Assembly: GCF_032393985.1 (NCBI RefSeq)
Contig: NZ_CP135918.1
Location: forward strand, 868,001 to 932,000
DNA length: 64,000 nucleotides
DNA from: Fischerella sp. JS2
Lineage (GTDB): Bacteria > Cyanobacteriota > Cyanobacteriia > Cyanobacteriales > Nostocaceae
Direction: 5' to 3'
The first letter of the stretch is position 1. The number at the start of each line of letters is the position of its first letter. Under the pieces are notes generated by a model, which saw only the letters and a list, made by a program, of their open reading frames with translations, was not told where the DNA came from and did no database searches. The position numbers were made by a program, and so were the translations under genes. This document shows, in pieces, positions 1-64,000 of this stretch.

Positions 1-516
1 AATTTAGCGGTTATTTATCTTGCAATCTTGGTGGGTATTCTTTTATTTACCTTTATTAATGTTGTTCCCCAGATTTTCAAAAATCGTAAAATAGAAAGAA
101 ACTTTTCTCGCTTGCGAAACAAACTCTCAAAAGAAAAAGGAACAACTCAAGAGTATTACGAATTAGCTAGTATCTATTCAGAAAAAAAAGTCTATTCTCA
201 AGCGGTGACTCTGTTTCAAAAAGCTCTCAAAGCCGCAGAAGAAGAGGGAGAAGAAAATATAGCTGTGATCTACAATGGGCTAGGTTTCGCTTACTTTGCC
301 CAAGAACAGTATGATTTAGCAATTCGCCAGTACAAAGAGGCGCTGAAAATAAAGCCGGATTATGTTACAGCATTAAATAATCTTGCTCATGCATACGAGC
401 GCAAAAATTTAACTGCTCAAGCATTACAAGCTTACGAAGAAGCACTTAAGTACGATCCGAAGAACTCTACTGCTAAACGACGTGCTGAATCTTTACGACG
501 TTTGGTAACTACGTAA
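1..516 (+). CDS. TPR-repeat membrane-anchored protein (5' end outside window)
   Basis: The reading frame is open to the left edge of the window, so the gene is probably truncated here and its true start is not visible. The visible part starts with a hydrophobic stretch (about residues 1-22 of the visible frame), a probable N-terminal membrane anchor. A basic linker follows, then three or so tetratricopeptide repeats, of which the clearest reads GLGFAYFAQEQYDLAIRQYKEAL. The end is a lysine/arginine-rich helix. TPR proteins of this shape are widespread in cyanobacteria, and some help assemble photosynthetic complexes, but nothing in the sequence fixes a partner. The adjacent downstream DNA holds two hairpins that may end its transcript. 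Confidence in TPR identity is high; the specific role is unknown. Confidence 0.85.
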   Translation, partial: NLAVIYLAILVGILLFTFINVVPQIFKNRKIERNFSRLRNKLSKEKGTTQEYYELASIYSEKKVYSQAVTLFQKALKAAEEEGEENIAVIYNGLGFAYFAQEQYDLAIRQYKEALKIKPDYVTALNNLAHAYERKNLTAQALQAYEEALKYDPKNSTAKRRAESLRRLVTT

Positions 517-581
517 TTATTGTTTGTGGGTTGTTTATGAATGATAGTTGTTCCCATGCTAAACGCGGAAATATTTTAGGG

Positions 582-618
582 AGGCTCTATCTCAAATAAA
601 ATTGAGGAGGCAGAGCCT
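582..618. repeat. Nested inverted repeat (AGGCTCT ... AGAGCCT)
   Basis: Outer arms AGGCTCT (582-588) and AGAGCCT (612-618) enclose a second pair, CTCAA (591-595) and TTGAG (602-606). The element is followed by TATTTGTTATTTTATT, so it could act as a terminator for the TPR gene. It also looks like a dispersed cyanobacterial palindromic repeat. Confidence 0.55.
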
Positions 619-633
619 ATTTGTTATTTTATT

Positions 634-657
634 ATTACCAGGCTTTAGCCTGGTAAT
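634..657. terminator. Perfect 10-bp hairpin after the TPR gene
   Basis: ATTACCAGGC and GCCTGGTAAT form a perfect stem with a TTTA loop. No strong T run follows on the plus strand, although T-rich DNA precedes it, so this may be a processing or repeat hairpin rather than a true intrinsic terminator. Confidence 0.4.
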
Positions 658-754
658 GAGTGAATAATTTGGTCGCTACAGTGACTAATGTTACAGTCTA
701 TTTACACTTAATCGCGGATTTACTGTGATTTTTTGTTACTAAGTTATATATTTC

Positions 755-2107
755 ATGGTTGAGCAACGAAACCAGACACAGTCTGCTAATCAAGCTATTG
801 CAGACGAGATGAAGGCTTATCTGCAAGCATGTTTAGCAAATCGCTACTTCATGGGGTCAGTATTAGTTGCCTGTGCAGGTGAAGTACTCTTGAGTGCAGG
901 CTATGGCATGGCTAACCTTGAACATAATGTTCCAAATATTCCCCAAACGAAGTTCCGTCTCGGTTCCATTACTAAGCAGTTCACAGCAACGGCAATTTTG
1001 CAACTTCAAGAGCAAGGTTTGCTTGAAGTGCATCAAGAGATTTCAGCTTATTTGCCTAACTACCCTAACGGCGAGCAAATTACTATTCATCACCTGCTCA
1101 ACCACACTTCTGGTATTCCCAACTATACAGAATTTTCTAACTTTGAGCAGCAAAAGAAAATCAAGGTAATGTTGGATGATTTGATAGCCCGGTTTAGCAG
1201 TGAACCACTAGAGTTTACGCCAGGTGAAAGCTACCGCTACACTAACTCTGGTTACGTAGTGCTTACTAAGATTATTGAAATAGTCTCTGGTCACTCCTAT
1301 GCCGATTATCTGCAACATCAGATTCTTGAACCTTTAGGAATGCTTGATTCAGGCTATGATCGGCAAGAGTTGATTTTGCCCCATCGAGCTTCGGGCTACA
1401 TTTTCTCTGGCGAAGTATACCAGAATGCAGATTTTGTCGATATATCATGGTCATCGGGCGCTGGGGGAATGTATTCAACGATTGAAGATCTCTATAAATG
1501 GGAGCAAGGGCTTAATACAGATACAGTATTGAGCGCCGAGTCCAGAGAAATGATGTTTACACCCAAGGTCGTGATTCGAGAAGCAGAAAATGGTAAAGGA
1601 TATTACCACGGCTATGGAGGAATTATATGTACTCATTATGGACGCAAGCTTTTGTACCACGGTGGTGGGATTGATGGCTTTAGCACTCGCATTGCTAGAT
1701 ATCCAGATGAACAAGTTTCTATTATTGTGCTTACTAACATTGACGCAGCAGTAGTAGCACCAGTTATATCTATTACGAATGATTTAGCTGCTATTTTATT
1801 TAATCAACCTTATGAGCTGCCTATGCAACGGCAAGTGATTGAACTTGATCCTGCCATTTATGATGCCTATGTCGGACAATATGAACTAGAACCTGGATGG
1901 GTCATGATAGTTACAAAAAAGTCTGATCGCATTTTTACTCAATGGGCTGGACAAGAACGAGTAGAAATGTTTCCAGAGTCTTCAACAAAGTTTTTTTTGA
2001 AGGCGATGGATGCTCAACGTACGTTCGTAGTGGATGAGACAGGCAAGGCATCTTATGTGATTCTGCATCAAGGTGGACGAGATCGTATAGCAACCAGAGT
2101 GAATTAA
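755..2107 (+). CDS. Serine hydrolase of the beta-lactamase / penicillin-binding protein family
   Basis: This 450-residue protein carries the class C beta-lactamase-like (Pfam Beta-lactamase) fold. The SxxK nucleophile motif reads SITK at residues 71-74 and the second motif Y-T-N lies at 162-164. An HGGGIDGF segment near residue 306 replaces the usual KTG/HxG triad element. Such proteins act as D-aminopeptidases, esterases or peptidoglycan peptidases, and true beta-lactamase activity is uncommon. No clear signal peptide is visible, so a cytoplasmic location is possible. The last 100 residues form a separate C-terminal region often seen in these hydrolases. The gene stands alone, with an AT-rich leader upstream and gene-free DNA downstream. 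The substrate cannot be deduced. Confidence 0.88.
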   Translation: MVEQRNQTQSANQAIADEMKAYLQACLANRYFMGSVLVACAGEVLLSAGYGMANLEHNVPNIPQTKFRLGSITKQFTATAILQLQEQGLLEVHQEISAYLPNYPNGEQITIHHLLNHTSGIPNYTEFSNFEQQKKIKVMLDDLIARFSSEPLEFTPGESYRYTNSGYVVLTKIIEIVSGHSYADYLQHQILEPLGMLDSGYDRQELILPHRASGYIFSGEVYQNADFVDISWSSGAGGMYSTIEDLYKWEQGLNTDTVLSAESREMMFTPKVVIREAENGKGYYHGYGGIICTHYGRKLLYHGGGIDGFSTRIARYPDEQVSIIVLTNIDAAVVAPVISITNDLAAILFNQPYELPMQRQVIELDPAIYDAYVGQYELEPGWVMIVTKKSDRIFTQWAGQERVEMFPESSTKFFLKAMDAQRTFVVDETGKASYVILHQGGRDRIATRVN

Positions 2108-2597
2108 AGTTATATTTTGCGTACAGATTCAGATCTGTATCAAAAGTTGAATGATTTGATTTCATTGCCTTAGCCAGTTCTTTAGACAGGAATGTCGGAA
2201 ACACAATGTCCAATGGTTTGACATAGACAACTAATGGAAGATGCGGTGGGCTTCCGTGTACATATTCCTGCTAAAAAATAGCATAATTATGCTATGGTCA
2301 CAACTTGCCGCGATCGCCAGCAACTAGCCATTATCACCTTGCAAGTTCCTAAATGCTAAGGAATTTTACCAAAACGTTAATTTTTATTGAATAACAACAC
2401 AAATGTTGTTTTAGTAGAGCATCCAATCCCAATCAGCAACCACATTTCAAGCATTGTTAGAAGATGTAAACTTACAAGAAGCCAACTACTGCCAGGCTTG
2501 AACATTTGAGAGAATCAAAAACGATTTAATAATTAAACGCTAAAAGTCCACCTCTTATTCAGGCACACTTGGTTTAATTTCAAGGGAGAACACTATC
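2108..2597. other. Gene-free stretch with short decayed-looking coding fragments
   Basis: No intact gene is visible. Short stop-interrupted reading frames (for example MEDAVGFRVHIPAKK at about 2234-2280 and ALLEDVNLQEANYCQA at about 2450-2500) look more protein-like than random and may be remnants of a dead gene. The last part should contain the chlB promoter, and a ribosome-binding site AAGGGAG lies at about 2582-2588. Confidence 0.4.
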
Positions 2598-4124
2598 ATG
2601 AAATTGGCTTACTGGATGTATGCAGGCCCAGCCCATATTGGCACTCTGCGGATCGCCAGTTCTTTCAAAAATGTTCATGCCATCATGCACGCACCACTGG
2701 GCGATGACTACTTTAACGTCATGCGCTCGATGCTGGAACGAGAGCGGGACTTCACCCCAGTAACTGCCAGTGTTGTTGACCGCAACGTTTTAGCACGTGG
2801 TTCTCAAGAAAAGGTGGTCAATAATATTACCCGTAAAGATGCCGAAGAACATCCAGACCTCATTGTTCTTACCCCCACCTGTACTTCTAGTATTCTGCAA
2901 GAAGACTTGCAAAACTTTGTGGAACGGGCGCAGTTGGAAGCCAAAGGTGATGTGATGCTGGCGGATGTGAACCACTATCGCGTCAACGAATTGCAAGCAG
3001 CTGATCGCACTCTCCATCAAATTGTCCAATTTTATATTGAAAAAGCTCGCAAAAAAGGCGAACTTCCAGAAGGCAAAACCGCTAAACCTTCTGTCAACAT
3101 CATCGGTATTTCAACTCTCGGCTTCCACAACCAACACGATAGCACCGAGATGAAACGGTTGATGGCAGATTTGGGGATTGAAGTAAACGCTGTTATCCCC
3201 GAAGGTGCTTCGGTTCACGAGCTGAAAAACTTGCCTCGTGCGTGGTTCAACCTCTGTCCTTACCGGGAACTCGGCTTAATGGCAGCTCGTTACTTGGAAG
3301 CAGAATTTGGGATGCCTTATGTCGACATCACGCCAATGGGAGTAGTGGAAACAGCTCGTTGCATCCGTAAAATTCAGCAGGTAGTTAATGCCCAAGGTGC
3401 TGATGTTGACTACGAAGACTTCATCAACGAGCAAACCCTACATGTATCTCAGGCTGCTTGGTTTTCCCGCTCAATTGACTGTCAGAACTTGACAGGCAAA
3501 AAAGCAGTAGTCTTTGGTGATAACACACATGCCGCCGCGATGACCAAAATTTTGGCCAGGGAAATGGGTATTCACGTTGTCTGGGCTGGAACCTACTGCA
3601 AATATGATGCTGACTGGTTCCGGGAACAAGTTAGCGAATACTGTGATGAAGTCATTATTACCGACGATCATGGTCAAATTGGGGATGCGATCGCTCGTGT
3701 CGAACCTGCTGCTATTTTCGGTACACAAATGGAACGTCACGTTGGTAAGCGTCTGAATATCCCCTGCGGTGTGATTGCTGCACCCATCCACATTCAGAAC
3801 TTCCCTATTGGTTATAAACCATTCATGGGTTACGAAGGTACTAACCAAATTGCCGACTTGGTGTACAATTCCTTTACACTGGGGATGGAAGACCACTTGC
3901 TCGAAATCTTCGGCGGACACGATACTAAAGAAGTAATTACCAAGGGTATATCTGCTGAATCTGACCTCAACTGGACTAAAGATGGTTTAGCAGAATTGAA
4001 CAAAATTCCTGGTTTTGTCCGTGGTAAAGTGAAACGCAACACCGAGAAATTTGCTCGTGAGCGTGGCATCAAAGATATCACAGTTGAAGTGCTGTACGCT
4101 GCTAAGGAAGCTGTCGGGGCGTAG
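2598..4124 (+). CDS. chlB: Light-independent protochlorophyllide reductase subunit B (ChlB)
   Basis: ChlB and ChlN form the catalytic heterotetramer of dark-operative protochlorophyllide oxidoreductase, which reduces ring D of protochlorophyllide to chlorophyllide using electrons from the ChlL ATPase. The length of 508 residues is normal for cyanobacteria. The N-terminus ([15 protein letters not shown]) is diagnostic. Asp36 (in PLGDDYF) matches the aspartate that ligates the 4Fe-4S cluster in the homologous BchB, and Cys95 lies in the conserved TPTCTSS segment. The C-terminal 50 residues ([19 protein letters not shown]) are the conserved light-independent reductase tail. A Shine-Dalgarno sequence AAGGGAG lies 9 nt before the ATG. 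chlL and chlN are not in this window. The gene converges on chlH across a terminator. Confidence 0.98.
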
Positions 4125-4166
4125 GTATATAGTTAGGTTTCAGCTTCAAGCTAGGTATGACATAAG

Positions 4167-4192
4167 AGTGTTTCCTTCTTGGAAACACTTTT
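4167..4192 (+). terminator. Intrinsic terminator of chlB
   Basis: AGTGTTTCC and GGAAACACT form a 9-bp stem with a TTCTT loop, followed by TTTCTTATTCC. It begins 43 nt after the chlB stop codon. Confidence 0.8.
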
Positions 4193-4228
4193 CTTATTCC
4201 TATTAATTAAATAATTTTAAAATTGTAA

Positions 4229-4519
4229 TTTATCAGCAGTAACCAATTACCTAACTGTTCTAATCAAAATAGACTATACACAAGATTAATTACTATTCTC
4301 AGAATACTTCAATTTATCGGCTATTTTATTGTTATTGTTTCTTTTGTTATACAATTTTCCATCTTTCGCACCTTGACTTTTCAATCATATTATGATTCTG
4401 TTTTGTTAGGAGCTTTACTTTATTTAGTTATTAGTTGTACTATAGTATATACTTTTACAGAAGTTTTAATAGCAATTATTGATCTCTTAAGTCGTATAGA
4501 AAAGAATACAAGACTCTAG
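4229..4519 (+). CDS. DUF4282-like small membrane protein frame without an ATG start
   Basis: A 96-codon open frame ends at TAG 4517-4519. It encodes two hydrophobic segments (IGYFIVIVSFVI and LGALLYLVISCTIVYTF) and a C-terminus EVLIAIIDLLSRIEKNTRL, which resembles the end of DUF4282 membrane proteins (E-x-LI-x-L-x-RI-x-E-N). There is no in-frame ATG or GTG before the conserved part; only rare starts such as ATT are available. It could be a small gene with an unusual start, or the 3' part of a decayed gene whose beginning is lost or frameshifted. The family match is my reading of the motif and was not searched. Confidence 0.4.
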   Translation, partial: FISSNQLPNCSNQNRLYTRLITILRILQFIGYFIVIVSFVIQFSIFRTLTFQSYYDSVLLGALLYLVISCTIVYTFTEVLIAIIDLLSRIEKNTRL

Positions 4520-4725
4520 ATAATAAAGTACAGCGAACTCATTGCTGCTATTAGTAGCAAATAATCAATTTGTTAAAAAGTAAATTATTTAGTGCGATCA
4601 CGCGTGCATATGGTTACGAAATACGATCCATTCGCAGTGTAATCTCGATTTGGTAATCGAATTGATTCAACTCGATGTTTGTCTTGGAACTTGGGCTTCA
4701 TAGGTTTATCGGCATAGATCATCTA

Positions 4726-4750
4726 TAGAGACGCGCATGGCGCGTCTCTA
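4726..4750. repeat. Dispersed palindrome TAGAGACGCG-catgg-CGCGTCTCTA
   Basis: This perfect 10-bp inverted repeat with a 5-nt loop lies 27 nt beyond the chlH stop codon. Related copies occur at 8092-8116 (inside chlH) and 13723-13744, so it is a dispersed repeat rather than a gene-specific terminator. Confidence 0.75.
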
Positions 4751-4777
4751 CATTGGGTGTTTCTACATAGTCATAAC

Positions 4778-7700
4778 CTACTCAATCCCTTCAATGCGAT
4801 CCTCAACCTCCTGATACAACTCCCGCAATTTCTCTAAATTACTCTCACTTGTCTCCCAATAACCGCGTCCATTTACTTCCAACAAAGTTGATACAATCTT
4901 GCGGAAAGAATGGGGGTTCATGTTCATCAACCGCTTTTGCATCTCTTCATCCTGGATAAACGTGGTGTTCACATCCTCGTAAACCCAGTTATCAACAGCA
5001 CCAGCAGTCGCACTCCAACCCATTGTGTTTACCAAGCGTTTGGAGAGTTCCCGTACACCTTCGTAACCGTGAGATAGCATCCCTTCGTACCACTTGGGAT
5101 TTAATAATTTAGTACGGGCATCCAAACGCACAGTTTCTGATAGTGTCCGCACTTGGGCATTGGCTGTTGTGGTATCTGCAATGTATGATGCTGGTGTTTT
5201 ACCATCACCACGCAGATTTGCCACAACTTTAGTGGGATCGGAGTCGAAGTAATGAGAAACGTCAGTTAAGCTGATTTCGGAGGAGTCCAGGTTTTGAAAA
5301 GTTACCTCGGCAGTTTTTAAGGTAGTTTCAAATATCTTCCGAGATTCTTCCATCGTACCAGGGTTATCGGCACTAAAAGCAAAGGATTTGCGGTTCAGGT
5401 ACATTTCTTGCAACTCAGCTTCGCTTTCCCAAGTGCTGTTTTCTACCGCCAAGTTGATGTTGGATGAATAGGAACCAGAAGCGTTGGAGAAGACACGAGT
5501 TGCTGCTTGACGTAGATTAATCCCCATTTCTTCTGCTTGTTGCAAAGCGTGTTTGCGGACATAGTTCATTTCTACAGGTTCATCTGCTTCCGCAGCCATT
5601 TTCACGGCTTTATCTAGCAGGTTCATCTGATTGATAAACAAGTCACGGAATACACCAGAACAGTTGATTACCACGTCAATTCTGGGACGTCCCAACTCTT
5701 CTAGGGGTATTAATTCCAACTTGTTGACTCTTCCCAAAGCATCGGGAACCGGACGCACACCCACCATCCACATAATTTGGGCTAGGGATTCCCCGTAAGT
5801 TTTGATATTATCGGTTCCCCAAAGCACAGAGGCAATGGTTTCGGGGTAATTACCACCGTTTTCAGCCCTATGCCTTGCTAGTAGTCTATCAACAACGATT
5901 TTGGCTGATTGTACTGCCGCTTGAGTGGGGATGGCTTGCGGATCGAGGGCGTGTATATTTTTACCTGTAGGTAATACATCCGGATTGCGGATGGGGTCAC
6001 CGCCAGGGCCAGGTAAGACGTACTCGCCTTCTAAACCTTGGAGTAAAGCACCAAGTTCGTTGTCAGCACAAACTTGTTGTAAGCAGAATTCTAAATACTC
6101 AAACAGAGGTTTCAGTGTTGTAGTGTCAACCTTGGTGTAACCTGCTTGATGCAGTGCTTCTACCCAAGGTTCTTTTTTGCCCATATTGAAGAAATTCAGC
6201 TTGGAAACAAAGGAAACTCTGCCCTCTGCATCTGTTTGTTCTTGGACAAGGGCAGAAACTGCGGCGCGGGTTGCCATTGTGATGTCTTGCAGCAGTTGGA
6301 CATCTTCTAAGATGCCGCGATCGCTATTTTTGTAAATTTCGTCGATGTCCCGTCCTACACTGTTGGCGATAATTCGGGGTAAGCTTTGAATTTCTTCTTC
6401 TGGACGATCTAAGCCAGCGATATTTACGAGGGTGGCGACTGCTTCTTCTGCACTTGGAGGTTTACCAATCACATGTAAACCGCAAGGCAACAGTCGCGAT
6501 TCTATTTCCATTAATTTGCGGTAGACCATGCCAACGATATTATCTCGCTCTTCGGCAGACATATCTTTAGCATCGGTTTCTGGCAAATTAATATCTTTAT
6601 CCAAGTTCACCATCCGGCACTTGTCCATAATGGTGTTGACAATGGGAATACCGCGTCCAGTGTCTTTTAAGGTTTGGTAAGAAGCAATTAAATCACTAAG
6701 TTCTTTCAAACCTTTGTATAAACCAGCATTTTCCGCAGGGGGAGTTAGGTAAGAAATAGTTTCCGCATAGCCCCGACGCTTAGCAATTGTGGCTTCGCTG
6801 GGGTTGTTGGCTGCGTAATAATACAGATTGGGAATTGTACCAATTAAATTATCTGGGTAACATTCACCAGACATACCCATCTGCTTTCCTGGCATGAATT
6901 CCAAGGAACCGTGTGTACCGAAGTGCAGCACGGCGTCAGCTTGCCACACTTGTTCTAGGTAGGTGTAGTAAGCAGCAAAACCATGATGGGGACTGGCGGA
7001 ACGGGAGAACAACAGCCGCATCGGATCGCCTTCGTAACCAAAGGTGGGTTGAACACCAATGAAGACATTACCAAAATGCTTACCGTAAATCAGCAGGTTT
7101 TGTCCGTCGCTGTTGAGGTGTCCTGGTGGTGGCCCCCAATTTTCTTCTAACCGTTGGGAGTAGGGGGTGAGTGCTTCATACTCAGGTACAGACATGCGAT
7201 AGGCAATGTTCAGTTCGGGGCTGCTGTACTGGGCTTGGGCATCGTGGATAACTTCTTGCATCAAGGCTTGGGCATTTTCCGGCAAGTCTTGCACGTCGTA
7301 GCCATTGTTTTTCAGGGCTTTCATCACCTCGTAGATGGAACCAAATACATCTAAGTAAGCGGCGGTACCCACATTACCTTTATCTGGCGGAAAGCTGAAA
7401 ACGGTGATGGCAACTTTCTTTTGTAGCTTGGGTTTGCGACGCAGGTTTGCCCATTTGAAGGCGCGTTGGGCAACTGCTTCGATCCGATCTTGGAGAGCGA
7501 TCGCTTTTCCTGTCGCACCATCCCTTCCTGAGAATATAATCGGTTCAATTGCCCCATCTAATTCTGGGATAGCAATTTGCAGTGCCACTTGAATCGGGTG
7601 TAAGCCCAAATCGCTATCCATCCACTCTTCGGTAGTTTGGAATACCAAAGGTAATGCTACCATGTAAGGACGATTTAAGCGCTTGAGAGCTTCAATTGCC

Positions 7701-8764
7701 TTGGGATGATCTTGACGTGCTGGCCCACCTACCAAAGCAAAACCTGTCAAAGATATCACACCATCTACTAAAGGTGACTTGGTAGTTGGTTCGTAAAAGT
7801 AGGCATCTACAGGTTTAGAAAAATCCAAACCACCAGCAAATACAGAAATTACCCGTGCGCCCATAGCTTCTAATTCCTGCACCATTGCCACGTAGTGAGC
7901 ATCATCACCTGTAACTAGGTGAGTGCGCTGCAACACTAAGCCGATACAGGGTGCTAAGGGATCTTGCAAATCTTTGGAAATATCCTTACGGCTGTTGTAC
8001 CAGTTGAGATACTCTCTGACATCCTCAAACATTGTCATTGACAAAGGATGCCAAATACCCATATCTGGGTAAACAACTGGTGCGTCATATTGTAGAGACG
8101 CGCCATGAGGCGTATCGGAATTTTTCAGTACATATTTATCAGCTAGCATCAGCAAGAAGTTTTCCAGGTTTTCTGGTGAACCCCCTAGCCAATACTGAAA
8201 GCTCAACATGAAATTTCTGGCATCCTGTGCTTTTTCCATTGGTAGGAACTTCAGCACTTGTGGCAGAGTCCTTAACAACTTAAGCATCGCATCTTCAAAG
8301 CCAGCGCCGGATTTTTCCTTGCGCTTACGCATGAATTGAGCGATCGCACTCTTAGACTGCCCTAATTGTGCCATTGAGAAGCTGCCCATTTTGTTTAGGC
8401 GCATCACTTCTGGCATTGATGGAAAAACAACAGCAACATCAAGGCGATCGCGATGTGGTTGTACTGCTTCTACTACTTTCTGAGCTAAGTCTTCAATAAA
8501 AATTAGTGAGGCGATAAATATATTGGCAGTCTCGACATCTTTGTTGAACTCCTCGTAGTTTTCTGGTGAACGGAGTTCTTCAATCAAGTAGCCGCTGATT
8601 TCAATCGCCACGTTAGGATGGTTTTTGTTAATGACCCTAACCGCTTGTGACAATGCACTCTGGTATTGGGACTCTAACACGACATAGACCACCTTAATTA
8701 AATGACGCCCTCGCAGATCATCAGGCGCAATGTGTCTAATGGTGGACTTGACGTGGGTGAACAT
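4778..8764 (-). CDS. chlH: Magnesium chelatase subunit H (ChlH)
   Basis: ChlH is the porphyrin-binding large subunit of Mg-chelatase. With the ChlI/ChlD AAA+ motor and Gun4 it inserts Mg2+ into protoporphyrin IX, the first committed step to chlorophyll. The length of 1328 residues is standard. An N-terminal DUF3479-type domain (about residues 1-170) precedes the CobN/Mg-chelatase domain. Recognisable conserved stretches include [53 protein letters not shown] and [18 protein letters not shown]. The gene converges on chlB. A short segment near residue 220 (TPHGASL) is encoded by an inserted dispersed repeat at 8092-8116, which appears tolerated in frame. Identity is certain; regulation is not visible. 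Confidence 0.98.
8092..8116. repeat. Copy of the GAGACGCG palindromic repeat inside chlH
   Basis: GTAGAGACGCGCCATGAGGCG matches the 4726-4750 palindrome with a few changes in the right arm. It lies in frame in chlH and supplies the residues T-P-H-G-A-S-L between two conserved blocks. Confidence 0.7.
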
Positions 8765-8975
8765 GCTTCCTCGGCTCCTTTGATGCGTGTTCTCTACTCT
8801 ATCGGCAATCTCAGTCTTTTTTTATCAGAAAAAGCTTACTGCGTGGTGATTTTGTCGCCTATCTGACACAAAAAGATATAAACAACGAAACATATTGTTA
8901 CAGATTTTGACTAATTTCAAAAGTGAATACTCGCAATTTGTTAATTTTTGTAAATTATTTTAGTTATCACAAACA

Positions 8976-9056
8976 AGGGAGACACGGAAGACAAGGGGGA
9001 CAAGGGAGAAAAATAAGTAAAAAATGACCATTGACCATTGACCATTAACTATTGAC
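8976..9056. repeat. Mixed short tandem repeats just upstream of the lpxB-like gene
   Basis: Two repeat types lie back to back. The first is a purine-rich GACAAGGGG/GGAGACACGGA block (8976-9011). The second is a heptamer block built from TGACCAT / TGACAAA (about 9023-9058). The last unit (GACAAATGAC) supplies the ATG of the next gene. Confidence 0.75.
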
Positions 9057-9058
9057 AA

Positions 9059-10360
9059 ATGACTTTTGATATTTTGATTCTTTCTAATGGCCCTGGCGAA
9101 GTAACTACATGGGTACGACCTGTAGTCAAGGCATTACGGCAAAAATTAGGCTGGGAGCGATTCTCCGAAGGAGACGCTACGCGAACGCACTTCAGAATTT
9201 CGGTCGTTCTCTCACCTTGTCCTCACGCCAGTGGCAAGGAAGCGGATATAGCCCGTTCTTATCCAGAAGTAGACAGAGTCCAGGCTGCCGAGTATTTTTG
9301 GCAATTTTTACTTTGGGGAAAAACTCATGAAAATTGGGACTGGAGAAGTAAAGGTGTAGTGATTTTTCTTGGTGGTGATCAATTTTTTCCCGTAGTGATT
9401 GCTAAAAGGCTGGGTTATCGCACCGTTGTTTATGCAGAATGGGAAGCACGCTGGCATAACCTAATTGATCGTTTCGGAGTCATGAAAGCAGAAGTTGCTG
9501 CCAAAGTCGCGCCTAAATATGCCCATAAATTTACAGTTGTCGGAGATTTAATGGCAGAAACCTCTTCAGAAGTAGTACTAGAAAAAACTCCTCACACTCA
9601 TCATACTCCTCATACTCCTCACACCTCCCAATTCCAAACCGAACTAATTGGTCTACTCCCCGGTTCCAAGCCTGCAAAATTATCCCAGGGAGTGCCTTTA
9701 ACTTTAGCGATCGCAGAATATGTTCAAGCCAAAAGACCACAAACAAAGTTTTTTATTCCTGTAGCGCCAACTTTGGATTTACAAACTTTAGCCAGTTTTG
9801 CCGATCCTCAGAAAAATCCTTACGTAAAAATTTTCGGTGGTGTGTCTGCCCAATTAAATAATTCTGAACCTCCGATACTGAAAACCTCAAGTGGTTTAAA
9901 TATAGAATTAATCATCAATCATCCAGCCTACGACAAATTGTCTCAGTGCCGAATTTGCTTAACTACAGTAGGCGCAAATACAGCCGAACTCGGTTCTTTA
10001 GCTGTACCAATGATTGTTTTGCTACCTACTCAACAACTGGATGCCATGAAATCATGGGATGGTTTACCGGGAATTTTGGTAAATTTACCGGGAGTAGGTT
10101 CGAGTTTTGCTAAGTTTATTAACTGGTTATTTTTACAGCGTAAAGGCTTATTGGCATGGCCTAATATCTGGGCAAAATCAGAAGTTGTTCCAGAATTAGT
10201 AGGAAAACTTCAACCCAAAGAAGTTGGAGAAATTGTTCTTGATTATTTAAATCATCCAGAAAAATTGGACGAAATGCGAGCAAAACTGCAAAGCATCAGA
10301 GGAGAAACAGGTGCAGCCAATAAATTAGCAGAGTTGGTATATGAAGAGATAAAAGGCTAA
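9059..10360 (+). CDS. LpxB-like (lipid-A-disaccharide synthase-related) glycosyltransferase
   Basis: The 433-residue protein resembles cyanobacterial lipid-A-disaccharide synthase-related proteins of GT-B fold. It has an N-terminal SNGPGEVTTWVRPV motif (residues 9-22), a GGDQFFPV segment, a GLLPGSKPAKLSQGVP sugar-nucleotide-binding motif around residue 199, and a TVGANTAELGSL segment near 302. Whether it acts on lipid A precursors is unproven, since typical cyanobacteria make little or no classical lipid A. The ATG lies inside a heptamer repeat block and no clear Shine-Dalgarno is seen. Two dispersed repeats sit in frame inside the gene: one gives the segment FSEGDATRTH, the other the histidine/proline-rich TPHTHHTPHTPHTS. 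Both fall between conserved blocks, and the frame is intact. Confidence 0.85.
   Translation: MTFDILILSNGPGEVTTWVRPVVKALRQKLGWERFSEGDATRTHFRISVVLSPCPHASGKEADIARSYPEVDRVQAAEYFWQFLLWGKTHENWDWRSKGVVIFLGGDQFFPVVIAKRLGYRTVVYAEWEARWHNLIDRFGVMKAEVAAKVAPKYAHKFTVVGDLMAETSSEVVLEKTPHTHHTPHTPHTSQFQTELIGLLPGSKPAKLSQGVPLTLAIAEYVQAKRPQTKFFIPVAPTLDLQTLASFADPQKNPYVKIFGGVSAQLNNSEPPILKTSSGLNIELIINHPAYDKLSQCRICLTTVGANTAELGSLAVPMIVLLPTQQLDAMKSWDGLPGILVNLPGVGSSFAKFINWLFLQRKGLLAWPNIWAKSEVVPELVGKLQPKEVGEIVLDYLNHPEKLDEMRAKLQSIRGETGAANKLAELVYEEIKG
9162..9188. repeat. Dispersed TCTCCGAAGGAGACGCTACGCGAACGC repeat inside the lpxB-like gene
   Basis: This element is common in Nostocales intergenic DNA. It contains the hairpin TCTCC-gaa-GGAGA, and here it lies in frame within coding sequence. 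Confidence 0.65.
9586..9630. repeat. CTCCTCACACT/CTCCTCATACT tandem repeat in coding sequence
   Basis: Units of 9 nt (ACTCCTCAT / ACTCCTCAC) repeat about four times. They encode T-P-H-T units in a probable surface loop of the LpxB-like protein. The same CTCCCCACACT-type repeat occurs between genes near 18410-18435. Confidence 0.7.
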
Positions 10361-10380
10361 GTGATTAAAATTTTTGGATT

Positions 10381-10426
10381 TGAGTCTCAGATCCCGACTT
10401 CTTAGAGAAGCCGGGATCTGAGACTC
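10381..10426. repeat. Long inverted repeat, possible terminator or MITE-like hairpin
   Basis: TGAGTCTCAGATCCCG (10381-10396) pairs perfectly with CGGGATCTGAGACTCA (10411-10426). The inner arms CTTCT and AGAAG extend the stem past one mismatch. The hairpin sits between the convergent lpxB-like and DUF4870 genes and may end transcription from either side. Its length and perfection also fit a small palindromic repeat element. Confidence 0.7.
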
Positions 10427-10469
10427 ACGAATATTTAGGATTGCTATAGAAAAACAATTATAGAATTAT

Positions 10470-10904
10470 CTACTTCAAAAGTCGTAAATTAAAAGGATAG
10501 CGATAAGATTGACCGTTATAAGCACGAAGTCCTCCAATAATTGTCATGATTAACTGAAAAATTATTACTACTATAGCAATAAATACTGGCAATATTTGCC
10601 AAGGTATAATTAAATCTAAAAAACTAGGTGAATAATCTTTTGACAGAAGAGCTAATAGGATAAAGATTAGTACTAGTAAAAAATTTAAAATCAAGCCAAA
10701 TGAGAATATATAAATTATAAGTGAAAGCTGAAAATTAACAGATTCTTTCCCTTGTTCATCAATAAATAGGTGCTTATCTTTTTGAGTAAGCCAAATAATT
10801 AGGGGAATTAAAACCGAGCCAAATGGGATAAAAAACCCTCCTAGCGCAGAAAAATGACAAGCCATTCCCCAAGCACGAGTTGTTTCATCAAGCGGGTTAT
10901 GCAT
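10470..10904 (-). CDS. DUF4870 family membrane protein
   Basis: This is a 144-residue protein of the DUF4870 (Tic20-like small membrane protein) family. The N-terminal motif TRAWGMACHFSALGGFF is followed by a hydrophobic segment, then LIIWLTQKDKHLFIDEQGKESVNFQ, which is the family signature, and two further hydrophobic segments (about residues 55-80 and 95-125). The end reads AYNGQSYRYPFNLRLL. It should sit in the cytoplasmic or thylakoid membrane; the function of the family is unknown. It is transcribed alone, towards the long inverted repeat. Confidence 0.85.
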   Translation of the reverse strand: MHNPLDETTRAWGMACHFSALGGFFIPFGSVLIPLIIWLTQKDKHLFIDEQGKESVNFQLSLIIYIFSFGLILNFLLVLIFILLALLSKDYSPSFLDLIIPWQILPVFIAIVVIIFQLIMTIIGGLRAYNGQSYRYPFNLRLLK

Positions 10905-11126
10905 CTTTATAATTGCCTTTTGATGCTAAAGAGTTGATGCAAATAGAGTTAATTAATAAAGATCATCTACATAATATTTTTCAGTTAGTGATTGGTAATA
11001 ATTGTAAGTTTTGTAATATATATTAATATTCATGGTGTTTATTTCTATTCTCACCTTTTAAACACCAATACACAAATACACGGAGATTTTTAGTTCAGCG
11101 TGTTGCATTATGTAATTATCTGTTTT

Positions 11127-11513
11127 TTAATCAGAAGAACTGCCGTCTCGCCGTCCCAGTTCGTACACACCACAACCAATACAGGCAAGTATACCCATAC
11201 TGATTGCCCAACTGCGACCTAAACTTAATTCCACACCCCAATTACAAAGAGCGCCAATGACAAGAAAAGGTATTATGCTAAATAATGAGGCGTAAAAGGC
11301 GTTCTGTGATTCTCTTGCCTGACGGGTTTTCTCAAATTCTGACTTGCTAGTGTAGAGCGATCGCTCAGCAAAATTGAACCAGCGATTAAGTTGCTCAATA
11401 ATCCATTCACTGACTGGTGAAAAACCTAAATATAGTGCCAAAGACCACAAACTTGCTCCAGCAATAGCTACTGTATCTAAGTCAAAACTAAAAGGCAATA
11501 TGTCAGTCAGCAT
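11127..11513 (-). CDS. Conserved cyanobacterial membrane protein, function unknown
   Basis: I do not recognise a characterised family. The 128-residue protein has a short hydrophobic segment at the N-terminus, a charged amphipathic middle part (EWIIEQLNRWFNFAERSLYTSKSEFEKTRQARE) and two hydrophobic segments towards the C-terminus, ending in GRRDGSSSD. The frame can be extended to a TTG codon at 11531, but the ATG at 11513 is the more ordinary start. No operon partner is evident. Confidence 0.65.
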   Translation of the reverse strand: MLTDILPFSFDLDTVAIAGASLWSLALYLGFSPVSEWIIEQLNRWFNFAERSLYTSKSEFEKTRQARESQNAFYASLFSIIPFLVIGALCNWGVELSLGRSWAISMGILACIGCGVYELGRRDGSSSD

Positions 11514-11644
11514 GGTGTGAAAGTCCAGCAAAGATCAAATTTAGCTTCTATTTAACCTTATTTAACCTCTGAAGAAATTTTAATTTTAAACAAAGGATAA
11601 GGGAACGGGGATTAGGTATAGAGAAATAGGATCTAAATTAATTT

Positions 11645-11688
11645 CCCGATCCCCGATCCCTGATCCCTGATCCCTGATCACCGAGCCC
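11645..11688. repeat. Heptamer tandem repeat (GATCCCT)n
   Basis: About five to six units of GATCCCC/GATCCCT lie just downstream of the fasciclin gene stop codon. A related CCCCGATCCCC unit appears again near 34362-34375. Confidence 0.8.
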
Positions 11689-11698
11689 CGGTCACCAA

Positions 11699-12529
11699 TT
11701 ACAAATCAGGAGGTAAAATGACATTGTCAATTGCATGAATCACGCCGTTACTACCTTTTATATCTGCTTGGACTACTTTAGCGTCGTTAACCATGACATC
11801 TTTAGGGCTATTAACCTTGACGCTTATCGGGCCACCTTCAACGCTTTTTACTTCGCCAGATTTCAAATCGCTGGATAATACCTGACCAGATACTACATGG
11901 TAGGTCAAAATTTTCACCAATACTTCTTTATTCTCTGGCTTCAACAAATCTTGTACAGCATCTTGTGGCAATTTGGCAAAAGCTGCATCAGTGGGTGCGA
12001 AAACTGTGAACGGACCCTGACCTTGGAGAATATCTACTAATCCTGCTGCTTTTAAAGCTTTGGTTAAAACTGTAAACTGTCTACTTGATTCCGCCAACGC
12101 TATTAAAGTTTTGTCTCCAGTACCAGCTTCTGGTGGAGGTGGGGTTGTTTCTGTTCCTGGTTGTGAAGGTTGAGTTTGGGGAGTGGTAGGTACAACTGGT
12201 GTTTCTGGGCTAGGTGTACTGCGGCGACGGTTATATGGAGGTTCGTTGAAAATACTGGGACTAGGATTTAGTACCCCGCCTCCACTATTTGTTTGTGCTA
12301 CCGTTTTTGGATTTAGGGCATTACCCTTTTGTTGTACCGACTTATCGAGTAGTGTGTAGTTAGGGTTTGCTAAAAGACGCTGACTACGATTATAGGGCGC
12401 TTCTTGAAAAATACTCGGACTAGGATTTAATATTTCTGCCCCTACGGGCAAACCCATGAGAAGACTGATGCCCGTTACTCCCACCATACCAGCCAAGTTG
12501 GTCAGCAAATTGCTATAATTTACCTTCAT
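11699..12529 (-). CDS. Secreted fasciclin (FAS1) domain protein
   Basis: The 276-residue protein has an N-terminal signal-like hydrophobic segment (residues 10-30). Two copies of an LNPSPSIF(Q/N)E(A/P)PYNR motif follow (residues 34-48 and 87-101), then a proline/threonine-rich linker, then one FAS1 domain (about residues 143-276). The FAS1 domain carries the classical blocks FTVFAPTDAAFAKLP and LTYHVVSGQVL. FAS1 domains mediate adhesion or surface association. The repeated motif before the domain is typical of cyanobacterial secreted fasciclins, but its role is unknown. The protein is probably periplasmic or extracellular. Confidence 0.92.
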   Translation of the reverse strand: MKVNYSNLLTNLAGMVGVTGISLLMGLPVGAEILNPSPSIFQEAPYNRSQRLLANPNYTLLDKSVQQKGNALNPKTVAQTNSGGGVLNPSPSIFNEPPYNRRRSTPSPETPVVPTTPQTQPSQPGTETTPPPPEAGTGDKTLIALAESSRQFTVLTKALKAAGLVDILQGQGPFTVFAPTDAAFAKLPQDAVQDLLKPENKEVLVKILTYHVVSGQVLSSDLKSGEVKSVEGGPISVKVNSPKDVMVNDAKVVQADIKGSNGVIHAIDNVILPPDL

Positions 12530-12880
12530 AAATTTTGTTTGGCTTTAATTTCTACAGATTACATAAAGACTTATAACATTTCGCTATGCAAAAAATCTAA
12601 CCACAGAAATAGGATTTTTTATCATTAATGTAGATGTGTGATTAGAGATGAATATTTTTAAGTTACTGCGACTGAATAATTATCAAAATTTCTCCAACAA
12701 AAATTAGGATTTATCATGGGGATAGAAAAATAACAATGAAATAATAACTATTAACAATTGACTATTGACAAGAAGTCAATGACTAATGACATCAATTTTT
12801 TGAGAAAGTGTCATTAAAATTAATTTTTGTAAAGTTACAATTGTAAGATAAAACAATTTACCAATTGCAGGATTGGAAAA
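12530..12880. other. Intergenic region between divergent fasciclin and GST genes
   Basis: AT-rich DNA that must contain two divergent promoters. It holds a short heptamer-like block (TAACTATTAACAATTGACTATTGACA) around 12746-12790. Nothing else is recognisable. Confidence 0.5.
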
Positions 12881-13678
12881 ATGCTGGAATTGTACCAATT
12901 TGAACTATCTCAATACTCAGAAAAAGTTCGTTTGATTCTCGATTATAAAGGTCTACAATATCGGAAAATTGAAGTTATACCTGGAATTGGACAAGTAGAA
13001 CTTTTTCGGCTAACTGGTCAAACAGAAGTACCTGTACTGAAGGACGGTTATAGGTATATTGTTGATTCTACAGAAATAGCTAAGTATTTAGACTTGCATT
13101 ATCCTGAGCGCCCAGTTATACCCCAGAATGGCAAACAACGGGGTTTATGCCTAATGATGGAAGAATGGGCAGATGAATCAATTGGTATCAAAGGACGCAA
13201 AGCGCTGTTTTCTGCCATCAGTCAAGATCAAAGTTTCCGCAAAGCTTTATTACCAACTTCTGTTCCAGATGTTTTCAAAACTTTTGTTGGGGAAGTACCT
13301 AACGATTTGCTCAAAGTTTTAGGTTTTGGAGTAGGTTATAGTCCAGAGGTAGTCCAAAAAGCTATTACCGACTTGCAGCAAGATTTAGAAGCCTTATGTT
13401 TGCTATTGGCAGATAGTCCCTATTTATTAGGAGATCAACCCAGTCTTGCTGACTTAGCAGTGGCAGGTTTATCGATACTATTAAAATTTCCTGATGGTCC
13501 TTATTTGGATTTACCAGTATCCTTACGAGGCAAAGGAGTACCTGGTTTGGCAGATAATCCTGCTTATGAAGCATTTTTTGCTTGGCGTGATCGCCTTTAC
13601 GCCGAATTTCGTAAACCACTAGTGGATTTTATAGCAAGTACAGGTGCAACTGCACCGACTTCGATTGAAATTGAGTGA
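12881..13678 (+). CDS. Glutathione S-transferase family protein
   Basis: The protein has an N-terminal thioredoxin-like GST domain (residues 1-75: LYQFELSQYSEKVRLILDYKG, with the cis-Pro segment TEVPVLKDG and the DSTEIAKYLD motif) and an all-helical C-terminal domain that includes LLGDQPSLADLAVAG (about residues 182-196). The length of 265 is on the long side for a GST, as in several cyanobacterial members. A serine or tyrosine near residue 10-13 would bind the glutathione thiolate. The substrate is unknown; detoxification or redox roles are typical. The gene stands alone, with a heptamer block and a GAGACGCG-type palindrome downstream. Confidence 0.88.
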   Translation: MLELYQFELSQYSEKVRLILDYKGLQYRKIEVIPGIGQVELFRLTGQTEVPVLKDGYRYIVDSTEIAKYLDLHYPERPVIPQNGKQRGLCLMMEEWADESIGIKGRKALFSAISQDQSFRKALLPTSVPDVFKTFVGEVPNDLLKVLGFGVGYSPEVVQKAITDLQQDLEALCLLLADSPYLLGDQPSLADLAVAGLSILLKFPDGPYLDLPVSLRGKGVPGLADNPAYEAFFAWRDRLYAEFRKPLVDFIASTGATAPTSIEIE

Positions 13679-13722
13679 TTAGTTATTTGTCATTGGTCAT
13701 TGGTTTTTAACTACTAATGTAC

Positions 13723-13744
13723 AGACGCGATGTTCCTCGCGTCT
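13723..13744. repeat. Third copy of the AGACGCG palindrome
   Basis: AGACGCG (13723-13729) and CGCGTCT (13738-13744) flank an 8-nt loop. A CATTGGTCATTGGT heptamer block lies just upstream at about 13690-13705. Confidence 0.7.
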
Positions 13745-13813
13745 CTAACAAATAACTACCAACCATCAATGATTTCAACATAAAATAGGGCACGTAAGTA
13801 TGTAATTAATGCG

Positions 13814-15559
13814 ATGACTTTAGGACAGCCATTAGGTTCAGTTACTCAAGGTTCCCTAACAGGCGGATTAGAAGTACGATTGCATCCCGATATTTTAGTT
13901 GAAGATATGCGAGTCGGTAAATTTTTAGTGGTGCAAGGGGTGCGATCACGTTTTTTCTGTATGCTTACAGATGTGGCGCTGGGAACTGCAAACCAAAGAA
14001 TTATTGCCAATCCTCCTAGTTGGGAGGATACTTTTTTACGAGAAGTTCTGGCTGGAAGTGGTACTTACGGTACTATTACTCTCGCACCAATGTTGATGTT
14101 TACCCCACCCGTAGAATATGGGGAAATGGGGGGGTTGGGAGATAGGGAGAATGGAAAAAGTTCAGCGTCGAAATCTCAGGCTTTAAGTTCCTTAGCATCA
14201 TTTCAACCCCAAACAAGCACAACAATGGAATTGATGCCAGTCAAAACTATTCCTAGCCATTTTAGCCAGGTTTATGATGCTTCGGTAGAAGATTTTCGGC
14301 GTGTATTTGGTTGGGAAGATGACCCCCAAAGAAAAAATTTCTCCATCGGTAAACCACTAGATATGGATGTACCGGTGTGCCTTGATTTAAACCGTTTTGT
14401 GGAACGTAGCAATGGTGTTTTTGGCAAATCGGGAACAGGTAAATCTTTTTTGACCAGATTACTTTTAGCTGGGACAATTCGCAAAAATGCCGCAGTAAAT
14501 TTAATATTTGATATGCATTCTGAATATGGTTGGGAAGCTGTTTCAGAAGGGAAACAATTTAGTACTGTTAAAGGTTTAAAGCAATTATTTCCTAACAAAG
14601 TAGAGGTATATACTCTCGATCCCGAATCTACAAAACGACGTGGTGTTCCTCACGCGCAAGAACTTTACCTGAGTTATGACCAAATAGAAGTAGAAGATAT
14701 TAAATTATGCTCTCGCGATTTAGGACTTTCAGACGCTAGCATAGATAATGCTAATATTCTCTTTGCAGAGTTTGGCAAGTCTTGGATTCTGCAATTGTTG
14801 AGTATGACCAATGAAGAAATCAAACTGCTGTGCGAAGAAAAGCGGGGACACCAAGGTTCAATTACAGCATTACAGCGCAAACTGTTTCGTCTAGAAAATT
14901 TAAAATACATGCGCGCTGCTTGTCCGCATAACTATGTTAATCAAGTTTTGCGATCGCTCGAAGCAGGTAAAAACGTCGTCATTGAGTTTGGTTCGCAATC
15001 GGATATGCTTTCTTACATGTTGGTGACAAACATGATTACTCGCCGCATTCACCAACATTATGTCAGCAAAGCCGAAAAGTTTTTGCAAACCAAAAATCCT
15101 AACGATAAACCAACACAGTTAATGATTACTATCGAAGAAGCCCATCGCTTCTTAGATCCTGCTATTGTCCAAAGTACTATTTTTGGGACAATCGCCCGGG
15201 AAATGCGGAAATATTTCGTCACGCTGCTGGTAGTCGATCAACGCCCATCTGGGATTGATAATGAAGTCATGTCTCAAATTGGGACTCGCGTCACCGCTTT
15301 GCTGAATGATGAAAAAGACATCGACGCGATTTTTACGGGGGTAGCTGGTGCTGGTGCTTTGAAGTCGGTATTGGCAAAGTTAGATTCTAAGCAACAAGCT
15401 TTGATTTTAGGTCATGCTGTACCTATGCCTGTTGTGGTGCGTACCCGTCCTTACGATTCTGTTTTCTATGAGGAAATTGGCGATGCTGCTTGGGAAGAGA
15501 GATCAGATGAGGAGGTTTTTGCAGCTGCGGAATTGGCAAAGGCAGATTTGGGGTTTTAA
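13814..15559 (+). CDS. HerA-like DNA-translocating ATPase (DUF87 family)
   Basis: This is a hexameric HerA/FtsK-superfamily ATPase of 581 residues. An N-terminal HerA beta-barrel-like (HAS-barrel) domain (about residues 1-90) precedes the ATPase core. The Walker A motif GKSGTGKS lies near residue 204, the Walker B segment ITIEEAHRFL near 440, and the arginine-containing VVDQRPSGIDNEVMSQIGTR segment near 475. HerA proteins pump DNA and usually work with a nuclease such as NurA in end resection; no nuclease gene is adjacent. A low-complexity segment around 14110-14165 (GEMGGLGDRENGK), encoded by G-rich repeat DNA, separates the barrel from the core. Nearly all cyanobacteria carry this ATPase, so it is probably a housekeeping gene and not part of the 53-59 kb module. 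Confidence 0.88.
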   Translation: MTLGQPLGSVTQGSLTGGLEVRLHPDILVEDMRVGKFLVVQGVRSRFFCMLTDVALGTANQRIIANPPSWEDTFLREVLAGSGTYGTITLAPMLMFTPPVEYGEMGGLGDRENGKSSASKSQALSSLASFQPQTSTTMELMPVKTIPSHFSQVYDASVEDFRRVFGWEDDPQRKNFSIGKPLDMDVPVCLDLNRFVERSNGVFGKSGTGKSFLTRLLLAGTIRKNAAVNLIFDMHSEYGWEAVSEGKQFSTVKGLKQLFPNKVEVYTLDPESTKRRGVPHAQELYLSYDQIEVEDIKLCSRDLGLSDASIDNANILFAEFGKSWILQLLSMTNEEIKLLCEEKRGHQGSITALQRKLFRLENLKYMRAACPHNYVNQVLRSLEAGKNVVIEFGSQSDMLSYMLVTNMITRRIHQHYVSKAEKFLQTKNPNDKPTQLMITIEEAHRFLDPAIVQSTIFGTIAREMRKYFVTLLVVDQRPSGIDNEVMSQIGTRVTALLNDEKDIDAIFTGVAGAGALKSVLAKLDSKQQALILGHAVPMPVVVRTRPYDSVFYEEIGDAAWEERSDEEVFAAAELAKADLGF

Positions 15560-15707
15560 GGCAATATTAATGTTTTGGAAGTCGAACACCGATGCACACA
15601 GATGAACACGGATGGATTTAGATGGATTTTTCGTTGGTGAATGATATGTGATTGTTATTTTTCTACTTTTTACCACTAACTGCTAACCACTAACCACTAA
15701 CTATTAA

Positions 15708-16325
15708 CTAATCAAAGTCTGCTGGTAAATCGGGATTACGGTAATGTTGAAATAGTCTGGCAATTTGTGCTGGTGTTACACGCCCAATAGATAATTCGGG
15801 AATTTCATTTTCAGGGAAAAATCCTACTGCTTCTGTTTCTATGCTAGGTGTGGGAGAACCACCTAAAAGTTCGCACAGAAAAAACAGTTTATAAATGTAA
15901 TGGGGATAGGGTGGGTGTCCTTGTCTGTCTCTGTCATAGACTGCTAGAAGTTTGACAGTGCGGGTAAGATATCCTGATTCTTCAAAAATTTCTTTGACGA
16001 CTACTTCACTGGGTGAAAAACCAATGTCAGCCCAGCCACCAGGTAATGTCCAACAACCATCAACTCGTTCTTTCACTAGTAGTATACGATCGTCGCGAAA
16101 CACTGCACCACGCACATCTACCTTGGGAGTGGCATATCCGACATCGCGGTCGAATAGATCCAAGATATAACTAAGTTCAGAGTTGGTGTGAGTTGCCAAA
16201 ATTTCGGCTGCGATCGCTTTTATTGATTGAAAGCGTTCAATATCATACGGATTTTCCGAAAAAGTTAGCCCAGTTTGAGCGATCGCTTGTAATTTCTGCG
16301 CCCATTCTAACCATTTGGCTTCCAT
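15708..16325 (-). CDS. NUDIX hydrolase
   Basis: The protein starts MEAKWLEWAQKLQAIA. It has an N-terminal helical domain (about residues 1-65, the NUDIX-associated type containing FQSIKAIAAEIL) and a NUDIX domain with the box GGWADIGFSPSEVVVKEIFEESGY, matching Gx5Ex7REUxEExGU except that K replaces R in the REUxEE part. The substrate is probably an ADP-sugar or nucleotide derivative, but the sequence does not say which. The frame stays open upstream to 16490, but that extension only translates the dispersed repeat (GRQGRQRGQGKQRGQ, HSPYSPHSPYSP), so I place the start at 16325. Confidence 0.88.
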   Translation of the reverse strand: MEAKWLEWAQKLQAIAQTGLTFSENPYDIERFQSIKAIAAEILATHTNSELSYILDLFDRDVGYATPKVDVRGAVFRDDRILLVKERVDGCWTLPGGWADIGFSPSEVVVKEIFEESGYLTRTVKLLAVYDRDRQGHPPYPHYIYKLFFLCELLGGSPTPSIETEAVGFFPENEIPELSIGRVTPAQIARLFQHYRNPDLPADFD

Positions 16326-16330
16326 TTTTT

Positions 16331-16490
16331 CTAGGATAGGGGGATAGAGGGATGGGGAGTAGGGAGAGTGTGGGGAGTAAGGGGAGTGTGGGAGAAAGAT
16401 TTCTTCTTTGTCCTCCTTGTCTCCCGTGTCTTGTCCTCTTTGTTTTCCTTGTCCTCTTTGTCTTCCTTGTCTCCCGTGTCCTATACTCAC
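16331..16490. repeat. CTTGTCTCC / GGGGAGTGTG repeat block between pgk and the NUDIX gene
   Basis: The left half is G-rich (GGGGAGTAGGGAGAGTGTGG). The right half is C/T-rich, with units of TCCTTGTC, TCTTTGTT and TCTCCCGTG. The same composite repeat appears at 18345-18440, 34331-34375 and 59655-59700. Confidence 0.8.
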
Positions 16491-16493
16491 TAA

Positions 16494-17696
16494 TTAAGCT
16501 TCGTCTAAAGCTGCAATTCCAGGCAATACCTTACCTTCCAGCAACTCCAAGCTAGCGCCGCCACCGGTGGAAATGTGGCTCATTTGGTCAGCTAAACCGA
16601 CTTTTTCGACGGCCGCAACGGAGTCACCACCACCAATAATGGTGGTTGCACCTTTTTTACTGATGTCAGCCAAAGTCCGGGCGATCGCTTCTGTACCAAC
16701 AGCGAATTTATCAAACTCAAATACGCCCATCGGCCCATTCCAAACGACTGTCTTACAATCAGCCAAAGCGTCTTGAAACAATTTCACAGAATCAGGGCCA
16801 ATATCCAAGCCCATCCAACCATCGGGGATGTTCTCAATACTAACGGTTTGAGAATTGGCATCAGCAGCAAACTTATCAGCTACTACTACATCTGTGGGTA
16901 ACAACAAGGTTACGCCTTTTTCTTTGGCTTTCGCTTCCAAAGATTTTGCTAACTCTAGCTTGTCTTCTTCTACCAAAGATTTACCCACACTCAAACCACG
17001 GGCTTTATAGAAAGTGAAAATCATTCCACCACCGATGATCAGCTTGTCGCATTTTTCCAGCAGTGTTTCAATAACACCAATTTTGCTGGAAACCTTGGAA
17101 CCACCGATGATTGCAGCTAAAGGACGCTGTGGACTTTCAATAGCGCTTTGGAGGTACTGTAATTCTTTTTCCACCAAATATCCAGCTACAGAAGGACTCA
17201 GGAATTGAGTTACGCCTTCGGTGGAAGCATGGGCGCGGTGTGCTGTACCAAAAGCGTCATTTACATATAAATCAGCGTTAGCTGCTAATTTCTTCGCAAA
17301 CTCGGGATCGTTTTTTTCTTCTTCTTTGTAAAAACGAACGTTTTCTAATAACAGTACTTGTCCGTTTTGCAACGCCTCGACTTTGGCTGCAACTTCATCA
17401 CCAATGCAGTCATCAGTTTTAACAACTTCTTGCCCTAATAACTCAGAAAGACGTTTAGCAACCGGAGTCAGACGCAATTTTTCATCTACACCCTTGGGAC
17501 GCCCGAAATGGCTTGCTAGAATCACCTTAGCTCCCTTCTGCACCAAATCCTGGATAGTTGGTAGGGCAGCACGGATGCGAGTGTCATCTGTGATGTTACC
17601 TGCATCATCTACAGGTACGTTAAAATCAACCCGTACAAACGCACGTTTTCCAGACAAGTCAGTTGCAGATAAATTTGCTAAAGTTTTCTTTGACAC
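16494..17696 (-). CDS. pgk: Phosphoglycerate kinase
   Basis: Pgk catalyses the reversible transfer of phosphate between 1,3-bisphosphoglycerate and ADP; in cyanobacteria it serves both the Calvin cycle and glycolysis. The length of 400 residues is typical. Clear motifs are the substrate-binding RVDFNVPVD (residues 22-30), [20 protein letters not shown], the hinge and nucleotide-binding GPMGVFEF, and the C-terminal [10 protein letters not shown] and [13 protein letters not shown]. The start is a GTG at 17696, supported by a perfect AGGAGG about 8 nt upstream (17705-17710). The gene is transcribed alone. Confidence 0.98.
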
Positions 17697-17914
17697 GTCA
17701 CAAACCTCCTGATTGCCTTTTTGTTATGTTTTACATTTAGTAGATCCTTTCTGTGATTGTACAGGAGTACGTGGTGCAAAGAATTGTTAAGTTATTAGTT
17801 TCTTATCAATTGTCTGCGGTGACAATACCAAAACGTATGGAGAAATAGTCATTTCCATGCTCTACCAAAAGCAGGAAGCAGAAAACAACTTCTATCAAGC
17901 AACTGGTGAATGCA

Positions 17915-18325
17915 ATGTTTAAAAAAGTTCTGTTTCCAATTGATCAAAGTCGGGAAACTCAGGAAGCATTTGATGTAGTGATTGATATTGTCCAAAAGTA
18001 CAGCAGCCGCTTGGTGCTTTTAAGTGTGGTGGAAGAACCAAACACAGATGCACCAAATGAGGATGTTGTCATGTCCTCACCTGAGACTGTTGGCAAACTA
18101 CTAGAAACTGCTAAAACCGCGTTTTCCCAGCAAGGAATTCAAACAGAAACTATTGAAAGGCAGGGCAAACCCGCGTTTGTAATTTGTGATGTGGCTGATG
18201 AAATAGAAGCAAATTTAATCGTCATGGGATGTCGGGGACTCGGTTTAACTGATGAAGGCGCTCATGATAGCGTTACTAACCGTGTGATTAATCTGTCTCC
18301 TTGCCCGGTGTTGATTGTTCCGTAA
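17915..18325 (+). CDS. Universal stress protein (UspA family)
   Basis: This is a single-domain Usp of about 136 residues, beginning MFKKVLFPIDQSRETQEAFD. The ATP-binding type motif GCRGLG-x9-S-x2-N is present near the C-terminus (MGCRGLGLTDEGAHDSVTNRVI) and the usual LSPCPVLIVP ends the protein. A GTG at 17906 could add three residues (MNA), but the ATG is the better match to the family. The role is general stress survival; the ligand and trigger are not deducible. Confidence 0.9.
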   Translation: MFKKVLFPIDQSRETQEAFDVVIDIVQKYSSRLVLLSVVEEPNTDAPNEDVVMSSPETVGKLLETAKTAFSQQGIQTETIERQGKPAFVICDVADEIEANLIVMGCRGLGLTDEGAHDSVTNRVINLSPCPVLIVP

Positions 18326-18334
18326 TTGGGTATA

Positions 18335-18440
18335 GGGGAGAAGGGAAGAAGGACGAGGAGGACACGGGAGGCAAGGAGGACAAGGAGGACAAGGAAGAAA
18401 TATTTCTCCCACACTCCCCACACTCCCCACACTCCCCATC
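18335..18440. repeat. Composite GGACAAGGAGGACAAGGA / CACACTCCC repeat
   Basis: A tandem block of GACAAGGAG units is followed by four CACACTCCC units. It fills the gap between the convergent universal stress gene and the SdrD-repeat gene, and has the inverse polarity of the block at 16331-16490. Confidence 0.8.
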
Positions 18441-18445
18441 ACCCG

Positions 18446-20698
18446 TCAATCAACCGTGACACGGAAACGAATCAAACCAGTCTGTCCACCAGGAATATTA
18501 GCTGGCCCAACAACTACTGCACCTTGGTTGTTGCTACCACCACAAATATCGGCAAAGTCTTGTAATGGTGCTAAAGGTGATAAGAACTGTCCTTGGTTGT
18601 TAATTCCATCAACAGAAAGGCTATTAGAGACATAGCTTGTACCTGCTGGAATCAGGTCACACAAGCGAGTATTTTGGAGTTGCTGAGTGCCATCAGCCAG
18701 AAAATAAACTGTGTATTCGACTTGGTCGCCACTGTTTAAGGGTGGTTGGAGACTAATTTGACCAACAGGCGATCGCCCAGCTTGCTGTAATCTGTCGTCA
18801 TCATTACTATTGGGGTCATTGATAAAAGTGTTGAAGTTGACACCACTAATGGGCTGACCGTTTCTCAAAGCATTGGTAATGCGCTTAACTATCCGCAAAT
18901 TGGTTTCTCCAGATGCTCCCGCCTGACCGGGACGGAAACCAAAATCAATACTGAGATTTTCTGAGTTGGGGTCAGTGATATTAGCCGTTAAAGTCGTGTT
19001 GGTTGTAGCTATGAAGTCACTTGGTTGTGTCACCTCTACAGTATAGTTACCTGGTTGTAAACCAGTAAATAAATAATTACCGTTGTTATCAGTACGAGTT
19101 GTGCCAACGACCTGGCCAGTACTATTGCGTAGAGTCAATGTCACATTAGCAATTCCTGTCTCGCCCCTATCAGGACTACCATTGCTATTTCGATCTATGA
19201 AAACAAAATCACCAATTGCACCACCAGGCGGTCGGCGCAAGCCAAAATCAACAGTATCAAGGGACTGACCAGGATTTAATGTCACATCGATTTGTCTATT
19301 CCCGGTAGTCACATCTGGCAAATTAAAAGGAGGATTAACGGTGACTCTATAAGGACCTGGTGGCAAATTGCTAAAAGAATAATTACCGTTAGCATTAGTA
19401 TTTGTTGTCTGAGTAGTGTCGTCAGGAGTACCTAGCTGTCCGTCAGGACCTGGCAGAGTGAGTGTAAGAGGGACATCTCCAACCCCTGATTCGCCTGGGT
19501 CTTGTTGACCGTTACCATTGATATCATTAAAGACAGTATCACCAATAGAACCTAGTGGTTGGCGCAAGCCAAAATCAACGGTATCCAGAGACTGACCAGA
19601 ATTCAAAGTCACATCAACTTGTCTACCACCACCAGTTGTAACTTCTGAGAAGTTAGCAGGAGGATTGACAGTGACTCTGTAAGAACCTGGTGGCAAATTG
19701 CTGAAAGAATAATTACCGTTGCTATTGGTGGTTGTTGTCTGGGTGACATCATCAGGAGTACCGAACTGGCCATCAGGGCCTGGCTGAGTGAGGGTAAGAG
19801 GGACATTACCAACTCCGCTTTCGCCTGGGTCTTGTTGACCGTTACCATTGATATCATTAAAGACAGTATCACCAATAGAACCTGTCGCCGAAGGCGCACA
19901 AATAGTTATATCAGCAACACCAATCGTTTCGTCTTGTCCAGGTTCTTGGTTTCCAGTGTACAACGGTCCACTCTGGTAGGTAACTCGAATTTGGGTTACT
20001 GGTTGAGCAAAAGTTGCAAAAACATTACCAACGTTGCTATTGTTAGGTGCGTTACCTGGTTGTACCCGTGGTTCGGCTCCCCGAGCAACATTACCATTAA
20101 CTATTTGAGCAACAGCACCAGGCCCAATGTTAGTTAGAGTAACTGGTACATTTTCACCTTGATTAGATGCCGTGACTGTGATTTGATCCTGGTAGGGGGG
20201 TTCTTGTACTGGTTGATTGCGATCGCGATCTACATCCAGAAATGTTAGGGGAGCAGGCAAAGTCACTGGTCGAGCAAAAGTGATGGTCAGCGTCGAACTG
20301 CCTTGTGGATTTTGTGTAGCATCGATTCCCCAGCGCAAATATGGACTGTTAATGCCACCGTAGGGTCCAGGAGCAACCCCATAGGGAACCGCACCCAGGT
20401 TTCCCGGAGAATTCTCCGGTGATTGATCTCTGATAAATCCTGCTGGGTTCTCCGTCATCTGAAAATTAGTGCTGACACCCCCAATATCGAAAGTTTGATT
20501 AAAATTTGCCGTTTGGAAATTGGTTGTTCCCCAGTTGAGAGTTGCTTGTGTTGTACCAGCAGGACAACTTGTTTGTTGTGCGACAGCTTTTTGACTGGAA
20601 AGACTTCCTTGTAGGGGAATTTGGGGAATAGCCAATAGCACTGTTAGCAGCGTACTCCCACAAGGATGAAAGTTTAAATGTTTAAATAGAGCTTTCAT
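18446..20698 (-). CDS. Exported SdrD B-type repeat surface protein
   Basis: The 750-residue protein has a signal peptide ending near AVAQQ (residue 40). An N-terminal domain (about residues 45-265) is rich in N, P and T. Three SdrD_B/Cna-B-like domains follow, starting near residues 271, 381 and 491, each opening with IGD-VF-D-NGNG-PGE-G. The C-terminal DUF11-like domain includes SGDQVEYTVYFLADG and LIPAGTSYVSNSL. The first two SdrD domains are a 330-bp tandem duplication that is nearly identical at the DNA level, while the third is divergent. Such domains form rigid stalks, often calcium- or isopeptide-stabilised. There is no LPxTG anchor, as expected in a Gram-negative. It is the last gene of the leftward surface cluster. 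Confidence 0.85.
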   Translation of the reverse strand: MKALFKHLNFHPCGSTLLTVLLAIPQIPLQGSLSSQKAVAQQTSCPAGTTQATLNWGTTNFQTANFNQTFDIGGVSTNFQMTENPAGFIRDQSPENSPGNLGAVPYGVAPGPYGGINSPYLRWGIDATQNPQGSSTLTITFARPVTLPAPLTFLDVDRDRNQPVQEPPYQDQITVTASNQGENVPVTLTNIGPGAVAQIVNGNVARGAEPRVQPGNAPNNSNVGNVFATFAQPVTQIRVTYQSGPLYTGNQEPGQDETIGVADITICAPSATGSIGDTVFNDINGNGQQDPGESGVGNVPLTLTQPGPDGQFGTPDDVTQTTTTNSNGNYSFSNLPPGSYRVTVNPPANFSEVTTGGGRQVDVTLNSGQSLDTVDFGLRQPLGSIGDTVFNDINGNGQQDPGESGVGDVPLTLTLPGPDGQLGTPDDTTQTTNTNANGNYSFSNLPPGPYRVTVNPPFNLPDVTTGNRQIDVTLNPGQSLDTVDFGLRRPPGGAIGDFVFIDRNSNGSPDRGETGIANVTLTLRNSTGQVVGTTRTDNNGNYLFTGLQPGNYTVEVTQPSDFIATTNTTLTANITDPNSENLSIDFGFRPGQAGASGETNLRIVKRITNALRNGQPISGVNFNTFINDPNSNDDDRLQQAGRSPVGQISLQPPLNSGDQVEYTVYFLADGTQQLQNTRLCDLIPAGTSYVSNSLSVDGINNQGQFLSPLAPLQDFADICGGSNNQGAVVVGPANIPGGQTGLIRFRVTVD
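19249..19890. repeat. 330-bp tandem duplication (two SdrD domains)
   Basis: The blocks at about 19249-19556 and 19579-19886 share long identical runs. For example, the CGCCTGGGTCTTGTTGACCG segment occurs at 19492 and again at 19822, exactly 330 bp apart, which equals 110 codons. This points to recent expansion or gene conversion. Confidence 0.8.
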
Positions 20699-20818
20699 TT
20701 TCTAGTTCAGTTCCTAAATATTTCTATTTGAAAATAGGGGTTAGTCAGTAGTTAGTGGTTGTTTGTAGGTTGTTTTAATACTCCCCACTACCCCATCTCC
20801 CCACATTCCCCCTACTCC

Positions 20819-23014
20819 TCACCTGGGAGACTCTATTTGCAGGTCTTGTTCTTGCGGTTCCACAATCAGTTCGATACCTCGCACATCTTTGTAGATGATT
20901 TCTGTACGGCGATCGCGTGCATAATCTACGCGGGTGTTACCTTCTGTTTTGCGTTGGGTTTCACCAAAAGAACGAATCGTCATCCGTTCTGGACTAATAC
21001 CCTTACGCAGTAGGTAATTTCTCACAGCTAAGGCTCGACGTTTACCCAGTGCCAAGTTATATTCATTGCTGGCGCGGGGGTCGGTGTGTCCCTGTAATTC
21101 AACTACGATGAAAGGATATTTTTGCAATACTGCTGCTACCCGATCTAGAACAGCAGCACTTTCTGAACTAATAAAGGATTTATCTAAGGCAAAGTGGACA
21201 TTATTTGGTGCTTGGATGCGGATGGGTTCTGGTGGTGGCGGTGGTGGCGGTGGCGCTGGTGGTTCTGGTGGTGGTGGCGGTACTGGTCGAGAAGTACACT
21301 GTGGAGGCTGAGTTGGTTGAGAACTGGGCTTTAGATTTGGTTTTGTGCCAGCAGTGCCAATAATCGCCGCTAGGGCTGGTTCAGAAGTACCATATTGCGG
21401 ATCGGTAGCGATCGCACTCACCGCATCTCCGGTTTGCAAGTTTTCCACTATAGTGCTAAAATTACCACCCTCATCTACAGATACGGTTGCCAATGGTTCA
21501 CTTAATGCCCCGTAACCCCGTTGATAATCGCCTAAACGGTAAATTGTCACTTGTGAACCGCGATCAGCTTTACCTTGCAAAGTGACGCTGTTTCCTGTAG
21601 GCAGAAACGCCCTTTGTTTAAATTCTGGAGCATTAATAGCTGCATTCCCAGTGTCAAGGCGACGGTTAGGAGAATCTCGGCGTGGATTGGGGCCATCTCC
21701 CACCTGAAAGTCGCTCACATCCAAATTTTGCTGGGTATTTAGGTCAATACTCAAACCTTCTAACGCTGCAAATTTATTGTTTTGGATGATATTCTTGACT
21801 GCTGGTTTTCTTCTACCAACATCATTTCTGGGAAAAGCTGACACCACTACCCCCGGCCCAGCTTGATAGTCAATTTCATTACCAACTACCTGGTGATTAC
21901 TACCCATCAAGTAAACTGCTGCCCGTCGTAACCTTCTGCCGTTATAAGTGATTTTGTTATTTTGAATTGCTACACTACCTTGGGGTTTGAATAGATACAC
22001 ACCCGCTCCATCATTGCCACAAATCAAATTACCTAAAATTTGGGACTGATTGACTAAACCTTCAAATCTCAAAGCATCAGGCATCCCAGCAATGCCGTTA
22101 GCAACGAGAATATTTTCTTGTACTAGCGTATTTTCTCCACGCACTGATGTAATAATTGCACTACCATCATGGTAAGAAATCCGGTTACGCCGAATTGTTG
22201 CTCCTTGGGAGTTAAAAACGTAAACCCCAAATGCCGAAGTTTGTTCTGGCATTTGTTCATTAGCTGTTAATCCCAGCCAGTTGTTCTCAATCACAATATT
22301 ATTGGGTGGCACGTCAGAGGCGCGGAAGGGAAAATCATCGTTGGGCGGTTGCTGACGGCTGGTATCGGGAGGTGGGAAACGGTGAGCAATGACAATATCT
22401 CCTGGCGGTGTAGTCAGAGTTACCGGCTTAGGATCAGTGTCAAAAGCCAAATTTCCCAAAATCTGTTTGATCGGTTTACCTGTAAAACCATAAATATTCA
22501 AGCCGCGAATTGTCACACCATCAGCAACCACAGTCAACCCGCGCAAAATCTCTTGATTTGCTGCGGGAGTGATTGTCACCACTGGTACAGGAATGGCAAT
22601 TTCTGCCGTTGCTGAATTGTTCGGATCGTATCCTGGTTGAGTTGAACCATCGATAACTAATCCGGGAGTGGCTAAATCTGGTAGTTGTGTTTGTAACTGG
22701 ATCGTAGTTGCACCAGCAGGTAAATTAAACTCTATTCGAGATGCGCCTGTAGTTGGTGTAACCTGGGTTTTTTCGGCTTCACTGAGTTTTGCTGTGGGTA
22801 AAGTGCCATTGACGATCGCGATCGCTTCGCGCAAAGTCACAGCATTATCAGGGTTAGGATTTCCATCACGATTGCTATTTACCACCACCCGCAATGTAGG
22901 AGAGGAAGTGGGGGTTTGAGCAAAGGCAATTTCTGGAGGTAAAAGATACACAGTTAAAGGTAAAAGGTAAATTATTCCTTTTGCCTTCTTTTTGTTGAAT
23001 TTCAACTTGGACAT
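20819..23014 (-). CDS. Exported beta-helix protein with C-terminal OmpA domain
   Basis: The 731-residue protein has a signal peptide (residues 10-33). A large right-handed parallel beta-helix region (about residues 40-430) includes pectate-lyase/CSLREAI-like segments (VTLREAIAIVNG) and repeated QNN-type turns. A beta-rich region follows (VTLQGKADRGSQVTIYRLGD). A proline run of about 25 residues near 575-600 links it to an OmpA/MotB peptidoglycan-binding domain (about residues 615-715; GHTDPRASNEYNLALGKRRA and the R-x-NRR-like YARDRRTEI). The OmpA domain should tie the protein to the cell wall, while the helix would project outward. It lies 85 bp downstream of the beta-barrel gene on the same strand. 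Confidence 0.85.
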   Translation of the reverse strand: MSKLKFNKKKAKGIIYLLPLTVYLLPPEIAFAQTPTSSPTLRVVVNSNRDGNPNPDNAVTLREAIAIVNGTLPTAKLSEAEKTQVTPTTGASRIEFNLPAGATTIQLQTQLPDLATPGLVIDGSTQPGYDPNNSATAEIAIPVPVVTITPAANQEILRGLTVVADGVTIRGLNIYGFTGKPIKQILGNLAFDTDPKPVTLTTPPGDIVIAHRFPPPDTSRQQPPNDDFPFRASDVPPNNIVIENNWLGLTANEQMPEQTSAFGVYVFNSQGATIRRNRISYHDGSAIITSVRGENTLVQENILVANGIAGMPDALRFEGLVNQSQILGNLICGNDGAGVYLFKPQGSVAIQNNKITYNGRRLRRAAVYLMGSNHQVVGNEIDYQAGPGVVVSAFPRNDVGRRKPAVKNIIQNNKFAALEGLSIDLNTQQNLDVSDFQVGDGPNPRRDSPNRRLDTGNAAINAPEFKQRAFLPTGNSVTLQGKADRGSQVTIYRLGDYQRGYGALSEPLATVSVDEGGNFSTIVENLQTGDAVSAIATDPQYGTSEPALAAIIGTAGTKPNLKPSSQPTQPPQCTSRPVPPPPPEPPAPPPPPPPPEPIRIQAPNNVHFALDKSFISSESAAVLDRVAAVLQKYPFIVVELQGHTDPRASNEYNLALGKRRALAVRNYLLRKGISPERMTIRSFGETQRKTEGNTRVDYARDRRTEIIYKDVRGIELIVEPQEQDLQIESPR

Positions 23015-23064
23015 TACTCACTCCTATGACACCACGTTTGAAGTATGAAGCTATGAAGTATGAA

Positions 23065-23140
23065 ATTTTTTCATCGGGGCTGCCTTCTGCCTTCATCCTT
23101 CATCCTTCTGCCTTTTGTCTTCTGCCTTCTGCCTTTTGTT
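23065..23140. repeat. Heptamer repeat (CTTCTGC/CTTTTGT) at a gene end
   Basis: On the plus strand the block reads as CTTCTGC, CTTCATC and CTTTTGT units. On the minus strand it supplies the last codons of the beta-barrel gene (KQKAEGRRQKAEG). The same family lies at 41168-41205 and 41320-41350. Confidence 0.8.
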
Positions 23141-26100
23141 TCAAACGCTGAATTAATTTACTTTGGGATGTCTCTTTGGCAGGTTCTGTTTGTGCCGTTG
23201 GGATTTCCGACTCTTGTTGTTGTTTGGGTACTGGTTCTTGTAAACCAAAGCCACCCAAAAGTTCGTTCAACTTCAAGCTGATATTGACATAGAAACCACC
23301 TTCAGAACGATAACCAGTAAAGTCGCGGTCATCCACACTGCCAAAGCTGTAACCGAGACCTAAACGTAAATCAGGAGTGACGTAATATCCGGTTTCAACA
23401 GCAACACCGAATTCATCGTAGTCAGTGCCGCTATTGGAGTTTTGTCCAATCCATCGTCCCTCAACAGCTAAATCGCTGCGATAACCTAAGCGATAGGATG
23501 CCCGTAATTGTGCCAGGTTAACACTACCGTCGTATCTGTCATCGTCGTAGTAGGTAACGCCATTGCGGAAAGCGTATTTGCCGTAGAACTCCCAGCGCCA
23601 ATTGGGGGCGTAGATACCCTCTGCGGAAAAGATATGACCTGTGGCTGTACTACCTGTAAGTTGAGTTTCGGGAATCGAATCAAAGTTTTGCCGCCACTCG
23701 TATTTCAGCAACCCATTGAATCTATCGTTGGTGGGGTCGCGGTATGCTAAACCGATTTTGAGATTAGCTGTATCTCCCAGTTCTTGGAACCTTATACCGC
23801 CAGTGTCGATGCTGTTGACGACGGTGGGAAGGTAGACGTTAGCTTCGCCTGCTTGTTGGAAGCGGACTAAGGCTGTTAAAGCCGGAGAGATTTTTCCGGC
23901 GGCGGCGGCAGAAATTACTAGGTTATTGCTTTGATCTCCATCACGATATTCAAACTCAGCGCGGGCTTTGAAATTAGGATTATCGGTGTATTCAAACCCC
24001 AAGCTATAGACGGAACCAGAAAACAGTCCCAAACTCGCAGCAGTTTGCCCCACTGCGTAGTATTGCGGATATCTATCTCCGGCTGCTGTAGCATTGAATA
24101 TATTTTTGAATACGTATTGATAACCCAGGTTGACTTTGAATCCTGGTGCTACTTTCCAGCCGTGAGACACACCAAGAGCGCCTTGTCCTTGCAAGCCACC
24201 AAAACCAGAAAGTACGGAATAGCGACCCAGTAGGGAAGTATCATCTGATAGTTTTTGATCAACAATCGTGTCTAAGGTAGTAAGGGAGTTCCCTGGCAGT
24301 AATTCACTGTCATCATAAAATTGATGTGCCAGTCGCAATGTCACTCCCTCGGCTGCTTTCCAGTCTAAACCCAGGGTAGTCCGGTTGGGATACAAGGGGT
24401 CAGACTCACCTAAATTCAGTTCATTTTGGGCTTGAAAAGTCAAGCTATCTGTTAATGGAAACTTCAAACGAGATACAATCTGACTCGCGTCACCATCTAA
24501 GTCATCACCAATACGATCATTGCGAGAACGGTTGACGTATTCCAAGCTGAGATCGCTATTACCCAGTTTTTGCAGAATTCCCGCCCGGAAGGTTCGCAGT
24601 TCGTTACTGACTCGTTCCCCAGGACGATTTTGTGGCTGTGGATCGAATAAGTCAAAGAAGCTAGTGATGGAAGTTGGTGCAGTACCGTAGTTCTCTTCGA
24701 CGTCGTAAGCGACTCTAAAGCTAGTCAGGTCACTCAGTCTGGTTAGTAAAGATGCTCCGTAGCGGGTTTGTCCAGGTGTAAAGCTAAAGGTGGCGTTGTT
24801 AGAGAAATTCGGCTCGACGGCGCGATAGTAAGCTTGACCGAAAAGATTTTCTGTGATATTTCCAAAAGCTTCCAAGCGGTAAGCATTACCACTGGCTTCT
24901 TCGCCAGTAATTAGGTTGTTGTTGGAGTGGGCAAATTCCCCGACAATCTTTCCTGTATTTCCTAAAGAGATTAAGAAGTCTCCACCGAACAGTTCAAAAT
25001 CTTGGTCGCCTTGGTCTTCCCTTAGATAACTAACAGCGCCGAAGGTTTTGTTTGTGAAATCGTTGGAGAAGTTATATTGCAATCTTCCACCCAGGAGGCT
25101 GGAGTCTTCGCCACCTTCATTTTGGTAGGTGACGACAATGCGGCGAACGAGAGTTGAGCCAAAGGGGTTGAGTTCTGTGGCAAAGACTGGACGGCGAAAC
25201 AGCAGTGTACCACGGTCATAGTCAATTTCGTAGTCTGCACCACGCACCATCTGTTTGCGTTCTACCACCGTGCCAGGACGGTTAATTTCCTCTGCTTCTA
25301 GATAAACAATTTCACTGCCAGGAACTAACAGGCGTTTGGAAAGGAAGTAGTAGCCACCTGTGCCATCAGGAACGATGGTATCTCGCTGGAAGCCTTCGAT
25401 ATTGTTGGCATACAAGCCTGTGATTTGCAGGTTGCCCAGGTTGTAGTTAGCTTTAAAGCCGTGCAGTTGACGGGAGGTAGCTGTATACAGTTGGGAGGCG
25501 CGAGCAAATTCGTTGGTGCTGTAGTCGCCCCACATGAAGTAATCTGGTTCAGCTCCCACAATCGAGGGAGTACGTTCTAAACGAGCGTAGAAACTGTCTA
25601 TCGAAGGGGTAGTGGGGGTAGCGGTGGAACTATCGCCATAAACGGGATAGGGTTGTTCACAGAACTGCACACCACCAAACAGGCGATTGTTGCCTTCACA
25701 GTCTTGATTGATAGGGCGATCGCTATTGAATGCCCCTGTAAATAACCAATCTCCAATTTTTCCTGTGGCAAAGGCAGCACCATAAAAATCTACGGTTGTG
25801 CCTTTGTCTATCTCGTCAGGATTGAGAAATTCTTGCAGGCTTCCCCAGTAATTCGTCCCTCCTGGGCCAATCCGCAAGTTCAGTACCCCTGTCACTAAGG
25901 AAGGGCGAAGATAGGTGGTGAATTCAACTTGAGTGTAGGCTTCTAGAGGTACTGTTGTGATTTTCTCTATCCAGGAATTATCTGTTTGTTGGGGAAAGGT
26001 AGGATTTTTGATGTCACCCAGTTCTCTGGGAACATTCAGTGATTGTTTTTGAATCTTGTCGATCGCGGCCCGGATGCGGACTTGTTGGGGTTTGATATCT

Positions 26101-26693
26101 GATTGTAAGGTGGCGGTGAATTCCCCATCAATGACACGCACCTGAAACCCCCCTTGGTCTTTGTCTTGGTCTGCGCCAATGAATTTGCCGGCGCTGGTGG
26201 TTAGGGTCGCGATCGCATCTTTGCGGATAACTTCACCTTTTTCATCAATAATTTGTCCTTGCAGTTTAATTGTGGAACGTCCATCCGCTTGCACACGCGG
26301 ATCGCCTACAGGGGCAATTTCCAGCGTGACTTTTGATTTACCTGGAGTCGGAGTATTGATTGATGGATTATCAGTTGGTGGTGTTGTCTGTGGTGCTGGA
26401 GAAGTGGGTTGTTGTTGTAGTGGCGAATTAGGATTCTGTTGAAATTCAGTTGTCGGGTCTTGTTGAAACACCGAGTTAGGATCACCTGAAGATGGGGAAT
26501 TCTGGGCAATCAAGACAGAGGAAGAGGTAAATATTTGTTTCTTCGTGTCTTCACGTCCCTGGATCGGAGTATCTACCTGTCTTCCATTTATCACACTGGC
26601 AAAAACTGTGTTGGGAGAAACCAATATTAAGGAAAGACCAAAAACATAAAAGAAAGAATTTTGATTTTGGTAAAGCTTTTTTATTTTCTTCAT
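23100..26693 (-). CDS. Large outer-membrane beta-barrel protein with invasin/Ig-like N-terminal domain
   Basis: The 1197-residue protein has an N-terminal signal segment (residues 12-32), a Q/P/T-rich low-complexity region (about residues 65-120) and a bacterial Ig-like domain (about 120-220; IKLQGQIIDEKGEVIRKDAIATLTTSAGKF, similar to Big/invasin domains). The remainder (about 250-1145) is rich in alternating aromatic beta-strands (YRDP-NGLLKYEWRQNF, YGKYAFRNGVTYYDDDRYDGS) and ends in YVNISLKLNELLG. That composition is expected of an outer-membrane beta-barrel. The extreme C-terminus is repeat-derived. The start overlaps the stop of the upstream DUF11 gene (ATGA), suggesting translational coupling. 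A secretion or adhesion role is inference. Confidence 0.8.
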   Translation of the reverse strand: MKKIKKLYQNQNSFFYVFGLSLILVSPNTVFASVINGRQVDTPIQGREDTKKQIFTSSSVLIAQNSPSSGDPNSVFQQDPTTEFQQNPNSPLQQQPTSPAPQTTPPTDNPSINTPTPGKSKVTLEIAPVGDPRVQADGRSTIKLQGQIIDEKGEVIRKDAIATLTTSAGKFIGADQDKDQGGFQVRVIDGEFTATLQSDIKPQQVRIRAAIDKIQKQSLNVPRELGDIKNPTFPQQTDNSWIEKITTVPLEAYTQVEFTTYLRPSLVTGVLNLRIGPGGTNYWGSLQEFLNPDEIDKGTTVDFYGAAFATGKIGDWLFTGAFNSDRPINQDCEGNNRLFGGVQFCEQPYPVYGDSSTATPTTPSIDSFYARLERTPSIVGAEPDYFMWGDYSTNEFARASQLYTATSRQLHGFKANYNLGNLQITGLYANNIEGFQRDTIVPDGTGGYYFLSKRLLVPGSEIVYLEAEEINRPGTVVERKQMVRGADYEIDYDRGTLLFRRPVFATELNPFGSTLVRRIVVTYQNEGGEDSSLLGGRLQYNFSNDFTNKTFGAVSYLREDQGDQDFELFGGDFLISLGNTGKIVGEFAHSNNNLITGEEASGNAYRLEAFGNITENLFGQAYYRAVEPNFSNNATFSFTPGQTRYGASLLTRLSDLTSFRVAYDVEENYGTAPTSITSFFDLFDPQPQNRPGERVSNELRTFRAGILQKLGNSDLSLEYVNRSRNDRIGDDLDGDASQIVSRLKFPLTDSLTFQAQNELNLGESDPLYPNRTTLGLDWKAAEGVTLRLAHQFYDDSELLPGNSLTTLDTIVDQKLSDDTSLLGRYSVLSGFGGLQGQGALGVSHGWKVAPGFKVNLGYQYVFKNIFNATAAGDRYPQYYAVGQTAASLGLFSGSVYSLGFEYTDNPNFKARAEFEYRDGDQSNNLVISAAAAGKISPALTALVRFQQAGEANVYLPTVVNSIDTGGIRFQELGDTANLKIGLAYRDPTNDRFNGLLKYEWRQNFDSIPETQLTGSTATGHIFSAEGIYAPNWRWEFYGKYAFRNGVTYYDDDRYDGSVNLAQLRASYRLGYRSDLAVEGRWIGQNSNSGTDYDEFGVAVETGYYVTPDLRLGLGYSFGSVDDRDFTGYRSEGGFYVNISLKLNELLGGFGLQEPVPKQQQESEIPTAQTEPAKETSQSKLIQRLKQKAEGRRQKAEG

Positions 26694-27628
26694 CGTTTTC
26701 CCCCTGAGAACGCAGGCGTTACCCCAAAATTGACTCTTGCTAAGCCACTGGGTGCTAATTTGACCAAGCGAGACTGGCTGTTGCTTTCGATAAAGTATTT
26801 ATTCGGTGCCAGTGCATATCCTGGTAGGCTGGTCAAGTCTAGGGCCGCTGTCCGATAACCAGCAATGACATTAGCTAAGGAAAATAAACCGTTGGCATCG
26901 GTAACGATGCGGTTGCCATCATCCATGTAAATCACCGCATTCGGTACGCCTGGTTCGTTAGGCTGTTGTTCGCCGTCAAAATTTTTATCGACAAATACAC
27001 GTCCAATTAAGGTGCCACAGTCAGACAAAATGCCTGGTCGAATTCGCAAGACATAGCTGGCTTGATTACTGGTAAGATTACCTGCTCTAGCTTGAGCTGT
27101 GTTTCTACCATCGCCGCGAATTGCATCTGGTGTAACCTCAACAGCATAGTTAACTGTCAAACTTTGATTGGGTTGTAGTCCTTCATTGGAGGAAATAGTT
27201 ACTGTTCGACTAGAACCAGTTGTTGCACTCAAGGATACAGATCTATCTCCTATGGAACCTTTAAGCGACTTGGAGATAAAGCGCACTCCCAAGGGTAGCC
27301 TGTCTGTAATTGTTACCTGGTTAGTTGGGGAGTTACCAGTATTACGAATAGTGAGAGTGTAGATGACTGTGTCACCTGGTTCGGCGGCTGCTCTATCTGC
27401 CGTTTTGATGATTTCCAGTGCTGCTTGACTGGCACTGAAGGTCACTTCATTAGAGTTAACAACCCTGCCTGCGGGGCCATTAGGAAGATTATCCGCACTA
27501 CCACGGGCAGTATTTGTGATAGCGCTCGTTTGAGAAAAGGCTGGTAAAATACCGTAAGTAAAAATACTGAAAATGTAAAAAGGACAAAAGAGGCTCCAAT
27601 GCCTCAACCATGAAATTTTAGAAGTCAT
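26690..27628 (-). CDS. Exported DUF11 / SdrD-like surface protein
   Basis: The 312-residue protein has a signal peptide (about residues 10-33) and a DUF11 domain (about residues 75-195; EPGDTVIYTLTIRNTGNSPT and ITDRLPLGVRFISKSL). A Cna-B/SdrD-like domain follows (about 205-310; GRVFVDKNFDGEQQPNEPGVPN). It is the first gene of the four-gene surface cluster, with about 1.6 kb of gene-free DNA upstream. Its stop overlaps the start of the beta-barrel gene by four bases, so the two proteins are probably made together. Confidence 0.85.
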   Translation of the reverse strand: MTSKISWLRHWSLFCPFYIFSIFTYGILPAFSQTSAITNTARGSADNLPNGPAGRVVNSNEVTFSASQAALEIIKTADRAAAEPGDTVIYTLTIRNTGNSPTNQVTITDRLPLGVRFISKSLKGSIGDRSVSLSATTGSSRTVTISSNEGLQPNQSLTVNYAVEVTPDAIRGDGRNTAQARAGNLTSNQASYVLRIRPGILSDCGTLIGRVFVDKNFDGEQQPNEPGVPNAVIYMDDGNRIVTDANGLFSLANVIAGYRTAALDLTSLPGYALAPNKYFIESNSQSRLVKLAPSGLARVNFGVTPAFSGGKR

Positions 27629-29274
27629 TGGAAGGCATTAATTAATAACAGCAATTTTTCCAAGATTTAAGGTTTTTGATAAAAAAAACCTGTGATTACG
27701 GTGATTTTCAAATAATCTCAACTAAATTTATTAAACAATGCAGGTATAACACCCTTGTGGGATTATTCAGTGAAAACCACAAATATATTCTCAAGCTAAA
27801 GAAGCTTGCCAATAGCTAGTAGTCTGCTACAGCAACCAAGCCCGAGTCTGAATATTCTTCGTGTCAGCGCGTCACCCCGTCAACATAGACTCGTCAATTT
27901 TGACTTGGTTGAGTACTGGAATTTCTTCTATTGTTGGTATGCCAAACAAATCCTGCGAGTAGGATAGAAACACAACAAACTGAATTTTTATTTGTTTATG
28001 ATGCAATTGCAATTTCACCGCCCTTGAGTAAGATTATTTTTTTGTGATGGGAGTCTAATTATCCCAGATTTGTGACTGTAAATGACACAGATATTTTCAT
28101 GACATGACAAATACTGCCTGCAAACTTGTATTGTCATGAGATTGCACCACTGATAACCTTACTCTGATTAAATAACACGAGATTGCACCATCGTTGCGGC
28201 GAAGATATTTCAACAACGAAGGGGAAAACAATCCGTTAAGTCTATCTGATGAAGCACAGAGCTATTTGATATTCGTCTTTACAGCACTGAACTCTTGTAA
28301 AGTCACAACTAGGGAAAACGTTCATTAAGTAATTTGCAAATAGGGAGAACATGAGTTAGATGATTGGAGAATTCCGCTATCAACCTAATTGATGTTCACA
28401 CAAAACAATGAATTGCTAACTCGGTTCCGAAGTTAATACGTTTCTGATACAGAATCTAAGAAACGACATCCTTCATGTACCAAGTCGAATCTCATTTTTG
28501 AGATAACGCTTCAGTAATATTACCCAGAAATTAACTATAAGCAATCAGGGTTATAAAAATTTATTCAGTATTTTTTCTTATCTTTACAAAAGGAGCCTTA
28601 TACGTATCCAAATATTCCCTGAATAAAGATGATAAAAGTAAAAAAATATACTAATAATTTTATGTATTTGATATGAAATGCAGGATGTAATTATCTGCTA
28701 AACACTTGATATATATTCATATATAGATAATTAACAAGTTGGTACTATAGTTTTGACATACTAAAATAATTAGATTAGTAGTGTATTAATTTACAATTAT
28801 TATATTGAGAAAAAAATATATATTATTTGTTTTTTCTTTTAATGAAAGTAAAAAACTATAACGATAAAGATATTAGTGTACTGAATTGACACTGAATTGA
28901 CCTAAATTAATTAGGGCAGACAATTACGAAACTGTCCACTCATATATACAAACGCTCTTCTGTATTTCTCTGAATAGAGAAATACATCTGGCAAAAAATC
29001 ATGCTTTTTGACAAGTAAAAAAATAATTAATAATCAATTAGCTAATCTTGCAAAGATTTTGCATTGCAAGAAAAAATATTTATAGCAGTTATTTTGTGAT
29101 GAAGCACAATTGATGATTGCAGGGTTGCTAATAGATTTTAAAGTCTATCTATCATCAACTTAACTAAGAGTTATGATTATGCCATAAAGATACTATTAGA
29201 CAAAACAATAACACTTGTGCCTAATCAAGTGTTTTCTTCCAAGCGGATATTTTTTGTCCTTCTAGACGATTTAT
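27629..29274. other. 1.6-kb AT-rich region without recognisable genes
   Basis: No credible coding frame is seen on either strand. The part nearest 27628 should hold the promoter and leader of the surface cluster. A repeated unit (GAGATTGCACCA-TCGTTG / GAGATTGCACCACTGATA) occurs near 28139 and 28179. The rest is very AT-rich (around 28550-28900). It could hide a small RNA or regulatory leaders, but nothing specific can be named. Confidence 0.5.
29210..29233 (-). terminator. Hairpin after the 29.3-29.9 kb coiled-coil gene
   Basis: AACACTTG (29210-29217) pairs perfectly with CAAGTGTT (29226-29233). Read on the minus strand it is followed by ATTGTTTTG. It lies 42 nt beyond the stop codon of the leftward gene. 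Confidence 0.6.
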
Positions 29275-29913
29275 TTAATAAGTATCGTCGTATTCTGGCA
29301 TATCAACTCGTCTAGCTTCAGTACGGGGTGGTAGGAACTCAGTTCGACGTACAGGAGCTAAGGGTGGTGTGGGGCCATTGTAGGGGTGAATCACCTGAAC
29401 GGTACGAGGGCGTTGTTTTGGAGAGAATAAAGACAAAACTCCAGCTACGACAATACCACCACCAATGGTGAGAGACATGCCTCCCACAGCCCAAACTATG
29501 GGTGAAGACCACCAGCGATTTTGAGATTGTTGCTGCTGCAACTGTGCTGCATTTTGGCTTTGTAATTGCTGTTGGTAAGAAAAAGCAGCTTGTTGAGCAT
29601 TTTGGGCTTGAGCCTGAATTTGCTGTATCTGGATTTTAAGTTGTTCGTTTTCCTTTTTGAGTATGTCATTTTCCATCTTTACTCGTTCGATGGCAACACG
29701 CTCATCAGCATTTGGGCTTACGGGTGGGGTTTGGGGGATTGGTGCATAATTAGCAGGGGGATAGTATGGTGCTTGTGGTTGCGGCACTAAATTTGATATC
29801 TGAGGAATAGCGATATTTGGCTGTTGCAGAGATGTTCCTGTCCCCTTGAGTAAAAGGATCGCCGCTAGCCCCGCAACAGCAACTCCGCCAATAAATGCCA
29901 TACTTTCACTCAT
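29275..29913 (-). CDS. Coiled-coil membrane protein, function unknown
   Basis: I do not recognise a named family. The 212-residue protein has an N-terminal hydrophobic segment (residues 5-24), then a proline/tyrosine-rich linker (PQPQAPYYPPANYAPIP) and a charged then glutamine-rich coiled coil (about residues 70-130; VKMENDILKKENEQLKIQIQQIQ). A second hydrophobic segment follows (about 137-165), then a basic, proline-rich tail ending in EYDDTY. This two-anchor coiled-coil layout resembles cell-envelope or septal proteins of filamentous cyanobacteria, but that is only a shape analogy. A terminator-like hairpin follows. Confidence 0.7.
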   Translation of the reverse strand: MSESMAFIGGVAVAGLAAILLLKGTGTSLQQPNIAIPQISNLVPQPQAPYYPPANYAPIPQTPPVSPNADERVAIERVKMENDILKKENEQLKIQIQQIQAQAQNAQQAAFSYQQQLQSQNAAQLQQQQSQNRWWSSPIVWAVGGMSLTIGGGIVVAGVLSLFSPKQRPRTVQVIHPYNGPTPPLAPVRRTEFLPPRTEARRVDMPEYDDTY

Positions 29914-30283
29914 CGCTTTTACCCCTATAGAGCGACGTAACTACAGTTTTTTGCAATTCAGATACTCTCACACTCATAAATTTATATTACTGAACTCTAC
30001 ATTACACCTGATACTAAACTACTGAATAATACTCTATTTTTTCATGCTGCATATCTGCTTTATATATTCAAGACTATATTTGTTAAATTGTCTACCAAGA
30101 TTAAGTGAAAAACTTGATAAGTAGAGGACAAGAGCAAAAAGTAGAATTAAGCAGAAACAACGGAAAAGTTGCGCTCAGATAGAGTTTTCATGATTTATGC
30201 TTGAGGTTTAAGTATGCCCATATACTTATTACAATTTTTTAACTCACTTCTCAGTAATAATTCTATTATGTCTTGGGGCTGAT
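29914..30283. other. Intergenic DNA between the coiled-coil gene and trpA
   Basis: AT-rich and without a coding frame. It should contain the promoter of the leftward coiled-coil gene and the 3' flank of trpA. No repeat or clear terminator was recognised. Confidence 0.4.
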
Positions 30284-31084
30284 TTATGAAGTAGCGATCG
30301 CTTGCTTGAGACTTTGACAAAAGGAGGCTATTTCCTCTAACCCCTCTTGGGGCATACCTTCAGCGAGTCGCTTCACAAACGCACTGCCAACAATAGCCGC
30401 ATCAGCACCCCAGTCTTTGACTTGTCGGGCTTGTTCTGGTTGGGAAATACCAAAACCTACACCAATAGGTTTGTCAGTCACACTCCGAATTTGCTTGAGC
30501 AATTCTGACACTCGCGATTCCATTTGCTCGCGCATTCCCGTTACACCTGTGACACTAACCAAATAAATAAATCCTTGGGAGGCGCGGGCAATAGCCTCTA
30601 TTCGTTCAGCAGAACTGGTAGGAGCGATCAATAAAATTACATCAATGCCAATTTTAGCTGCTGGTTGCAGTAAATTAGCAGCTTCTTCTAGGGGTAAATC
30701 TGGCACAACTAAACCAGCGACACCAGCAGCAGCTATTTGTTCAAGAAACTTTTCTATGCCCCGGTTGAGAATAGGGTTGTAATAGTTGAAGAGAATTATA
30801 GGCGATCGCAAACTAGGAGTAGTTGCTTTCACCATTTCTAGGACTTGCTCTAAGGTTGTTCCCCTTTCTAAGGCACGGGTAGCAGCAGCTTGAATCACCG
30901 GGCCATCTGCCAGAGGGTCGGAGTAGGGAACACCCAACTCAATTATGTCAGCACCACTACGATCCAGAGTTCGCAAAGCTGCGGCAGTTGTTTCGATATC
31001 TGGATCGCCAGCAGTGATGAATGGGATTAAAGCACACTCACAGTTGCGTTTGAGGTTTTCAAAGCAGAGGGAAATAGCAGTCAT
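30284..31084 (-). CDS. trpA: Tryptophan synthase alpha chain
   Basis: TrpA cleaves indole-3-glycerol phosphate to indole and glyceraldehyde 3-phosphate and passes indole to TrpB. The length of 266 residues is normal. The catalytic residues are in place: Glu49 in [10 protein letters not shown] and Asp60 in [10 protein letters not shown], with the same numbering as the enteric enzyme. The phosphate-binding blocks [17 protein letters not shown] and AIVGSAFVK are visible. trpA lies downstream of DUF3007 and ndhL on the same strand, an order commonly seen in cyanobacteria. About 130 nt of heptamer repeats separate it from DUF3007. trpB is not in the window. Confidence 0.98.
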
Positions 31085-31087
31085 TGG

Positions 31088-31135
31088 TCAAGAGTCAAGG
31101 GTCAATAGTCAAGGGTCAATAGTCAAGGGTCAATA
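31088..31135. repeat. Tandem CAAGGGTCAATAGT repeat upstream of trpA
   Basis: About three copies of a 14-nt unit (two heptamers, CAAGGGT and CAATAGT) lie between trpA and DUF3007, directly in front of the trpA ATG. Further TAACTACTAAC-type heptamers continue to about 31200. Confidence 0.8.
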
Positions 31136-31212
31136 GCTATTGGTCATTAGTTTGAACTACTAACTACTAACCATTAACTACTAACAACTAAAACAAATGA
31201 CAAATGACAATT

Positions 31213-31524
31213 CTACACCTGCGAACCCTTTTCTTGTTCGATCTCGGCTTGAATTTTTGCTAGTTCTTCGGGAGAAAGTTCTTCTAACCGCTTTTGGAAA
31301 TAAGCTTCTTCGTACTGCTCCCTCTGTTGATGGTAGGTCATTTTGTGGTTAACTGCCCGAAAAAGATAAGTCAGTAACCAGCCAATTAACCCACCGACTA
31401 GCAAGACTTGGCTCCAGATACCTGCTTCTAAATTATCTAAACCAGCCAGTCGCAGCACTAAATATGCCAAGCCACCTGCAAGAAAAACGCCAAAACCAAT
31501 TCCGAGAGCGTCCAGACGTCGCAT
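31213..31524 (-). CDS. DUF3007 family membrane protein
   Basis: The 103-residue protein begins MRRLDALGIGFGVFLAGG and has two membrane segments (about residues 8-27 and 38-57), then a charged helical tail (YHQQREQYEEAYFQKRLEELSPEELAKIQ). This is the DUF3007 family of cyanobacteria and chloroplasts. Its position beside ndhL suggests a thylakoid membrane location, possibly linked to NDH-1, though no function is proved by sequence. It lies 24 nt downstream of ndhL, so the two are probably co-transcribed. Confidence 0.88.
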   Translation of the reverse strand: MRRLDALGIGFGVFLAGGLAYLVLRLAGLDNLEAGIWSQVLLVGGLIGWLLTYLFRAVNHKMTYHQQREQYEEAYFQKRLEELSPEELAKIQAEIEQEKGSQV

Positions 31525-31548
31525 GAGTATTATGACCTACCAACTTAT

Positions 31549-31776
31549 TTACGCTTCAATTTGCCGCCGTTTTGGTCGTAAATTTACGAACGGCGACAGA
31601 ACCAACAAACCTGGAAAGAAGAAGAACACCAGAAAATACATAAATGCGCGTTCCAGGGAACTAACTACATACCAACGCTTACTTAGGTAATACAGCACAG
31701 CCACTGGTATGACTAACAAATAAGCTCCCGCCAAAACTAGATATAGCAGCGGTACTATAATTCCTTCTTCAATCAT
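31549..31776 (-). CDS. ndhL: NAD(P)H-quinone oxidoreductase subunit L
   Basis: NdhL is a small membrane subunit of the photosynthetic NDH-1 complex, needed for cyclic electron flow and CO2 uptake. The 75-residue protein has two to three hydrophobic helices and the conserved [20 protein letters not shown] segment. The gene is followed by DUF3007 and trpA on the same strand, the usual cyanobacterial order, which supports the identification. Confidence 0.93.
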
Positions 31777-31982
31777 AGGTTTCCTCTTTCAGCAGAAATG
31801 ACCAAAGGGTGCATCTGCTTTCCATCATAGTACCCCCTTACACTCCTTCTTCTTAGGTCAGTTTCACTTTTCCAAGAAATTTTTTATGGTTACTAGTTGG
31901 CAAATCACAAATTTGATGCTCAAATAGATCGAGGAACAATTGAATACTCTATAATCAACAAAAGTAAATCCCAAATTTACTT

Positions 31983-32352
31983 GGGGGTGTGGCGGAATGG
32001 TAGACGCTACGGACTTAAGTAATTGAGCCTTAAAGAAGAAACTCTTTAAGTGAATGCTCTCAAATTCAGGGAAACCTAAATCTGGTAACAGACATGGCAA
32101 TCCTGAGCCAAGCCAAATTAGTCATTGGTCACTTGTTAAGTAACAAATAACAAATGATGAATCACAAAAGACTTGTTTGGAAGGTGCAGAGACCCGACGG
32201 GAGCTACCCTAACGTTAAGTCGAGGGTAAAGGGAGAGTCCAATTCTCAAAGCCTAAAGGTAAATTAGTCTTACGGGCAGTGGCGAAAGCTACGGGAGAAT
32301 GAAAATCCGTTGACCGTAAAAGGTCGTGAGGGTTCAAGTCCCTCCACCCCCA
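31983..32352 (+). tRNA. trnL: tRNA-Leu(UAA), interrupted by a group I intron
   Basis: The 5' exon (31983-32016) starts GGGGGTG and ends ACGGACTT. The 3' exon (32302-32352) runs AAAATCCGT to CACCCCCA. The acceptor arms GGGGGTG and CACCCCC pair perfectly, and the T arm contains GGTTCAAGTCC. The spliced anticodon loop is CUUAAAA, giving anticodon UAA. Combined exon length is 85 nt, as expected for a class II tRNA with a long variable arm. CCA is not encoded. Confidence 0.97.
32017..32301 (+). other. Group I intron in tRNA-Leu(UAA)
   Basis: The intron is inserted between the U and the first A of the anticodon, the classical site of the cyanobacterial/plastid tRNA-Leu intron. It is 285 nt long, follows a U and ends with G. 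The conserved core is visible: AATTGAGCCTTAAAGAAG (P1/P2), TCAGGGAAACCTAAATCT (P3/P4), GGTGCAGAGACCCGACGGGAGCTACCCTAACG (P7/P3/P8 region) and GAGAGTCCAATTCTCAAAGCC. It should self-splice. It has no homing endonuclease. The P6b segment (about 32108-32180) is enlarged and holds CATTGGTCA/CAAATGA units like those between genes elsewhere in the window. Confidence 0.93.
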
Positions 32353-32954
32353 CTAAATATAAAGTTAAAAGTCAATAGTGAAGTCAAGGTTGTAATGATG
32401 CCTAGCTTACCCTTTGTGGCCGCTATTGATCATAATCATGGCTAGGTTAAATTATGGATTTCAGTAGTAGATAAATTACTACTTGCTGTGCCTTTGCATA
32501 ATATCGTAATCTTTGTCAAACGCAGAGGAGCGCTGAGTAGACGCAGAGGAACGCTGAGTCTTTTTACAGAGAATTCGTTATTCAAGTAAGTAACTCAGTG
32601 AGAATAAATATAACGGGAGTTCCGAAAAGTAAATATGCACTAAACCCTTAGCAATGACAAATGACAAATGAAGATCCAAACTTTTTAGCTTTATTTGTGC
32701 TGAATTACTGAAATTTATCAATTTTATATAAAGAAAACTTTGAATTATTAAAGAGTAGATTGATACTCTTGTGTATCAGAATGAAGCAGATAAGAATATA
32801 AGTAATATCAAGTTCGGCTAATTGCTTACAAGATTATGCTTCGCTGTTAGTCATTGGTTTTCCATTAACGATTAACCTATTACCAGCTCACGCAATAGTA
32901 TAAGTATTCAAGCGAACATGATATAAGTTATATCTTTATTTTTGAGAACAATAA
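32353..32954. other. Gene-free region after tRNA-Leu, with short repeats
   Basis: No coding frame is supported. A 21-nt unit (CGCAGAGGAGCGCTGAGTAGA) is repeated twice at 32521-32562, and ATGACAAATGACAAATGA heptamers lie at about 32654-32670. The right part is AT-rich and should hold the promoter of the following gene. Confidence 0.55.
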
Positions 32955-34262
32955 ATGATTTCTCATAGTTTACAAAATATTTATATTTATCCCCATATTT
33001 TTAAATCTAATGTAAAACAAATAGATGCACAAATTGTGCAAGAAAAAATTTATAGTTTTTTTGTAGAAATCGTGAATAAATATGCTCCAGAAGATGTATT
33101 AATAGAGTTTAAAAGCGTATTTTTAGATTGTTTGGGGTTGAAAAATTTAGATTTAACACTAGGAATATATGACGTGTTTATTAATAATGAGCAGGTTTTT
33201 CGCTATACTCTTAAACGTTGTTGTTATATTCTAGTAAATAATTGGGAAAGTAATAGAAAACATAAATATACTCAAGCATTAATTGAGTTAATTGCTAATT
33301 ACAAATCAACTGTAATTGATTACAAAAATACAAAGATAACAATTTTCCAAACTTGGTTGGATAACTTTATTCAGAGTCAAGACTTTCATGAACTCAAGTT
33401 ATTTGCATATAAAAATGAAAATAAAGCCGATAATCATTGGGTGAATCGCTATACTTCCTATCTTTTGGCTGCCCAAGTTGTAGATAAAAATAACCCAGAA
33501 GAACAAAAAGAAGTAGCTAAAAAGGCTTCTAAGCAGCTAAAGGATAAATTTAAGTTTGAACTTGCAATGTATGTTGCTCATTCTCAGTCAAATGCTTCTA
33601 GCCAGACACGTTATAGAAATCCTAGTATGTTAGGAGATGATATTTTACGTTTAATCAAGGCAATCATTGTTAGGAAAGGTGTATTTAGTTATGACAATAT
33701 TGCTAATATTTTTATCAAGCAAACTCAAAATCAAACTTTTAAAGATTTTAAAGAAAGTCTGGTAAAGTATCTAATTTTTTCTGTACAGCAACCAAACTTT
33801 GTAGACGCTTTGCAGCAACAGCTATCAGAAAAGCTTGTTAATTGGAAACCAGAATATGATGATGTAACTATCAACAAATATTTGTTGTTGAGAACTTGTA
33901 ATCGGATGATTGATTTTTTAACAACAGAGAATAGTGTCAAACCTACACCTTTATTTGTTTTATTGCTTTCTCAGGGACATCCTCTGACGTTAGTAATTGT
34001 TCTATTGAAAATAATTTTAATTTGCAAAAACTCGCGTAGTCATTTAGAATCTCGCATTGCTCATTTGATTCGTTATTACGATAAATACTCAGAAGAAGAA
34101 TGCCAGTGGTTCATTAACTTTATTGAAATTTTCAATATCACATTTGCAATTTATGCTGAGAATGTCGAATATAACCTGATTAAGGTCAAAGAAGCTGAGA
34201 AAGCCCACGAAGTCGAGTTTGATCCGAATGCTTATCGTGTGTTTTCTCAATTGAAAGGTTGA
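32955..34262 (+). CDS. Conserved cyanobacterial protein, function unknown
   Basis: The 435-residue protein is mostly alpha-helical, without signal peptide, membrane segment or recognisable catalytic motif. Its N-terminal 130 residues contain a compact helical unit (IYSFFVEIVNKYAPEDVLIEFKSVFLD). The centre is lysine-rich (about residues 190-215), and the C-terminal half again looks like stacked helices (RTCNRMIDFLTTEN and SHLESRIAHLIRYYDKYSEEE). Protein-protein scaffolding is possible. The base composition is AT-rich like its flanks. It has no operon partner. Confidence 0.7.
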   Translation: MISHSLQNIYIYPHIFKSNVKQIDAQIVQEKIYSFFVEIVNKYAPEDVLIEFKSVFLDCLGLKNLDLTLGIYDVFINNEQVFRYTLKRCCYILVNNWESNRKHKYTQALIELIANYKSTVIDYKNTKITIFQTWLDNFIQSQDFHELKLFAYKNENKADNHWVNRYTSYLLAAQVVDKNNPEEQKEVAKKASKQLKDKFKFELAMYVAHSQSNASSQTRYRNPSMLGDDILRLIKAIIVRKGVFSYDNIANIFIKQTQNQTFKDFKESLVKYLIFSVQQPNFVDALQQQLSEKLVNWKPEYDDVTINKYLLLRTCNRMIDFLTTENSVKPTPLFVLLLSQGHPLTLVIVLLKIILICKNSRSHLESRIAHLIRYYDKYSEEECQWFINFIEIFNITFAIYAENVEYNLIKVKEAEKAHEVEFDPNAYRVFSQLKG

Positions 34263-34373
34263 CTGTTGGTTGTTAGTGGGTAGTAGGTAGTGATTGGTTA
34301 TTGCTTGGTGGTTAGTGGTTGTTAATCACTCTTCTTCCTTGTCTCCCTTGTCTCCCCAATCCCCGATCCCCAA

Positions 34374-35291
34374 TTACTTAAACAGTCGTTTGTCAAGCCA
34401 AGCTAAGCCTGCACCGAGGGTTTCAGCGAGAATACTGACTAGGCGATACACACCTGTTGCACTAATGACTACTGCGGCAGAAAAATAGTTTTGTAAAAGT
34501 GCGATCGCAGTTGCTTCAAACACACCTAACCCACCAGGCGCACCAGGAACAACAAGCCCAACTAACCAAGCAAAACTAAAAGCAGTAAATAATAATGGAA
34601 ATTGACTGAAATTCACAGGGCTTAAAGCATAAAAAATCAAAATAAACCCTATACCGCGCAGTCCCAAAAATCCCAATTCTCCCAATAAAGGTTGGAGAGG
34701 GTAGTATTCCATAATGAAACTAACATCTGAGGTAGTTGCGCGCTCAGAATTCTTGGTTTTTAAGCGGTGTAGCACGCGAATTAATAGATTTAAAAACCGG
34801 GGATGAAGGACACAAAGTACTACAAATAAACCCAGTATTTGCCCTATGTGTACAGTTAAATTAGTATTTGTTTTAACAAATAGACTGCCTAATAAGGCAA
34901 CAATTAAAGCTGCTGCTGCCATCAATAAAGGTTCTAGCAATACGCTAAGAGTGGCTGCACTGGTGGAAACATTCGCATTTTTTGCTGCCATAATTCGCCC
35001 ATAGTAATGCCAAACATTACCAGGCAAATACTTACCTATGTTGGTTTGCAGGTAAATCTGGATAAACTGTACAGATGGTACAGGTTGATTTAAATTTCGG
35101 AGAATCCAAGTCCAAATCCAGCCAGCCCAAGTGTGTCCTAGTAAAGTTACACCAGTTGCGATCGCTATAATTGCCCATCCTGCTGTATCAATGCGAATAG
35201 CAGCAATTCCTTGCCAGTTATCCTTTAGGGCTTTTGCCAAAAAAAATAGCGTTCCACCTAAAATTAACCAGCGTAAAATTTTTTTAATCAT
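34374..35291 (-). CDS. UPF0104 / lysylphosphatidylglycerol synthase transmembrane-domain-like protein
   Basis: The 305-residue protein has about seven to eight hydrophobic helices. The family signature IYLQTNIGKYLPGNVWHYYGRI is at about residues 83-104, and the C-terminal helix carries GLVVPGAPGGLGVFEATAIALL. This integral membrane family (DUF2157/UPF0104-like, related to the flippase part of MprF and AglD) is linked to lipid or polyprenol-sugar handling. It has no aminoacyl-transferase domain, so lysyl-PG synthesis is not implied. CTTGTCTCCCTTGTC repeats flank its 3' end (34331-34375). Confidence 0.85.
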   Translation of the reverse strand: MIKKILRWLILGGTLFFLAKALKDNWQGIAAIRIDTAGWAIIAIATGVTLLGHTWAGWIWTWILRNLNQPVPSVQFIQIYLQTNIGKYLPGNVWHYYGRIMAAKNANVSTSAATLSVLLEPLLMAAAALIVALLGSLFVKTNTNLTVHIGQILGLFVVLCVLHPRFLNLLIRVLHRLKTKNSERATTSDVSFIMEYYPLQPLLGELGFLGLRGIGFILIFYALSPVNFSQFPLLFTAFSFAWLVGLVVPGAPGGLGVFEATAIALLQNYFSAAVVISATGVYRLVSILAETLGAGLAWLDKRLFK

Positions 35292-35654
35292 TGCGAAGAT
35301 TTAACTGTTCGGCTAGCCTTTGGTTAAACAACTCAAATAATACAGTAGGGACAGAGTATTTGGGTAACAATTGCTTAACTGATGGAAATAATTAAACTTA
35401 ATATCGTACCTCTTTGCCTTCTTATTTATTCCTTCTTTTTGATTTCTTCTACTTATATCCGTCTTAAGTTAGATAAAAAAAATGCATAATTAATAACAAT
35501 AATGTGACTTACGCTAGAGGAAAAACCTCCTTTTAAATACGTATTCTTAGAAATCGATTGTTGTATTGAACAAAATCAACTCCAACAATAAATACAACTG
35601 AGTTTAACAATTACTCAGAGTATATTAATTGTTTTGTGTTGAAAGGAGGAATTG
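35292..35654. other. Divergent promoter region before the lipoprotein pair
   Basis: AT-rich DNA between a leftward membrane-protein gene and a rightward lipoprotein gene. It holds a small hairpin GAGG-AAAAA-CCTC followed by CTTTT at 35517-35533 and a strong Shine-Dalgarno AAGGAGG at 35643-35649. Confidence 0.5.
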
Positions 35655-36188
35655 GTGAACAGATTAATTACATTTGTAAAAAAACTACGTCTGCGCCAAG
35701 TTTTAACTGTATTTTTGGCAGGATTATTGTTAATAGTTAATACTGCTTGTAGTAGTAAGTATGCTCAAGGTGCCCAGCCATACAATCCACCTGTACAAGC
35801 TGGTGGAGCAAACAATCCTTATAAGGCTGGTGGGGACAATTACACAAACTTAAAAATGTCCAAAACTGGTCGTGATCAAGCTAGTGTACAGCTAAATTCT
35901 CAACTATTACTGGCTGATGTAGATCAACAATCTGAACTGCTGTATCCTGGTGCTGAAACTCCTGTAGGTCGAGCCTATAAAGAGGGAGAATTACCAATTA
36001 AATCTGAAAAAGATTTTCGACCCGGTGCTGGTAACTTGATTCAAAATGAACCAAGTGTAACTCAAAGAGCTAAAGACAGAATTGAAACTGTAAAAGAAGC
36101 TGTTGAAGAAGCTTCCGGATTTTTGAAAGAAAAAGCAAATGAAGCTTCTAACAGACCAGAATTACAAGCTAATCCTGCTGTTAACTAA
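35655..36188 (+). CDS. Lipoprotein, first of a tandem paralogous pair (DUF6658-like)
   Basis: The 177-residue protein starts at GTG 35655, five bases after a perfect AAGGAGG. The N-terminus NRLITFVKKLRLRQVLTVFL leads into a lipobox-like LIVNTAC with Cys near residue 32, so a lipoprotein is expected. The mature part is hydrophilic, with NPPVQAGGANNPYKAGGDNY repeats and a helical tail (RAKDRIETVKEAVEEASGFLKEKANE) like stress-type amphipathic helices. The next gene shares the same signal layout, so the two are paralogs. The DUF6658 label is from memory and tentative; the function is unknown. Confidence 0.75.
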   Translation: MNRLITFVKKLRLRQVLTVFLAGLLLIVNTACSSKYAQGAQPYNPPVQAGGANNPYKAGGDNYTNLKMSKTGRDQASVQLNSQLLLADVDQQSELLYPGAETPVGRAYKEGELPIKSEKDFRPGAGNLIQNEPSVTQRAKDRIETVKEAVEEASGFLKEKANEASNRPELQANPAVN

Positions 36189-36270
36189 TAGGAGTAATTT
36201 ATCCAGCGTAAGCAAAGCAATCAGATTATTGGCAACTGAAAATTCAAAATTACAAAAGAGGAGTTTCACC

Positions 36271-36843
36271 ATGAATCAAGTAATTTCTTTTTTCAAACGA
36301 ATTCGTTTGTCTCAGATTTTAACAGCTTTTGTAGCAAGTTTTTTGCTATTTTTTACACAAGCTTGTAATGCTGCATCAGCTACAGCACCTAAGTCTCTTT
36401 CACAACCATCTGTAGGGCCTAATTCTGAAACCTACGTTCCTAAAGGTGATAACATTTTGAACCCTGCTGAAGGTGGAATGAATAACTTTAGTGATAGAGA
36501 TCCTAGAGCAACAAGTGGTGCAAAAGCTAGAGCTCAGTTTCTAAAAGAAAACGCTGCCCAAGAAAAAGCTGAGAAATCAACTAATAACCCAGCAGAAGCC
36601 ATCCGTCGTGTAGGTTCAGACATTGGAGAAATTGGTAAGAATGTTCAGCAAAAAGCTGGAGATGTAGGTAATAAAGCTCAAGGTACTGCTGAAGATTTCA
36701 CCAAGGGAACCAAGCAAGGACTCAAAAACATCAAAGGTAATGTTGAGGATGCTGGCGATTACACAAAAGATACTGCTCAACGCACATCTGGTGCTAGTAA
36801 TCCCCTTGATGCAGCGAACAAGGCTTTTAGAGACGCTGATTAA
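36271..36843 (+). CDS. Lipoprotein, second of the tandem pair (DUF6658-like)
   Basis: The 190-residue protein starts at ATG 36271, preceded by AAAAGAGGAG. The frame is open further upstream, but that part overlaps the previous gene and is not protein-like. The signal sequence is MNQVISFFKRIRLSQILTAF with lipobox FFTQAC (Cys near residue 30). The mature domain has EGGMNNFSDRDPRA and then amphipathic repeats of the LEA/apolipoprotein kind (VQQKAGDVGNKAQGTAEDF, GLKNIKGNVEDAGDYTKD). Such repeats suggest membrane or stress protection, which is inference. A bidirectional terminator follows. Confidence 0.78.
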   Translation: MNQVISFFKRIRLSQILTAFVASFLLFFTQACNAASATAPKSLSQPSVGPNSETYVPKGDNILNPAEGGMNNFSDRDPRATSGAKARAQFLKENAAQEKAEKSTNNPAEAIRRVGSDIGEIGKNVQQKAGDVGNKAQGTAEDFTKGTKQGLKNIKGNVEDAGDYTKDTAQRTSGASNPLDAANKAFRDAD

Positions 36844-36863
36844 TTAGTATAAGTCCATACTTT

Positions 36864-38168
36864 TTACCTGTTAGCCTGCGTCAGCAGGCTAAGTTTTTTA
36901 TTGTGTTGTACATACCAATTCTGGAGTACGATTCGGTGAATTTCTCGCCAAGGAATATTATTTTTTCTCGCTAATTCTGCACAATCTTCATATTCTGGCT
37001 GGACGTTATTTATAACTTTATTGTTTACGTTTCCTATCCATGCTACTTTGACACGCACTACACCATATTCTGTTTCTATTTGTTGCATTTCTCGCTGTAG
37101 GATAGTGCGTTGCTGCTGAAAGCGACGAATACCTAAAGTTGTGGTTTCACGGAATAAAACTTTTTCACAACTGACTAGATTTTCTGGGGGACAAATTACT
37201 GTGAGCAAAATTCCTGGACGGGACTTTTTCATACCTATAGACTGAGTAAAGACATCTACTGCACCCGCAGCAAATAATGCCTCAAACAAATAACCGATCG
37301 CTTGGGGACTTAAATCGTCTATTTGGGTTTCTAGTACTGATATAGTTTCTAAAATCGAACTAGTGGCAAATGAGCGATCACGAATTCCAATATCAGTAGT
37401 CCAGAAGTCTGTGGCTTCCCCAAACCATAGGCGTAATATATTGGGAATTGGTAAGTTGAGATTACCTGCTCCTAGCCCAACTTGTTTAATATTCATGGGA
37501 GGTGGCGAACCAAATTCTTTGGCAAGTGTAGTAGCGATCGCAGCACCTGTTGGTGTCACCAATTCCTGTTCAATGCCGTTACTGTAAACAGGACAGCTAC
37601 GCATTTCCCATAACTTCAACACTGCTGGAACTGGTACTGCCATTTGCCCATGTGCAGCCCGGACTGTCCCTCCACCAGTTGGAAATGCTGAACAATAAAG
37701 TAAGGGTAATCCTGTTTCGTCATTGTCAATATCTAACCAATCCATTCCCAAGCAAGTACCAACAATATCAACAATGGCGTCAACTGCACCTACTTCATGG
37801 AAGTGAACTTTTTGGGGGGCAATGCCATGCACTGCACCTTCGGCAACTGCTAACTGGCGAAATACCGCTAAACTCCAAGCTTCTGCCCTTGGGGGTAACT
37901 TCGCTTGCACAACCATCTGTTCTATTTCACCCAAGTGGCGGTGGTGATGGTGATCGTGATGGTTAGACAATAAATCGACATGAACTTTGGTCGCTTGCTG
38001 ACCATTGCGCTGGACAAGCTCAGTCCGTAGCTTATATTCCTGTACAATACCTAAGTGATTAAGTTTGTCTATTAAGTATTCCAAGGGAACACCCAGACTT
38101 ACCAATGTTCCCAAACACATATCACCGGAAATTCCTGATGGACATTGAAGATAAGCAAGTTTAGTCAT
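36864..38168 (-). CDS. larC: LarC nickel-pincer cofactor biosynthesis protein
   Basis: LarC (DUF111) inserts nickel into the pyridinium-bis-thiocarboxylate mononucleotide to form the nickel-pincer cofactor of lactate racemase and related enzymes, in a CTP-dependent reaction. The 434-residue single frame begins with LAYLQCPSGISGDMCLGTL. It then has a histidine cluster HHDHHHHRH (near residue 70) suited to binding nickel, the VHFHEVGAVDAIVDIVG block and the C-terminal MKKSRPGILLTVICPPENL block. In some bacteria larC is split by a programmed frameshift, but here it is one frame. larB and larE are not adjacent. Its last codons overlap a terminator hairpin. Confidence 0.93.
   Translation of the reverse strand: MTKLAYLQCPSGISGDMCLGTLVSLGVPLEYLIDKLNHLGIVQEYKLRTELVQRNGQQATKVHVDLLSNHHDHHHHRHLGEIEQMVVQAKLPPRAEAWSLAVFRQLAVAEGAVHGIAPQKVHFHEVGAVDAIVDIVGTCLGMDWLDIDNDETGLPLLYCSAFPTGGGTVRAAHGQMAVPVPAVLKLWEMRSCPVYSNGIEQELVTPTGAAIATTLAKEFGSPPPMNIKQVGLGAGNLNLPIPNILRLWFGEATDFWTTDIGIRDRSFATSSILETISVLETQIDDLSPQAIGYLFEALFAAGAVDVFTQSIGMKKSRPGILLTVICPPENLVSCEKVLFRETTTLGIRRFQQQRTILQREMQQIETEYGVVRVKVAWIGNVNNKVINNVQPEYEDCAELARKNNIPWREIHRIVLQNWYVQHNKKLSLLTQANR
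36871..36892. terminator. Bidirectional terminator overlapping the larC 3' end
   Basis: TTAGCCTGC and GCAGGCTAA form a perfect 9-bp stem with a GTCA loop. On the plus strand it is followed by GTTTTTTATT, and on the minus strand by AGGTAAAAAG, a weaker tract. It serves the lipoprotein pair and lies inside the last codons of larC. Confidence 0.8.
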
Positions 38169-38261
38169 ATATATTTTTTGCTAGTAGTTAGTAGTTAGTA
38201 GTTAGTTGTTCACCTTTTACCACTATCCACTATCCACTAACCACTATCTATTCCCAAATCT

Positions 38262-38921
38262 ATGACAAAAATTTTCTCAGTTCATCCTGATAATCCCCAG
38301 GCCCGTCGAATAGAGGAGATAAAGACGGCACTCTCTGATGGTGCAGTGATGCTTTACCCTACTGATACAGTTTACGCGATCGGTTGTGATTTAAATGCGA
38401 AGTCGGCGGTGGAACGAGTACGGAAAATTAAACAGCTAGCAAATGACAAACCGTTAACGTTTTTGTGTTCATCGCTTTCCAATGTAGCGACTTATGCAAA
38501 TGTAAGCGACACTGCTTACCGAATTATGAAGCACTTGATTCCAGGACCATATACGTTTTTGCTACCTGCTACAAAGTTAGTGCCGCGTTTGGTGCAAAAT
38601 CCGAAACGCAAAACTACTGGAATTAGAGTGCCAAATCATAAGGTGTGCTTAGAACTGCTGTCAGCCTTAGGAAATCCGATTATTTCGACCTCAGCACATT
38701 TACCGCCAGATGAGACAAATAATAGAATTTTGGGAGTAGAAGAAGAACAAATTTTATCGCGAGTAGAATTATTTGACCGTTTGGAAGGATTGGTCGATGT
38801 TATTGTAGACACTGGCGAAGAACCAAACTATGAAGTGTCTACAATTTTGGATTTAACTGGAGAGGAACCAATGATGATCAGGCAGGGTTTAGGTTGGGAA
38901 AGAGCGACAGCATGGGTATAA
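38262..38921 (+). CDS. Sua5/YciO/YrdC family protein (threonylcarbamoyl-AMP synthase-like)
   Basis: The 219-residue protein has the YrdC fold. Visible motifs are the nucleotide-binding LYPTDTVYAIGCDL, the KxR-type VRKIKQLANDKPLTFLC, a PGPYTFLLPA segment and the STSAHLP motif. The family makes threonylcarbamoyl-AMP for t6A37 of tRNA. The shorter YciO branch, to which this protein looks closer, lacks the C-terminal Sua5 domain and its exact role is less certain. The gene is transcribed rightward from a heptamer-rich leader (TAGTTAG and CCACTAT units at about 38180-38245). Confidence 0.88.
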   Translation: MTKIFSVHPDNPQARRIEEIKTALSDGAVMLYPTDTVYAIGCDLNAKSAVERVRKIKQLANDKPLTFLCSSLSNVATYANVSDTAYRIMKHLIPGPYTFLLPATKLVPRLVQNPKRKTTGIRVPNHKVCLELLSALGNPIISTSAHLPPDETNNRILGVEEEQILSRVELFDRLEGLVDVIVDTGEEPNYEVSTILDLTGEEPMMIRQGLGWERATAWV

Positions 38922-39272
38922 GAAATTTACTTCACAGGCTATTGATTTAATTTCGGAAACTGTAAAGAAAAAAACACCAGTTTAATGATTGTCATACAGA
39001 CAAAGCCAAGCTCTCTTATGACTATGACGGGGATAAATCTTTGTGTATTAAGGGTTTTGACTATTTTGGGGTGGTCAAGAATACCCAGGTGTCAGCCATT
39101 GTTAAGTTGCTTGTAGAAAAACCGACACATTTTCTTACCTGGAACTTACGGAGATTTCTTACATTCTTAAATGTGAGCAGGGCTTGTGGTGATTAAGCAA
39201 TAAAAGCTTATGAGATTACCGCAGCTTCTGTTGTCATGTAGTTACGGTGCAGTACCACTCCCAAAGAAGATC
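38922..39272. other. Leader region of the HetZ-family gene
   Basis: No coding frame is supported apart from a possible 21-residue N-terminal extension of the next gene, from ATG 39210. The region should contain its promoter. I could not find a convincing NtcA (GTA-N8-TAC) site by eye. Confidence 0.4.
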
Positions 39273-40463
39273 ATGAAAGCCAATCTAGCTAATCTACCAA
39301 CCTTTACACCATCTTCTAACAGCTACAACGATGCTTTGACGCAGTTTTTATATAAAGAAATACAAGCACACTCTAAAGCCACACCTGGTTGTACACAAGC
39401 TGTAGCAATGCGTATAGCCAAAGAAGTAGAGCGTATATGCGAGAAAAGCTACCGCATTCAAAAATCTGGACAGATTAAGTCTTGGTTGCTGACTCTAGCA
39501 CGTCATCGTCTACAAAAATGCTTGCGTTATTACAAATTAGGTTCCAAGCAGGGACGGGTGGAATTACATAGCTGCTTAGGCGCTATGGTTTATCGCCACG
39601 TCAGCGTTGCTGGAGGTGAATTAGGATTTCAAGCTCGTTACAATTTAATTGAAGATTTCCTCCAAGCATTTTATATTGAGGCAATCAAAGCTTTTCGGCG
39701 AGAAAATGAATTACCAGAAGATTATAGCCCCCACACTCTGCTACAACTAGCAGAATACATGGCGTTTACAGAACAGTATGCGAAGCGTCGGATTAATCTA
39801 GCTGGTGGTGCGAATCAGCAGTTGATTATACTCCGCGCTCAAAGTTTTGCTCGGCGGCTACCCCAGGAAACAAATGTAGATTTTGAAATGGCAACAGAAG
39901 CTGCTAAGACTGAAGATGCAGAATCTTATCAGCGTAACTCGGCGGTGCAACAGCTGCGATCGCAAATGGTTTCGCAACCAAGTTTTGATTTAGCTGAAGA
40001 AAGCGAACGCGATCGTGTGATCTCAGAATTGGTTAAATACTTTGAATCCCAAGGTCAACAGGATTGTATAGATTACCTAGCACTAAAACTCCAAGACTTA
40101 TCAGCACCAGAAATTGACCATATTCTTGGTTTAACTAGTCGCCAACGAGATTATCTCCAACAACGTTTTAAATATCATGTGGAAAAGTTTGCTCGTACCC
40201 ATCACTGGCAATTAGTTCATCAATGGCTGGGTGTAGGTTTAGAACAAAAGCTAGGGCTGTCTTCTCAACAGTGGGAACGCTTTTTGAATCAACTTTCTGA
40301 GCAACAACGGCAGATACTACAACTCAAAGCCGCCAAACAAACAGATCAAGCGATCGCTAAAGCCCTAAAATGTACTCCCAAACAACTGCAAAAGCGCTGG
40401 ACTCAATTACTAGAACAAGCATGGGCTATGCGTAATGGAAATACAGAAGTTCAGACTGGTTGA
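39273..40463 (+). CDS. HetZ-family heterocyst differentiation protein
   Basis: This protein of about 396 residues (or 417 from ATG 39210) matches HetZ in length and blocks: the RIAKEVERICEKSYRIQ segment, SWLLTLARHRLQKCLRYYKLGSKQGRVELHS, LAEYMAFTEQYAKRRINLAGG, IDYLALKLQDLSAPEIDHILGLTSRQRDYLQQRFKYHVEKFA and a C-terminal sigma-like HTH (LKAAKQTDQAIAKALKCTPKQLQKRW). HetZ is a DNA-binding regulator of early heterocyst differentiation. The classical hetZ gene is followed by patU; here it is followed by DUF751 and rbfA, so this may be the HetZ-related paralog. I therefore give no symbol. I prefer the ATG at 39273. Confidence 0.85.
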   Translation: MKANLANLPTFTPSSNSYNDALTQFLYKEIQAHSKATPGCTQAVAMRIAKEVERICEKSYRIQKSGQIKSWLLTLARHRLQKCLRYYKLGSKQGRVELHSCLGAMVYRHVSVAGGELGFQARYNLIEDFLQAFYIEAIKAFRRENELPEDYSPHTLLQLAEYMAFTEQYAKRRINLAGGANQQLIILRAQSFARRLPQETNVDFEMATEAAKTEDAESYQRNSAVQQLRSQMVSQPSFDLAEESERDRVISELVKYFESQGQQDCIDYLALKLQDLSAPEIDHILGLTSRQRDYLQQRFKYHVEKFARTHHWQLVHQWLGVGLEQKLGLSSQQWERFLNQLSEQQRQILQLKAAKQTDQAIAKALKCTPKQLQKRWTQLLEQAWAMRNGNTEVQTG

Positions 40464-40941
40464 AAACTTAAGTTACTTTTATATTTTATTAGTTCATGTT
40501 GACTAGTTTTTCTCAATTTCCTGGTTGTAGATGCGTATTCTAATAACTTACTTCATTTTCCCTATTTTTCCCCCATTTCTGGGGGGAACTACTCTAGGAA
40601 AATCCTACATCTGGCATCTCTCAAATATTGCAGCAAAAAGTGAAATTTGATTTTTTGATTTTATTTTTATATATAACTATCATTTAATATTTATCTTATA
40701 AAAGACAAATAATTTTAATAAAAATGTTGGTTTGTCGATTAAATATTTCATAGTTTTGTATTCAAGCAATCCAACTGCTATTTTTATTCTCAAATATGCT
40801 AGAATCCTGTTTTGTGTTAAGTTTGTTTCAAAACTCAAATCGGCAATCCTATCACATTTTTGGTGTAGGAGTGTCAAAATGTATATTAATAGGGCAGATT
40901 ACAACAAACGTACAATTAAGAACAAGGCAGTTTAAAATCAA
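40464..40941. other. Gene-free AT-rich region before the DUF751 gene
   Basis: It holds a C-rich/G-rich inverted stretch (CCCCCATTTCTGGGGGG at about 40568-40585). The remainder is very AT-rich, with no convincing coding frame. Confidence 0.45.
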
Positions 40942-41148
40942 ATGTTTGACGGATTTTGGGATAACGTCTTTCGCTACCAGCGCTACTTCATTACTACCCT
41001 GTTAGGCGTTTTGTTGAACACGTTTGCACCACTAGCACCCTTGTTGAAACGCCCAATTACTTTAATTGCCCTCTTGGGCTTTTTGGTAGGCGGAATTGTC
41101 TTCGTCACTCTTACCCTTCGTGCCATGCTAGGTTTGAGTACAATTTGA
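40942..41148 (+). CDS. DUF751 (Ycf33-like) small membrane protein
   Basis: The 68-residue protein has two hydrophobic helices (about residues 15-33 and 40-62) and the conserved start FWDNVFRYQRYFITTLLGVLLN. DUF751 proteins, including the plastid-encoded Ycf33, occur only in oxygenic phototrophs and are probably thylakoid proteins of unknown function. The gene lies 250 nt upstream of rbfA, with heptamer repeats between them. Confidence 0.85.
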   Translation: MFDGFWDNVFRYQRYFITTLLGVLLNTFAPLAPLLKRPITLIALLGFLVGGIVFVTLTLRAMLGLSTI

Positions 41149-41167
41149 GTCCAAACTATATATAAAG

Positions 41168-41350
41168 AAGGCAGAAGGCAGAAGGCAAGAGGCAAAAGGC
41201 AATTAGTGAAGAGTTCCAATACCTCACTAAACCGAAGACCACTAAATCTACGATTTAGTAGGGTTCTGAAACCCAGTTTGAGTAAGGCGAAAGGGCATAC
41301 CCTAAGACTTTTTCAAACCTTGCTGCCTTCTGCCCTCTGCCTTGCCTGAA
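41168..41350. repeat. GGCAGAA heptamer repeats between DUF751 and rbfA
   Basis: AAGGCAGAAGGCAGAAGGCA (about 41168-41205) and its inverted counterpart TGCCTTCTGCCCTCTGCCTT (about 41323-41345) flank a spacer of about 115 nt. The transcript upstream of rbfA could therefore fold into a long hairpin. Confidence 0.75.
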
Positions 41351-41400
41351 GGGCTGATAAAAATGTTAACGTAGTACCTCTGTAAGGAGGCATGATCTTT

Positions 41401-41805
41401 ATGGCTACAAGTCGCCGCGTTTCCCGCGTTGCTGAATTAATTAAACGGGAAGTTAGCCAAATGCTACTCAACGGCATAAAGGATGACCGTGTGGGTACGG
41501 GAATGGTAAGCGTTACTGATGTTGATGTTTCTGGCGATTTGCAACACGCCAAAATATATGTGTCAATTTACGGCACAGAAGAAGCCAAAGCAGAAACAAT
41601 GGCAGGCTTAAAATCGGCGACAGGTTATGTCCGTAGCGAACTGGGCGCACGAGTGCGGCTGCGTCGCACACCAGAGGTGGTGTTTATCGAAGACCGTTCC
41701 ATAGAACGTGGTAGTAAGGTGCTGTCGCTATTGAACCAACTCGAACTTCAACGTAAGCCAGAAATTGTGGCAGAGAATGGAGAAAATAACGAAGAAGAAG
41801 TCTAA
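41401..41805 (+). CDS. rbfA: 30S ribosome-binding factor A
   Basis: RbfA binds the small ribosomal subunit near the 5' end of 16S rRNA and is needed for its maturation, especially in the cold. The protein has the KH-like fold, with [41 protein letters not shown] and [19 protein letters not shown]. The ATG at 41401 is 11 nt after AAGGAGG (41383-41389); an ATG at 41392 is too close to that site. The acidic C-terminus ([14 protein letters not shown]) is normal for cyanobacteria. Confidence 0.96.
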
Positions 41806-43006
41806 TCTGCAAAATCTGTAACTTAAACAACAATTTCTTCTCAAAAATCAGCCACACATTTTACAGACACAAAGTAATCGTGTCTGTTTCAATATGCTTA
41901 ATAAGGTTTTAATAAGTAGTGCTTTAGCACCGCTAGAAGAGACTTTACATTGATTTACATAGTTGACTTTACCACTTCACACATTTCCTGATACAAATTC
42001 TCCCCCTTATCCTGCTTGTCAAATGTATCAGACTTACAGTGAAACGGTATTGAGGTAATTGGGAAGAAGGATGACTAAGTTTTCCAATTACCAACTGACA
42101 ATTGCCAATTACCGGGATAGCCCTGCAACCAAAATATGGGCGAACCCCCCAAATTTATTCAGGGGCGTCCCCTGAAAGTGCATCTTTTCATATGCATTAG
42201 AAACTTCGTAATAATCCTTCTCAGTTATGAGAAGAATTTATAACATCAACCAAAGTTAACAATTAATGACAAAATGATTTACGTTGCTTAATATTTTTGA
42301 ACACAAAAATATTAAGTGATTGATTAAGACATATGATTTCAGCAAATTTACTGCTAACTAAAGATGGAATACATAACACAAATATATGAATTTCAAATTA
42401 CCACAACTGCTAACTTAAAGGCAGATCAACATCATTTTAAATTGATTCAAGATTGCTACAACTCCCCCAAAGAGGAAATTTGTTTGGTGGTAGTATTGAA
42501 CTTCAGCTACTAGTTGAAAGTTTATTTAAGAAATTATTAACAAACAAACCTCTACAACGTTGAGTGGTGTATTGTAGCCCTTATGGTTTGCAGCAGTTTA
42601 TACATATACTTCTACCCAATATTCTTTGATTGTTTTTTCATAAAACAATACCAGTATCTAGATATGTGAATTACATACATCTTTGAGTATGTAATTCATT
42701 TGTTTAACAAATATCTGGTTTCTGTTCGTGAATACCGAAGTTGAGTAACTGCTCTACTAAAAATCAAGCAAATATTCACTCCACAACAACTTAAATATTT
42801 TTGTTTAAGGAGCTACAAAACAAATTATCATGAATATTTGACATTCTTAACATTTCTTTACATAATTTGAGGATAGGTAGCGTCAAAATGAAAATAGTTC
42901 CGTATACCAAATTACAAAATTCCAGTTAAAGACCTACTCGTTGTTATGTTTGTTCCTAATTATTTTTTGGGAACACTACTTACGTGTAAATTTGTGAGTA
43001 AAGATC
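41806..43006. other. 1.2-kb gene-free region
   Basis: No coding frame is supported on either strand. It contains a GGGCG/CCCC-rich patch with the hairpin at 42158-42176; otherwise it is AT-rich. The right end should hold the promoter of the DUF4327 gene. A small RNA is possible but not demonstrated. Confidence 0.45.
42158..42176. repeat. Hairpin TTCAGGGG-cgt-CCCCTGAA
   Basis: A perfect 8-bp stem with a 3-nt loop, preceded by ACCCCCCAAATTTA. There is no T run, so this is a structural repeat rather than a clear terminator. Confidence 0.6.
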
Positions 43007-43243
43007 ATGAGTGTGAATACGGTGCCCTCTATCAGCTACTACTCTTTGGACGTGATTCAAGACGAAGCACGGCGACTTGTGCAGAAGGGAGTGGTTAGCA
43101 GACAGCAACCAATATATACTCTCTGCCAATACATCCCAGCTCGTGAGTGGGTATGTATCGAATGTGAATTAGAAAAATGCGACTTCCTGTTACGCGATCG
43201 CATCGGCGATCTTATTGGTCGGGAAGAATGGGAAAACGACTAA
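43007..43243 (+). CDS. DUF4327 family protein
   Basis: The 78-residue soluble protein contains the segments YYSLDVIQDEARRLVQKGVVSRQQPIYTLCQYIP and AREWVCIECELEKCDFLLRDRIGDLI. These match the cyanobacterial DUF4327 family. It has several cysteines (WVCIECELEKC) that could bind metal, but this is not established. The function is unknown. It is preceded by 1.2 kb of gene-free DNA and seems monocistronic. Confidence 0.85.
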   Translation: MSVNTVPSISYYSLDVIQDEARRLVQKGVVSRQQPIYTLCQYIPAREWVCIECELEKCDFLLRDRIGDLIGREEWEND

Positions 43244-43631
43244 TCAAGAGAAAATTAACAGAAAACCATTGATATTAGATTGGGAATATATTTCTTGGAT
43301 GTGTGGATTTTATAAAAAAAGATTCAACGCCCAATTTCAAGATATTCTCTGCTTGTCATCAATATTTTTCGATCTGGATGTAACTACCTATCTGCTATCT
43401 GTTCCTACTGTTTCTCGTATCAGCAATATACAACAGCAACTTGTACGCCATATCATCAGGTGTCAATATATAGGGGCTGAAACTTAATTGAGTATATTGA
43501 TAATCTGCCGGAGTAGTTTTGTTTTGGCAACTACTCCGGTAATTTTTTGGTGGTAGTTGTGAGTTGTTAGTTGTTAGTGGTTTGTTGTTTGGTCTCATCA
43601 ACCACCAACAACCAACCAGCAGCAATCAAAA

Positions 43632-43985
43632 TTACCCAACTTCCTCTAAATACAAATTCACATCTTCTATAACACGGGTGAGTTCAGCTTCTGTAGTCAA
43701 GCGAATGTTGATGTCACGGATAGTAAGTAGAACTTTTGCAGCAAAAGGTGTAGGCCAAATGTTGGGGTTACAAAAAATCTCTAAAAATACTTCTCCTGTA
43801 TAACGATATTCCATTGGGCGCTGAGGGTTAGTTTTTCCGCCACCCGGGACAGTTTTAGCAGCAACAGCTTTCAGACTATTCATTAACTGTTCTAGCGCTG
43901 CTTTTAGTTCCTGTGCTGCTTGGGGTGAAAAGCTAAAACAGACAGAACCCTCTACTAAGTTGAGTGTCAGATGATTTCCAGACAT
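43632..43985 (-). CDS. Conserved cyanobacterial protein, function unknown
   Basis: The 117-residue soluble protein has no signal peptide. It shows LEGSVCFSFSPQAAQELKAALEQL-like blocks and ends in TRVIEDVNLYLEEVG. The hydrophobic-polar pattern and good cyanobacterial codon use support a real gene, but I do not recognise a family. Its 3' end adjoins a CAACCACCAACAACC repeat patch. Confidence 0.7.
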   Translation of the reverse strand: MSGNHLTLNLVEGSVCFSFSPQAAQELKAALEQLMNSLKAVAAKTVPGGGKTNPQRPMEYRYTGEVFLEIFCNPNIWPTPFAAKVLLTIRDINIRLTTEAELTRVIEDVNLYLEEVG

Positions 43986-44405
43986 GAGCGATTTTTGAGA
44001 TATTTTAGTACAGATACCATTTTCCTGGTACAGATAACATCCAGCTGCATTTGTTTGTTAATGGTAATAATTTCCAAAATCTCAAGAATATACTAAACGT
44101 GTTGTTGGTTGTTTGTGATTGGAAGTAATAACTGTAGAGATAGGATAGAAGATTATACTTCAGGAAAAAGTAAGAAAAATTTTCCTCACCTAAATGCTAA
44201 TAAATATAGTTGCTTGAGTAATGGTATAGGCTCATTATAATCAGGTTTGTGGCTACTTTTAATTAAAAAATATTTCAATAAACTACGGTGAAAAATTGAC
44301 GTTATAGAAAGATAAAATTCTTACTGCGTAAGAGATTGACACATTGGATTGATGTATTTAGTTCTACACTTAGAAGTCATAGAAAATGATAGTTAAAAAT
44401 CCTTT
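43986..44405. other. Divergent intergenic region before the CDF gene
   Basis: AT-rich, with no coding frame and no strong hairpin. It must contain promoters for the leftward 117-residue gene and the rightward cation-efflux gene. Confidence 0.4.
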
Positions 44406-45302
44406 ATGTCTTTAGATAACCGTGCCACAGTTAAAAAGGTTTTAATCATCACTTTATTGCTAAATATCTTCGTGATGCTATTAAAAGCAGTTGTAGGCAA
44501 GTTAACAGGTTCTTTGAGTTTGTTAGCTGATGCCTTACATAGCGTAACCGATAGCGCTAACAATATTTTGGGATTGATTGCGAGCCGATTTTCTTCGCCT
44601 CAGCCTGACCGGGAACATCCTTATGGACATCTAAAATTTGAAGCAGTTGGTGCTTTGGGAATTGCGGCGTTTTTGGGTATAGCCTGTTTTGAAATTCTCC
44701 AAGGTGCTGTTGAACGCATTCTCAATGGTGGTGAACCAGTGAGAATATCAGCACCACAATTGTGGTTATTACTAGTTGTATTGGGTGTGAATATTTTCGT
44801 CACCTTTTACGAACGTCACGTAGGTGTAAAAGTCGGCAGTCCAATTTTGATCGCCGATGCTAAACATACGATGAGTGACGTTTGGGTAACTATTTCCGTG
44901 ATTGGCGGTTTGATTGGTGTATGGTTGGGCTATCAGTGGTTAGATGTGGTGCTGGCTTTCCCTGTAGCTTTATTGGTATTTTGGAGTGGCTGGACAGTTT
45001 TAAGAGAAAATTTACCTTGGCTTGTAGACCAAATTGCGATCGCACCAGAAGTGATTCATGCGATCGCCCTTTCTGTCCCTGGAGTTATAAACTGTCATGA
45101 CATAGCCTCTCGGGGTGTTGTTGGTCGCCAAGTCTTTATGGAAATGCACTTAATAGTTGATGCTGAAGATGTGGAAACAGCGCATCGCATCACTGAAGAG
45201 GTAGAAAGGCGATTAGAAGAACGCTTTCGTCCAGTACGGATTATAATTCATGTCGAACCACCGGAGTATCACTCAGAGCGGATTAGCTTCGGATCTAACT
45301 AA
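44406..45302 (+). CDS. Cation diffusion facilitator (CDF) metal efflux transporter
   Basis: The 298-residue protein has six transmembrane helices and a C-terminal cytoplasmic ferredoxin-like domain (about residues 205-298). The metal site in TM2 is ADALHSVTDSANN (residues near 37-49, HxxxD) and that in TM5 is ADAKHTMSDVWVT (HxxxD). An HxxxD/HxxxD pairing is seen in Zn/Fe/Mn-type CDFs; the exact metal is not settled by sequence. Metal/proton antiport from the cytoplasm is expected. The gene stands alone. Confidence 0.93.
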   Translation: MSLDNRATVKKVLIITLLLNIFVMLLKAVVGKLTGSLSLLADALHSVTDSANNILGLIASRFSSPQPDREHPYGHLKFEAVGALGIAAFLGIACFEILQGAVERILNGGEPVRISAPQLWLLLVVLGVNIFVTFYERHVGVKVGSPILIADAKHTMSDVWVTISVIGGLIGVWLGYQWLDVVLAFPVALLVFWSGWTVLRENLPWLVDQIAIAPEVIHAIALSVPGVINCHDIASRGVVGRQVFMEMHLIVDAEDVETAHRITEEVERRLEERFRPVRIIIHVEPPEYHSERISFGSN

Positions 45303-45798
45303 ACTAGCAAATCATTCTTACGTTAGACCTACTTTCTCACTCTAGATAGGGGTTGTATCCTCAATATTATTAGTATCCTCATACCATAGCAAAACGCACT
45401 GACAGAAAGTTTTACCGTTGTGGTTCTTTGCTGCTTCTGGAAGGAGAGCGACGTCACAGAAGTAGACGGTGCTGATAATGATAATAAAGAAGTCTAGATG
45501 GTTGTAGAGTTTTTGTCGCTTCCTCTACTTTACTATGACTGACGGGGGATTAAATTCTTCCAAAGCAGAACGGTCGGAGGTTGTAGACATCTAGATTTGT
45601 TTATCATAAGGTCAATGAGCATTCGTGCTGACACCGAAGATTTTTTCCTGTCGGTATCACCACGTGTGCTTATTTGCCTTTTTAATAATGCACAATGGCG
45701 GTTGACCTCAAGTATCCTACACTTGAGCCTTCCTGAATTACCTATTACCAATTACCAATAAGAATAATCATATCGTCAGCAATCAGCCGGGCTAGATT
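45303..45798. other. Gene-free region with an imperfect inverted repeat
   Basis: No gene is supported. TGACACCGA (about 45631) and TCGGTATCA (about 45651) form a nearly perfect stem around a T-rich loop. The DNA is less AT-rich than other gaps here, so a structured RNA is possible but unproved. Confidence 0.4.
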
Positions 45799-46248
45799 AT
45801 GATAATTAAAAGGCTAGGAATAACATTGATTATTTTGAGCTTTTGGGTAAATATGAATGCATCAGCTGAATCATCGATCAACCTAGATATTCCAACTATA
45901 ATTCACCAAGCCAAAGATGCTTGGGTTACTCTTAATGGTGATGCTTTAGCACAATTATTTACACTGGATGGTGAACTTATTGTACCTGGTCATAGGTGGC
46001 AGGGACCAGCACAAATCAGTAAAGCGGTTTCCCTTGTTGCTCAACAATCGCAAGATATCAAGATTGATATTGAACGGATGATTATCTCTGGCGAACAAGC
46101 GGTCATTGAATGGCGTTACCAAGAAACAGAAAAAGCAACTAACCATCGCAAAACAACTGAAGATGCAATTGTAGTAGATTTTCGAGATGGTCGGATCAGG
46201 CGTTGGCGAGAATATTTTGATACTGAAACACCATCATCTCAAGTGTAA
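45799..46248 (+). CDS. Exported NTF2/SnoaL-like protein
   Basis: The 149-residue protein has a signal peptide (residues 5-23, ASA cleavage region) and a single NTF2-like cone fold. The domain is shown by AWVTLNGDALAQLFTLDGELIVPGHRWQGPAQISK and VIEWRYQETE with the C-terminal IVVDFRDGRIRRWREYFD. This superfamily includes ketosteroid isomerase-like enzymes and ligand-binding proteins; the active residues are too variable to assign a reaction. It is probably periplasmic. Confidence 0.85.
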   Translation: MIIKRLGITLIILSFWVNMNASAESSINLDIPTIIHQAKDAWVTLNGDALAQLFTLDGELIVPGHRWQGPAQISKAVSLVAQQSQDIKIDIERMIISGEQAVIEWRYQETEKATNHRKTTEDAIVVDFRDGRIRRWREYFDTETPSSQV

Positions 46249-46325
46249 AGTGTGAAGTATGAAGTATCCTTTCTTCGGCAGGGACTTATGCTTTTGATGC
46301 CAAAAGCCAAAATTGGAATACCTAA

Positions 46326-46778
46326 TTATAGATTAAGGTTTTTAGTTTTACAAGAAACTAACACATCTGCAACGGCTGCAACCAAATTATCCGGATCTAC
46401 AGGTTTAGCTACATGAGTTTGAAAGCCGGCTTCTAGTGCGCGCATCCGATCTTCGCTGTCCGCGTAGGCTGTTAATGCGATCGCTGGTACATTTCTTGCT
46501 TTTTCTGCTTGCAAGCTGCGTATCTTGCGGATCAAGGAATAGCCATCCTCATCAGGCATTGCGATATCACAAATTAAAACATCAGGTTGTAACTGTGGTA
46601 ACACTTCTAAAGCTTCTGCTGCTGACGCGACTGTAGTAACGCTGGCTCCGTCTGCTTCCAATACGGTAGAAATATAAAAGCGGCTATCGTCATCTACTAC
46701 GAGGATTTTTAGTCTAGCAAGAGGGAGAGAAGACGAAGTATCTCCTTCGATATTGGAAAAAAGAGAATTATCTCTCAT
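46326..46778 (-). CDS. Single-domain response regulator (CheY-like)
   Basis: The 150-residue protein has one receiver domain after a short polar N-terminus. The acidic pocket is Asp29-Asp30 in ILVVDDD, the phospho-acceptor is Asp71 in LICDIAMPDEDGY, the conserved Thr is in ALTAYA, and Lys lies in HVAKPVDP. Compared with ordinary receivers, the segment after VDDD looks about two residues short before SRFYISTVLE. There is no output domain, so it presumably acts by protein contact. It is transcribed away from the phytochrome gene, 415 bp off, and lacks the features of Rcp phytochrome partners. Linkage is possible but not shown. Confidence 0.9.
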   Translation of the reverse strand: MRDNSLFSNIEGDTSSSLPLARLKILVVDDDSRFYISTVLEADGASVTTVASAAEALEVLPQLQPDVLICDIAMPDEDGYSLIRKIRSLQAEKARNVPAIALTAYADSEDRMRALEAGFQTHVAKPVDPDNLVAAVADVLVSCKTKNLNL

Positions 46779-47193
46779 TACTTTAGTCCCTCATTTTTCC
46801 TCGGTTTTTAGATCTTATGTTGAGTAATTTTACTGCTTTAGCGTCCCCTACCCACCTACTCAGTCATATTAAAAAAATAGTTAATTTAATAGTTAATTTG
46901 TATGTGTAAATTCATACTAAAAATCGAATAGATTTTTTCTGTTAGTCATTTTGGGATTTGATAGTTTCTGATTACAAAAACTTTCTCTGAATCAAATTTT
47001 CCTCGTGTTAAATAATATTAAATAATTCCATATTGTTGATTTTATCGGTTTATAGAAATGTTTAGAATAGTTAATACATTTTTTATGCATCTTTAGATTA
47101 TATCTATCTCCCCAAACTAAATCAAGCTCAAAAGCTACCTTGATTATTTTTAGATCAGTAACAACCTTGTATCTTGATTAGGACTTTCAAAAC
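46779..47193. other. Divergent promoter region between response regulator and phytochrome genes
   Basis: AT-rich DNA, no coding frame. It should contain the promoters of both regulatory genes. No hairpin or repeat was recognised. Confidence 0.4.
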
Positions 47194-49461
47194 GTGAATA
47201 TTAATAAAAATGATATGGTATTTCCATTTCAGGTTGATTTAACAAACTGTGACAGAGAGCCGATTCATATTCCTGGTTGTATTCAAACACACGGAGTTAT
47301 TTTAGCATTACAAGAGCCTGATTTAACTATACTACAAGTTAGTAATAACACAATCGCCTTTTTTGGCTTACATCCTGAGGAATTGATCAATCAACCTTTA
47401 AGTATATTACTTGAACCTGAACAAATAGAATTTTTGAATGATTGTTTAAAGCAGGAAGATATACAAATAGTTAATCCCATTGAGATAAATATAAATATAT
47501 CTCAAGCATGTAATTTTTTTGATGCGATTATTCATCGTCAAAACAAATTATTAGTATTAGAATTAGAACCTCAGATCTCTGATAAAAATAATATTTATTT
47601 TAGATTTTATTATTTGGTAAAACTAGCAGTTGGCAAACTACAGTCAGCAAAATTTGTTACTGAAGTTAGTCAGATAATTGCTCAAGAAGTGAGAAGAATC
47701 ACTGGGTTTGATAGAGTAATGGTCTATAAATTTGATCAGAATTGGAACGGTATAGTTATTGCAGAAGATAAGCAAGAGTGCCTCCCTTCTTATCTAGATT
47801 TACATTATCCTGCTTCAGATATTCCCAAACAAGCTAGAGAACTCTACAGACAAAATTGGTTAAGGATTATTCCTGACGTTAATTATCAGCCTATTGCCAT
47901 TGTCCCTACTATTAATCCCTTAACAAAGAAGCCTTTAGATTTAAGCAAATCAGTCTTACGCAGTGTCTCACCCATACATATTGAATATATGCATAACATG
48001 GGTGTGAAAGCGTCAATGTCGATTTCGTTGTTTAAAAATAATCAACTTTGGGGACTTATCGCTTGCCATCATCAAACACCAAAGTATATTCCTTATGAAA
48101 TTCGTAACGCTTGTGAATTTTTGGGACAAGTAACCTCTTTAGAATTAGTAACAAAAGAAGATAACGAAGACTCTGAAGCCAAAATCCAAACGAAATCTAC
48201 TTTGGTAAAATTAGTCGAATATATGTCAGTGGAGAAAAATTTTATTGATGGATTAATTCACAAACAACCAAATTTACTTCATCTTGTTCATGCTCATGGT
48301 GCAACAATTTGTTTAAATAATGAATTGTATTTAATTGGCAATACTCCAGAAGAACAAGATATTCAAAAATTATTAGTTTGGATTAATAAAAATGTTGAAA
48401 AAGATATTTTTTATACTGATTCATTATCAAAAATTTATCCAGAATCAGAAAAATATAAAAGTATTGCCAGTGGTTTGATAGTAATTTCTATTTCTAAACA
48501 TCAAAATAAATATGTTTTATGGTTTCGTCCAGAGGTAATACAAACAGTTAATTGGGGTGGGAATCCGAATAAACCTGTAGAAGTAAGTAAAAATGGTAGT
48601 TTGCGTCTCTCTCCACGTAAGTCATTTGAGTTATGGAAAGAAGTTGTCAGGCTGACATCTCTACCTTGGAAAGCTTATGAAATTAATGCTGCACTAGAAT
48701 TACGCAGCGCCATTATAAGTATGGTAGTGCGGAAAGCAGACGAACTAGCAAAGCTGAATGTGGAATTGGAACGTAGTAATAAAGAGTTGGATGCTTTCGC
48801 CTATATTGCTTCCCACGATTTAAAAGAACCATTGCGTGGTATTCATAATTATTCAAATTTTTTAATTGAAGACTACGGTGAGATAGTAGACGAAGAAGGC
48901 AAAAATAAACTTAGGACTCTGATTCGTCTTACTAAGCGAATGGAGGATCTCATCGATTCACTACTACATTTTTCCCGCTTAGGAAGAACAGATATGTCGA
49001 TGCAACAGACTGATTTGAATGCTGTTGTACATCGAATTTTAGATTTATTAAGCGCTCGCATTGAAGAGACAGGAGTAAAAATTCGTATACCTAAACCATT
49101 GCCAATAGTATATTGCGATCGCATTCAAATTGGCGAAGTTTTTAGTAACTTGATTACCAACGCCATCAAATATAACGATAAAGCCGAGAAATGGGTGGAA
49201 ATTGGCTATATTGAAAATTCTGAGCCACTGACATTTTATATCCGAGATAATGGCATAGGTATGCGAGAAAAACACTTGGAAGTTATTTTCCGTATCTTCA
49301 AACGTCTACATAGTCCAAGTAAATATGGTGGTGGTACAGGTGCGGGACTAACCATTGCTAAAAAAATCGTAGAAAGACATGAAGGTCAAATCTGGGTAGA
49401 ATCAACTTACGGTGAAGGTAGTACGTTTTATTTTACTTTACAAAAGCAAAATGAAGTATGA
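47194..49461 (+). CDS. Biliverdin-type phytochrome histidine kinase (BphP/CphB-like)
   Basis: The 755-residue photoreceptor has domains in the order PAS (about 20-130), GAF (about 150-320), PHY (about 335-500), HisKA (about 525-600) and HATPase_c (about 640-750). PASDIP is at 206-211. The PHY tongue has WFRPE (443-447) and PRKSFE (474-479). The H-box histidine is His541 in IASHDLKEPLR, and the ATPase has N, G1 and G2 boxes (NAIKYN, DNGIGM, GGGTGAGL). At the GAF position where phytochromobilin/phycocyanobilin cysteines lie (Cph1 Cys259) there is Ile261, while Cys19 in TNCDREPIHIPG sits at the N-terminal bacteriophytochrome attachment site. Biliverdin binding is therefore expected. Start GTG at 47194; ATG 47215 is an alternative. 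Confidence 0.94.
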   Translation: MNINKNDMVFPFQVDLTNCDREPIHIPGCIQTHGVILALQEPDLTILQVSNNTIAFFGLHPEELINQPLSILLEPEQIEFLNDCLKQEDIQIVNPIEININISQACNFFDAIIHRQNKLLVLELEPQISDKNNIYFRFYYLVKLAVGKLQSAKFVTEVSQIIAQEVRRITGFDRVMVYKFDQNWNGIVIAEDKQECLPSYLDLHYPASDIPKQARELYRQNWLRIIPDVNYQPIAIVPTINPLTKKPLDLSKSVLRSVSPIHIEYMHNMGVKASMSISLFKNNQLWGLIACHHQTPKYIPYEIRNACEFLGQVTSLELVTKEDNEDSEAKIQTKSTLVKLVEYMSVEKNFIDGLIHKQPNLLHLVHAHGATICLNNELYLIGNTPEEQDIQKLLVWINKNVEKDIFYTDSLSKIYPESEKYKSIASGLIVISISKHQNKYVLWFRPEVIQTVNWGGNPNKPVEVSKNGSLRLSPRKSFELWKEVVRLTSLPWKAYEINAALELRSAIISMVVRKADELAKLNVELERSNKELDAFAYIASHDLKEPLRGIHNYSNFLIEDYGEIVDEEGKNKLRTLIRLTKRMEDLIDSLLHFSRLGRTDMSMQQTDLNAVVHRILDLLSARIEETGVKIRIPKPLPIVYCDRIQIGEVFSNLITNAIKYNDKAEKWVEIGYIENSEPLTFYIRDNGIGMREKHLEVIFRIFKRLHSPSKYGGGTGAGLTIAKKIVERHEGQIWVESTYGEGSTFYFTLQKQNEV

Positions 49462-49480
49462 ATGACGGTGTTGCTACTAG

Positions 49481-49708
49481 TTAACGCAACGATTCCCATA
49501 GTACAGCTATGACAATTAAACATAACAAAATAGTTCCTAAGGGAACGAACAAACGTTGCAGTAAAAAAATTAGTATCGGTACAACATCTAAAATACCTAA
49601 ACTTATAGATAAAACGTAAGCGATCGCAAAACCAAATAACGTCAACAAAAAGTATTTCAGGAATTTAGATACTAATCGAAATAAAGGTGTGTATTGATTC
49701 GTAGTCAT
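49481..49708 (-). CDS. Small membrane protein, function unknown
   Basis: The 75-residue protein has two hydrophobic helices (about residues 17-37 and 42-70, FGFAIAYVLSISLGILDVVP and ILIFLLQRLFVPLGTILLCLIVIAVL) and a polar N-terminus. I do not recognise a family. It ends 19 nt from the end of the convergent phytochrome gene and lies 42 nt downstream of the following small gene on the same strand, so the two may form an operon. Confidence 0.6.
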   Translation of the reverse strand: MTTNQYTPLFRLVSKFLKYFLLTLFGFAIAYVLSISLGILDVVPILIFLLQRLFVPLGTILLCLIVIAVLWESLR

Positions 49709-49750
49709 AATTTTTTACCTGATGTGAGTGGACAAATACCAATCCAAAAT

Positions 49751-50011
49751 CTAAGATCCAAAATCAGATGGCTGGGTAAACTCTAAAAAATTCTCTTGCT
49801 GCTGTTTCGGTTCCTTTTGTTGATGATTAGGAGCTAGCAGTAGGTATAGGATAAATAATGCCAACACAAGTAGCCAAAACGAGCCAAATTTATTATCTAT
49901 ATTGCGCTCAACACCACATTTTAGGCAGACATATCTGTTAGCATTATGGGCATCTTTAGCAAAAGGACAATAGCCTTGACTGCAATCATGATGGCAATCT
50001 TTATCGAACAT
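49751..50011 (-). CDS. Small cysteine-rich membrane protein, function unknown
   Basis: The 86-residue protein starts with a Cys/His cluster (C6, H7, H8, C10, C15 in KDCHHDCSQGYCPF) and a second pair, CLKCGVE, consistent with a zinc-ribbon-like metal site. One hydrophobic helix (FWLLVLALFILYLLLA) and a polar, glutamine-rich tail follow. The family is not recognised. The start has a good GGAGG Shine-Dalgarno about 8 nt upstream on the minus strand (near 50020). Confidence 0.65.
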   Translation of the reverse strand: MFDKDCHHDCSQGYCPFAKDAHNANRYVCLKCGVERNIDNKFGSFWLLVLALFILYLLLAPNHQQKEPKQQQENFLEFTQPSDFGS

Positions 50012-50370
50012 GATTGACCTCCTTGAGGCTGAATAATGACTGAGTAGTTATTAATTTGTGGTATAAATTTTTTCGGCTAGACAAATAACTAACCAACAAT
50101 TAACAATTGTAAAAGTAGGTTTGACAACGATATTTGTAGATATAACGACAGAATACTGATCAAAACCCGCCCAAAATTCTCCTCATCTAACTTCATTGGG
50201 CATAATTAAAATTTCTCTGTCTTATTTACAAAAGTAATACAAGAAAGATTACTCTTCAGTTGGATAAAGTTATTTTCCTACTTGCAGAAAAAAGTATTTT
50301 ATGGTGTAAGTAGTAGGAAAAAGTAGCAAATCTCTCGTTATAATACATAAAATGATACACAGACTTAGCA
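50012..50370. other. Divergent promoter region before the STAND gene
   Basis: AT-rich; no coding frame or repeat was recognised. It separates the leftward small membrane-protein genes from the rightward NB-ARC gene. Confidence 0.4.
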
Positions 50371-52737
50371 ATGGATACGGAAGAAGCTTTAGAGTTTCTA
50401 GATAATTTAGTTTTTACTAATACAGGAGAACACTTAGATAGAACTCAAAGAATTATTTTGCGTCAATTGTGGGAAGACGAAAGGCGTACATATTTAGATA
50501 TTGCTAACAGCCGAGGTTATACAGAAGCTCACCTCAAAGCAGTTGGTGCTAAACTATGGCAGTTACTGTCGCATGTAACAGGGGAAAGAGTATCAAAATC
50601 AAACTTTCAAGCGGTGATTGTCAATTGGTGGAGAAACCAACGCTCGCAAAGATACTTCCAGAATCATAATGATAATGGGCAACTTAAGCAATCGCAAATA
50701 GAAAGTATAGAATCTAACTTTGTTGGACGCGATCGCGAAATAGCAGAACTCAATTACATCATCCGTCAAGGAACAAAAGTTATTCTCATTCAAGGAGAAG
50801 GCGGTGTTGGTAAAACTACCCTTGCACGCAAATATTTTAAAACCCAAAAACTAGACAAAGTTTTAGAATTATGGATGGCAACAGATACTCAAAATATTAC
50901 CTCAGCAGAGAGTGTAGTTGAAGAATGGTTGCGGCGAGATTTTAACGAAGAACCAGGACGAGAATTTGGTATTAATTTGGAGAGACTGCGGCGTAAATTA
51001 CGAGATCCAAAGTACCAAATAGGCATATTTATTGACAACTTAGAAACAGCTTTAGATAGAAATGGTAAATTAATTGATACTCGTCGTCCTTATGTGGATT
51101 TATTGCGAGTTTTAGCAGATTCATTAGTACATTCAATCACCTTAGTAACTAGTCGCGAGCGTTTATCGGAATCTAGTATAGAAATTTCTACTTACCTTCT
51201 AGAAGGTTTGAACGAACAAGCATGGCGACAATTTTTTAGTAGCCACAATATTGATGCTAACACCATAGTTTTAAGTGAAATGTGCAAAGCCTATGGAGGA
51301 AATGCTAAAGCCATGCAAATTATTCGGGGTGCAATTTCTACAGATTTTGGCGGTGATATAGATGCTTATTGGCAAGAACACAGCAACGATTTACTCAATG
51401 AAAGACAATTGAATGATTTAGTTACTACTCAATTTGATCGATTGCAGGAAAATAATATAGAAGCATACAGATTACTGTGTCGTTTAGGTTGCTACCGTTA
51501 TCAAGACATCACATCAGTACCGATTGAAGGTGTTTTATGTTTACTTTGGGATGTTGCCGAATCACAACGCCGACGTGTCATGAGAGCTTTGCAAGATTTA
51601 TCATTAATAGAAGCTAAAAAAGGACAGTACTGGCTGCATTCAGTAATTCGCGCTGAAGCGATCGCTAGACTCAAATCTACTCCCGAATGGGAATTAGTGA
51701 ACTACAAAGCAGCAGAATTTTGGACACAACAAGTAGTAGAAGTTAAAGATATTATTGATGCTTTAAAAGCATTAGAAGCTTATTATCACTATGTAGAAAT
51801 TGAAGATTTTGAAAAAGCTGCCAATGTCATCATCAAAGGTAGAGGTAAACAATGGGGTACTGGTTTACCTTTAGGCTGTTCATTTTACCAACTTGGATTA
51901 CCCCAAAAAATTATTTCTGTGATCACAAGAATCATTGATCATGTGCAATCCCAAGAAAGCCTTAGCAAACTTTATAATATGCTAGGCTATACATACAGAA
52001 TTATCGGCCAGATTGAACAAGCCATACAATGCTACCAAACCATAGAAGCAATAGTAGATCAAAAGTTAGTTTCTGAGCAGACAAAAATTTCTTTACTCTT
52101 TAATAGAGGGCTTTGCAAACTTGAATTATGGGAAGTGCCAGAAGCTCAAGCATGTTTTGGTGCTGTTTGCTCACTAGCTGAAAAAAACAGTATTTTAGAT
52201 GATTATATGATATATTCTCAATGTTGTCTGGCTTATCTGCATTCTTGCTCTGGTTCTCAAGCAGATGCTTTTTCTCTAGCTGAAAATGTCTATCTTTCTA
52301 TCTCTTCCTCAAGCAGAATGACTTTGTGGGGAATAGGACACAGCCTTGCAACTCTGGCGTTTACTTATAAAAATTTAGATAATTTAGAAAAATCTTTACA
52401 GATATGCCAAGAAACTATTTTACATTGTGAAGAAAATAATTTTACGCAAATCAAAGGTAGAGCGATCGGTTGTTTGGCAGAAATTTATCGCGAAAAACAA
52501 GAATATAGCACAGCTATTTCCTATCACAAAGAAACTATAGATATACTACAAAAAATTGGTGCTAAAGCCAATTTAGCTAATGCTTATTATCAACTAGCAT
52601 TGACTTATAAAATTACAGGTGAAACGCATAAGAGTAGAGATAATTTTCTAGAAGCAATTCGCCTCTTTCAAGAAATGCAAGCACCCAAGCAAGTAGAAAA
52701 AGTCCAAAAATCAATGGGTGTTTTTACAAAAGATTAA
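50371..52737 (+). CDS. HTH + NB-ARC (STAND) + TPR protein
   Basis: The 788-residue protein begins with a helical HTH-like domain (about residues 1-90; YLDIANSRGYTEAHLKAVGAKLWQLLSHVTGE) of the kind found in vWA-MoxR-associated and other cyanobacterial conflict or signalling proteins. An NB-ARC/STAND NTPase follows, with NFVGRDREIAEL, Walker A GEGGVGKTT (142-150), Walker B IFIDNLE (219-225) and TSRERL sensor segments. The C-terminal part (about 460-788) consists of TPR-like helical repeats. STAND proteins oligomerise on ligand or invader recognition; here no effector domain (TIR, caspase, nuclease) is seen, so a regulatory or adaptor role is possible. The gene converges on the leftward nuclease-ATPase group. 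Confidence 0.88.
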   Translation: MDTEEALEFLDNLVFTNTGEHLDRTQRIILRQLWEDERRTYLDIANSRGYTEAHLKAVGAKLWQLLSHVTGERVSKSNFQAVIVNWWRNQRSQRYFQNHNDNGQLKQSQIESIESNFVGRDREIAELNYIIRQGTKVILIQGEGGVGKTTLARKYFKTQKLDKVLELWMATDTQNITSAESVVEEWLRRDFNEEPGREFGINLERLRRKLRDPKYQIGIFIDNLETALDRNGKLIDTRRPYVDLLRVLADSLVHSITLVTSRERLSESSIEISTYLLEGLNEQAWRQFFSSHNIDANTIVLSEMCKAYGGNAKAMQIIRGAISTDFGGDIDAYWQEHSNDLLNERQLNDLVTTQFDRLQENNIEAYRLLCRLGCYRYQDITSVPIEGVLCLLWDVAESQRRRVMRALQDLSLIEAKKGQYWLHSVIRAEAIARLKSTPEWELVNYKAAEFWTQQVVEVKDIIDALKALEAYYHYVEIEDFEKAANVIIKGRGKQWGTGLPLGCSFYQLGLPQKIISVITRIIDHVQSQESLSKLYNMLGYTYRIIGQIEQAIQCYQTIEAIVDQKLVSEQTKISLLFNRGLCKLELWEVPEAQACFGAVCSLAEKNSILDDYMIYSQCCLAYLHSCSGSQADAFSLAENVYLSISSSSRMTLWGIGHSLATLAFTYKNLDNLEKSLQICQETILHCEENNFTQIKGRAIGCLAEIYREKQEYSTAISYHKETIDILQKIGAKANLANAYYQLALTYKITGETHKSRDNFLEAIRLFQEMQAPKQVEKVQKSMGVFTKD

Positions 52738-52801
52738 TGAGCATCCGAGCTAACATACAGGAGAAGAATTAATAGTTGATGAGTTATTAATTTAATTAAG
52801 C

Positions 52802-52853
52802 TTGTAGTAAGCGTTTTTCCACTAAGATCTAAGCACTTTATTGCTTACTACAA
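52802..52853. terminator. 11-bp inverted repeat between convergent genes
   Basis: TTGTAGTAAGC (52802-52812) and GCTTACTACAA (52843-52853) are perfectly complementary, with a 30-nt spacer. It sits between the ends of the NB-ARC and ParA genes and may be a bidirectional terminator. It could also be a protein-binding site. Confidence 0.5.
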
Positions 52854-52875
52854 ACTTAAAATTTTTACCTAAAAC

Positions 52876-53772
52876 TTATGTATATATTCTGAGCTTTTGC
52901 AGTAACTCTTGAGTTAACTGAGAAAAAGCTTTAGAACCTGATGATTGGGGAGCATTTAAAATCACAGGCATAAAACTATCAACTGCTTTCGCAACATTCA
53001 CATCAACTGGTATTTGAGTTTGACATATTTTTTCTACACCAAAATCTTGATGAACGCGTTGCATCACTTGTTTATAATATCTGCCAGTTAACAAGTTGGC
53101 ATTAGACATTGTAAAGACAATTCCCAGCATTTGAATATCAATTTTGGCTTCGTGTTCGTGGCTTTCTTTGAGCTGAGCAATACGTCTTTCTAGTAACTGA
53201 ATACCCACCACAGATAAAGGTTCTGGTTTAGCAGGAAGAATGTAGAAATTGCTAGTAGCTAAAGCACTACGAGTCAAAAGATTATATCCTGGGGCGCAGT
53301 CTAAAATGATAAAATCATATTCTTCCCGGACTGGTTCTAAAAGTTTACCAAGTAAGACTCTTTCAAAACGATTCCAAATAGTTTCAAAATCCTTTTCTCC
53401 TAAAGTAACTGCTTGTTGATGCAGCATTTCGGAAACAACAAATTCATCATACAAATCAATATCCCCTGGTAACAAATTTAATCCGGGGAGATTACAAACT
53501 TGGGATAGAATTATATCTTGAATTGTATGTTTCTGTTCCGGTTCTGGATTGATAATTTGATCTATCAGATACCTAAACGTCTTTCTGTTTTTCCGGCGCT
53601 TGGCAAACTCCATAGGCGACATGAGACTAAGTGTCGCACTAATTTGACTATCTAAGTCAAGCACAAGTACTCGCTTACCATGTTCTTTTGCTAAACAAGT
53701 CGCTATATTCACGCTAAGAGTTGTTTTACCAACCCCACCTTTCATATTTGCAGTTGCAATTACATATCCCAT
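52876..53772 (-). CDS. ParA/MinD-type ATPase
   Basis: The 298-residue protein has the deviant Walker A KGGVGKTTL (residues 12-20), the conserved LVLDLDSQISATLSLM and the Walker B-like FIILDCAPGYN, with the C-terminal PVDVNVAKAVDSFMPV. ParA ATPases form dynamic patterns on DNA for partition or positioning. No parB or centromere-like repeats are visible nearby. It is 151 bp downstream of the FtsK-nuclease gene on the same strand, so membership in that operon is possible but not certain; a stand-alone or plasmid-derived origin is the alternative. Confidence 0.92.
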   Translation of the reverse strand: MGYVIATANMKGGVGKTTLSVNIATCLAKEHGKRVLVLDLDSQISATLSLMSPMEFAKRRKNRKTFRYLIDQIINPEPEQKHTIQDIILSQVCNLPGLNLLPGDIDLYDEFVVSEMLHQQAVTLGEKDFETIWNRFERVLLGKLLEPVREEYDFIILDCAPGYNLLTRSALATSNFYILPAKPEPLSVVGIQLLERRIAQLKESHEHEAKIDIQMLGIVFTMSNANLLTGRYYKQVMQRVHQDFGVEKICQTQIPVDVNVAKAVDSFMPVILNAPQSSGSKAFSQLTQELLQKLRIYT

Positions 53773-53923
53773 TAGCTAAGTCCTTTAATCACGCATTCCG
53801 ATCTAAGTAGCGTAAACGTTTGGTTGTTGGGTGAAAACTTTCGGTTATTTTAAGATTTTCCGATTTGCAAAAATTATTCTTGGTTGAGCAGTCTGCATTA
53901 TACCAGCGAGGGGTGGTTTTGGT

Positions 53924-56473
53924 TTATGTAGAAGGAATTTGAATATTACTAGCAAATAAACTTTGTAAGCGTTGTAGTTTAGAAGCATTTTGGTAAAGTA
54001 AATCACCTTTTCCTAATAGATATGCGGCTGTTGTTTCTGTACCTCCCAGAATAATTTTTGAATCTGCTTCACTAGCAGTACGTAAGGCTACTCTCCCTGG
54101 TAAATTTGAGCGTATTATGGGAGTGACTATTTTAGCTTCGGGACGTTGAGTAGCAATAATTAGATGAATTCCAGCGGCTCTTGCCTTTGCACCTAATCGT
54201 TTAATATATTGCTCTAGTGCTGTGCGGGTTTCTTTTTCTGCCATCAAATCGGCGTATTCATCAAAAATACAGACTATTCGAGGTAAAGACTGACGAGAAG
54301 TTTGATTGTATGTAGTTAGATCAGCACACCTAGCTTGTTCAAAGTGTTGGTAACGCAATTCCATTTCTGTTACCAGTTCATCCATTAATTCAATAGCGCG
54401 ATCGCTTTCTTTGACAACAGGCGCATACAACCACTGCATTTCCTCAAACTCGGGAAACGTCACCCGTTTGGGATCAACAAGAGCAATTTTTAGGTGTTTG
54501 GGTGAATGACGAATAATGAGACTGAGGAGAAGCGATCGCAAAAATTCACTTTTACCACTTCCTGTCGTACCCCCAACCAAAAAATGACAAGTATTCGGAT
54601 CAGATAAATCAGCCTCTACTAATTGTCCTTCCAAATTTACCCCAATGGCAATTTTCACTGGTGCTGTAGCAGGTAAAACTTGTGGCTTGATATAATCTGC
54701 AAACTTCGCAACTTGTCTATCGCAACGAGGTAAATCAACACTGACATAACCAGCTTGAGGTGCAATGAAGGGAGGATCTGCTAACCCCAACTGCACTTGT
54801 AAATCTTTAGATAAACGCAAAATCGAGTTAACGCTTACGCCTAAATGAGGTTTCAGCTTCACACGAATAAAAGCTGAACCAACAGCCGCACCTTGGTAAT
54901 CAACTTTGATTTTAAAAGATTGCAGAGTTGCAACCAATTCTTCAGCAATTGCATCAGCATTAACAGATTCCTGGCTATTCTTTATAGAAGAGATATCTGT
55001 TGAAACAAAATAAGTTTGACATTTTTGTTTTTGAGGACAAATTTCACACAGGTGAGGCTGAGTTGTCGGTGGTGGTGGATTAGGATGAGGTGGTTCCCAA
55101 GTCAACCATTGTTGCATTTGTTGTAATTTATAAGGAATCAGCCTATGAACTGTATTTTCTAGTTCTTCCCAGGTATATTTATACTCTTTAAATTCTGGCA
55201 AAACACAATATACTGCTGAATCTACAGGTACTTTCTTCTTTTGCCACAGCATGTAACTATAAAGTGCAACTTGCGCTAATTGTGCTGACGGATCTACAGG
55301 CTGATAAGTTTTGAATTCAACTACACAAAGGCGCTTGAGTTCAAAGTTGAAAACTAAGCAATCAAATTCTCCTACTACTTTTTGTTTGCTTTCATCAGGT
55401 AGATCAAAATAATGTTCAAGCTTACGTCCTTCTGAGATAAAAGTGTTACTCATCAGCTTTTCTGCACTACAATAGCGACGATTGACTACAAGTATTTCTG
55501 CGAAGCGTTTGATTAGTCCTTGTAATCCTTGCCAAACATTTAATAATGGCTGTGCTTGGTTGACATCTTTAGCAACAGCTTTTTCTAAATAAGCAGAAAA
55601 TTTGAGTTGATAAAAAAGCTGCTGCATGGTAGAGGCTATTTCCTCTACCTTTAATTGGGATACACCAAGTTGAAATAATTCTTTAAATTTTGGTTCATCA
55701 GTAGCTAAATTAATGAATTCATCAGCTAAATAATGAAATACATTACCAATACCAAGTTTATTATCTGATGGTATAAATAAGCTATTGCCGCCAAAATGCT
55801 GATGCAAATAAAATAGGCGAGGACACTCAAAAGCAACTCTAACTTTAGTAGCAGATAAAGATAAATTTTCAGATACATCTTTTGAGTGCTTTGAGGTGTT
55901 AGGCATATGAGCAAAAATATTACTGACAGTATTATGATTTAAAATTTTTAATAAATATTGATGCACAGCAGCTAGGTACACTGTATCCATTGCGGCATAA
56001 TGTAGCTGCTTTTCCGTCAAAGGACGCTTTCCCCAGTCACTTCCCTGTTCTTCCTTGTTGACATCACAAAAGTGACATAATTCAGTAGCTAAAGTTTTGA
56101 GTTGCAAGTTAGATACTTTTAAAATATCTTTTTTAATCCTTCTTGCTATTTTCAGAGTACAAGTAACATTCTGTGCAGAATTTCCACCTAAATACTTTAA
56201 ATCAAAACTAGCATTATGAAATATTTTTTCAACTTTGGGATTAATCATGATTTGGTTAATAAAAAATAAAACCAAATCAGGCTGATGCAACACATCAAGA
56301 ATATAAGTAAATTTTCCTGTCAAATCTCTAGGTTCTATCAGTATCTGAATTAATGACAATTTTGGATCAGAAGTTTGCCAATCTGCAACTTCTGTATCTA
56401 ACCATAGTGTTTTAGCCAGGGCAAATTTTGCTATTTGCATCCTGATTTCAGTAGGTTCTTTCAGGTACTGCAT
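53924..56473 (-). CDS. Fusion of DEDDy 3'-5' exonuclease, Cas4-like Fe-S nuclease and FtsK-type DNA translocase
   Basis: The 849-residue protein has three parts. (1) About 15-180: RNase D-like DEDDy exonuclease, with Asp26/Glu28 in LDTE, Asn87 to Asp91 in NASFD and Tyr159/Asp163 in YAAMD. (2) About 205-490: RecB/Cas4-like PD-(D/E)XK nuclease, with Cys217 in FECPRLFYL, His247, Asp371 in GEFD, Glu386-x-Lys388 in EFK, the QVALY motif (401-405), and Cys476/479/485 completing a four-cysteine Fe-S site. (3) About 505-849: FtsK alpha-like segment, Walker A GTTGSGKS (635-642), Walker B IFDE (736-739) and the ATQRP motor motif. A proline run (462-469) precedes the last cysteines. It lies 13 bp after the upstream ATPase gene. 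The role is inferred: powered processing of DNA ends or invading DNA. Confidence 0.9.
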   Translation of the reverse strand: MQYLKEPTEIRMQIAKFALAKTLWLDTEVADWQTSDPKLSLIQILIEPRDLTGKFTYILDVLHQPDLVLFFINQIMINPKVEKIFHNASFDLKYLGGNSAQNVTCTLKIARRIKKDILKVSNLQLKTLATELCHFCDVNKEEQGSDWGKRPLTEKQLHYAAMDTVYLAAVHQYLLKILNHNTVSNIFAHMPNTSKHSKDVSENLSLSATKVRVAFECPRLFYLHQHFGGNSLFIPSDNKLGIGNVFHYLADEFINLATDEPKFKELFQLGVSQLKVEEIASTMQQLFYQLKFSAYLEKAVAKDVNQAQPLLNVWQGLQGLIKRFAEILVVNRRYCSAEKLMSNTFISEGRKLEHYFDLPDESKQKVVGEFDCLVFNFELKRLCVVEFKTYQPVDPSAQLAQVALYSYMLWQKKKVPVDSAVYCVLPEFKEYKYTWEELENTVHRLIPYKLQQMQQWLTWEPPHPNPPPPTTQPHLCEICPQKQKCQTYFVSTDISSIKNSQESVNADAIAEELVATLQSFKIKVDYQGAAVGSAFIRVKLKPHLGVSVNSILRLSKDLQVQLGLADPPFIAPQAGYVSVDLPRCDRQVAKFADYIKPQVLPATAPVKIAIGVNLEGQLVEADLSDPNTCHFLVGGTTGSGKSEFLRSLLLSLIIRHSPKHLKIALVDPKRVTFPEFEEMQWLYAPVVKESDRAIELMDELVTEMELRYQHFEQARCADLTTYNQTSRQSLPRIVCIFDEYADLMAEKETRTALEQYIKRLGAKARAAGIHLIIATQRPEAKIVTPIIRSNLPGRVALRTASEADSKIILGGTETTAAYLLGKGDLLYQNASKLQRLQSLFASNIQIPST

Positions 56474-56486
56474 GGCTAAACATTAA

Positions 56487-58583
56487 TTATATTTTATTGA
56501 CTAAACAAATTAATCGGTCTTGTAACTTAGCTTTAGGATTGATAATTTTTACTTTTTGTTCCTGACATAATAAATCAATCAAGAGTTGAAGATCAGTTTC
56601 TTCTACTTCAGGAAACTGAGCAACAGACTGGGAAATTAAAGTTGCTACTCCCATATAGCTTTGAGTTTTGACTAAATTTAGCATAAAATCTTTAACTGGT
56701 CGCAAATCTTTTTTGCCGTTTCTATCAACAGTATCAGAACCTTGTTGAGAAATAATTCCTAAATCCTGCAATAAAGCACATTTATTTAAAATTTTAGTTT
56801 CACGAGTTAAAGATTGTAGTTCTTGTAAAGTAATAGTATTACCACCAAGCACCAATTCCTGAGCGATCGCAGAATTTACTAAACTATCGTATGTTGCTAA
56901 GTAATGAACTGAAGCAAGATTTGGTTTAATGTGATGATGATTGGTTCCTTTGAAAATTTGATTATAGATTTTATAACCAACCAGTTTTGTGTTTCCTACC
57001 GTGTTGATTCTAATCAAATATAGTTTTTTACAAATATTTTCTTGAATTGCTTTTTGACAAGCATTCATTATATTGAAAAAACTTGTCATATTAGCATCTT
57101 CTGTCCACACTATTCCTACTTTGTCTTGTTTATCAGGTGCTTGATAACTTAAGGAATAGCTAGCATATTTACCTTTGAGCAGTTTTGGCTTAATCGATTG
57201 TACTTGTAATGCCTCTAAAACTTCTTGCACCATCTTGATTAAGTCAGTTGCTGGTAAAAGAGATATTTTTCCTATTTTACTTTGAGTTTTCTTAAATTCC
57301 TGCTGCCATAGAAGTTGAAATTCAGCTATGATTCTTTCTCGATTTGATATATCAATTATTCTATCAGAGTCTTGATTTACGAGTGTAATAACTGGCTGAT
57401 TATTATTTTGTAATGTTTTGGTAGATGAATAATTTGTTTGATGCTTAGTAGGAATTTTTACTTTGGTATTTCCTAATAAAATTTTGTATTTTTGATACTC
57501 TAATCTACCCAAGATTAGAGCATTCCTTGGCATTGTTTTACCACCAGGAAAATTTGCCTCCAATAATTGCTGAGTTAAGGGAAAAATAGGTGAATTCGGT
57601 TTAGGGTTTGCTTTTTGATGTAGTGATTGTAATTTATCAGCCCAAAGCGATTCTGCTTGATCTAAATTAATAGGTTTGAGTGATACTAACCTGTCAATAC
57701 GAGCTTTGTCTGATTGTAAAATATAGTTTTTGCAGCGTATCCAGTTATCCTTAACTATGCTGATAATTATTAAAAAATTTTTGAGATTGTCGTTGTGAAT
57801 AGTAGTATTAATATTAAAAATAAGTTGAGAATTTGAATTAAAATTTATTGATGCTTCAACTTGATCAAAGCATAAAACTATTGGTTGAGTATCAGTGGAA
57901 ATTTTACCAAAATTAGCTAATATATTTTTTGCTGCATCCTCAGTATCAATACAGTATTTCACTCTTAAAGCTTGCATTGATTCTTCACTGATATCATCTC
58001 CTTTTAACCACTCGCACGCTATGGTATAAAGTTCAGGATTTGTCAAGTCGTGTAGCACTCCGAAAAAAACCTCAGGATTATAAATACCTGCCTGTTGGTA
58101 GTTATCCTTAAGATGCTTGATAAATTTTTGGCGATCATTCAGTAACAATTTCCAGATGTTATCATTTTTATTAATAAAAGCAGATAAGCTCTTTAGCCAA
58201 AGTATCAGTTGAGATTCTTGCTGACCATTTGGTACTTTGATTAAACTATCAACCGTATAGCGCAAAACATGTCGCCATATATAGTCATTTTCAGCCCAAG
58301 GGCCAATATAAGCAAAAAAAGCTTTAGGATTAAATTTATGCTTGAGTCTACCTAGTAAATAACTTTTGCCAGAACCCGAATCACCTATCAGCAATACAGT
58401 ACGACTGCGATGGTCTATCGTCACTAATTGTAATAATTCTTCAATCTCATTGATTGCTTCTTGATGAATAGATTCAACCACAGATTTGAAGTCTTGATGT
58501 TCAGTCCAAAAATTACCTGTTTTCAAATTTACTAGGTCAAACGGGTTAACCTCACGTTGAATAATTTCGTTGATTGATGCCAT
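56487..58583 (-). CDS. AAA/STAND-like ATPase partner protein
   Basis: The 698-residue protein has Walker A GDSGSGKS (residues 67-74) and Walker B-like IVLCFDQVE (235-243), as in ORC/Cdc6-, BREX- and STAND-type ATPases. Helical segments follow (to about 370), then a linker. A distinct beta-rich region (about 430-560; YSLSYQAPDKQDKVGIVWTED and KKLYLIRINTVGN) could be a degenerate restriction-endonuclease-like or sensing domain. The C-terminus (about 590-698) looks like winged helices (LLQDLGIISQQGS and LLIDLLCQEQKVKIINP). It lies 13 bp upstream of the fusion nuclease and 58 bp downstream of the winged-helix gene. I do not recognise a characterised family beyond the ATPase core. Confidence 0.8.
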   Translation of the reverse strand: MASINEIIQREVNPFDLVNLKTGNFWTEHQDFKSVVESIHQEAINEIEELLQLVTIDHRSRTVLLIGDSGSGKSYLLGRLKHKFNPKAFFAYIGPWAENDYIWRHVLRYTVDSLIKVPNGQQESQLILWLKSLSAFINKNDNIWKLLLNDRQKFIKHLKDNYQQAGIYNPEVFFGVLHDLTNPELYTIACEWLKGDDISEESMQALRVKYCIDTEDAAKNILANFGKISTDTQPIVLCFDQVEASINFNSNSQLIFNINTTIHNDNLKNFLIIISIVKDNWIRCKNYILQSDKARIDRLVSLKPINLDQAESLWADKLQSLHQKANPKPNSPIFPLTQQLLEANFPGGKTMPRNALILGRLEYQKYKILLGNTKVKIPTKHQTNYSSTKTLQNNNQPVITLVNQDSDRIIDISNRERIIAEFQLLWQQEFKKTQSKIGKISLLPATDLIKMVQEVLEALQVQSIKPKLLKGKYASYSLSYQAPDKQDKVGIVWTEDANMTSFFNIMNACQKAIQENICKKLYLIRINTVGNTKLVGYKIYNQIFKGTNHHHIKPNLASVHYLATYDSLVNSAIAQELVLGGNTITLQELQSLTRETKILNKCALLQDLGIISQQGSDTVDRNGKKDLRPVKDFMLNLVKTQSYMGVATLISQSVAQFPEVEETDLQLLIDLLCQEQKVKIINPKAKLQDRLICLVNKI

Positions 58584-58641
58584 ACTTAAATTTTGATGAG
58601 AGAGCGAACTTCAATTATGTGTAAAATTGCAGTAATGATTG

Positions 58642-59487
58642 CTAGTTAACACTGATAAAAAACAGCGAACCACCTACATTTTGTTGAATTCCAGCATCAA
58701 CTTGTTCTGGAGTATAAGGTTTTGGATCTAATAGGGTGCTAAACTCAATTTGATCATTCCTTTGTAACCGATACAGCGCCTTATCCAACTCATCCCGTGA
58801 CAATGGCGGTTGCAACTTTTGCCGCAAATGGTAAATTGGCAAATAATTATCAGTACCAAGCTCTTTATCTAATTTCTGGATAGTTTGTAAAATTTCTTCG
58901 TCAGTGATATTGATAATCGTCTCAACACCTGACTCTGTACTGTGAACAGCTGAAGTAGAGACTTGTTCTGGTTTAACTCTCAAAGTTTTTCGCAGAAAGC
59001 GCACGTAATTATTTAGTAGATCCAAGCTAATGTTTGCAGCACCTTTGGGACTGTAGTCATCTCGTAAAAATTCTATTCCACGTTCAGTCAGCCAAACCTC
59101 AGGTTTCGTTCTTTTGATTTTAAGTTCAACTTCAATTAATCCGCGATCGCTTAAAGTTTTCAATATTGTGTCTCTTTCTGCGGCTTTGAGTGAAGTAATC
59201 TTACTAGGAGTGATTTTGCCTGAAGTTTTACTTAGCTTCTCTAAAACTTTACGTTCTTTATCTGTAATCGGTAATTCGGCTGGATCAAGTTTCAATAGTG
59301 CTTGACCAGGCGATAAAATCTTGACTGTGGCAGTCTCACGCGAAAAGTCTACTAGATTGCGATCGCCTAAATCTCGACATATATTATCTTTACCTTTAAA
59401 GGTTTTGAAAACACTACCACTAAGGCTTGCTCGATAGTTAGAACATCCTAACAGCTTTAGTAAGAACTTTAATTCATTAGTATCCAT
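58642..59487 (-). CDS. Winged-helix-like DNA-binding protein of the nuclease-ATPase operon
   Basis: The 281-residue protein appears to contain several winged-helix units. One is near residues 70-150 (ITDKERKVLEKLSKTSGKITPSKI and LKTLSDRGLIEVELK). A C-terminal one is near 195-281 (LPIYHLRQKLQPPLSRDELDKALYRLQRNDQIEF, ending GGSLFFISVN). There is no enzymatic motif. As first gene of the leftward set it may target the ATPase-nuclease pair to DNA or regulate the operon. No promoter was identified, but 217 bp of upstream DNA separates it from the preceding glycosyltransferase gene. Confidence 0.75.
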   Translation of the reverse strand: MDTNELKFLLKLLGCSNYRASLSGSVFKTFKGKDNICRDLGDRNLVDFSRETATVKILSPGQALLKLDPAELPITDKERKVLEKLSKTSGKITPSKITSLKAAERDTILKTLSDRGLIEVELKIKRTKPEVWLTERGIEFLRDDYSPKGAANISLDLLNNYVRFLRKTLRVKPEQVSTSAVHSTESGVETIINITDEEILQTIQKLDKELGTDNYLPIYHLRQKLQPPLSRDELDKALYRLQRNDQIEFSTLLDPKPYTPEQVDAGIQQNVGGSLFFISVN

Positions 59488-59654
59488 GCGGGTAATCTTA
59501 CCTGTGTCTGAATCAGCACTACTCTAGCTAAAATGGCTATAATTGACACACCTACTCCATCGTAGCGAGAATTAATGCAATCAGGCAAAGTGCTGTATTC
59601 TTTCTTTAGGTGAGTCCAAAAAATAAACTATCCAATTTTTTACTCAAGGCGATT

Positions 59655-59700
59655 TTCCCCTTCCCTTGTCTCCCTTGTCTTCCTTGTCTCCCTTGTCCCC
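59655..59700. repeat. CTTGTCTCC repeat block upstream of the operon
   Basis: Units CCTTGTCTCC, CCTTGTCTTCC and CCTTGTCCCCC repeat about five times between the glycosyltransferase stop codon and the promoter region of the winged-helix gene. This is the same family as at 16331-16490. Confidence 0.8.
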
Positions 59701-59704
59701 CTTA

Positions 59705-60652
59705 CTACCCCCGTACCTGTCGCAATACTTCAAACGCCTTTCCCCTCACACCCCCAGGTAAAAACGATAACCATAACCCAGTCCACGCTTTAGCAACAGA
59801 AAAAGACTTACCGGCAAAAACTAACTCTCTACCTTTTTTAACTTCTCCCTTTTCAATCAACCGCAAACCTAAGAACAACTGTGTTTCTGCAAGACGCTGT
59901 AACCTAACTTTCTCTAACTTATCTGACTCAAATTTATAACTACTTAAATACCGCAATTTATCCTGCAAATAAGGAATAGCACGATTGATTCCTTGCTGTT
60001 CTGCATGTACGCGATATTCCATCAACAATTCTGGTAAATAATAACCTTTTTTACCTGCTAAAGCGAGCCGCACAAATAAATCATTGTCCTCGCAATTTTG
60101 CCAATTAGGTTGCATAAACTCTAACTCTGACAAAGTTTGGCGACGAAATAAAGTTGCACCAATTTGAAAACTTTGTTGAATAAATACTACTTCTAATAAA
60201 TTATTTACAACACCTGCTGATAAATTTGCTCTACCCCAGCGACGAGAATTGTCTTGAGTTTTGACTTCATCTTTAATATTGTCAATATTAATAATCCAAT
60301 GGTCAGTACTAACAAAATCAATGCTATGGTCTTGATCTAAAATGGTTGCAGTACGTACTAAAAAATCTGGTGTTAATCTATCATCATCATCAAATTTGAT
60401 AAAATATTCACCTGTAGCAGCCTCAAACCCAGAGCGCATATTATTGCTTTTACCGATATTTTGCGAGTGGCGAATATATCTAATGCGGCTATCTGTGTAT
60501 TGCGAGATTAATTTGGGTGTACCATCACGAGAACCATCATCACAGATAATTAATTCTAAGTCTTGATAAGTTTGCTGTAGTACACTGTCAATAGCAAAAG
60601 GTAAAAGCTTAACTCGGTTAAAAGTTGGAATACAAATACTGATTTTTGGCAT
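59705..60652 (-). CDS. Family 2 glycosyltransferase
   Basis: The 315-residue protein begins PKISICIPTFNRVKLLPFAI and has the GT-A signatures ELIICDDGSRDGT (near residue 33), the DXD-like KFDDDDRLTPDF and ENDLFVRLALAGKKGYYL. It is a cytoplasmic NDP-sugar transferase for polysaccharide, glycolipid or protein glycans; the acceptor and sugar are unknown. It belongs to a small glycosyltransferase cluster with the next two genes, of which the last is divergent. Confidence 0.92.
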   Translation of the reverse strand: MPKISICIPTFNRVKLLPFAIDSVLQQTYQDLELIICDDGSRDGTPKLISQYTDSRIRYIRHSQNIGKSNNMRSGFEAATGEYFIKFDDDDRLTPDFLVRTATILDQDHSIDFVSTDHWIINIDNIKDEVKTQDNSRRWGRANLSAGVVNNLLEVVFIQQSFQIGATLFRRQTLSELEFMQPNWQNCEDNDLFVRLALAGKKGYYLPELLMEYRVHAEQQGINRAIPYLQDKLRYLSSYKFESDKLEKVRLQRLAETQLFLGLRLIEKGEVKKGRELVFAGKSFSVAKAWTGLWLSFLPGGVRGKAFEVLRQVRG

Positions 60653-60762
60653 ATTTTTTTATAATATAAAAAATACTAACTAGCAACTTAATCGGTGTTA
60701 ATCTGTGTGCATTGGTATTCGATTCATCAATTTTTTCTCAGCCATGATCTCTCCTAAGCAAA

Positions 60763-61782
60763 TCAAGCAATCGTTCTTTTAATTTTCTTCATCACCCTTT
60801 TAATTAATCGATTAGTCTTTGCTGTTACAGTTGGCGGTTTTAGTTGCTGTGGTTTCTGCTTTGGTTGTTTGAGAAATCGATAATATAAAAATTCTTCTCG
60901 ATAGCAAATATTAACATCTTCACCACGACACAAACGGGCAAAATCACTGGCAGGGTAGCTCATATAGTGAATCCGATGAATAGGTTTTAATCCCTCTTGG
61001 TTGTAAAGGATATTGTCAATATTGACAAATAAATCTGCATTAGCACAATTACCTGTTTTGTCTTCACCGTTAGGGCTAAGAGTATAGTTAAAAATAGAGT
61101 ACTTGCCATCTATCGTCATGTAATTAAATAAAGCTGAACTTGACCACCAAAATTTTTTATTTATCCATTCAACTTCTCTTTTTTCAATCAGGTGGTGCAT
61201 CAGATTATTTAATTGATCAATTCCAAAGAGTCCCTGGTGGGAACCAAAAAAACTATTGCAATGAATTCTAGAACGTAATTGAGCTTTTGCAATATTAGTT
61301 GCACGTTGGGCAAGTTCAAGATTAATATCTGTAGCAGCTTCAGGCTTGGCATGTTCCCAATCATCAAAAACTAAATCGTAAGTGTCTAGTTTGATTAAGA
61401 CATCATCAATTGGTTTCATTACTAAGCTGTCGGCATCATAAAATATGAACTTTTCAAAATCTCCATCAAATGCAGCGAATTTTCTATGAACAAAACCTTT
61501 ATACCAGCCAGGACGGGTTAACTGAGATTCTTGAGTTCTTGGATGAGCATCCCACACTTGATTGACAAAATCATCCCAACGCTGAATTGTCTCCCAATTC
61601 TCAAAAAGACTAACATTTGGTCTAGACTTAATTTCTTTTGCAATTAGCTCTAATTGTTGATTATAGGGAATAATACAAACTGGGATCTCTGGACTAATAT
61701 TTCTTTCAATGCTATTTAATAATGCAACCAACTGGTCATAAACAGCATCATTAGCAAGAGTATAAATACCAACTGTTTTCAT
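60763..61782 (-). CDS. Glycosyltransferase-like protein of unassigned family
   Basis: The protein of about 339 residues starts MKTVGIYTLANDAVYDQLVALLNSIER and has KFIFYDADSLVMKPIDDVL, a DxD-like feature of GT-A enzymes that use nucleotide sugars, and a C-terminal basic tail. It resembles an Npun_R2821/R2823-type family of cyanobacterial proteins, which I recall only by name. The ATG at 61782 is preferred to the TTG at 61791. It forms a leftward pair with the family 2 gene 110 bp away. Confidence 0.7.
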   Translation of the reverse strand: MKTVGIYTLANDAVYDQLVALLNSIERNISPEIPVCIIPYNQQLELIAKEIKSRPNVSLFENWETIQRWDDFVNQVWDAHPRTQESQLTRPGWYKGFVHRKFAAFDGDFEKFIFYDADSLVMKPIDDVLIKLDTYDLVFDDWEHAKPEAATDINLELAQRATNIAKAQLRSRIHCNSFFGSHQGLFGIDQLNNLMHHLIEKREVEWINKKFWWSSSALFNYMTIDGKYSIFNYTLSPNGEDKTGNCANADLFVNIDNILYNQEGLKPIHRIHYMSYPASDFARLCRGEDVNICYREEFLYYRFLKQPKQKPQQLKPPTVTAKTNRLIKRVMKKIKRTIA

Positions 61783-61858
61783 ACTGATCAATTATCTTGA
61801 TATTGAAGTTATTAAGTAGTGGTCATGAACTGTATAGCTGAATACAAATGAAAAACCT

Positions 61859-61887
61859 CACCCCTCTCCTTGTCAAGAAGAGGGGTG
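61859..61887. repeat. Hairpin CACCCCTCT ... AGAGGGGTG
   Basis: A perfect 9-bp inverted repeat with an 11-nt loop lies between the divergent glycosyltransferase genes. The sequence is a dispersed repeat type common in Nostocales. Confidence 0.7.
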
Positions 61888-62023
61888 TCCGATAGGACTG
61901 AGAGAGGTGACTTTCAAGTCAGTTTAAATACATAGAGTTCTAGATGATGACATAAAATACACCAACAGGTCATTCTATATACATCACTGTACTTGTCAAT
62001 ATTATTCCCAACTAAATTCCTTT

Positions 62024-63247
62024 ATGAACATTTTGATGTTATCTTCCACTTTTCCTTATCCGCCAACGCGGGGAGGAACCCAAGTGCGAACGTTTAACTT
62101 ACTCAAGTATCTTCATCAACGCCATGCTATTACTCTTGTCACTCAACGGGAAGCTGATGTCACAGATGCAGAAATTACAGACTTACAAAATTGGGTAAAG
62201 AATTTAGTTGTTTTTAAGCGTCCTCCTGATTTAGGAACTAGTGGCAGTGTAGTAAAGAAAATTCAACGATTTATTAGTTTTGTACAAGATGGAATTCCAC
62301 CGAGTATCTTAAACCGCTATTGTGGGGAAATGCAAGAATGGATTGATAATTTTGTACAGGCAGGAAAATGTGATGTTATTACCTGCGAACATAGTGCCAA
62401 TGAAATCTATATAAAACCTCATTTTAAAAAACAGGTAAGAACTATAGTTAATGTGCATAGTTCTGTTTATGGAACCTGCCGCAACCAACTAGAAATTGGT
62501 ATTTCTGAAAATCCTTGGCGAGATAGAATAAACTTACCTTTGTTACGACGTTACGAACAACACTACTGCTCTAAATTTTCAGCAATTGTAGCGACTACAC
62601 AAGAAGATCAAATTCAACTGCAACAGTTCAATCCTAATGCTGAGATTACCATAATTCCTAATGGTGTGGATTTAGAATCATTTCCCTATCGCATTAGTGA
62701 TCCGACAGGACACCGTTTAGTTTTTATCGGTGCAATGGATAATTTAGCAAATATTGATGCCGTCTGCTTTTTTAGCAACGAAGTTTTACCAAAAGTTCAA
62801 GAACGTTATCCAGATACAACTTTTGATATTGTTGGTTCTCGTCCTGTACCGGAGGTTTTGGCACTGCAAGCAAAACCAGGAATTACTGTGACTGGACGTG
62901 TGCCTTCAATGGTAGAGTATTTGCACAAAGCCACTGTCTGTGTTGTACCGATGCGGACAGGATTCGGGATTAAAAATAAAACCTTAGAGGCAATGGCAGC
63001 TGGCATCCCAGTAGTCGCAAGCGATCGCGGTTTAGAAGGATTAGCTGTAGACGGCGCAAATGTTCCACTCACTGCACTACGAGCAAATCATCCAGCTGAA
63101 TATATTAGTGCCATTAGTCACCTATTTAGTAACTCACAACTACGGGATGAATTATCTTCCAACGGTAGACAATTGATAGAAAATGAATTCACTTGGGAAA
63201 GCGCAGGTAAACGCTACGAGCAAATATGTATTGAAAAATTGCCTTAA
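62024..63247 (+). CDS. Family 4 glycosyltransferase (GT-B)
   Basis: The 407-residue protein begins MNILMLSSTFPYPPTRGGTQVRTFNLLKYL. It contains IIPNGVDLESFPYR and RLVFIGAMDNLANIDAVCFF, with the C-terminal nucleotide-sugar motif TGFGIKNKTLEAMAAGIPVVASDRGLEGL (E-x7-E-like). These mark a retaining GT4-type glycosyltransferase. The donor and acceptor are unknown. It is transcribed away from the other glycosyltransferases and may belong to the same polysaccharide pathway. Confidence 0.92.
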   Translation: MNILMLSSTFPYPPTRGGTQVRTFNLLKYLHQRHAITLVTQREADVTDAEITDLQNWVKNLVVFKRPPDLGTSGSVVKKIQRFISFVQDGIPPSILNRYCGEMQEWIDNFVQAGKCDVITCEHSANEIYIKPHFKKQVRTIVNVHSSVYGTCRNQLEIGISENPWRDRINLPLLRRYEQHYCSKFSAIVATTQEDQIQLQQFNPNAEITIIPNGVDLESFPYRISDPTGHRLVFIGAMDNLANIDAVCFFSNEVLPKVQERYPDTTFDIVGSRPVPEVLALQAKPGITVTGRVPSMVEYLHKATVCVVPMRTGFGIKNKTLEAMAAGIPVVASDRGLEGLAVDGANVPLTALRANHPAEYISAISHLFSNSQLRDELSSNGRQLIENEFTWESAGKRYEQICIEKLP

Positions 63248-63388
63248 AAGGGAATAGCTTACTAGACAAAAACAACAGAAAAATCCCCATAAATAAATTA
63301 AGAGGATTTGAAATAGACATATTTTTCTAGCGCTTATTGGATGAAAAAAATATTTTTATTTCTTTTCGCGAATAGATTTAGCGCCTAC

Positions 63389-63418
63389 AATTAGTGGGCA
63401 ATTAAAATCCCACTAATT
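63389..63418. terminator. 10-bp hairpin downstream of the GT4 gene
   Basis: AATTAGTGGG (63389-63398) pairs with CCCACTAATT (63409-63418). It lies between the GT4 gene and the convergent small secreted-protein gene. The following CCCTTTTGCC is only a weak T tract. Confidence 0.45.
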
Positions 63419-63436
63419 CCCTTTTGCCTCCTTCAA

Positions 63437-63748
63437 TTATTGTTTCATTGAAGGCGCAGCAAATATTCTACTAGATATGGGAATGCGTGAATTAGGTTTA
63501 GTAGTAACTACTTCATTATTAGTTGACTCAGAAATCACGTTTATTTGATTATTGCTCGAATCATCACTATTATCTAAGTTAGATTTTATATTTACATTAG
63601 TAGCAGTATTAGATTGCAATGATGCAGGCATTAAATTTGTCTTTTCTTGATGAAAATCTTGGAGATTTTGAGCTTGGCAAGGAATAACCAACATAGTACA
63701 ACTAGTGACCAGGAATATACCTAGTAAACTACAGAAATATTGACACAT
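63437..63748 (-). CDS. Small secreted or lipoprotein-like protein, function unknown
   Basis: The 103-residue protein has a signal segment with two cysteines (SLLGIFLVTSCTMLVIPCQAQ; an LVTSC lipobox-like site near residue 17 or signal cleavage after CQA). The mature part is polar and asparagine/serine-rich (NIKSNLDNSDDSSNNQIN), ending in AAPSMKQ. No domain is recognised. Confidence 0.55.
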   Translation of the reverse strand: MCQYFCSLLGIFLVTSCTMLVIPCQAQNLQDFHQEKTNLMPASLQSNTATNVNIKSNLDNSDDSSNNQINVISESTNNEVVTTKPNSRIPISSRIFAAPSMKQ

Positions 63749-64000
63749 CTGACTAAATAAGCTTTTTACAAAAAGTGTTTAAAATGTAGACATAAATAAA
63801 AGTATCGTTAGTAGTTAGTAGTTATAGAACTATTTCATTCTTGGCATCACCCGCCCAGAAATTAATTTCCAAGCTCATACTTTGTTAAAAAGCTTTTCAA
63901 ACATCTTTAGACGGATTCAACCATAAGTTAAGAATTAAAATTCTTGGCAAACTAACTACTCACGCTAATAGCTATATTTATTTATGTCTAGTTATTGAAT

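Follow-up and report, generated by a model that had tools for sequence, protein, structure and literature searches.

A conserved three-gene bacterial operon resembles a DNA-destroying machine, in which an origin-recognition-like ATPase and a DNA-binding protein apparently guide a DNA pump with two nucleases

INTRODUCTION

What might a cyanobacterium do with a DNA pump that bears two nucleases on one polypeptide and is encoded beside a separate ATPase and a DNA-binding protein? The question is raised by three adjacent genes of Fischerella sp. JS2, located in a stretch of 64,000 nt (GCF_032393985.1, NZ_CP135918.1, positions 868,001–932,000, forward strand), referred to here as the window. The original prediction proposed a DNA-processing or anti-invader machine in an arrangement not known to it as a described defence or repair system. 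The latter view can no longer be held, as Rakesh, Aravind & Krishnan (NAR 2024; PMC10853773) had already predicted such a class computationally, the ‘HerA/FtsK capture systems’, as anti-invader, at the level of prediction rather than experiment. The proposed role agrees with this class prediction and is likewise a predicted one.

Roughly one in three genomes sampled from the cyanobacterial order (protein C proper in 70/195, missing from 125) has a predicted anti-invader (or repair) machine of this kind, with its catalytic residues kept. It could be relevant to resistance against phages and to the transfer of plasmids into cyanobacteria, and a compact three-gene operon would make the capture proposal directly testable.

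Layout and recurrence of the operon

Three ORFs lie on the minus strand: gene A (58642..59487, 281 aa), which is the first gene of the operon, gene B (56487..58583, 698 aa), a putative Orc/Cdc6-like AAA+ ATPase with an REase-like domain and a C-terminal winged helix, and gene C (53924..56473, 849 aa), a predicted fusion of DEDDy exonuclease, Cas4/AddB-like PD-(D/E)XK nuclease, FtsK-alpha domain and FtsK motor. The gaps are 58 bp between A and B and 13 bp between B and C; these and the coordinates are exactly as originally given. A-B-C proves to be a genuine, conserved operon of three bacterial genes, codirectional at 62 of the 68 C proteins examined (60/66 distinct), with median gaps of 50.5 and 22.5 bp. 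Gene B is found in 69/70 C-positive genomes, but in only 20/125 of those that are C-negative. Operons without C downstream also occur, as A-B-B (n=6) or A-B (n=4). These, together with the 20/195 genomes that have B without C, suggest that A and B may work without the nuclease. Taken together, the operon resembles a machine for destroying DNA, in which the origin-recognition-like ATPase and the DNA-binding protein apparently direct a pump that carries two nucleases.

The nuclease–motor fusion encoded by gene C

Pfam matches above curated cut-offs bear out the reading of protein C as exonuclease, Cas4-like nuclease and FtsK. Residues 1–180 (55934..56473; this and all domains below on the minus strand) correspond to a DEDDy 3'→5' exonuclease of RNase D type (DNA_pol_A_exo1, 1.3e-27, residues 8–178), and residues 205–486 (55016..55861) to a PD-(D/E)XK nuclease (PDDEXK_1, 5e-12), both assignments being supported by residue alignment. 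Downstream are an FtsK alpha domain (FtsK_alpha, 5.4e-8, residues 499–582; 54728..54979) and an FtsK/SpoIIIE motor (residues 604–840; 53954..54664), matched by FtsK_SpoIIIE at 8.8e-40 over residues 604–778.

The catalytic residues, cysteines and motor motifs named in the original prediction are exact in the window protein and are kept in 59–60 of 60 full-length homologues. This set includes the window protein, and two pairs represent one genome held in two collections, leaving 58 distinct. The exonuclease residues D26, E28, D91, Y159 and D163 are kept in 60/60, as are C217, C476, C479 and C485 with Q401, and the Walker A K641/S642 and Walker B D738/E739 of the motor. H247, D371 and K388 are each kept in 59/60, while at position E386 the residue is Glu in 53 homologues and Asp in 7; the complete PD-(D/E)XK set is present in 59/60, the exception being L079. 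As judged from these alignments, conservation of the catalytic residues is far beyond chance. The motor is the most conserved part of the protein (mean pairwise identity 0.77 in 55 matched operons). The four cysteines and the PD-(D/E)XK residues predict that residues 205–486 form a 4Fe-4S nuclease of Cas4/AddB type; the PADLOC Cas4 model matches protein C at 1.6e-6. The FtsK part matches two defence-system models, SspH (1.2e-64) and mad8 (6.8e-28).

The combination of two nucleases on one DNA pump holds for 60/68 C proteins and is not universal, the exonuclease being missing in 8/68. L040 and L041 (genomes G047 and G040) are plain exonuclease-less or truncated forms. Where identity was compared, the exonuclease of protein C shares 53–59% identity with free-standing exonucleases in related genomes and 55% with the one elsewhere in its own genome.

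Cell-division FtsK has an N-terminal membrane domain and a C-terminal gamma domain. Protein C does not show this pattern: neither is found among its Pfam matches up to E 1, and the protein stops just past the motor. The FtsK-alpha domain and the exonuclease-less relatives are observations beyond the original prediction, as are the motif-less REase-like domain of protein B and the three winged helices of protein A described below.

The Orc/Cdc6-like ATPase encoded by gene B

Protein B models as an AAA+ ATPase of Orc/Cdc6-like type. The predicted structure has a mean pLDDT of 85.8 and a pTM of 0.85, and its top nine matches in the PDB are all ORC/Cdc6 chains, at modest E values (1.8e-4 to 5.1e-4) and low TM-scores, with other AAA+ proteins next. 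By sequence alone the Orc1/Cdc6 match is weak (0.029). The AAA+ core occupies residues 1–345 (57549..58583), with Walker A GDSGSGKS and a Walker B ending LCFDQ. In 84/89 B proteins Gln or Asn replaces the usual catalytic Glu of Walker B (residue 241: Q 56, N 28, S 1, E 4), and hydrolysis of ATP is for this reason probably slow.

Between the core and the winged helix, model secondary structure and motif tables delimit a separate alpha/beta domain with a suitable element order (residues 414–575; 56859..57344). It appears REase-like but has no conserved (D/E)xK motif, and is predicted to be catalytically empty. The C-terminal winged helix, taken from the predicted structure (residues 620–696; 56496..56726), is the fastest-evolving part measured, with a mean pairwise identity of 0.33 (55 matched operons).

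The winged-helix protein encoded by gene A

In an AlphaFold2 model (mean pLDDT 84.6), protein A consists of three winged-helix domains, at about residues 1–72, 73–150 and 195–281, whose mutual arrangement is uncertain because pTM is only 0.53. Pfam gives a weak winged-helix match below cut-off (HTH_45, 4.7e-4), and a fold search of the model against the PDB gave nothing at E<=1e-3. Mean pairwise identities in the 55 matched operons are 0.49, 0.44 and 0.63 for the first, second and third winged helix, the third being better conserved than both nucleases of protein C.

The SspH match of protein C raises the question of whether A-B-C is the restriction arm of a phosphorothioate (PT; Dnd or Ssp) system, like SspFGH or DndFGH. 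The same genome has DndC-like, DndD-like and DndB-family genes (L100); at L101 it has an SspD-like gene preceded by a DUF4007 gene and followed by an aminotransferase-V gene. These loci are, however, megabases away, the SspD-like gene being at 4.80 Mb and the module at 0.92 Mb. DndC is somewhat commoner with C (63/70 vs 96/125 genomes; Fisher p=0.033, uncorrected for phylogeny), but 7/70 C-positive genomes lack it at 1e-20, and G063, G096, G142 and G174 among them are at least 99% complete. Protein A was matched by none of the Ssp models (all 14 matching families seen), SspF models match 3/44 B proteins weakly (best 1.3e-4), and SspG was not among the matches listed for B proteins (best 25 of 33 families). 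DndF models match 8/44 B proteins weakly (best 5.8e-4), and with the window proteins neither DndG nor DndH turned up at E<=0.01. A restriction arm of this kind is very unlikely, and was rejected as the main explanation on account of the weak DndC association and the presence of C in DndC-less genomes.

Genomic neighbourhood and inheritance

Downstream of gene C in the window is a ParA-like gene (52876..53772, minus strand). ParA follows C within 2.6 kb in 20/61 loci (60 loci and the window), and is matched at E<=1e-70 in 168/195 genomes, including some from which C is missing; it was thus rejected as a fourth gene of the module and is regarded as a core chromosomal neighbour. An IleRS-like gene is found within 5 kb in 18/81 loci, two of these not being A-B-C loci, and a ParB_N-domain gene is nearby in 8/81. 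Families that recur in the flanks have core or metabolic functions: ParA, IleRS-like proteins and glycosyltransferases.

Flanks were surveyed at 41 loci, ten near-relative loci having been excluded beforehand and proteins of at least 1,600 aa omitted, which gave 153 proteins. Of these 145 were scanned, the remainder being L052:37-2427 and seven of more than 1,000 aa, six of which belong to the IleRS-like cluster. Among those scanned no defence neighbour recurs, each PADLOC family matching a single protein (best 25 of 27 families, E<=1e-15). Among the matches listed, the single ones include AbiEii, a Cas12f-type (TnpB-like) protein, SspA/DndA (cysteine desulfurase), Csx1, mad3, DrmC and PDC-S03. 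A defence-island location was rejected, since no defence family recurs in the flanks among the matches listed; as to the check originally suggested, whether the three-gene order recurs near defence genes, the order does recur (60/66 distinct C proteins), and the vicinity is not borne out. Elsewhere in the window is a HerA gene (13814-15559), beside which neither a NurA partner nor an Orc-like ATPase was recognised by eye.

Protein C is patchily distributed, being absent in some members of genera that otherwise carry it, and decayed 3' remnants of the gene adjoin the same ParA in G077 and G111. In the C tree 5 of 11 multi-genome families are monophyletic, or 6 when the f1 clade, together with further named Nostocales, is counted, which indicates that inheritance is partly family-wise; families f13, f9, f5, f15 and f18 are scattered.

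Cyanobacteria are often polyploid. The module might serve host DNA maintenance, either in AddAB- or HerA-NurA-like end-processing or in surveillance of chromosome copies, degrading broken or mis-segregated DNA. Its chromosomal position, with core ParA and IleRS-like genes close by at the frequencies given above, the partly family-wise C tree and the highly conserved motor are in keeping with such a role, and the available part of PMC5704561 ties nucleases of AddB/Cas4 type to recombination and repair. However, ParA is also found where C is missing, and the absence of C from 125/195 genomes, with decay in some, would be unusual for a maintenance function. We consider this explanation rather unlikely.

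Gene B was absent from the 50,697 phage records searched, and one of 72,556 plasmid records contains a full-length copy. An exonuclease-less A-B-C is carried by one plasmid, predicted to be conjugative. This copy, the nearby ParA and the ParB_N-domain genes could point to a domesticated conjugative or partition apparatus, with an FtsK-like coupling protein and no immune role. Coupling, however, needs no two strongly conserved nuclease sites, and such an origin is extremely unlikely. A Tolypothrix plasmid encodes a related ATPase that lies beside HerA and NurA and itself bears an RNase_T exonuclease. A distant counterpart of the module was also observed in Electrothrix; the first protein of that locus is likened to gene A by position only, profile comparison giving a probability of 5%.

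Proposed mechanism and role

The likeliest role of A-B-C, as a chromosome-encoded Orc/Cdc6-FtsK ‘capture’ system, is anti-plasmid or anti-phage DNA degradation, which we hold to be reasonably probable. Protein A, with its three winged helices, and an Orc/Cdc6-like ring of B would together pick out some DNA feature of an invading replicon, where they would then load protein C; the ring would be ATP bound and probably slow in hydrolysis. Protein C would assemble on double-stranded DNA as an FtsK-type hexamer, pump the DNA and feed it to as many as six Fe-S nucleases of Cas4/AddB type. With the 3' strand trimmed by the DEDDy exonuclease, both strands would be destroyed.

A capture system is supported by the domains and residues of C, the Orc/Cdc6 fold matches of B, the AAA+/REase-like/wHTH order, the co-occurrence of B and C and the codirectional A-B-C layout, and also by the HerA/NurA relative on the Tolypothrix plasmid, the conjugative-plasmid copy and the SspH and mad8 matches. 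Patchy presence, decayed remnants and fast-evolving winged helices (that of B and the first two of A) support a role in defence. This role is weakened by the core-gene neighbours, the lack of a recurrent defence neighbour and the partly family-wise inheritance, as well as by the conserved third winged helix of A, the occurrence of B without C, the A-B-B and A-B operons and the scarcity of B in phage and plasmid records. No report of a bench test or experiment on the module was found in the literature.

A bolder version, which we offer tentatively and think doubtful as a whole, is a self-contained shredder of double-stranded DNA. A one-polypeptide FtsK hexamer with Cas4/AddB-type and DEDDy nucleases would destroy both strands during pumping. 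It would be switched on by an Orc-like ring, held ATP-bound by its natural Walker-B Glu to Gln/Asn change until the fast-changing winged helices locate their target. The A-B-B operons that lack C would serve to mark targets, acting with C or with other effectors, and the whole would be an old, chromosomally settled cyanobacterial defence and not a passing island.

Comparison with known systems

SspFGH, in the available part of PMC8092258, is likewise a three-gene module with one Walker-A protein and an FtsK-like C-terminus in SspH. It adjoins sspBCD and is tied to PT modification, whereas A-B-C is not adjacent to PT genes, and SspF and SspG models do not convincingly match protein A or B. With DndFGH the likeness is one of logic, an ATPase, a wHTH protein and a HerA/FtsK-containing nuclease (PMC10853773). 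HerA-DUF4297 is an anti-phage complex demonstrated by experiment, according to the available part of PMC11291478. It and HerA-NurA share with A-B-C a HerA/FtsK-superfamily hexamer coupled to a nuclease; the A-B-C motor, however, is FtsK and not HerA, its nucleases come from other families and are fused in cis, and it adds an Orc-like ATPase and a wHTH protein. AddAB couples an Fe-S nuclease to an ATP-driven DNA motor. A four-cysteine Fe-S PD-(D/E)XK nuclease with such a motor, as in AddAB/RecBCD and Cas4, is predicted from sequence in protein C, but its motor belongs to the dsDNA-pumping FtsK family and no helicase domain is found among its Pfam matches.

The operon is very probably a member of the Orc/CDC6-type HerA/FtsK capture systems. 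In this class the order AAA+, inactive REase-like domain, wHTH is named invariable; some of the systems have HerA/FtsK joined to a 3'→5' exonuclease, some have a protein of 2–4 wHTH related to DndG/SspB, and one set has FtsK-alpha (PMC10853773). Corresponding features of A-B-C are the AAA+ of B with Orc/Cdc6 as best fold matches, the FtsK_SpoIIIE motor and FtsK_alpha of C, an REase of active type as judged by its residues (full set in 59/60) and the exonuclease fused to the motor in 60/68 C proteins. The three winged helices modelled for A may answer to the wHTH protein of some systems, and the motif-less alpha/beta domain of B to the inactive REase. The active REase of the class belongs to one of two families, one AbiJ-like (PMC10853773); that of C is Cas4/AddB-like with four cysteines, and may represent the second. 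Gene neighbourhoods in the class are called mobile (PMC10853773), whereas the recurrent neighbours of A-B-C are core or metabolic genes; one copy is on a plasmid. The words ‘cyanobact’ and ‘Cas4’ are absent from the main text of PMC10853773. The details added here to the predicted class are the Cas4-type nuclease, the Walker-B Glu to Gln/Asn replacement in B, the C-less A-B-B operons, the dispensable exonuclease and the Electrothrix counterpart.

Operon structure and annotation

The three minus-strand genes originally predicted, with gaps of 58 and 13 bp, were recovered by ORF calling at the same positions: A (58642-59487, 281 aa), a winged-helix protein; B (56487-58583, 698 aa), an ATPase; and C (53924-56473, 849 aa), the exonuclease-Cas4-like-FtsK fusion. 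Four Pfam domains of C lie above cut-off: a DEDDy 3'->5' exonuclease, PDDEXK_1, FtsK_alpha and FtsK_SpoIIIE. In PADLOC comparisons, the C motor matches SspH (1.2e-64) and mad8 (6.8e-28), and the middle part matches Cas4 (1.6e-6). NCBIfam and PHROGs gave the window proteins no further specific name above the curated cut-off. A HerA-type ATPase (DUF87, 121 bits) is encoded at 13814-15559 (+) in the window; inspection by eye recognized no adjoining NurA or nuclease.

AlphaFold2, given alignments of 44 B proteins and 41 A proteins, yielded models of good confidence. The B model (mean pLDDT 85.8, pTM 0.85) comprises an AAA+ domain (residues 1-345), an alpha/beta domain whose order of elements we read as REase-like (414-575) and a winged helix (about 620-696). 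Its best PDB matches in a fold search are Orc/Cdc6 chains, with modest E values (1.8e-4 and up) and low TM-scores; motif tables revealed no conserved (D/E)xK in the REase-like domain. A is modelled as three winged helices (mean pLDDT 84.6, pTM 0.53), for which the fold search found no significant PDB match. In B, Walker A is kept (K73 in 87/87 proteins with a letter at the position), but directly after the Walker-B aspartate 56 of 89 proteins have Q, 28 N, one S and only four E. D-Q is also found in the Electrothrix and Tolypothrix relatives described below. From the change to Q or N we infer that ATP is bound and weakly hydrolysed, B acting as a clamp or switch.

Conservation within the order

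In a sample of 195 genomes of the same cyanobacterial order, taken from a larger group, C was matched at 1e-30 in 128, many of which contain a stand-alone RNase D-like exonuclease only. C proper (best E < 1e-130) is present in 70, a list compiled by hand that leaves out genomes, such as G077, G111, G039 and G144, where the match is just a remnant or another FtsK protein. B is present in 69 of the 70 C-positive genomes vs 20 of the 125 C-negative genomes; five of the 94 genomes matched, with a sole match of 1e-16 to 1e-19, were left out. In a phylum-wide sample, B was found at 1e-15 in 50 of 386 genomes, all within the same order, whose share of the 386 is not given; in a few of the 50 the match is weak or incomplete.

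The fetched loci yielded 68 C proteins, 60 with the exonuclease and eight without. Of these 66 are distinct, as two pairs represent the same genome from two collections. A further 24 ORFs matching the C profile were not counted: 14 are partial, split or remnant, and the other ten divide equally between stand-alone exonucleases and different FtsK proteins. Codirectional A and B genes precede C in 62 of the 68 (60 distinct), and the median gaps within A-B-C are 50.5 and 22.5 bp. The remaining six are L046 in G142, which carries A-B at another site of the same genome (L193); L090 and L093, which have a partial B and start close to the beginning of a contig; L111 and L042, with no recognized A; and L115, a distant Electrothrix locus. 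The DEDDy set is intact in all 60 full-length C proteins and the PD-(D/E)XK set in 59. The sole protein with a changed PD-(D/E)XK set is encoded at L079 (9508-12873); a separate 287-aa PD-(D/E)XK-like ORF lies upstream of the A-B-C genes of this locus, at 4925-5788.

Mean pairwise identity, taken over the 55 operons for which A, B and a full-length C were matched, was 0.77 for the C motor, 0.64 for FtsK-alpha, 0.59 for the exonuclease and 0.54 for PD-(D/E)XK. Values for B were 0.54 (AAA+), 0.45 (REase-like) and 0.33 (winged helix), and for the successive winged helices of A 0.49, 0.44 and 0.63; these values barely differed in an unmatched set. A slow motor and fast winged helices would fit shifting target recognition, a reading that is suggestive only, since the third winged helix of A changes more slowly than either nuclease.

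Probable loss of the exonuclease

At 17 of 20 fetched stand-alone exonuclease loci the match is 53-59% identical to the C exonuclease (55% for that of the window's genome). A tree of the exonucleases groups 62 versions from C with a single short solo ORF, apart from 20 other solo proteins, with weak support (0.655). The eight C proteins lacking the exonuclease are those of L040, L041 (N-terminally truncated), L081, L110, L111, L205 (a plasmid copy), L042 (irregular, with C217 and H247 also changed) and L115. When the C tree is rooted on L115, the cyanobacterial members of this set are scattered, which suggests that the exonuclease has been lost repeatedly. As C proteins exist without it, the exonuclease is dispensable, and the core is the Cas4-like nuclease with FtsK.

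Related loci

Related ARRANGEMENTS take the form of A-B-B operons, in which a winged-helix gene and two Orc-like ATPase genes have no C after them (L185, L186, L187, L188, L195 and L196). A-B pairs occur at L190, L191, L193 and L194. Some of these genomes encode C elsewhere (L087 in G009, which has L187; L046 in G142, which has L193), and additional A and B copies lie immediately upstream of A-B-C at, for example, L040, L066, L068 and L075. L197-L201 encode FtsK proteins other than C, 688-741 aa long, that share 44-54% identity with the C motor; they have no match to either C nuclease domain, and no A or B lies within the fetched stretch.

In Candidatus Electrothrix gigas (L115), genes in the same order encode a 247-aa protein, an Orc-like ATPase that hhalign relates to B (98.3% probability, E 1.4e-14) and a Cas4-FtsK protein that keeps every one of the nine PD-(D/E)XK and cysteine positions; profile comparison could not demonstrate homology of the first gene to A. 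A plasmid of Tolypothrix sp. PCC 7910 (L206, NZ_CP050441.1) has the order HTH - HerA - NurA - B-like ATPase, the last related to B (97.9%, E 3.4e-13) and bearing an N-terminal RNase_T exonuclease. This is a parallel system built from other parts on like logic, the exonuclease sitting on the ATPase and not on the motor.

Genomic neighbourhood and inheritance

Context was compared over 5 kb around 81 loci (A-B-C, A-B-B, A-B, remnants, other FtsK and the window). Recurrent neighbours include a ParA cluster (30, divergent members counted), a glycosyltransferase (19) and an IleRS-like tRNA synthetase (18). ParA lies <=2.6 kb downstream of C at 20 of 61 loci, the window among them, and is matched in 168/195 genomes. 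In G077 and G111, C is reduced to its 3' end close to the same ParA, indicating decay in place. A ParB_N-domain gene adjoins the module or remnants at L050, L069, L070, L095, L186, L189, L203 and L204; at L095 its neighbour encodes a ParA-like protein of 471 aa that matches HSDR_N weakly at its N-terminus. Near the ParA gene of the window, a 788-aa protein (50371-52737, +) in which TPR repeats follow an AAA_16/STAND-like ATPase could be a NACHT-kind sensor.

In the C tree, five of 11 multi-genome families are monophyletic (f10, f20, f21, f29 and f33), the remaining members of the f1 clade are named Nostocales only, and f13, f9, f5, f15 and f18 are scattered. Within genus g20, C is present in G012, G040, G099 and G145 and not in G082 or G158 (85% complete); within g60, it is present in G113, G130, G156 and G183 and not in G079 or G143. 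B has no match in 50,697 phage records, and among 72,556 plasmid records a full-length copy occurs once, on pPSE7367.01, which is predicted to be conjugative. The core-gene location and the partly family-wise inheritance would fit a role in host DNA maintenance, which is judged unlikely. An anti-invader function is reasonably probable, as residue conservation and patchiness fit it.

Relationship to phosphorothioation and other known systems

SspFGH (PMC8092258) and the HerA-DUF4297 complex (PMC11291478) have been described. The window's genome encodes DndC-, DndD/PbeC- and DndB-family proteins far from the module, near BrxL and a PglZ-like gene (L100, G000:C1:2880000-2897000), a BREX-phosphorothioation neighbourhood. 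Also distant is a possible ssp modification locus (L101, G000:C1:4793000-4810000), where an SspD-like gene (PADLOC, 1.5e-112) lies downstream of a DUF4007 gene and a gene for a 743-aa protein, and upstream of an aminotransferase-V gene, possibly a cysteine desulfurase. DndC is present in 159/195 genomes, 63/70 C-positive vs 96/125 C-negative, a weak association (p=0.033, uncorrected); seven C-positive genomes have no DndC match.

HerA/FtsK, ORC/Cdc6-like ATPases, fast wHTH proteins and nucleases recur as a set, in which the pump is proposed to feed foreign DNA to the nucleases (PMC12839542). Searches of open-licence papers turned up no bench test of the module. Cas4-like fusions with helicases have been described (PMC5704561, the main text of which does not contain the word 'FtsK'). 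The class has been named Orc/CDC6-coupled HerA/FtsK capture systems, some forms having a fused 3'->5' exonuclease and some FtsK-alpha (Rakesh, Aravind & Krishnan, 2024; PMC10853773); a word search of the main text found neither 'Cas4' nor 'cyanobact'. The module very probably belongs to this class. What was originally taken for an undescribed machine is thus a new member of a kind already known, by prediction so far, to which it adds the Cas4-type nuclease, the Walker-B change, the A-B-B operons without C and a dispensable exonuclease.
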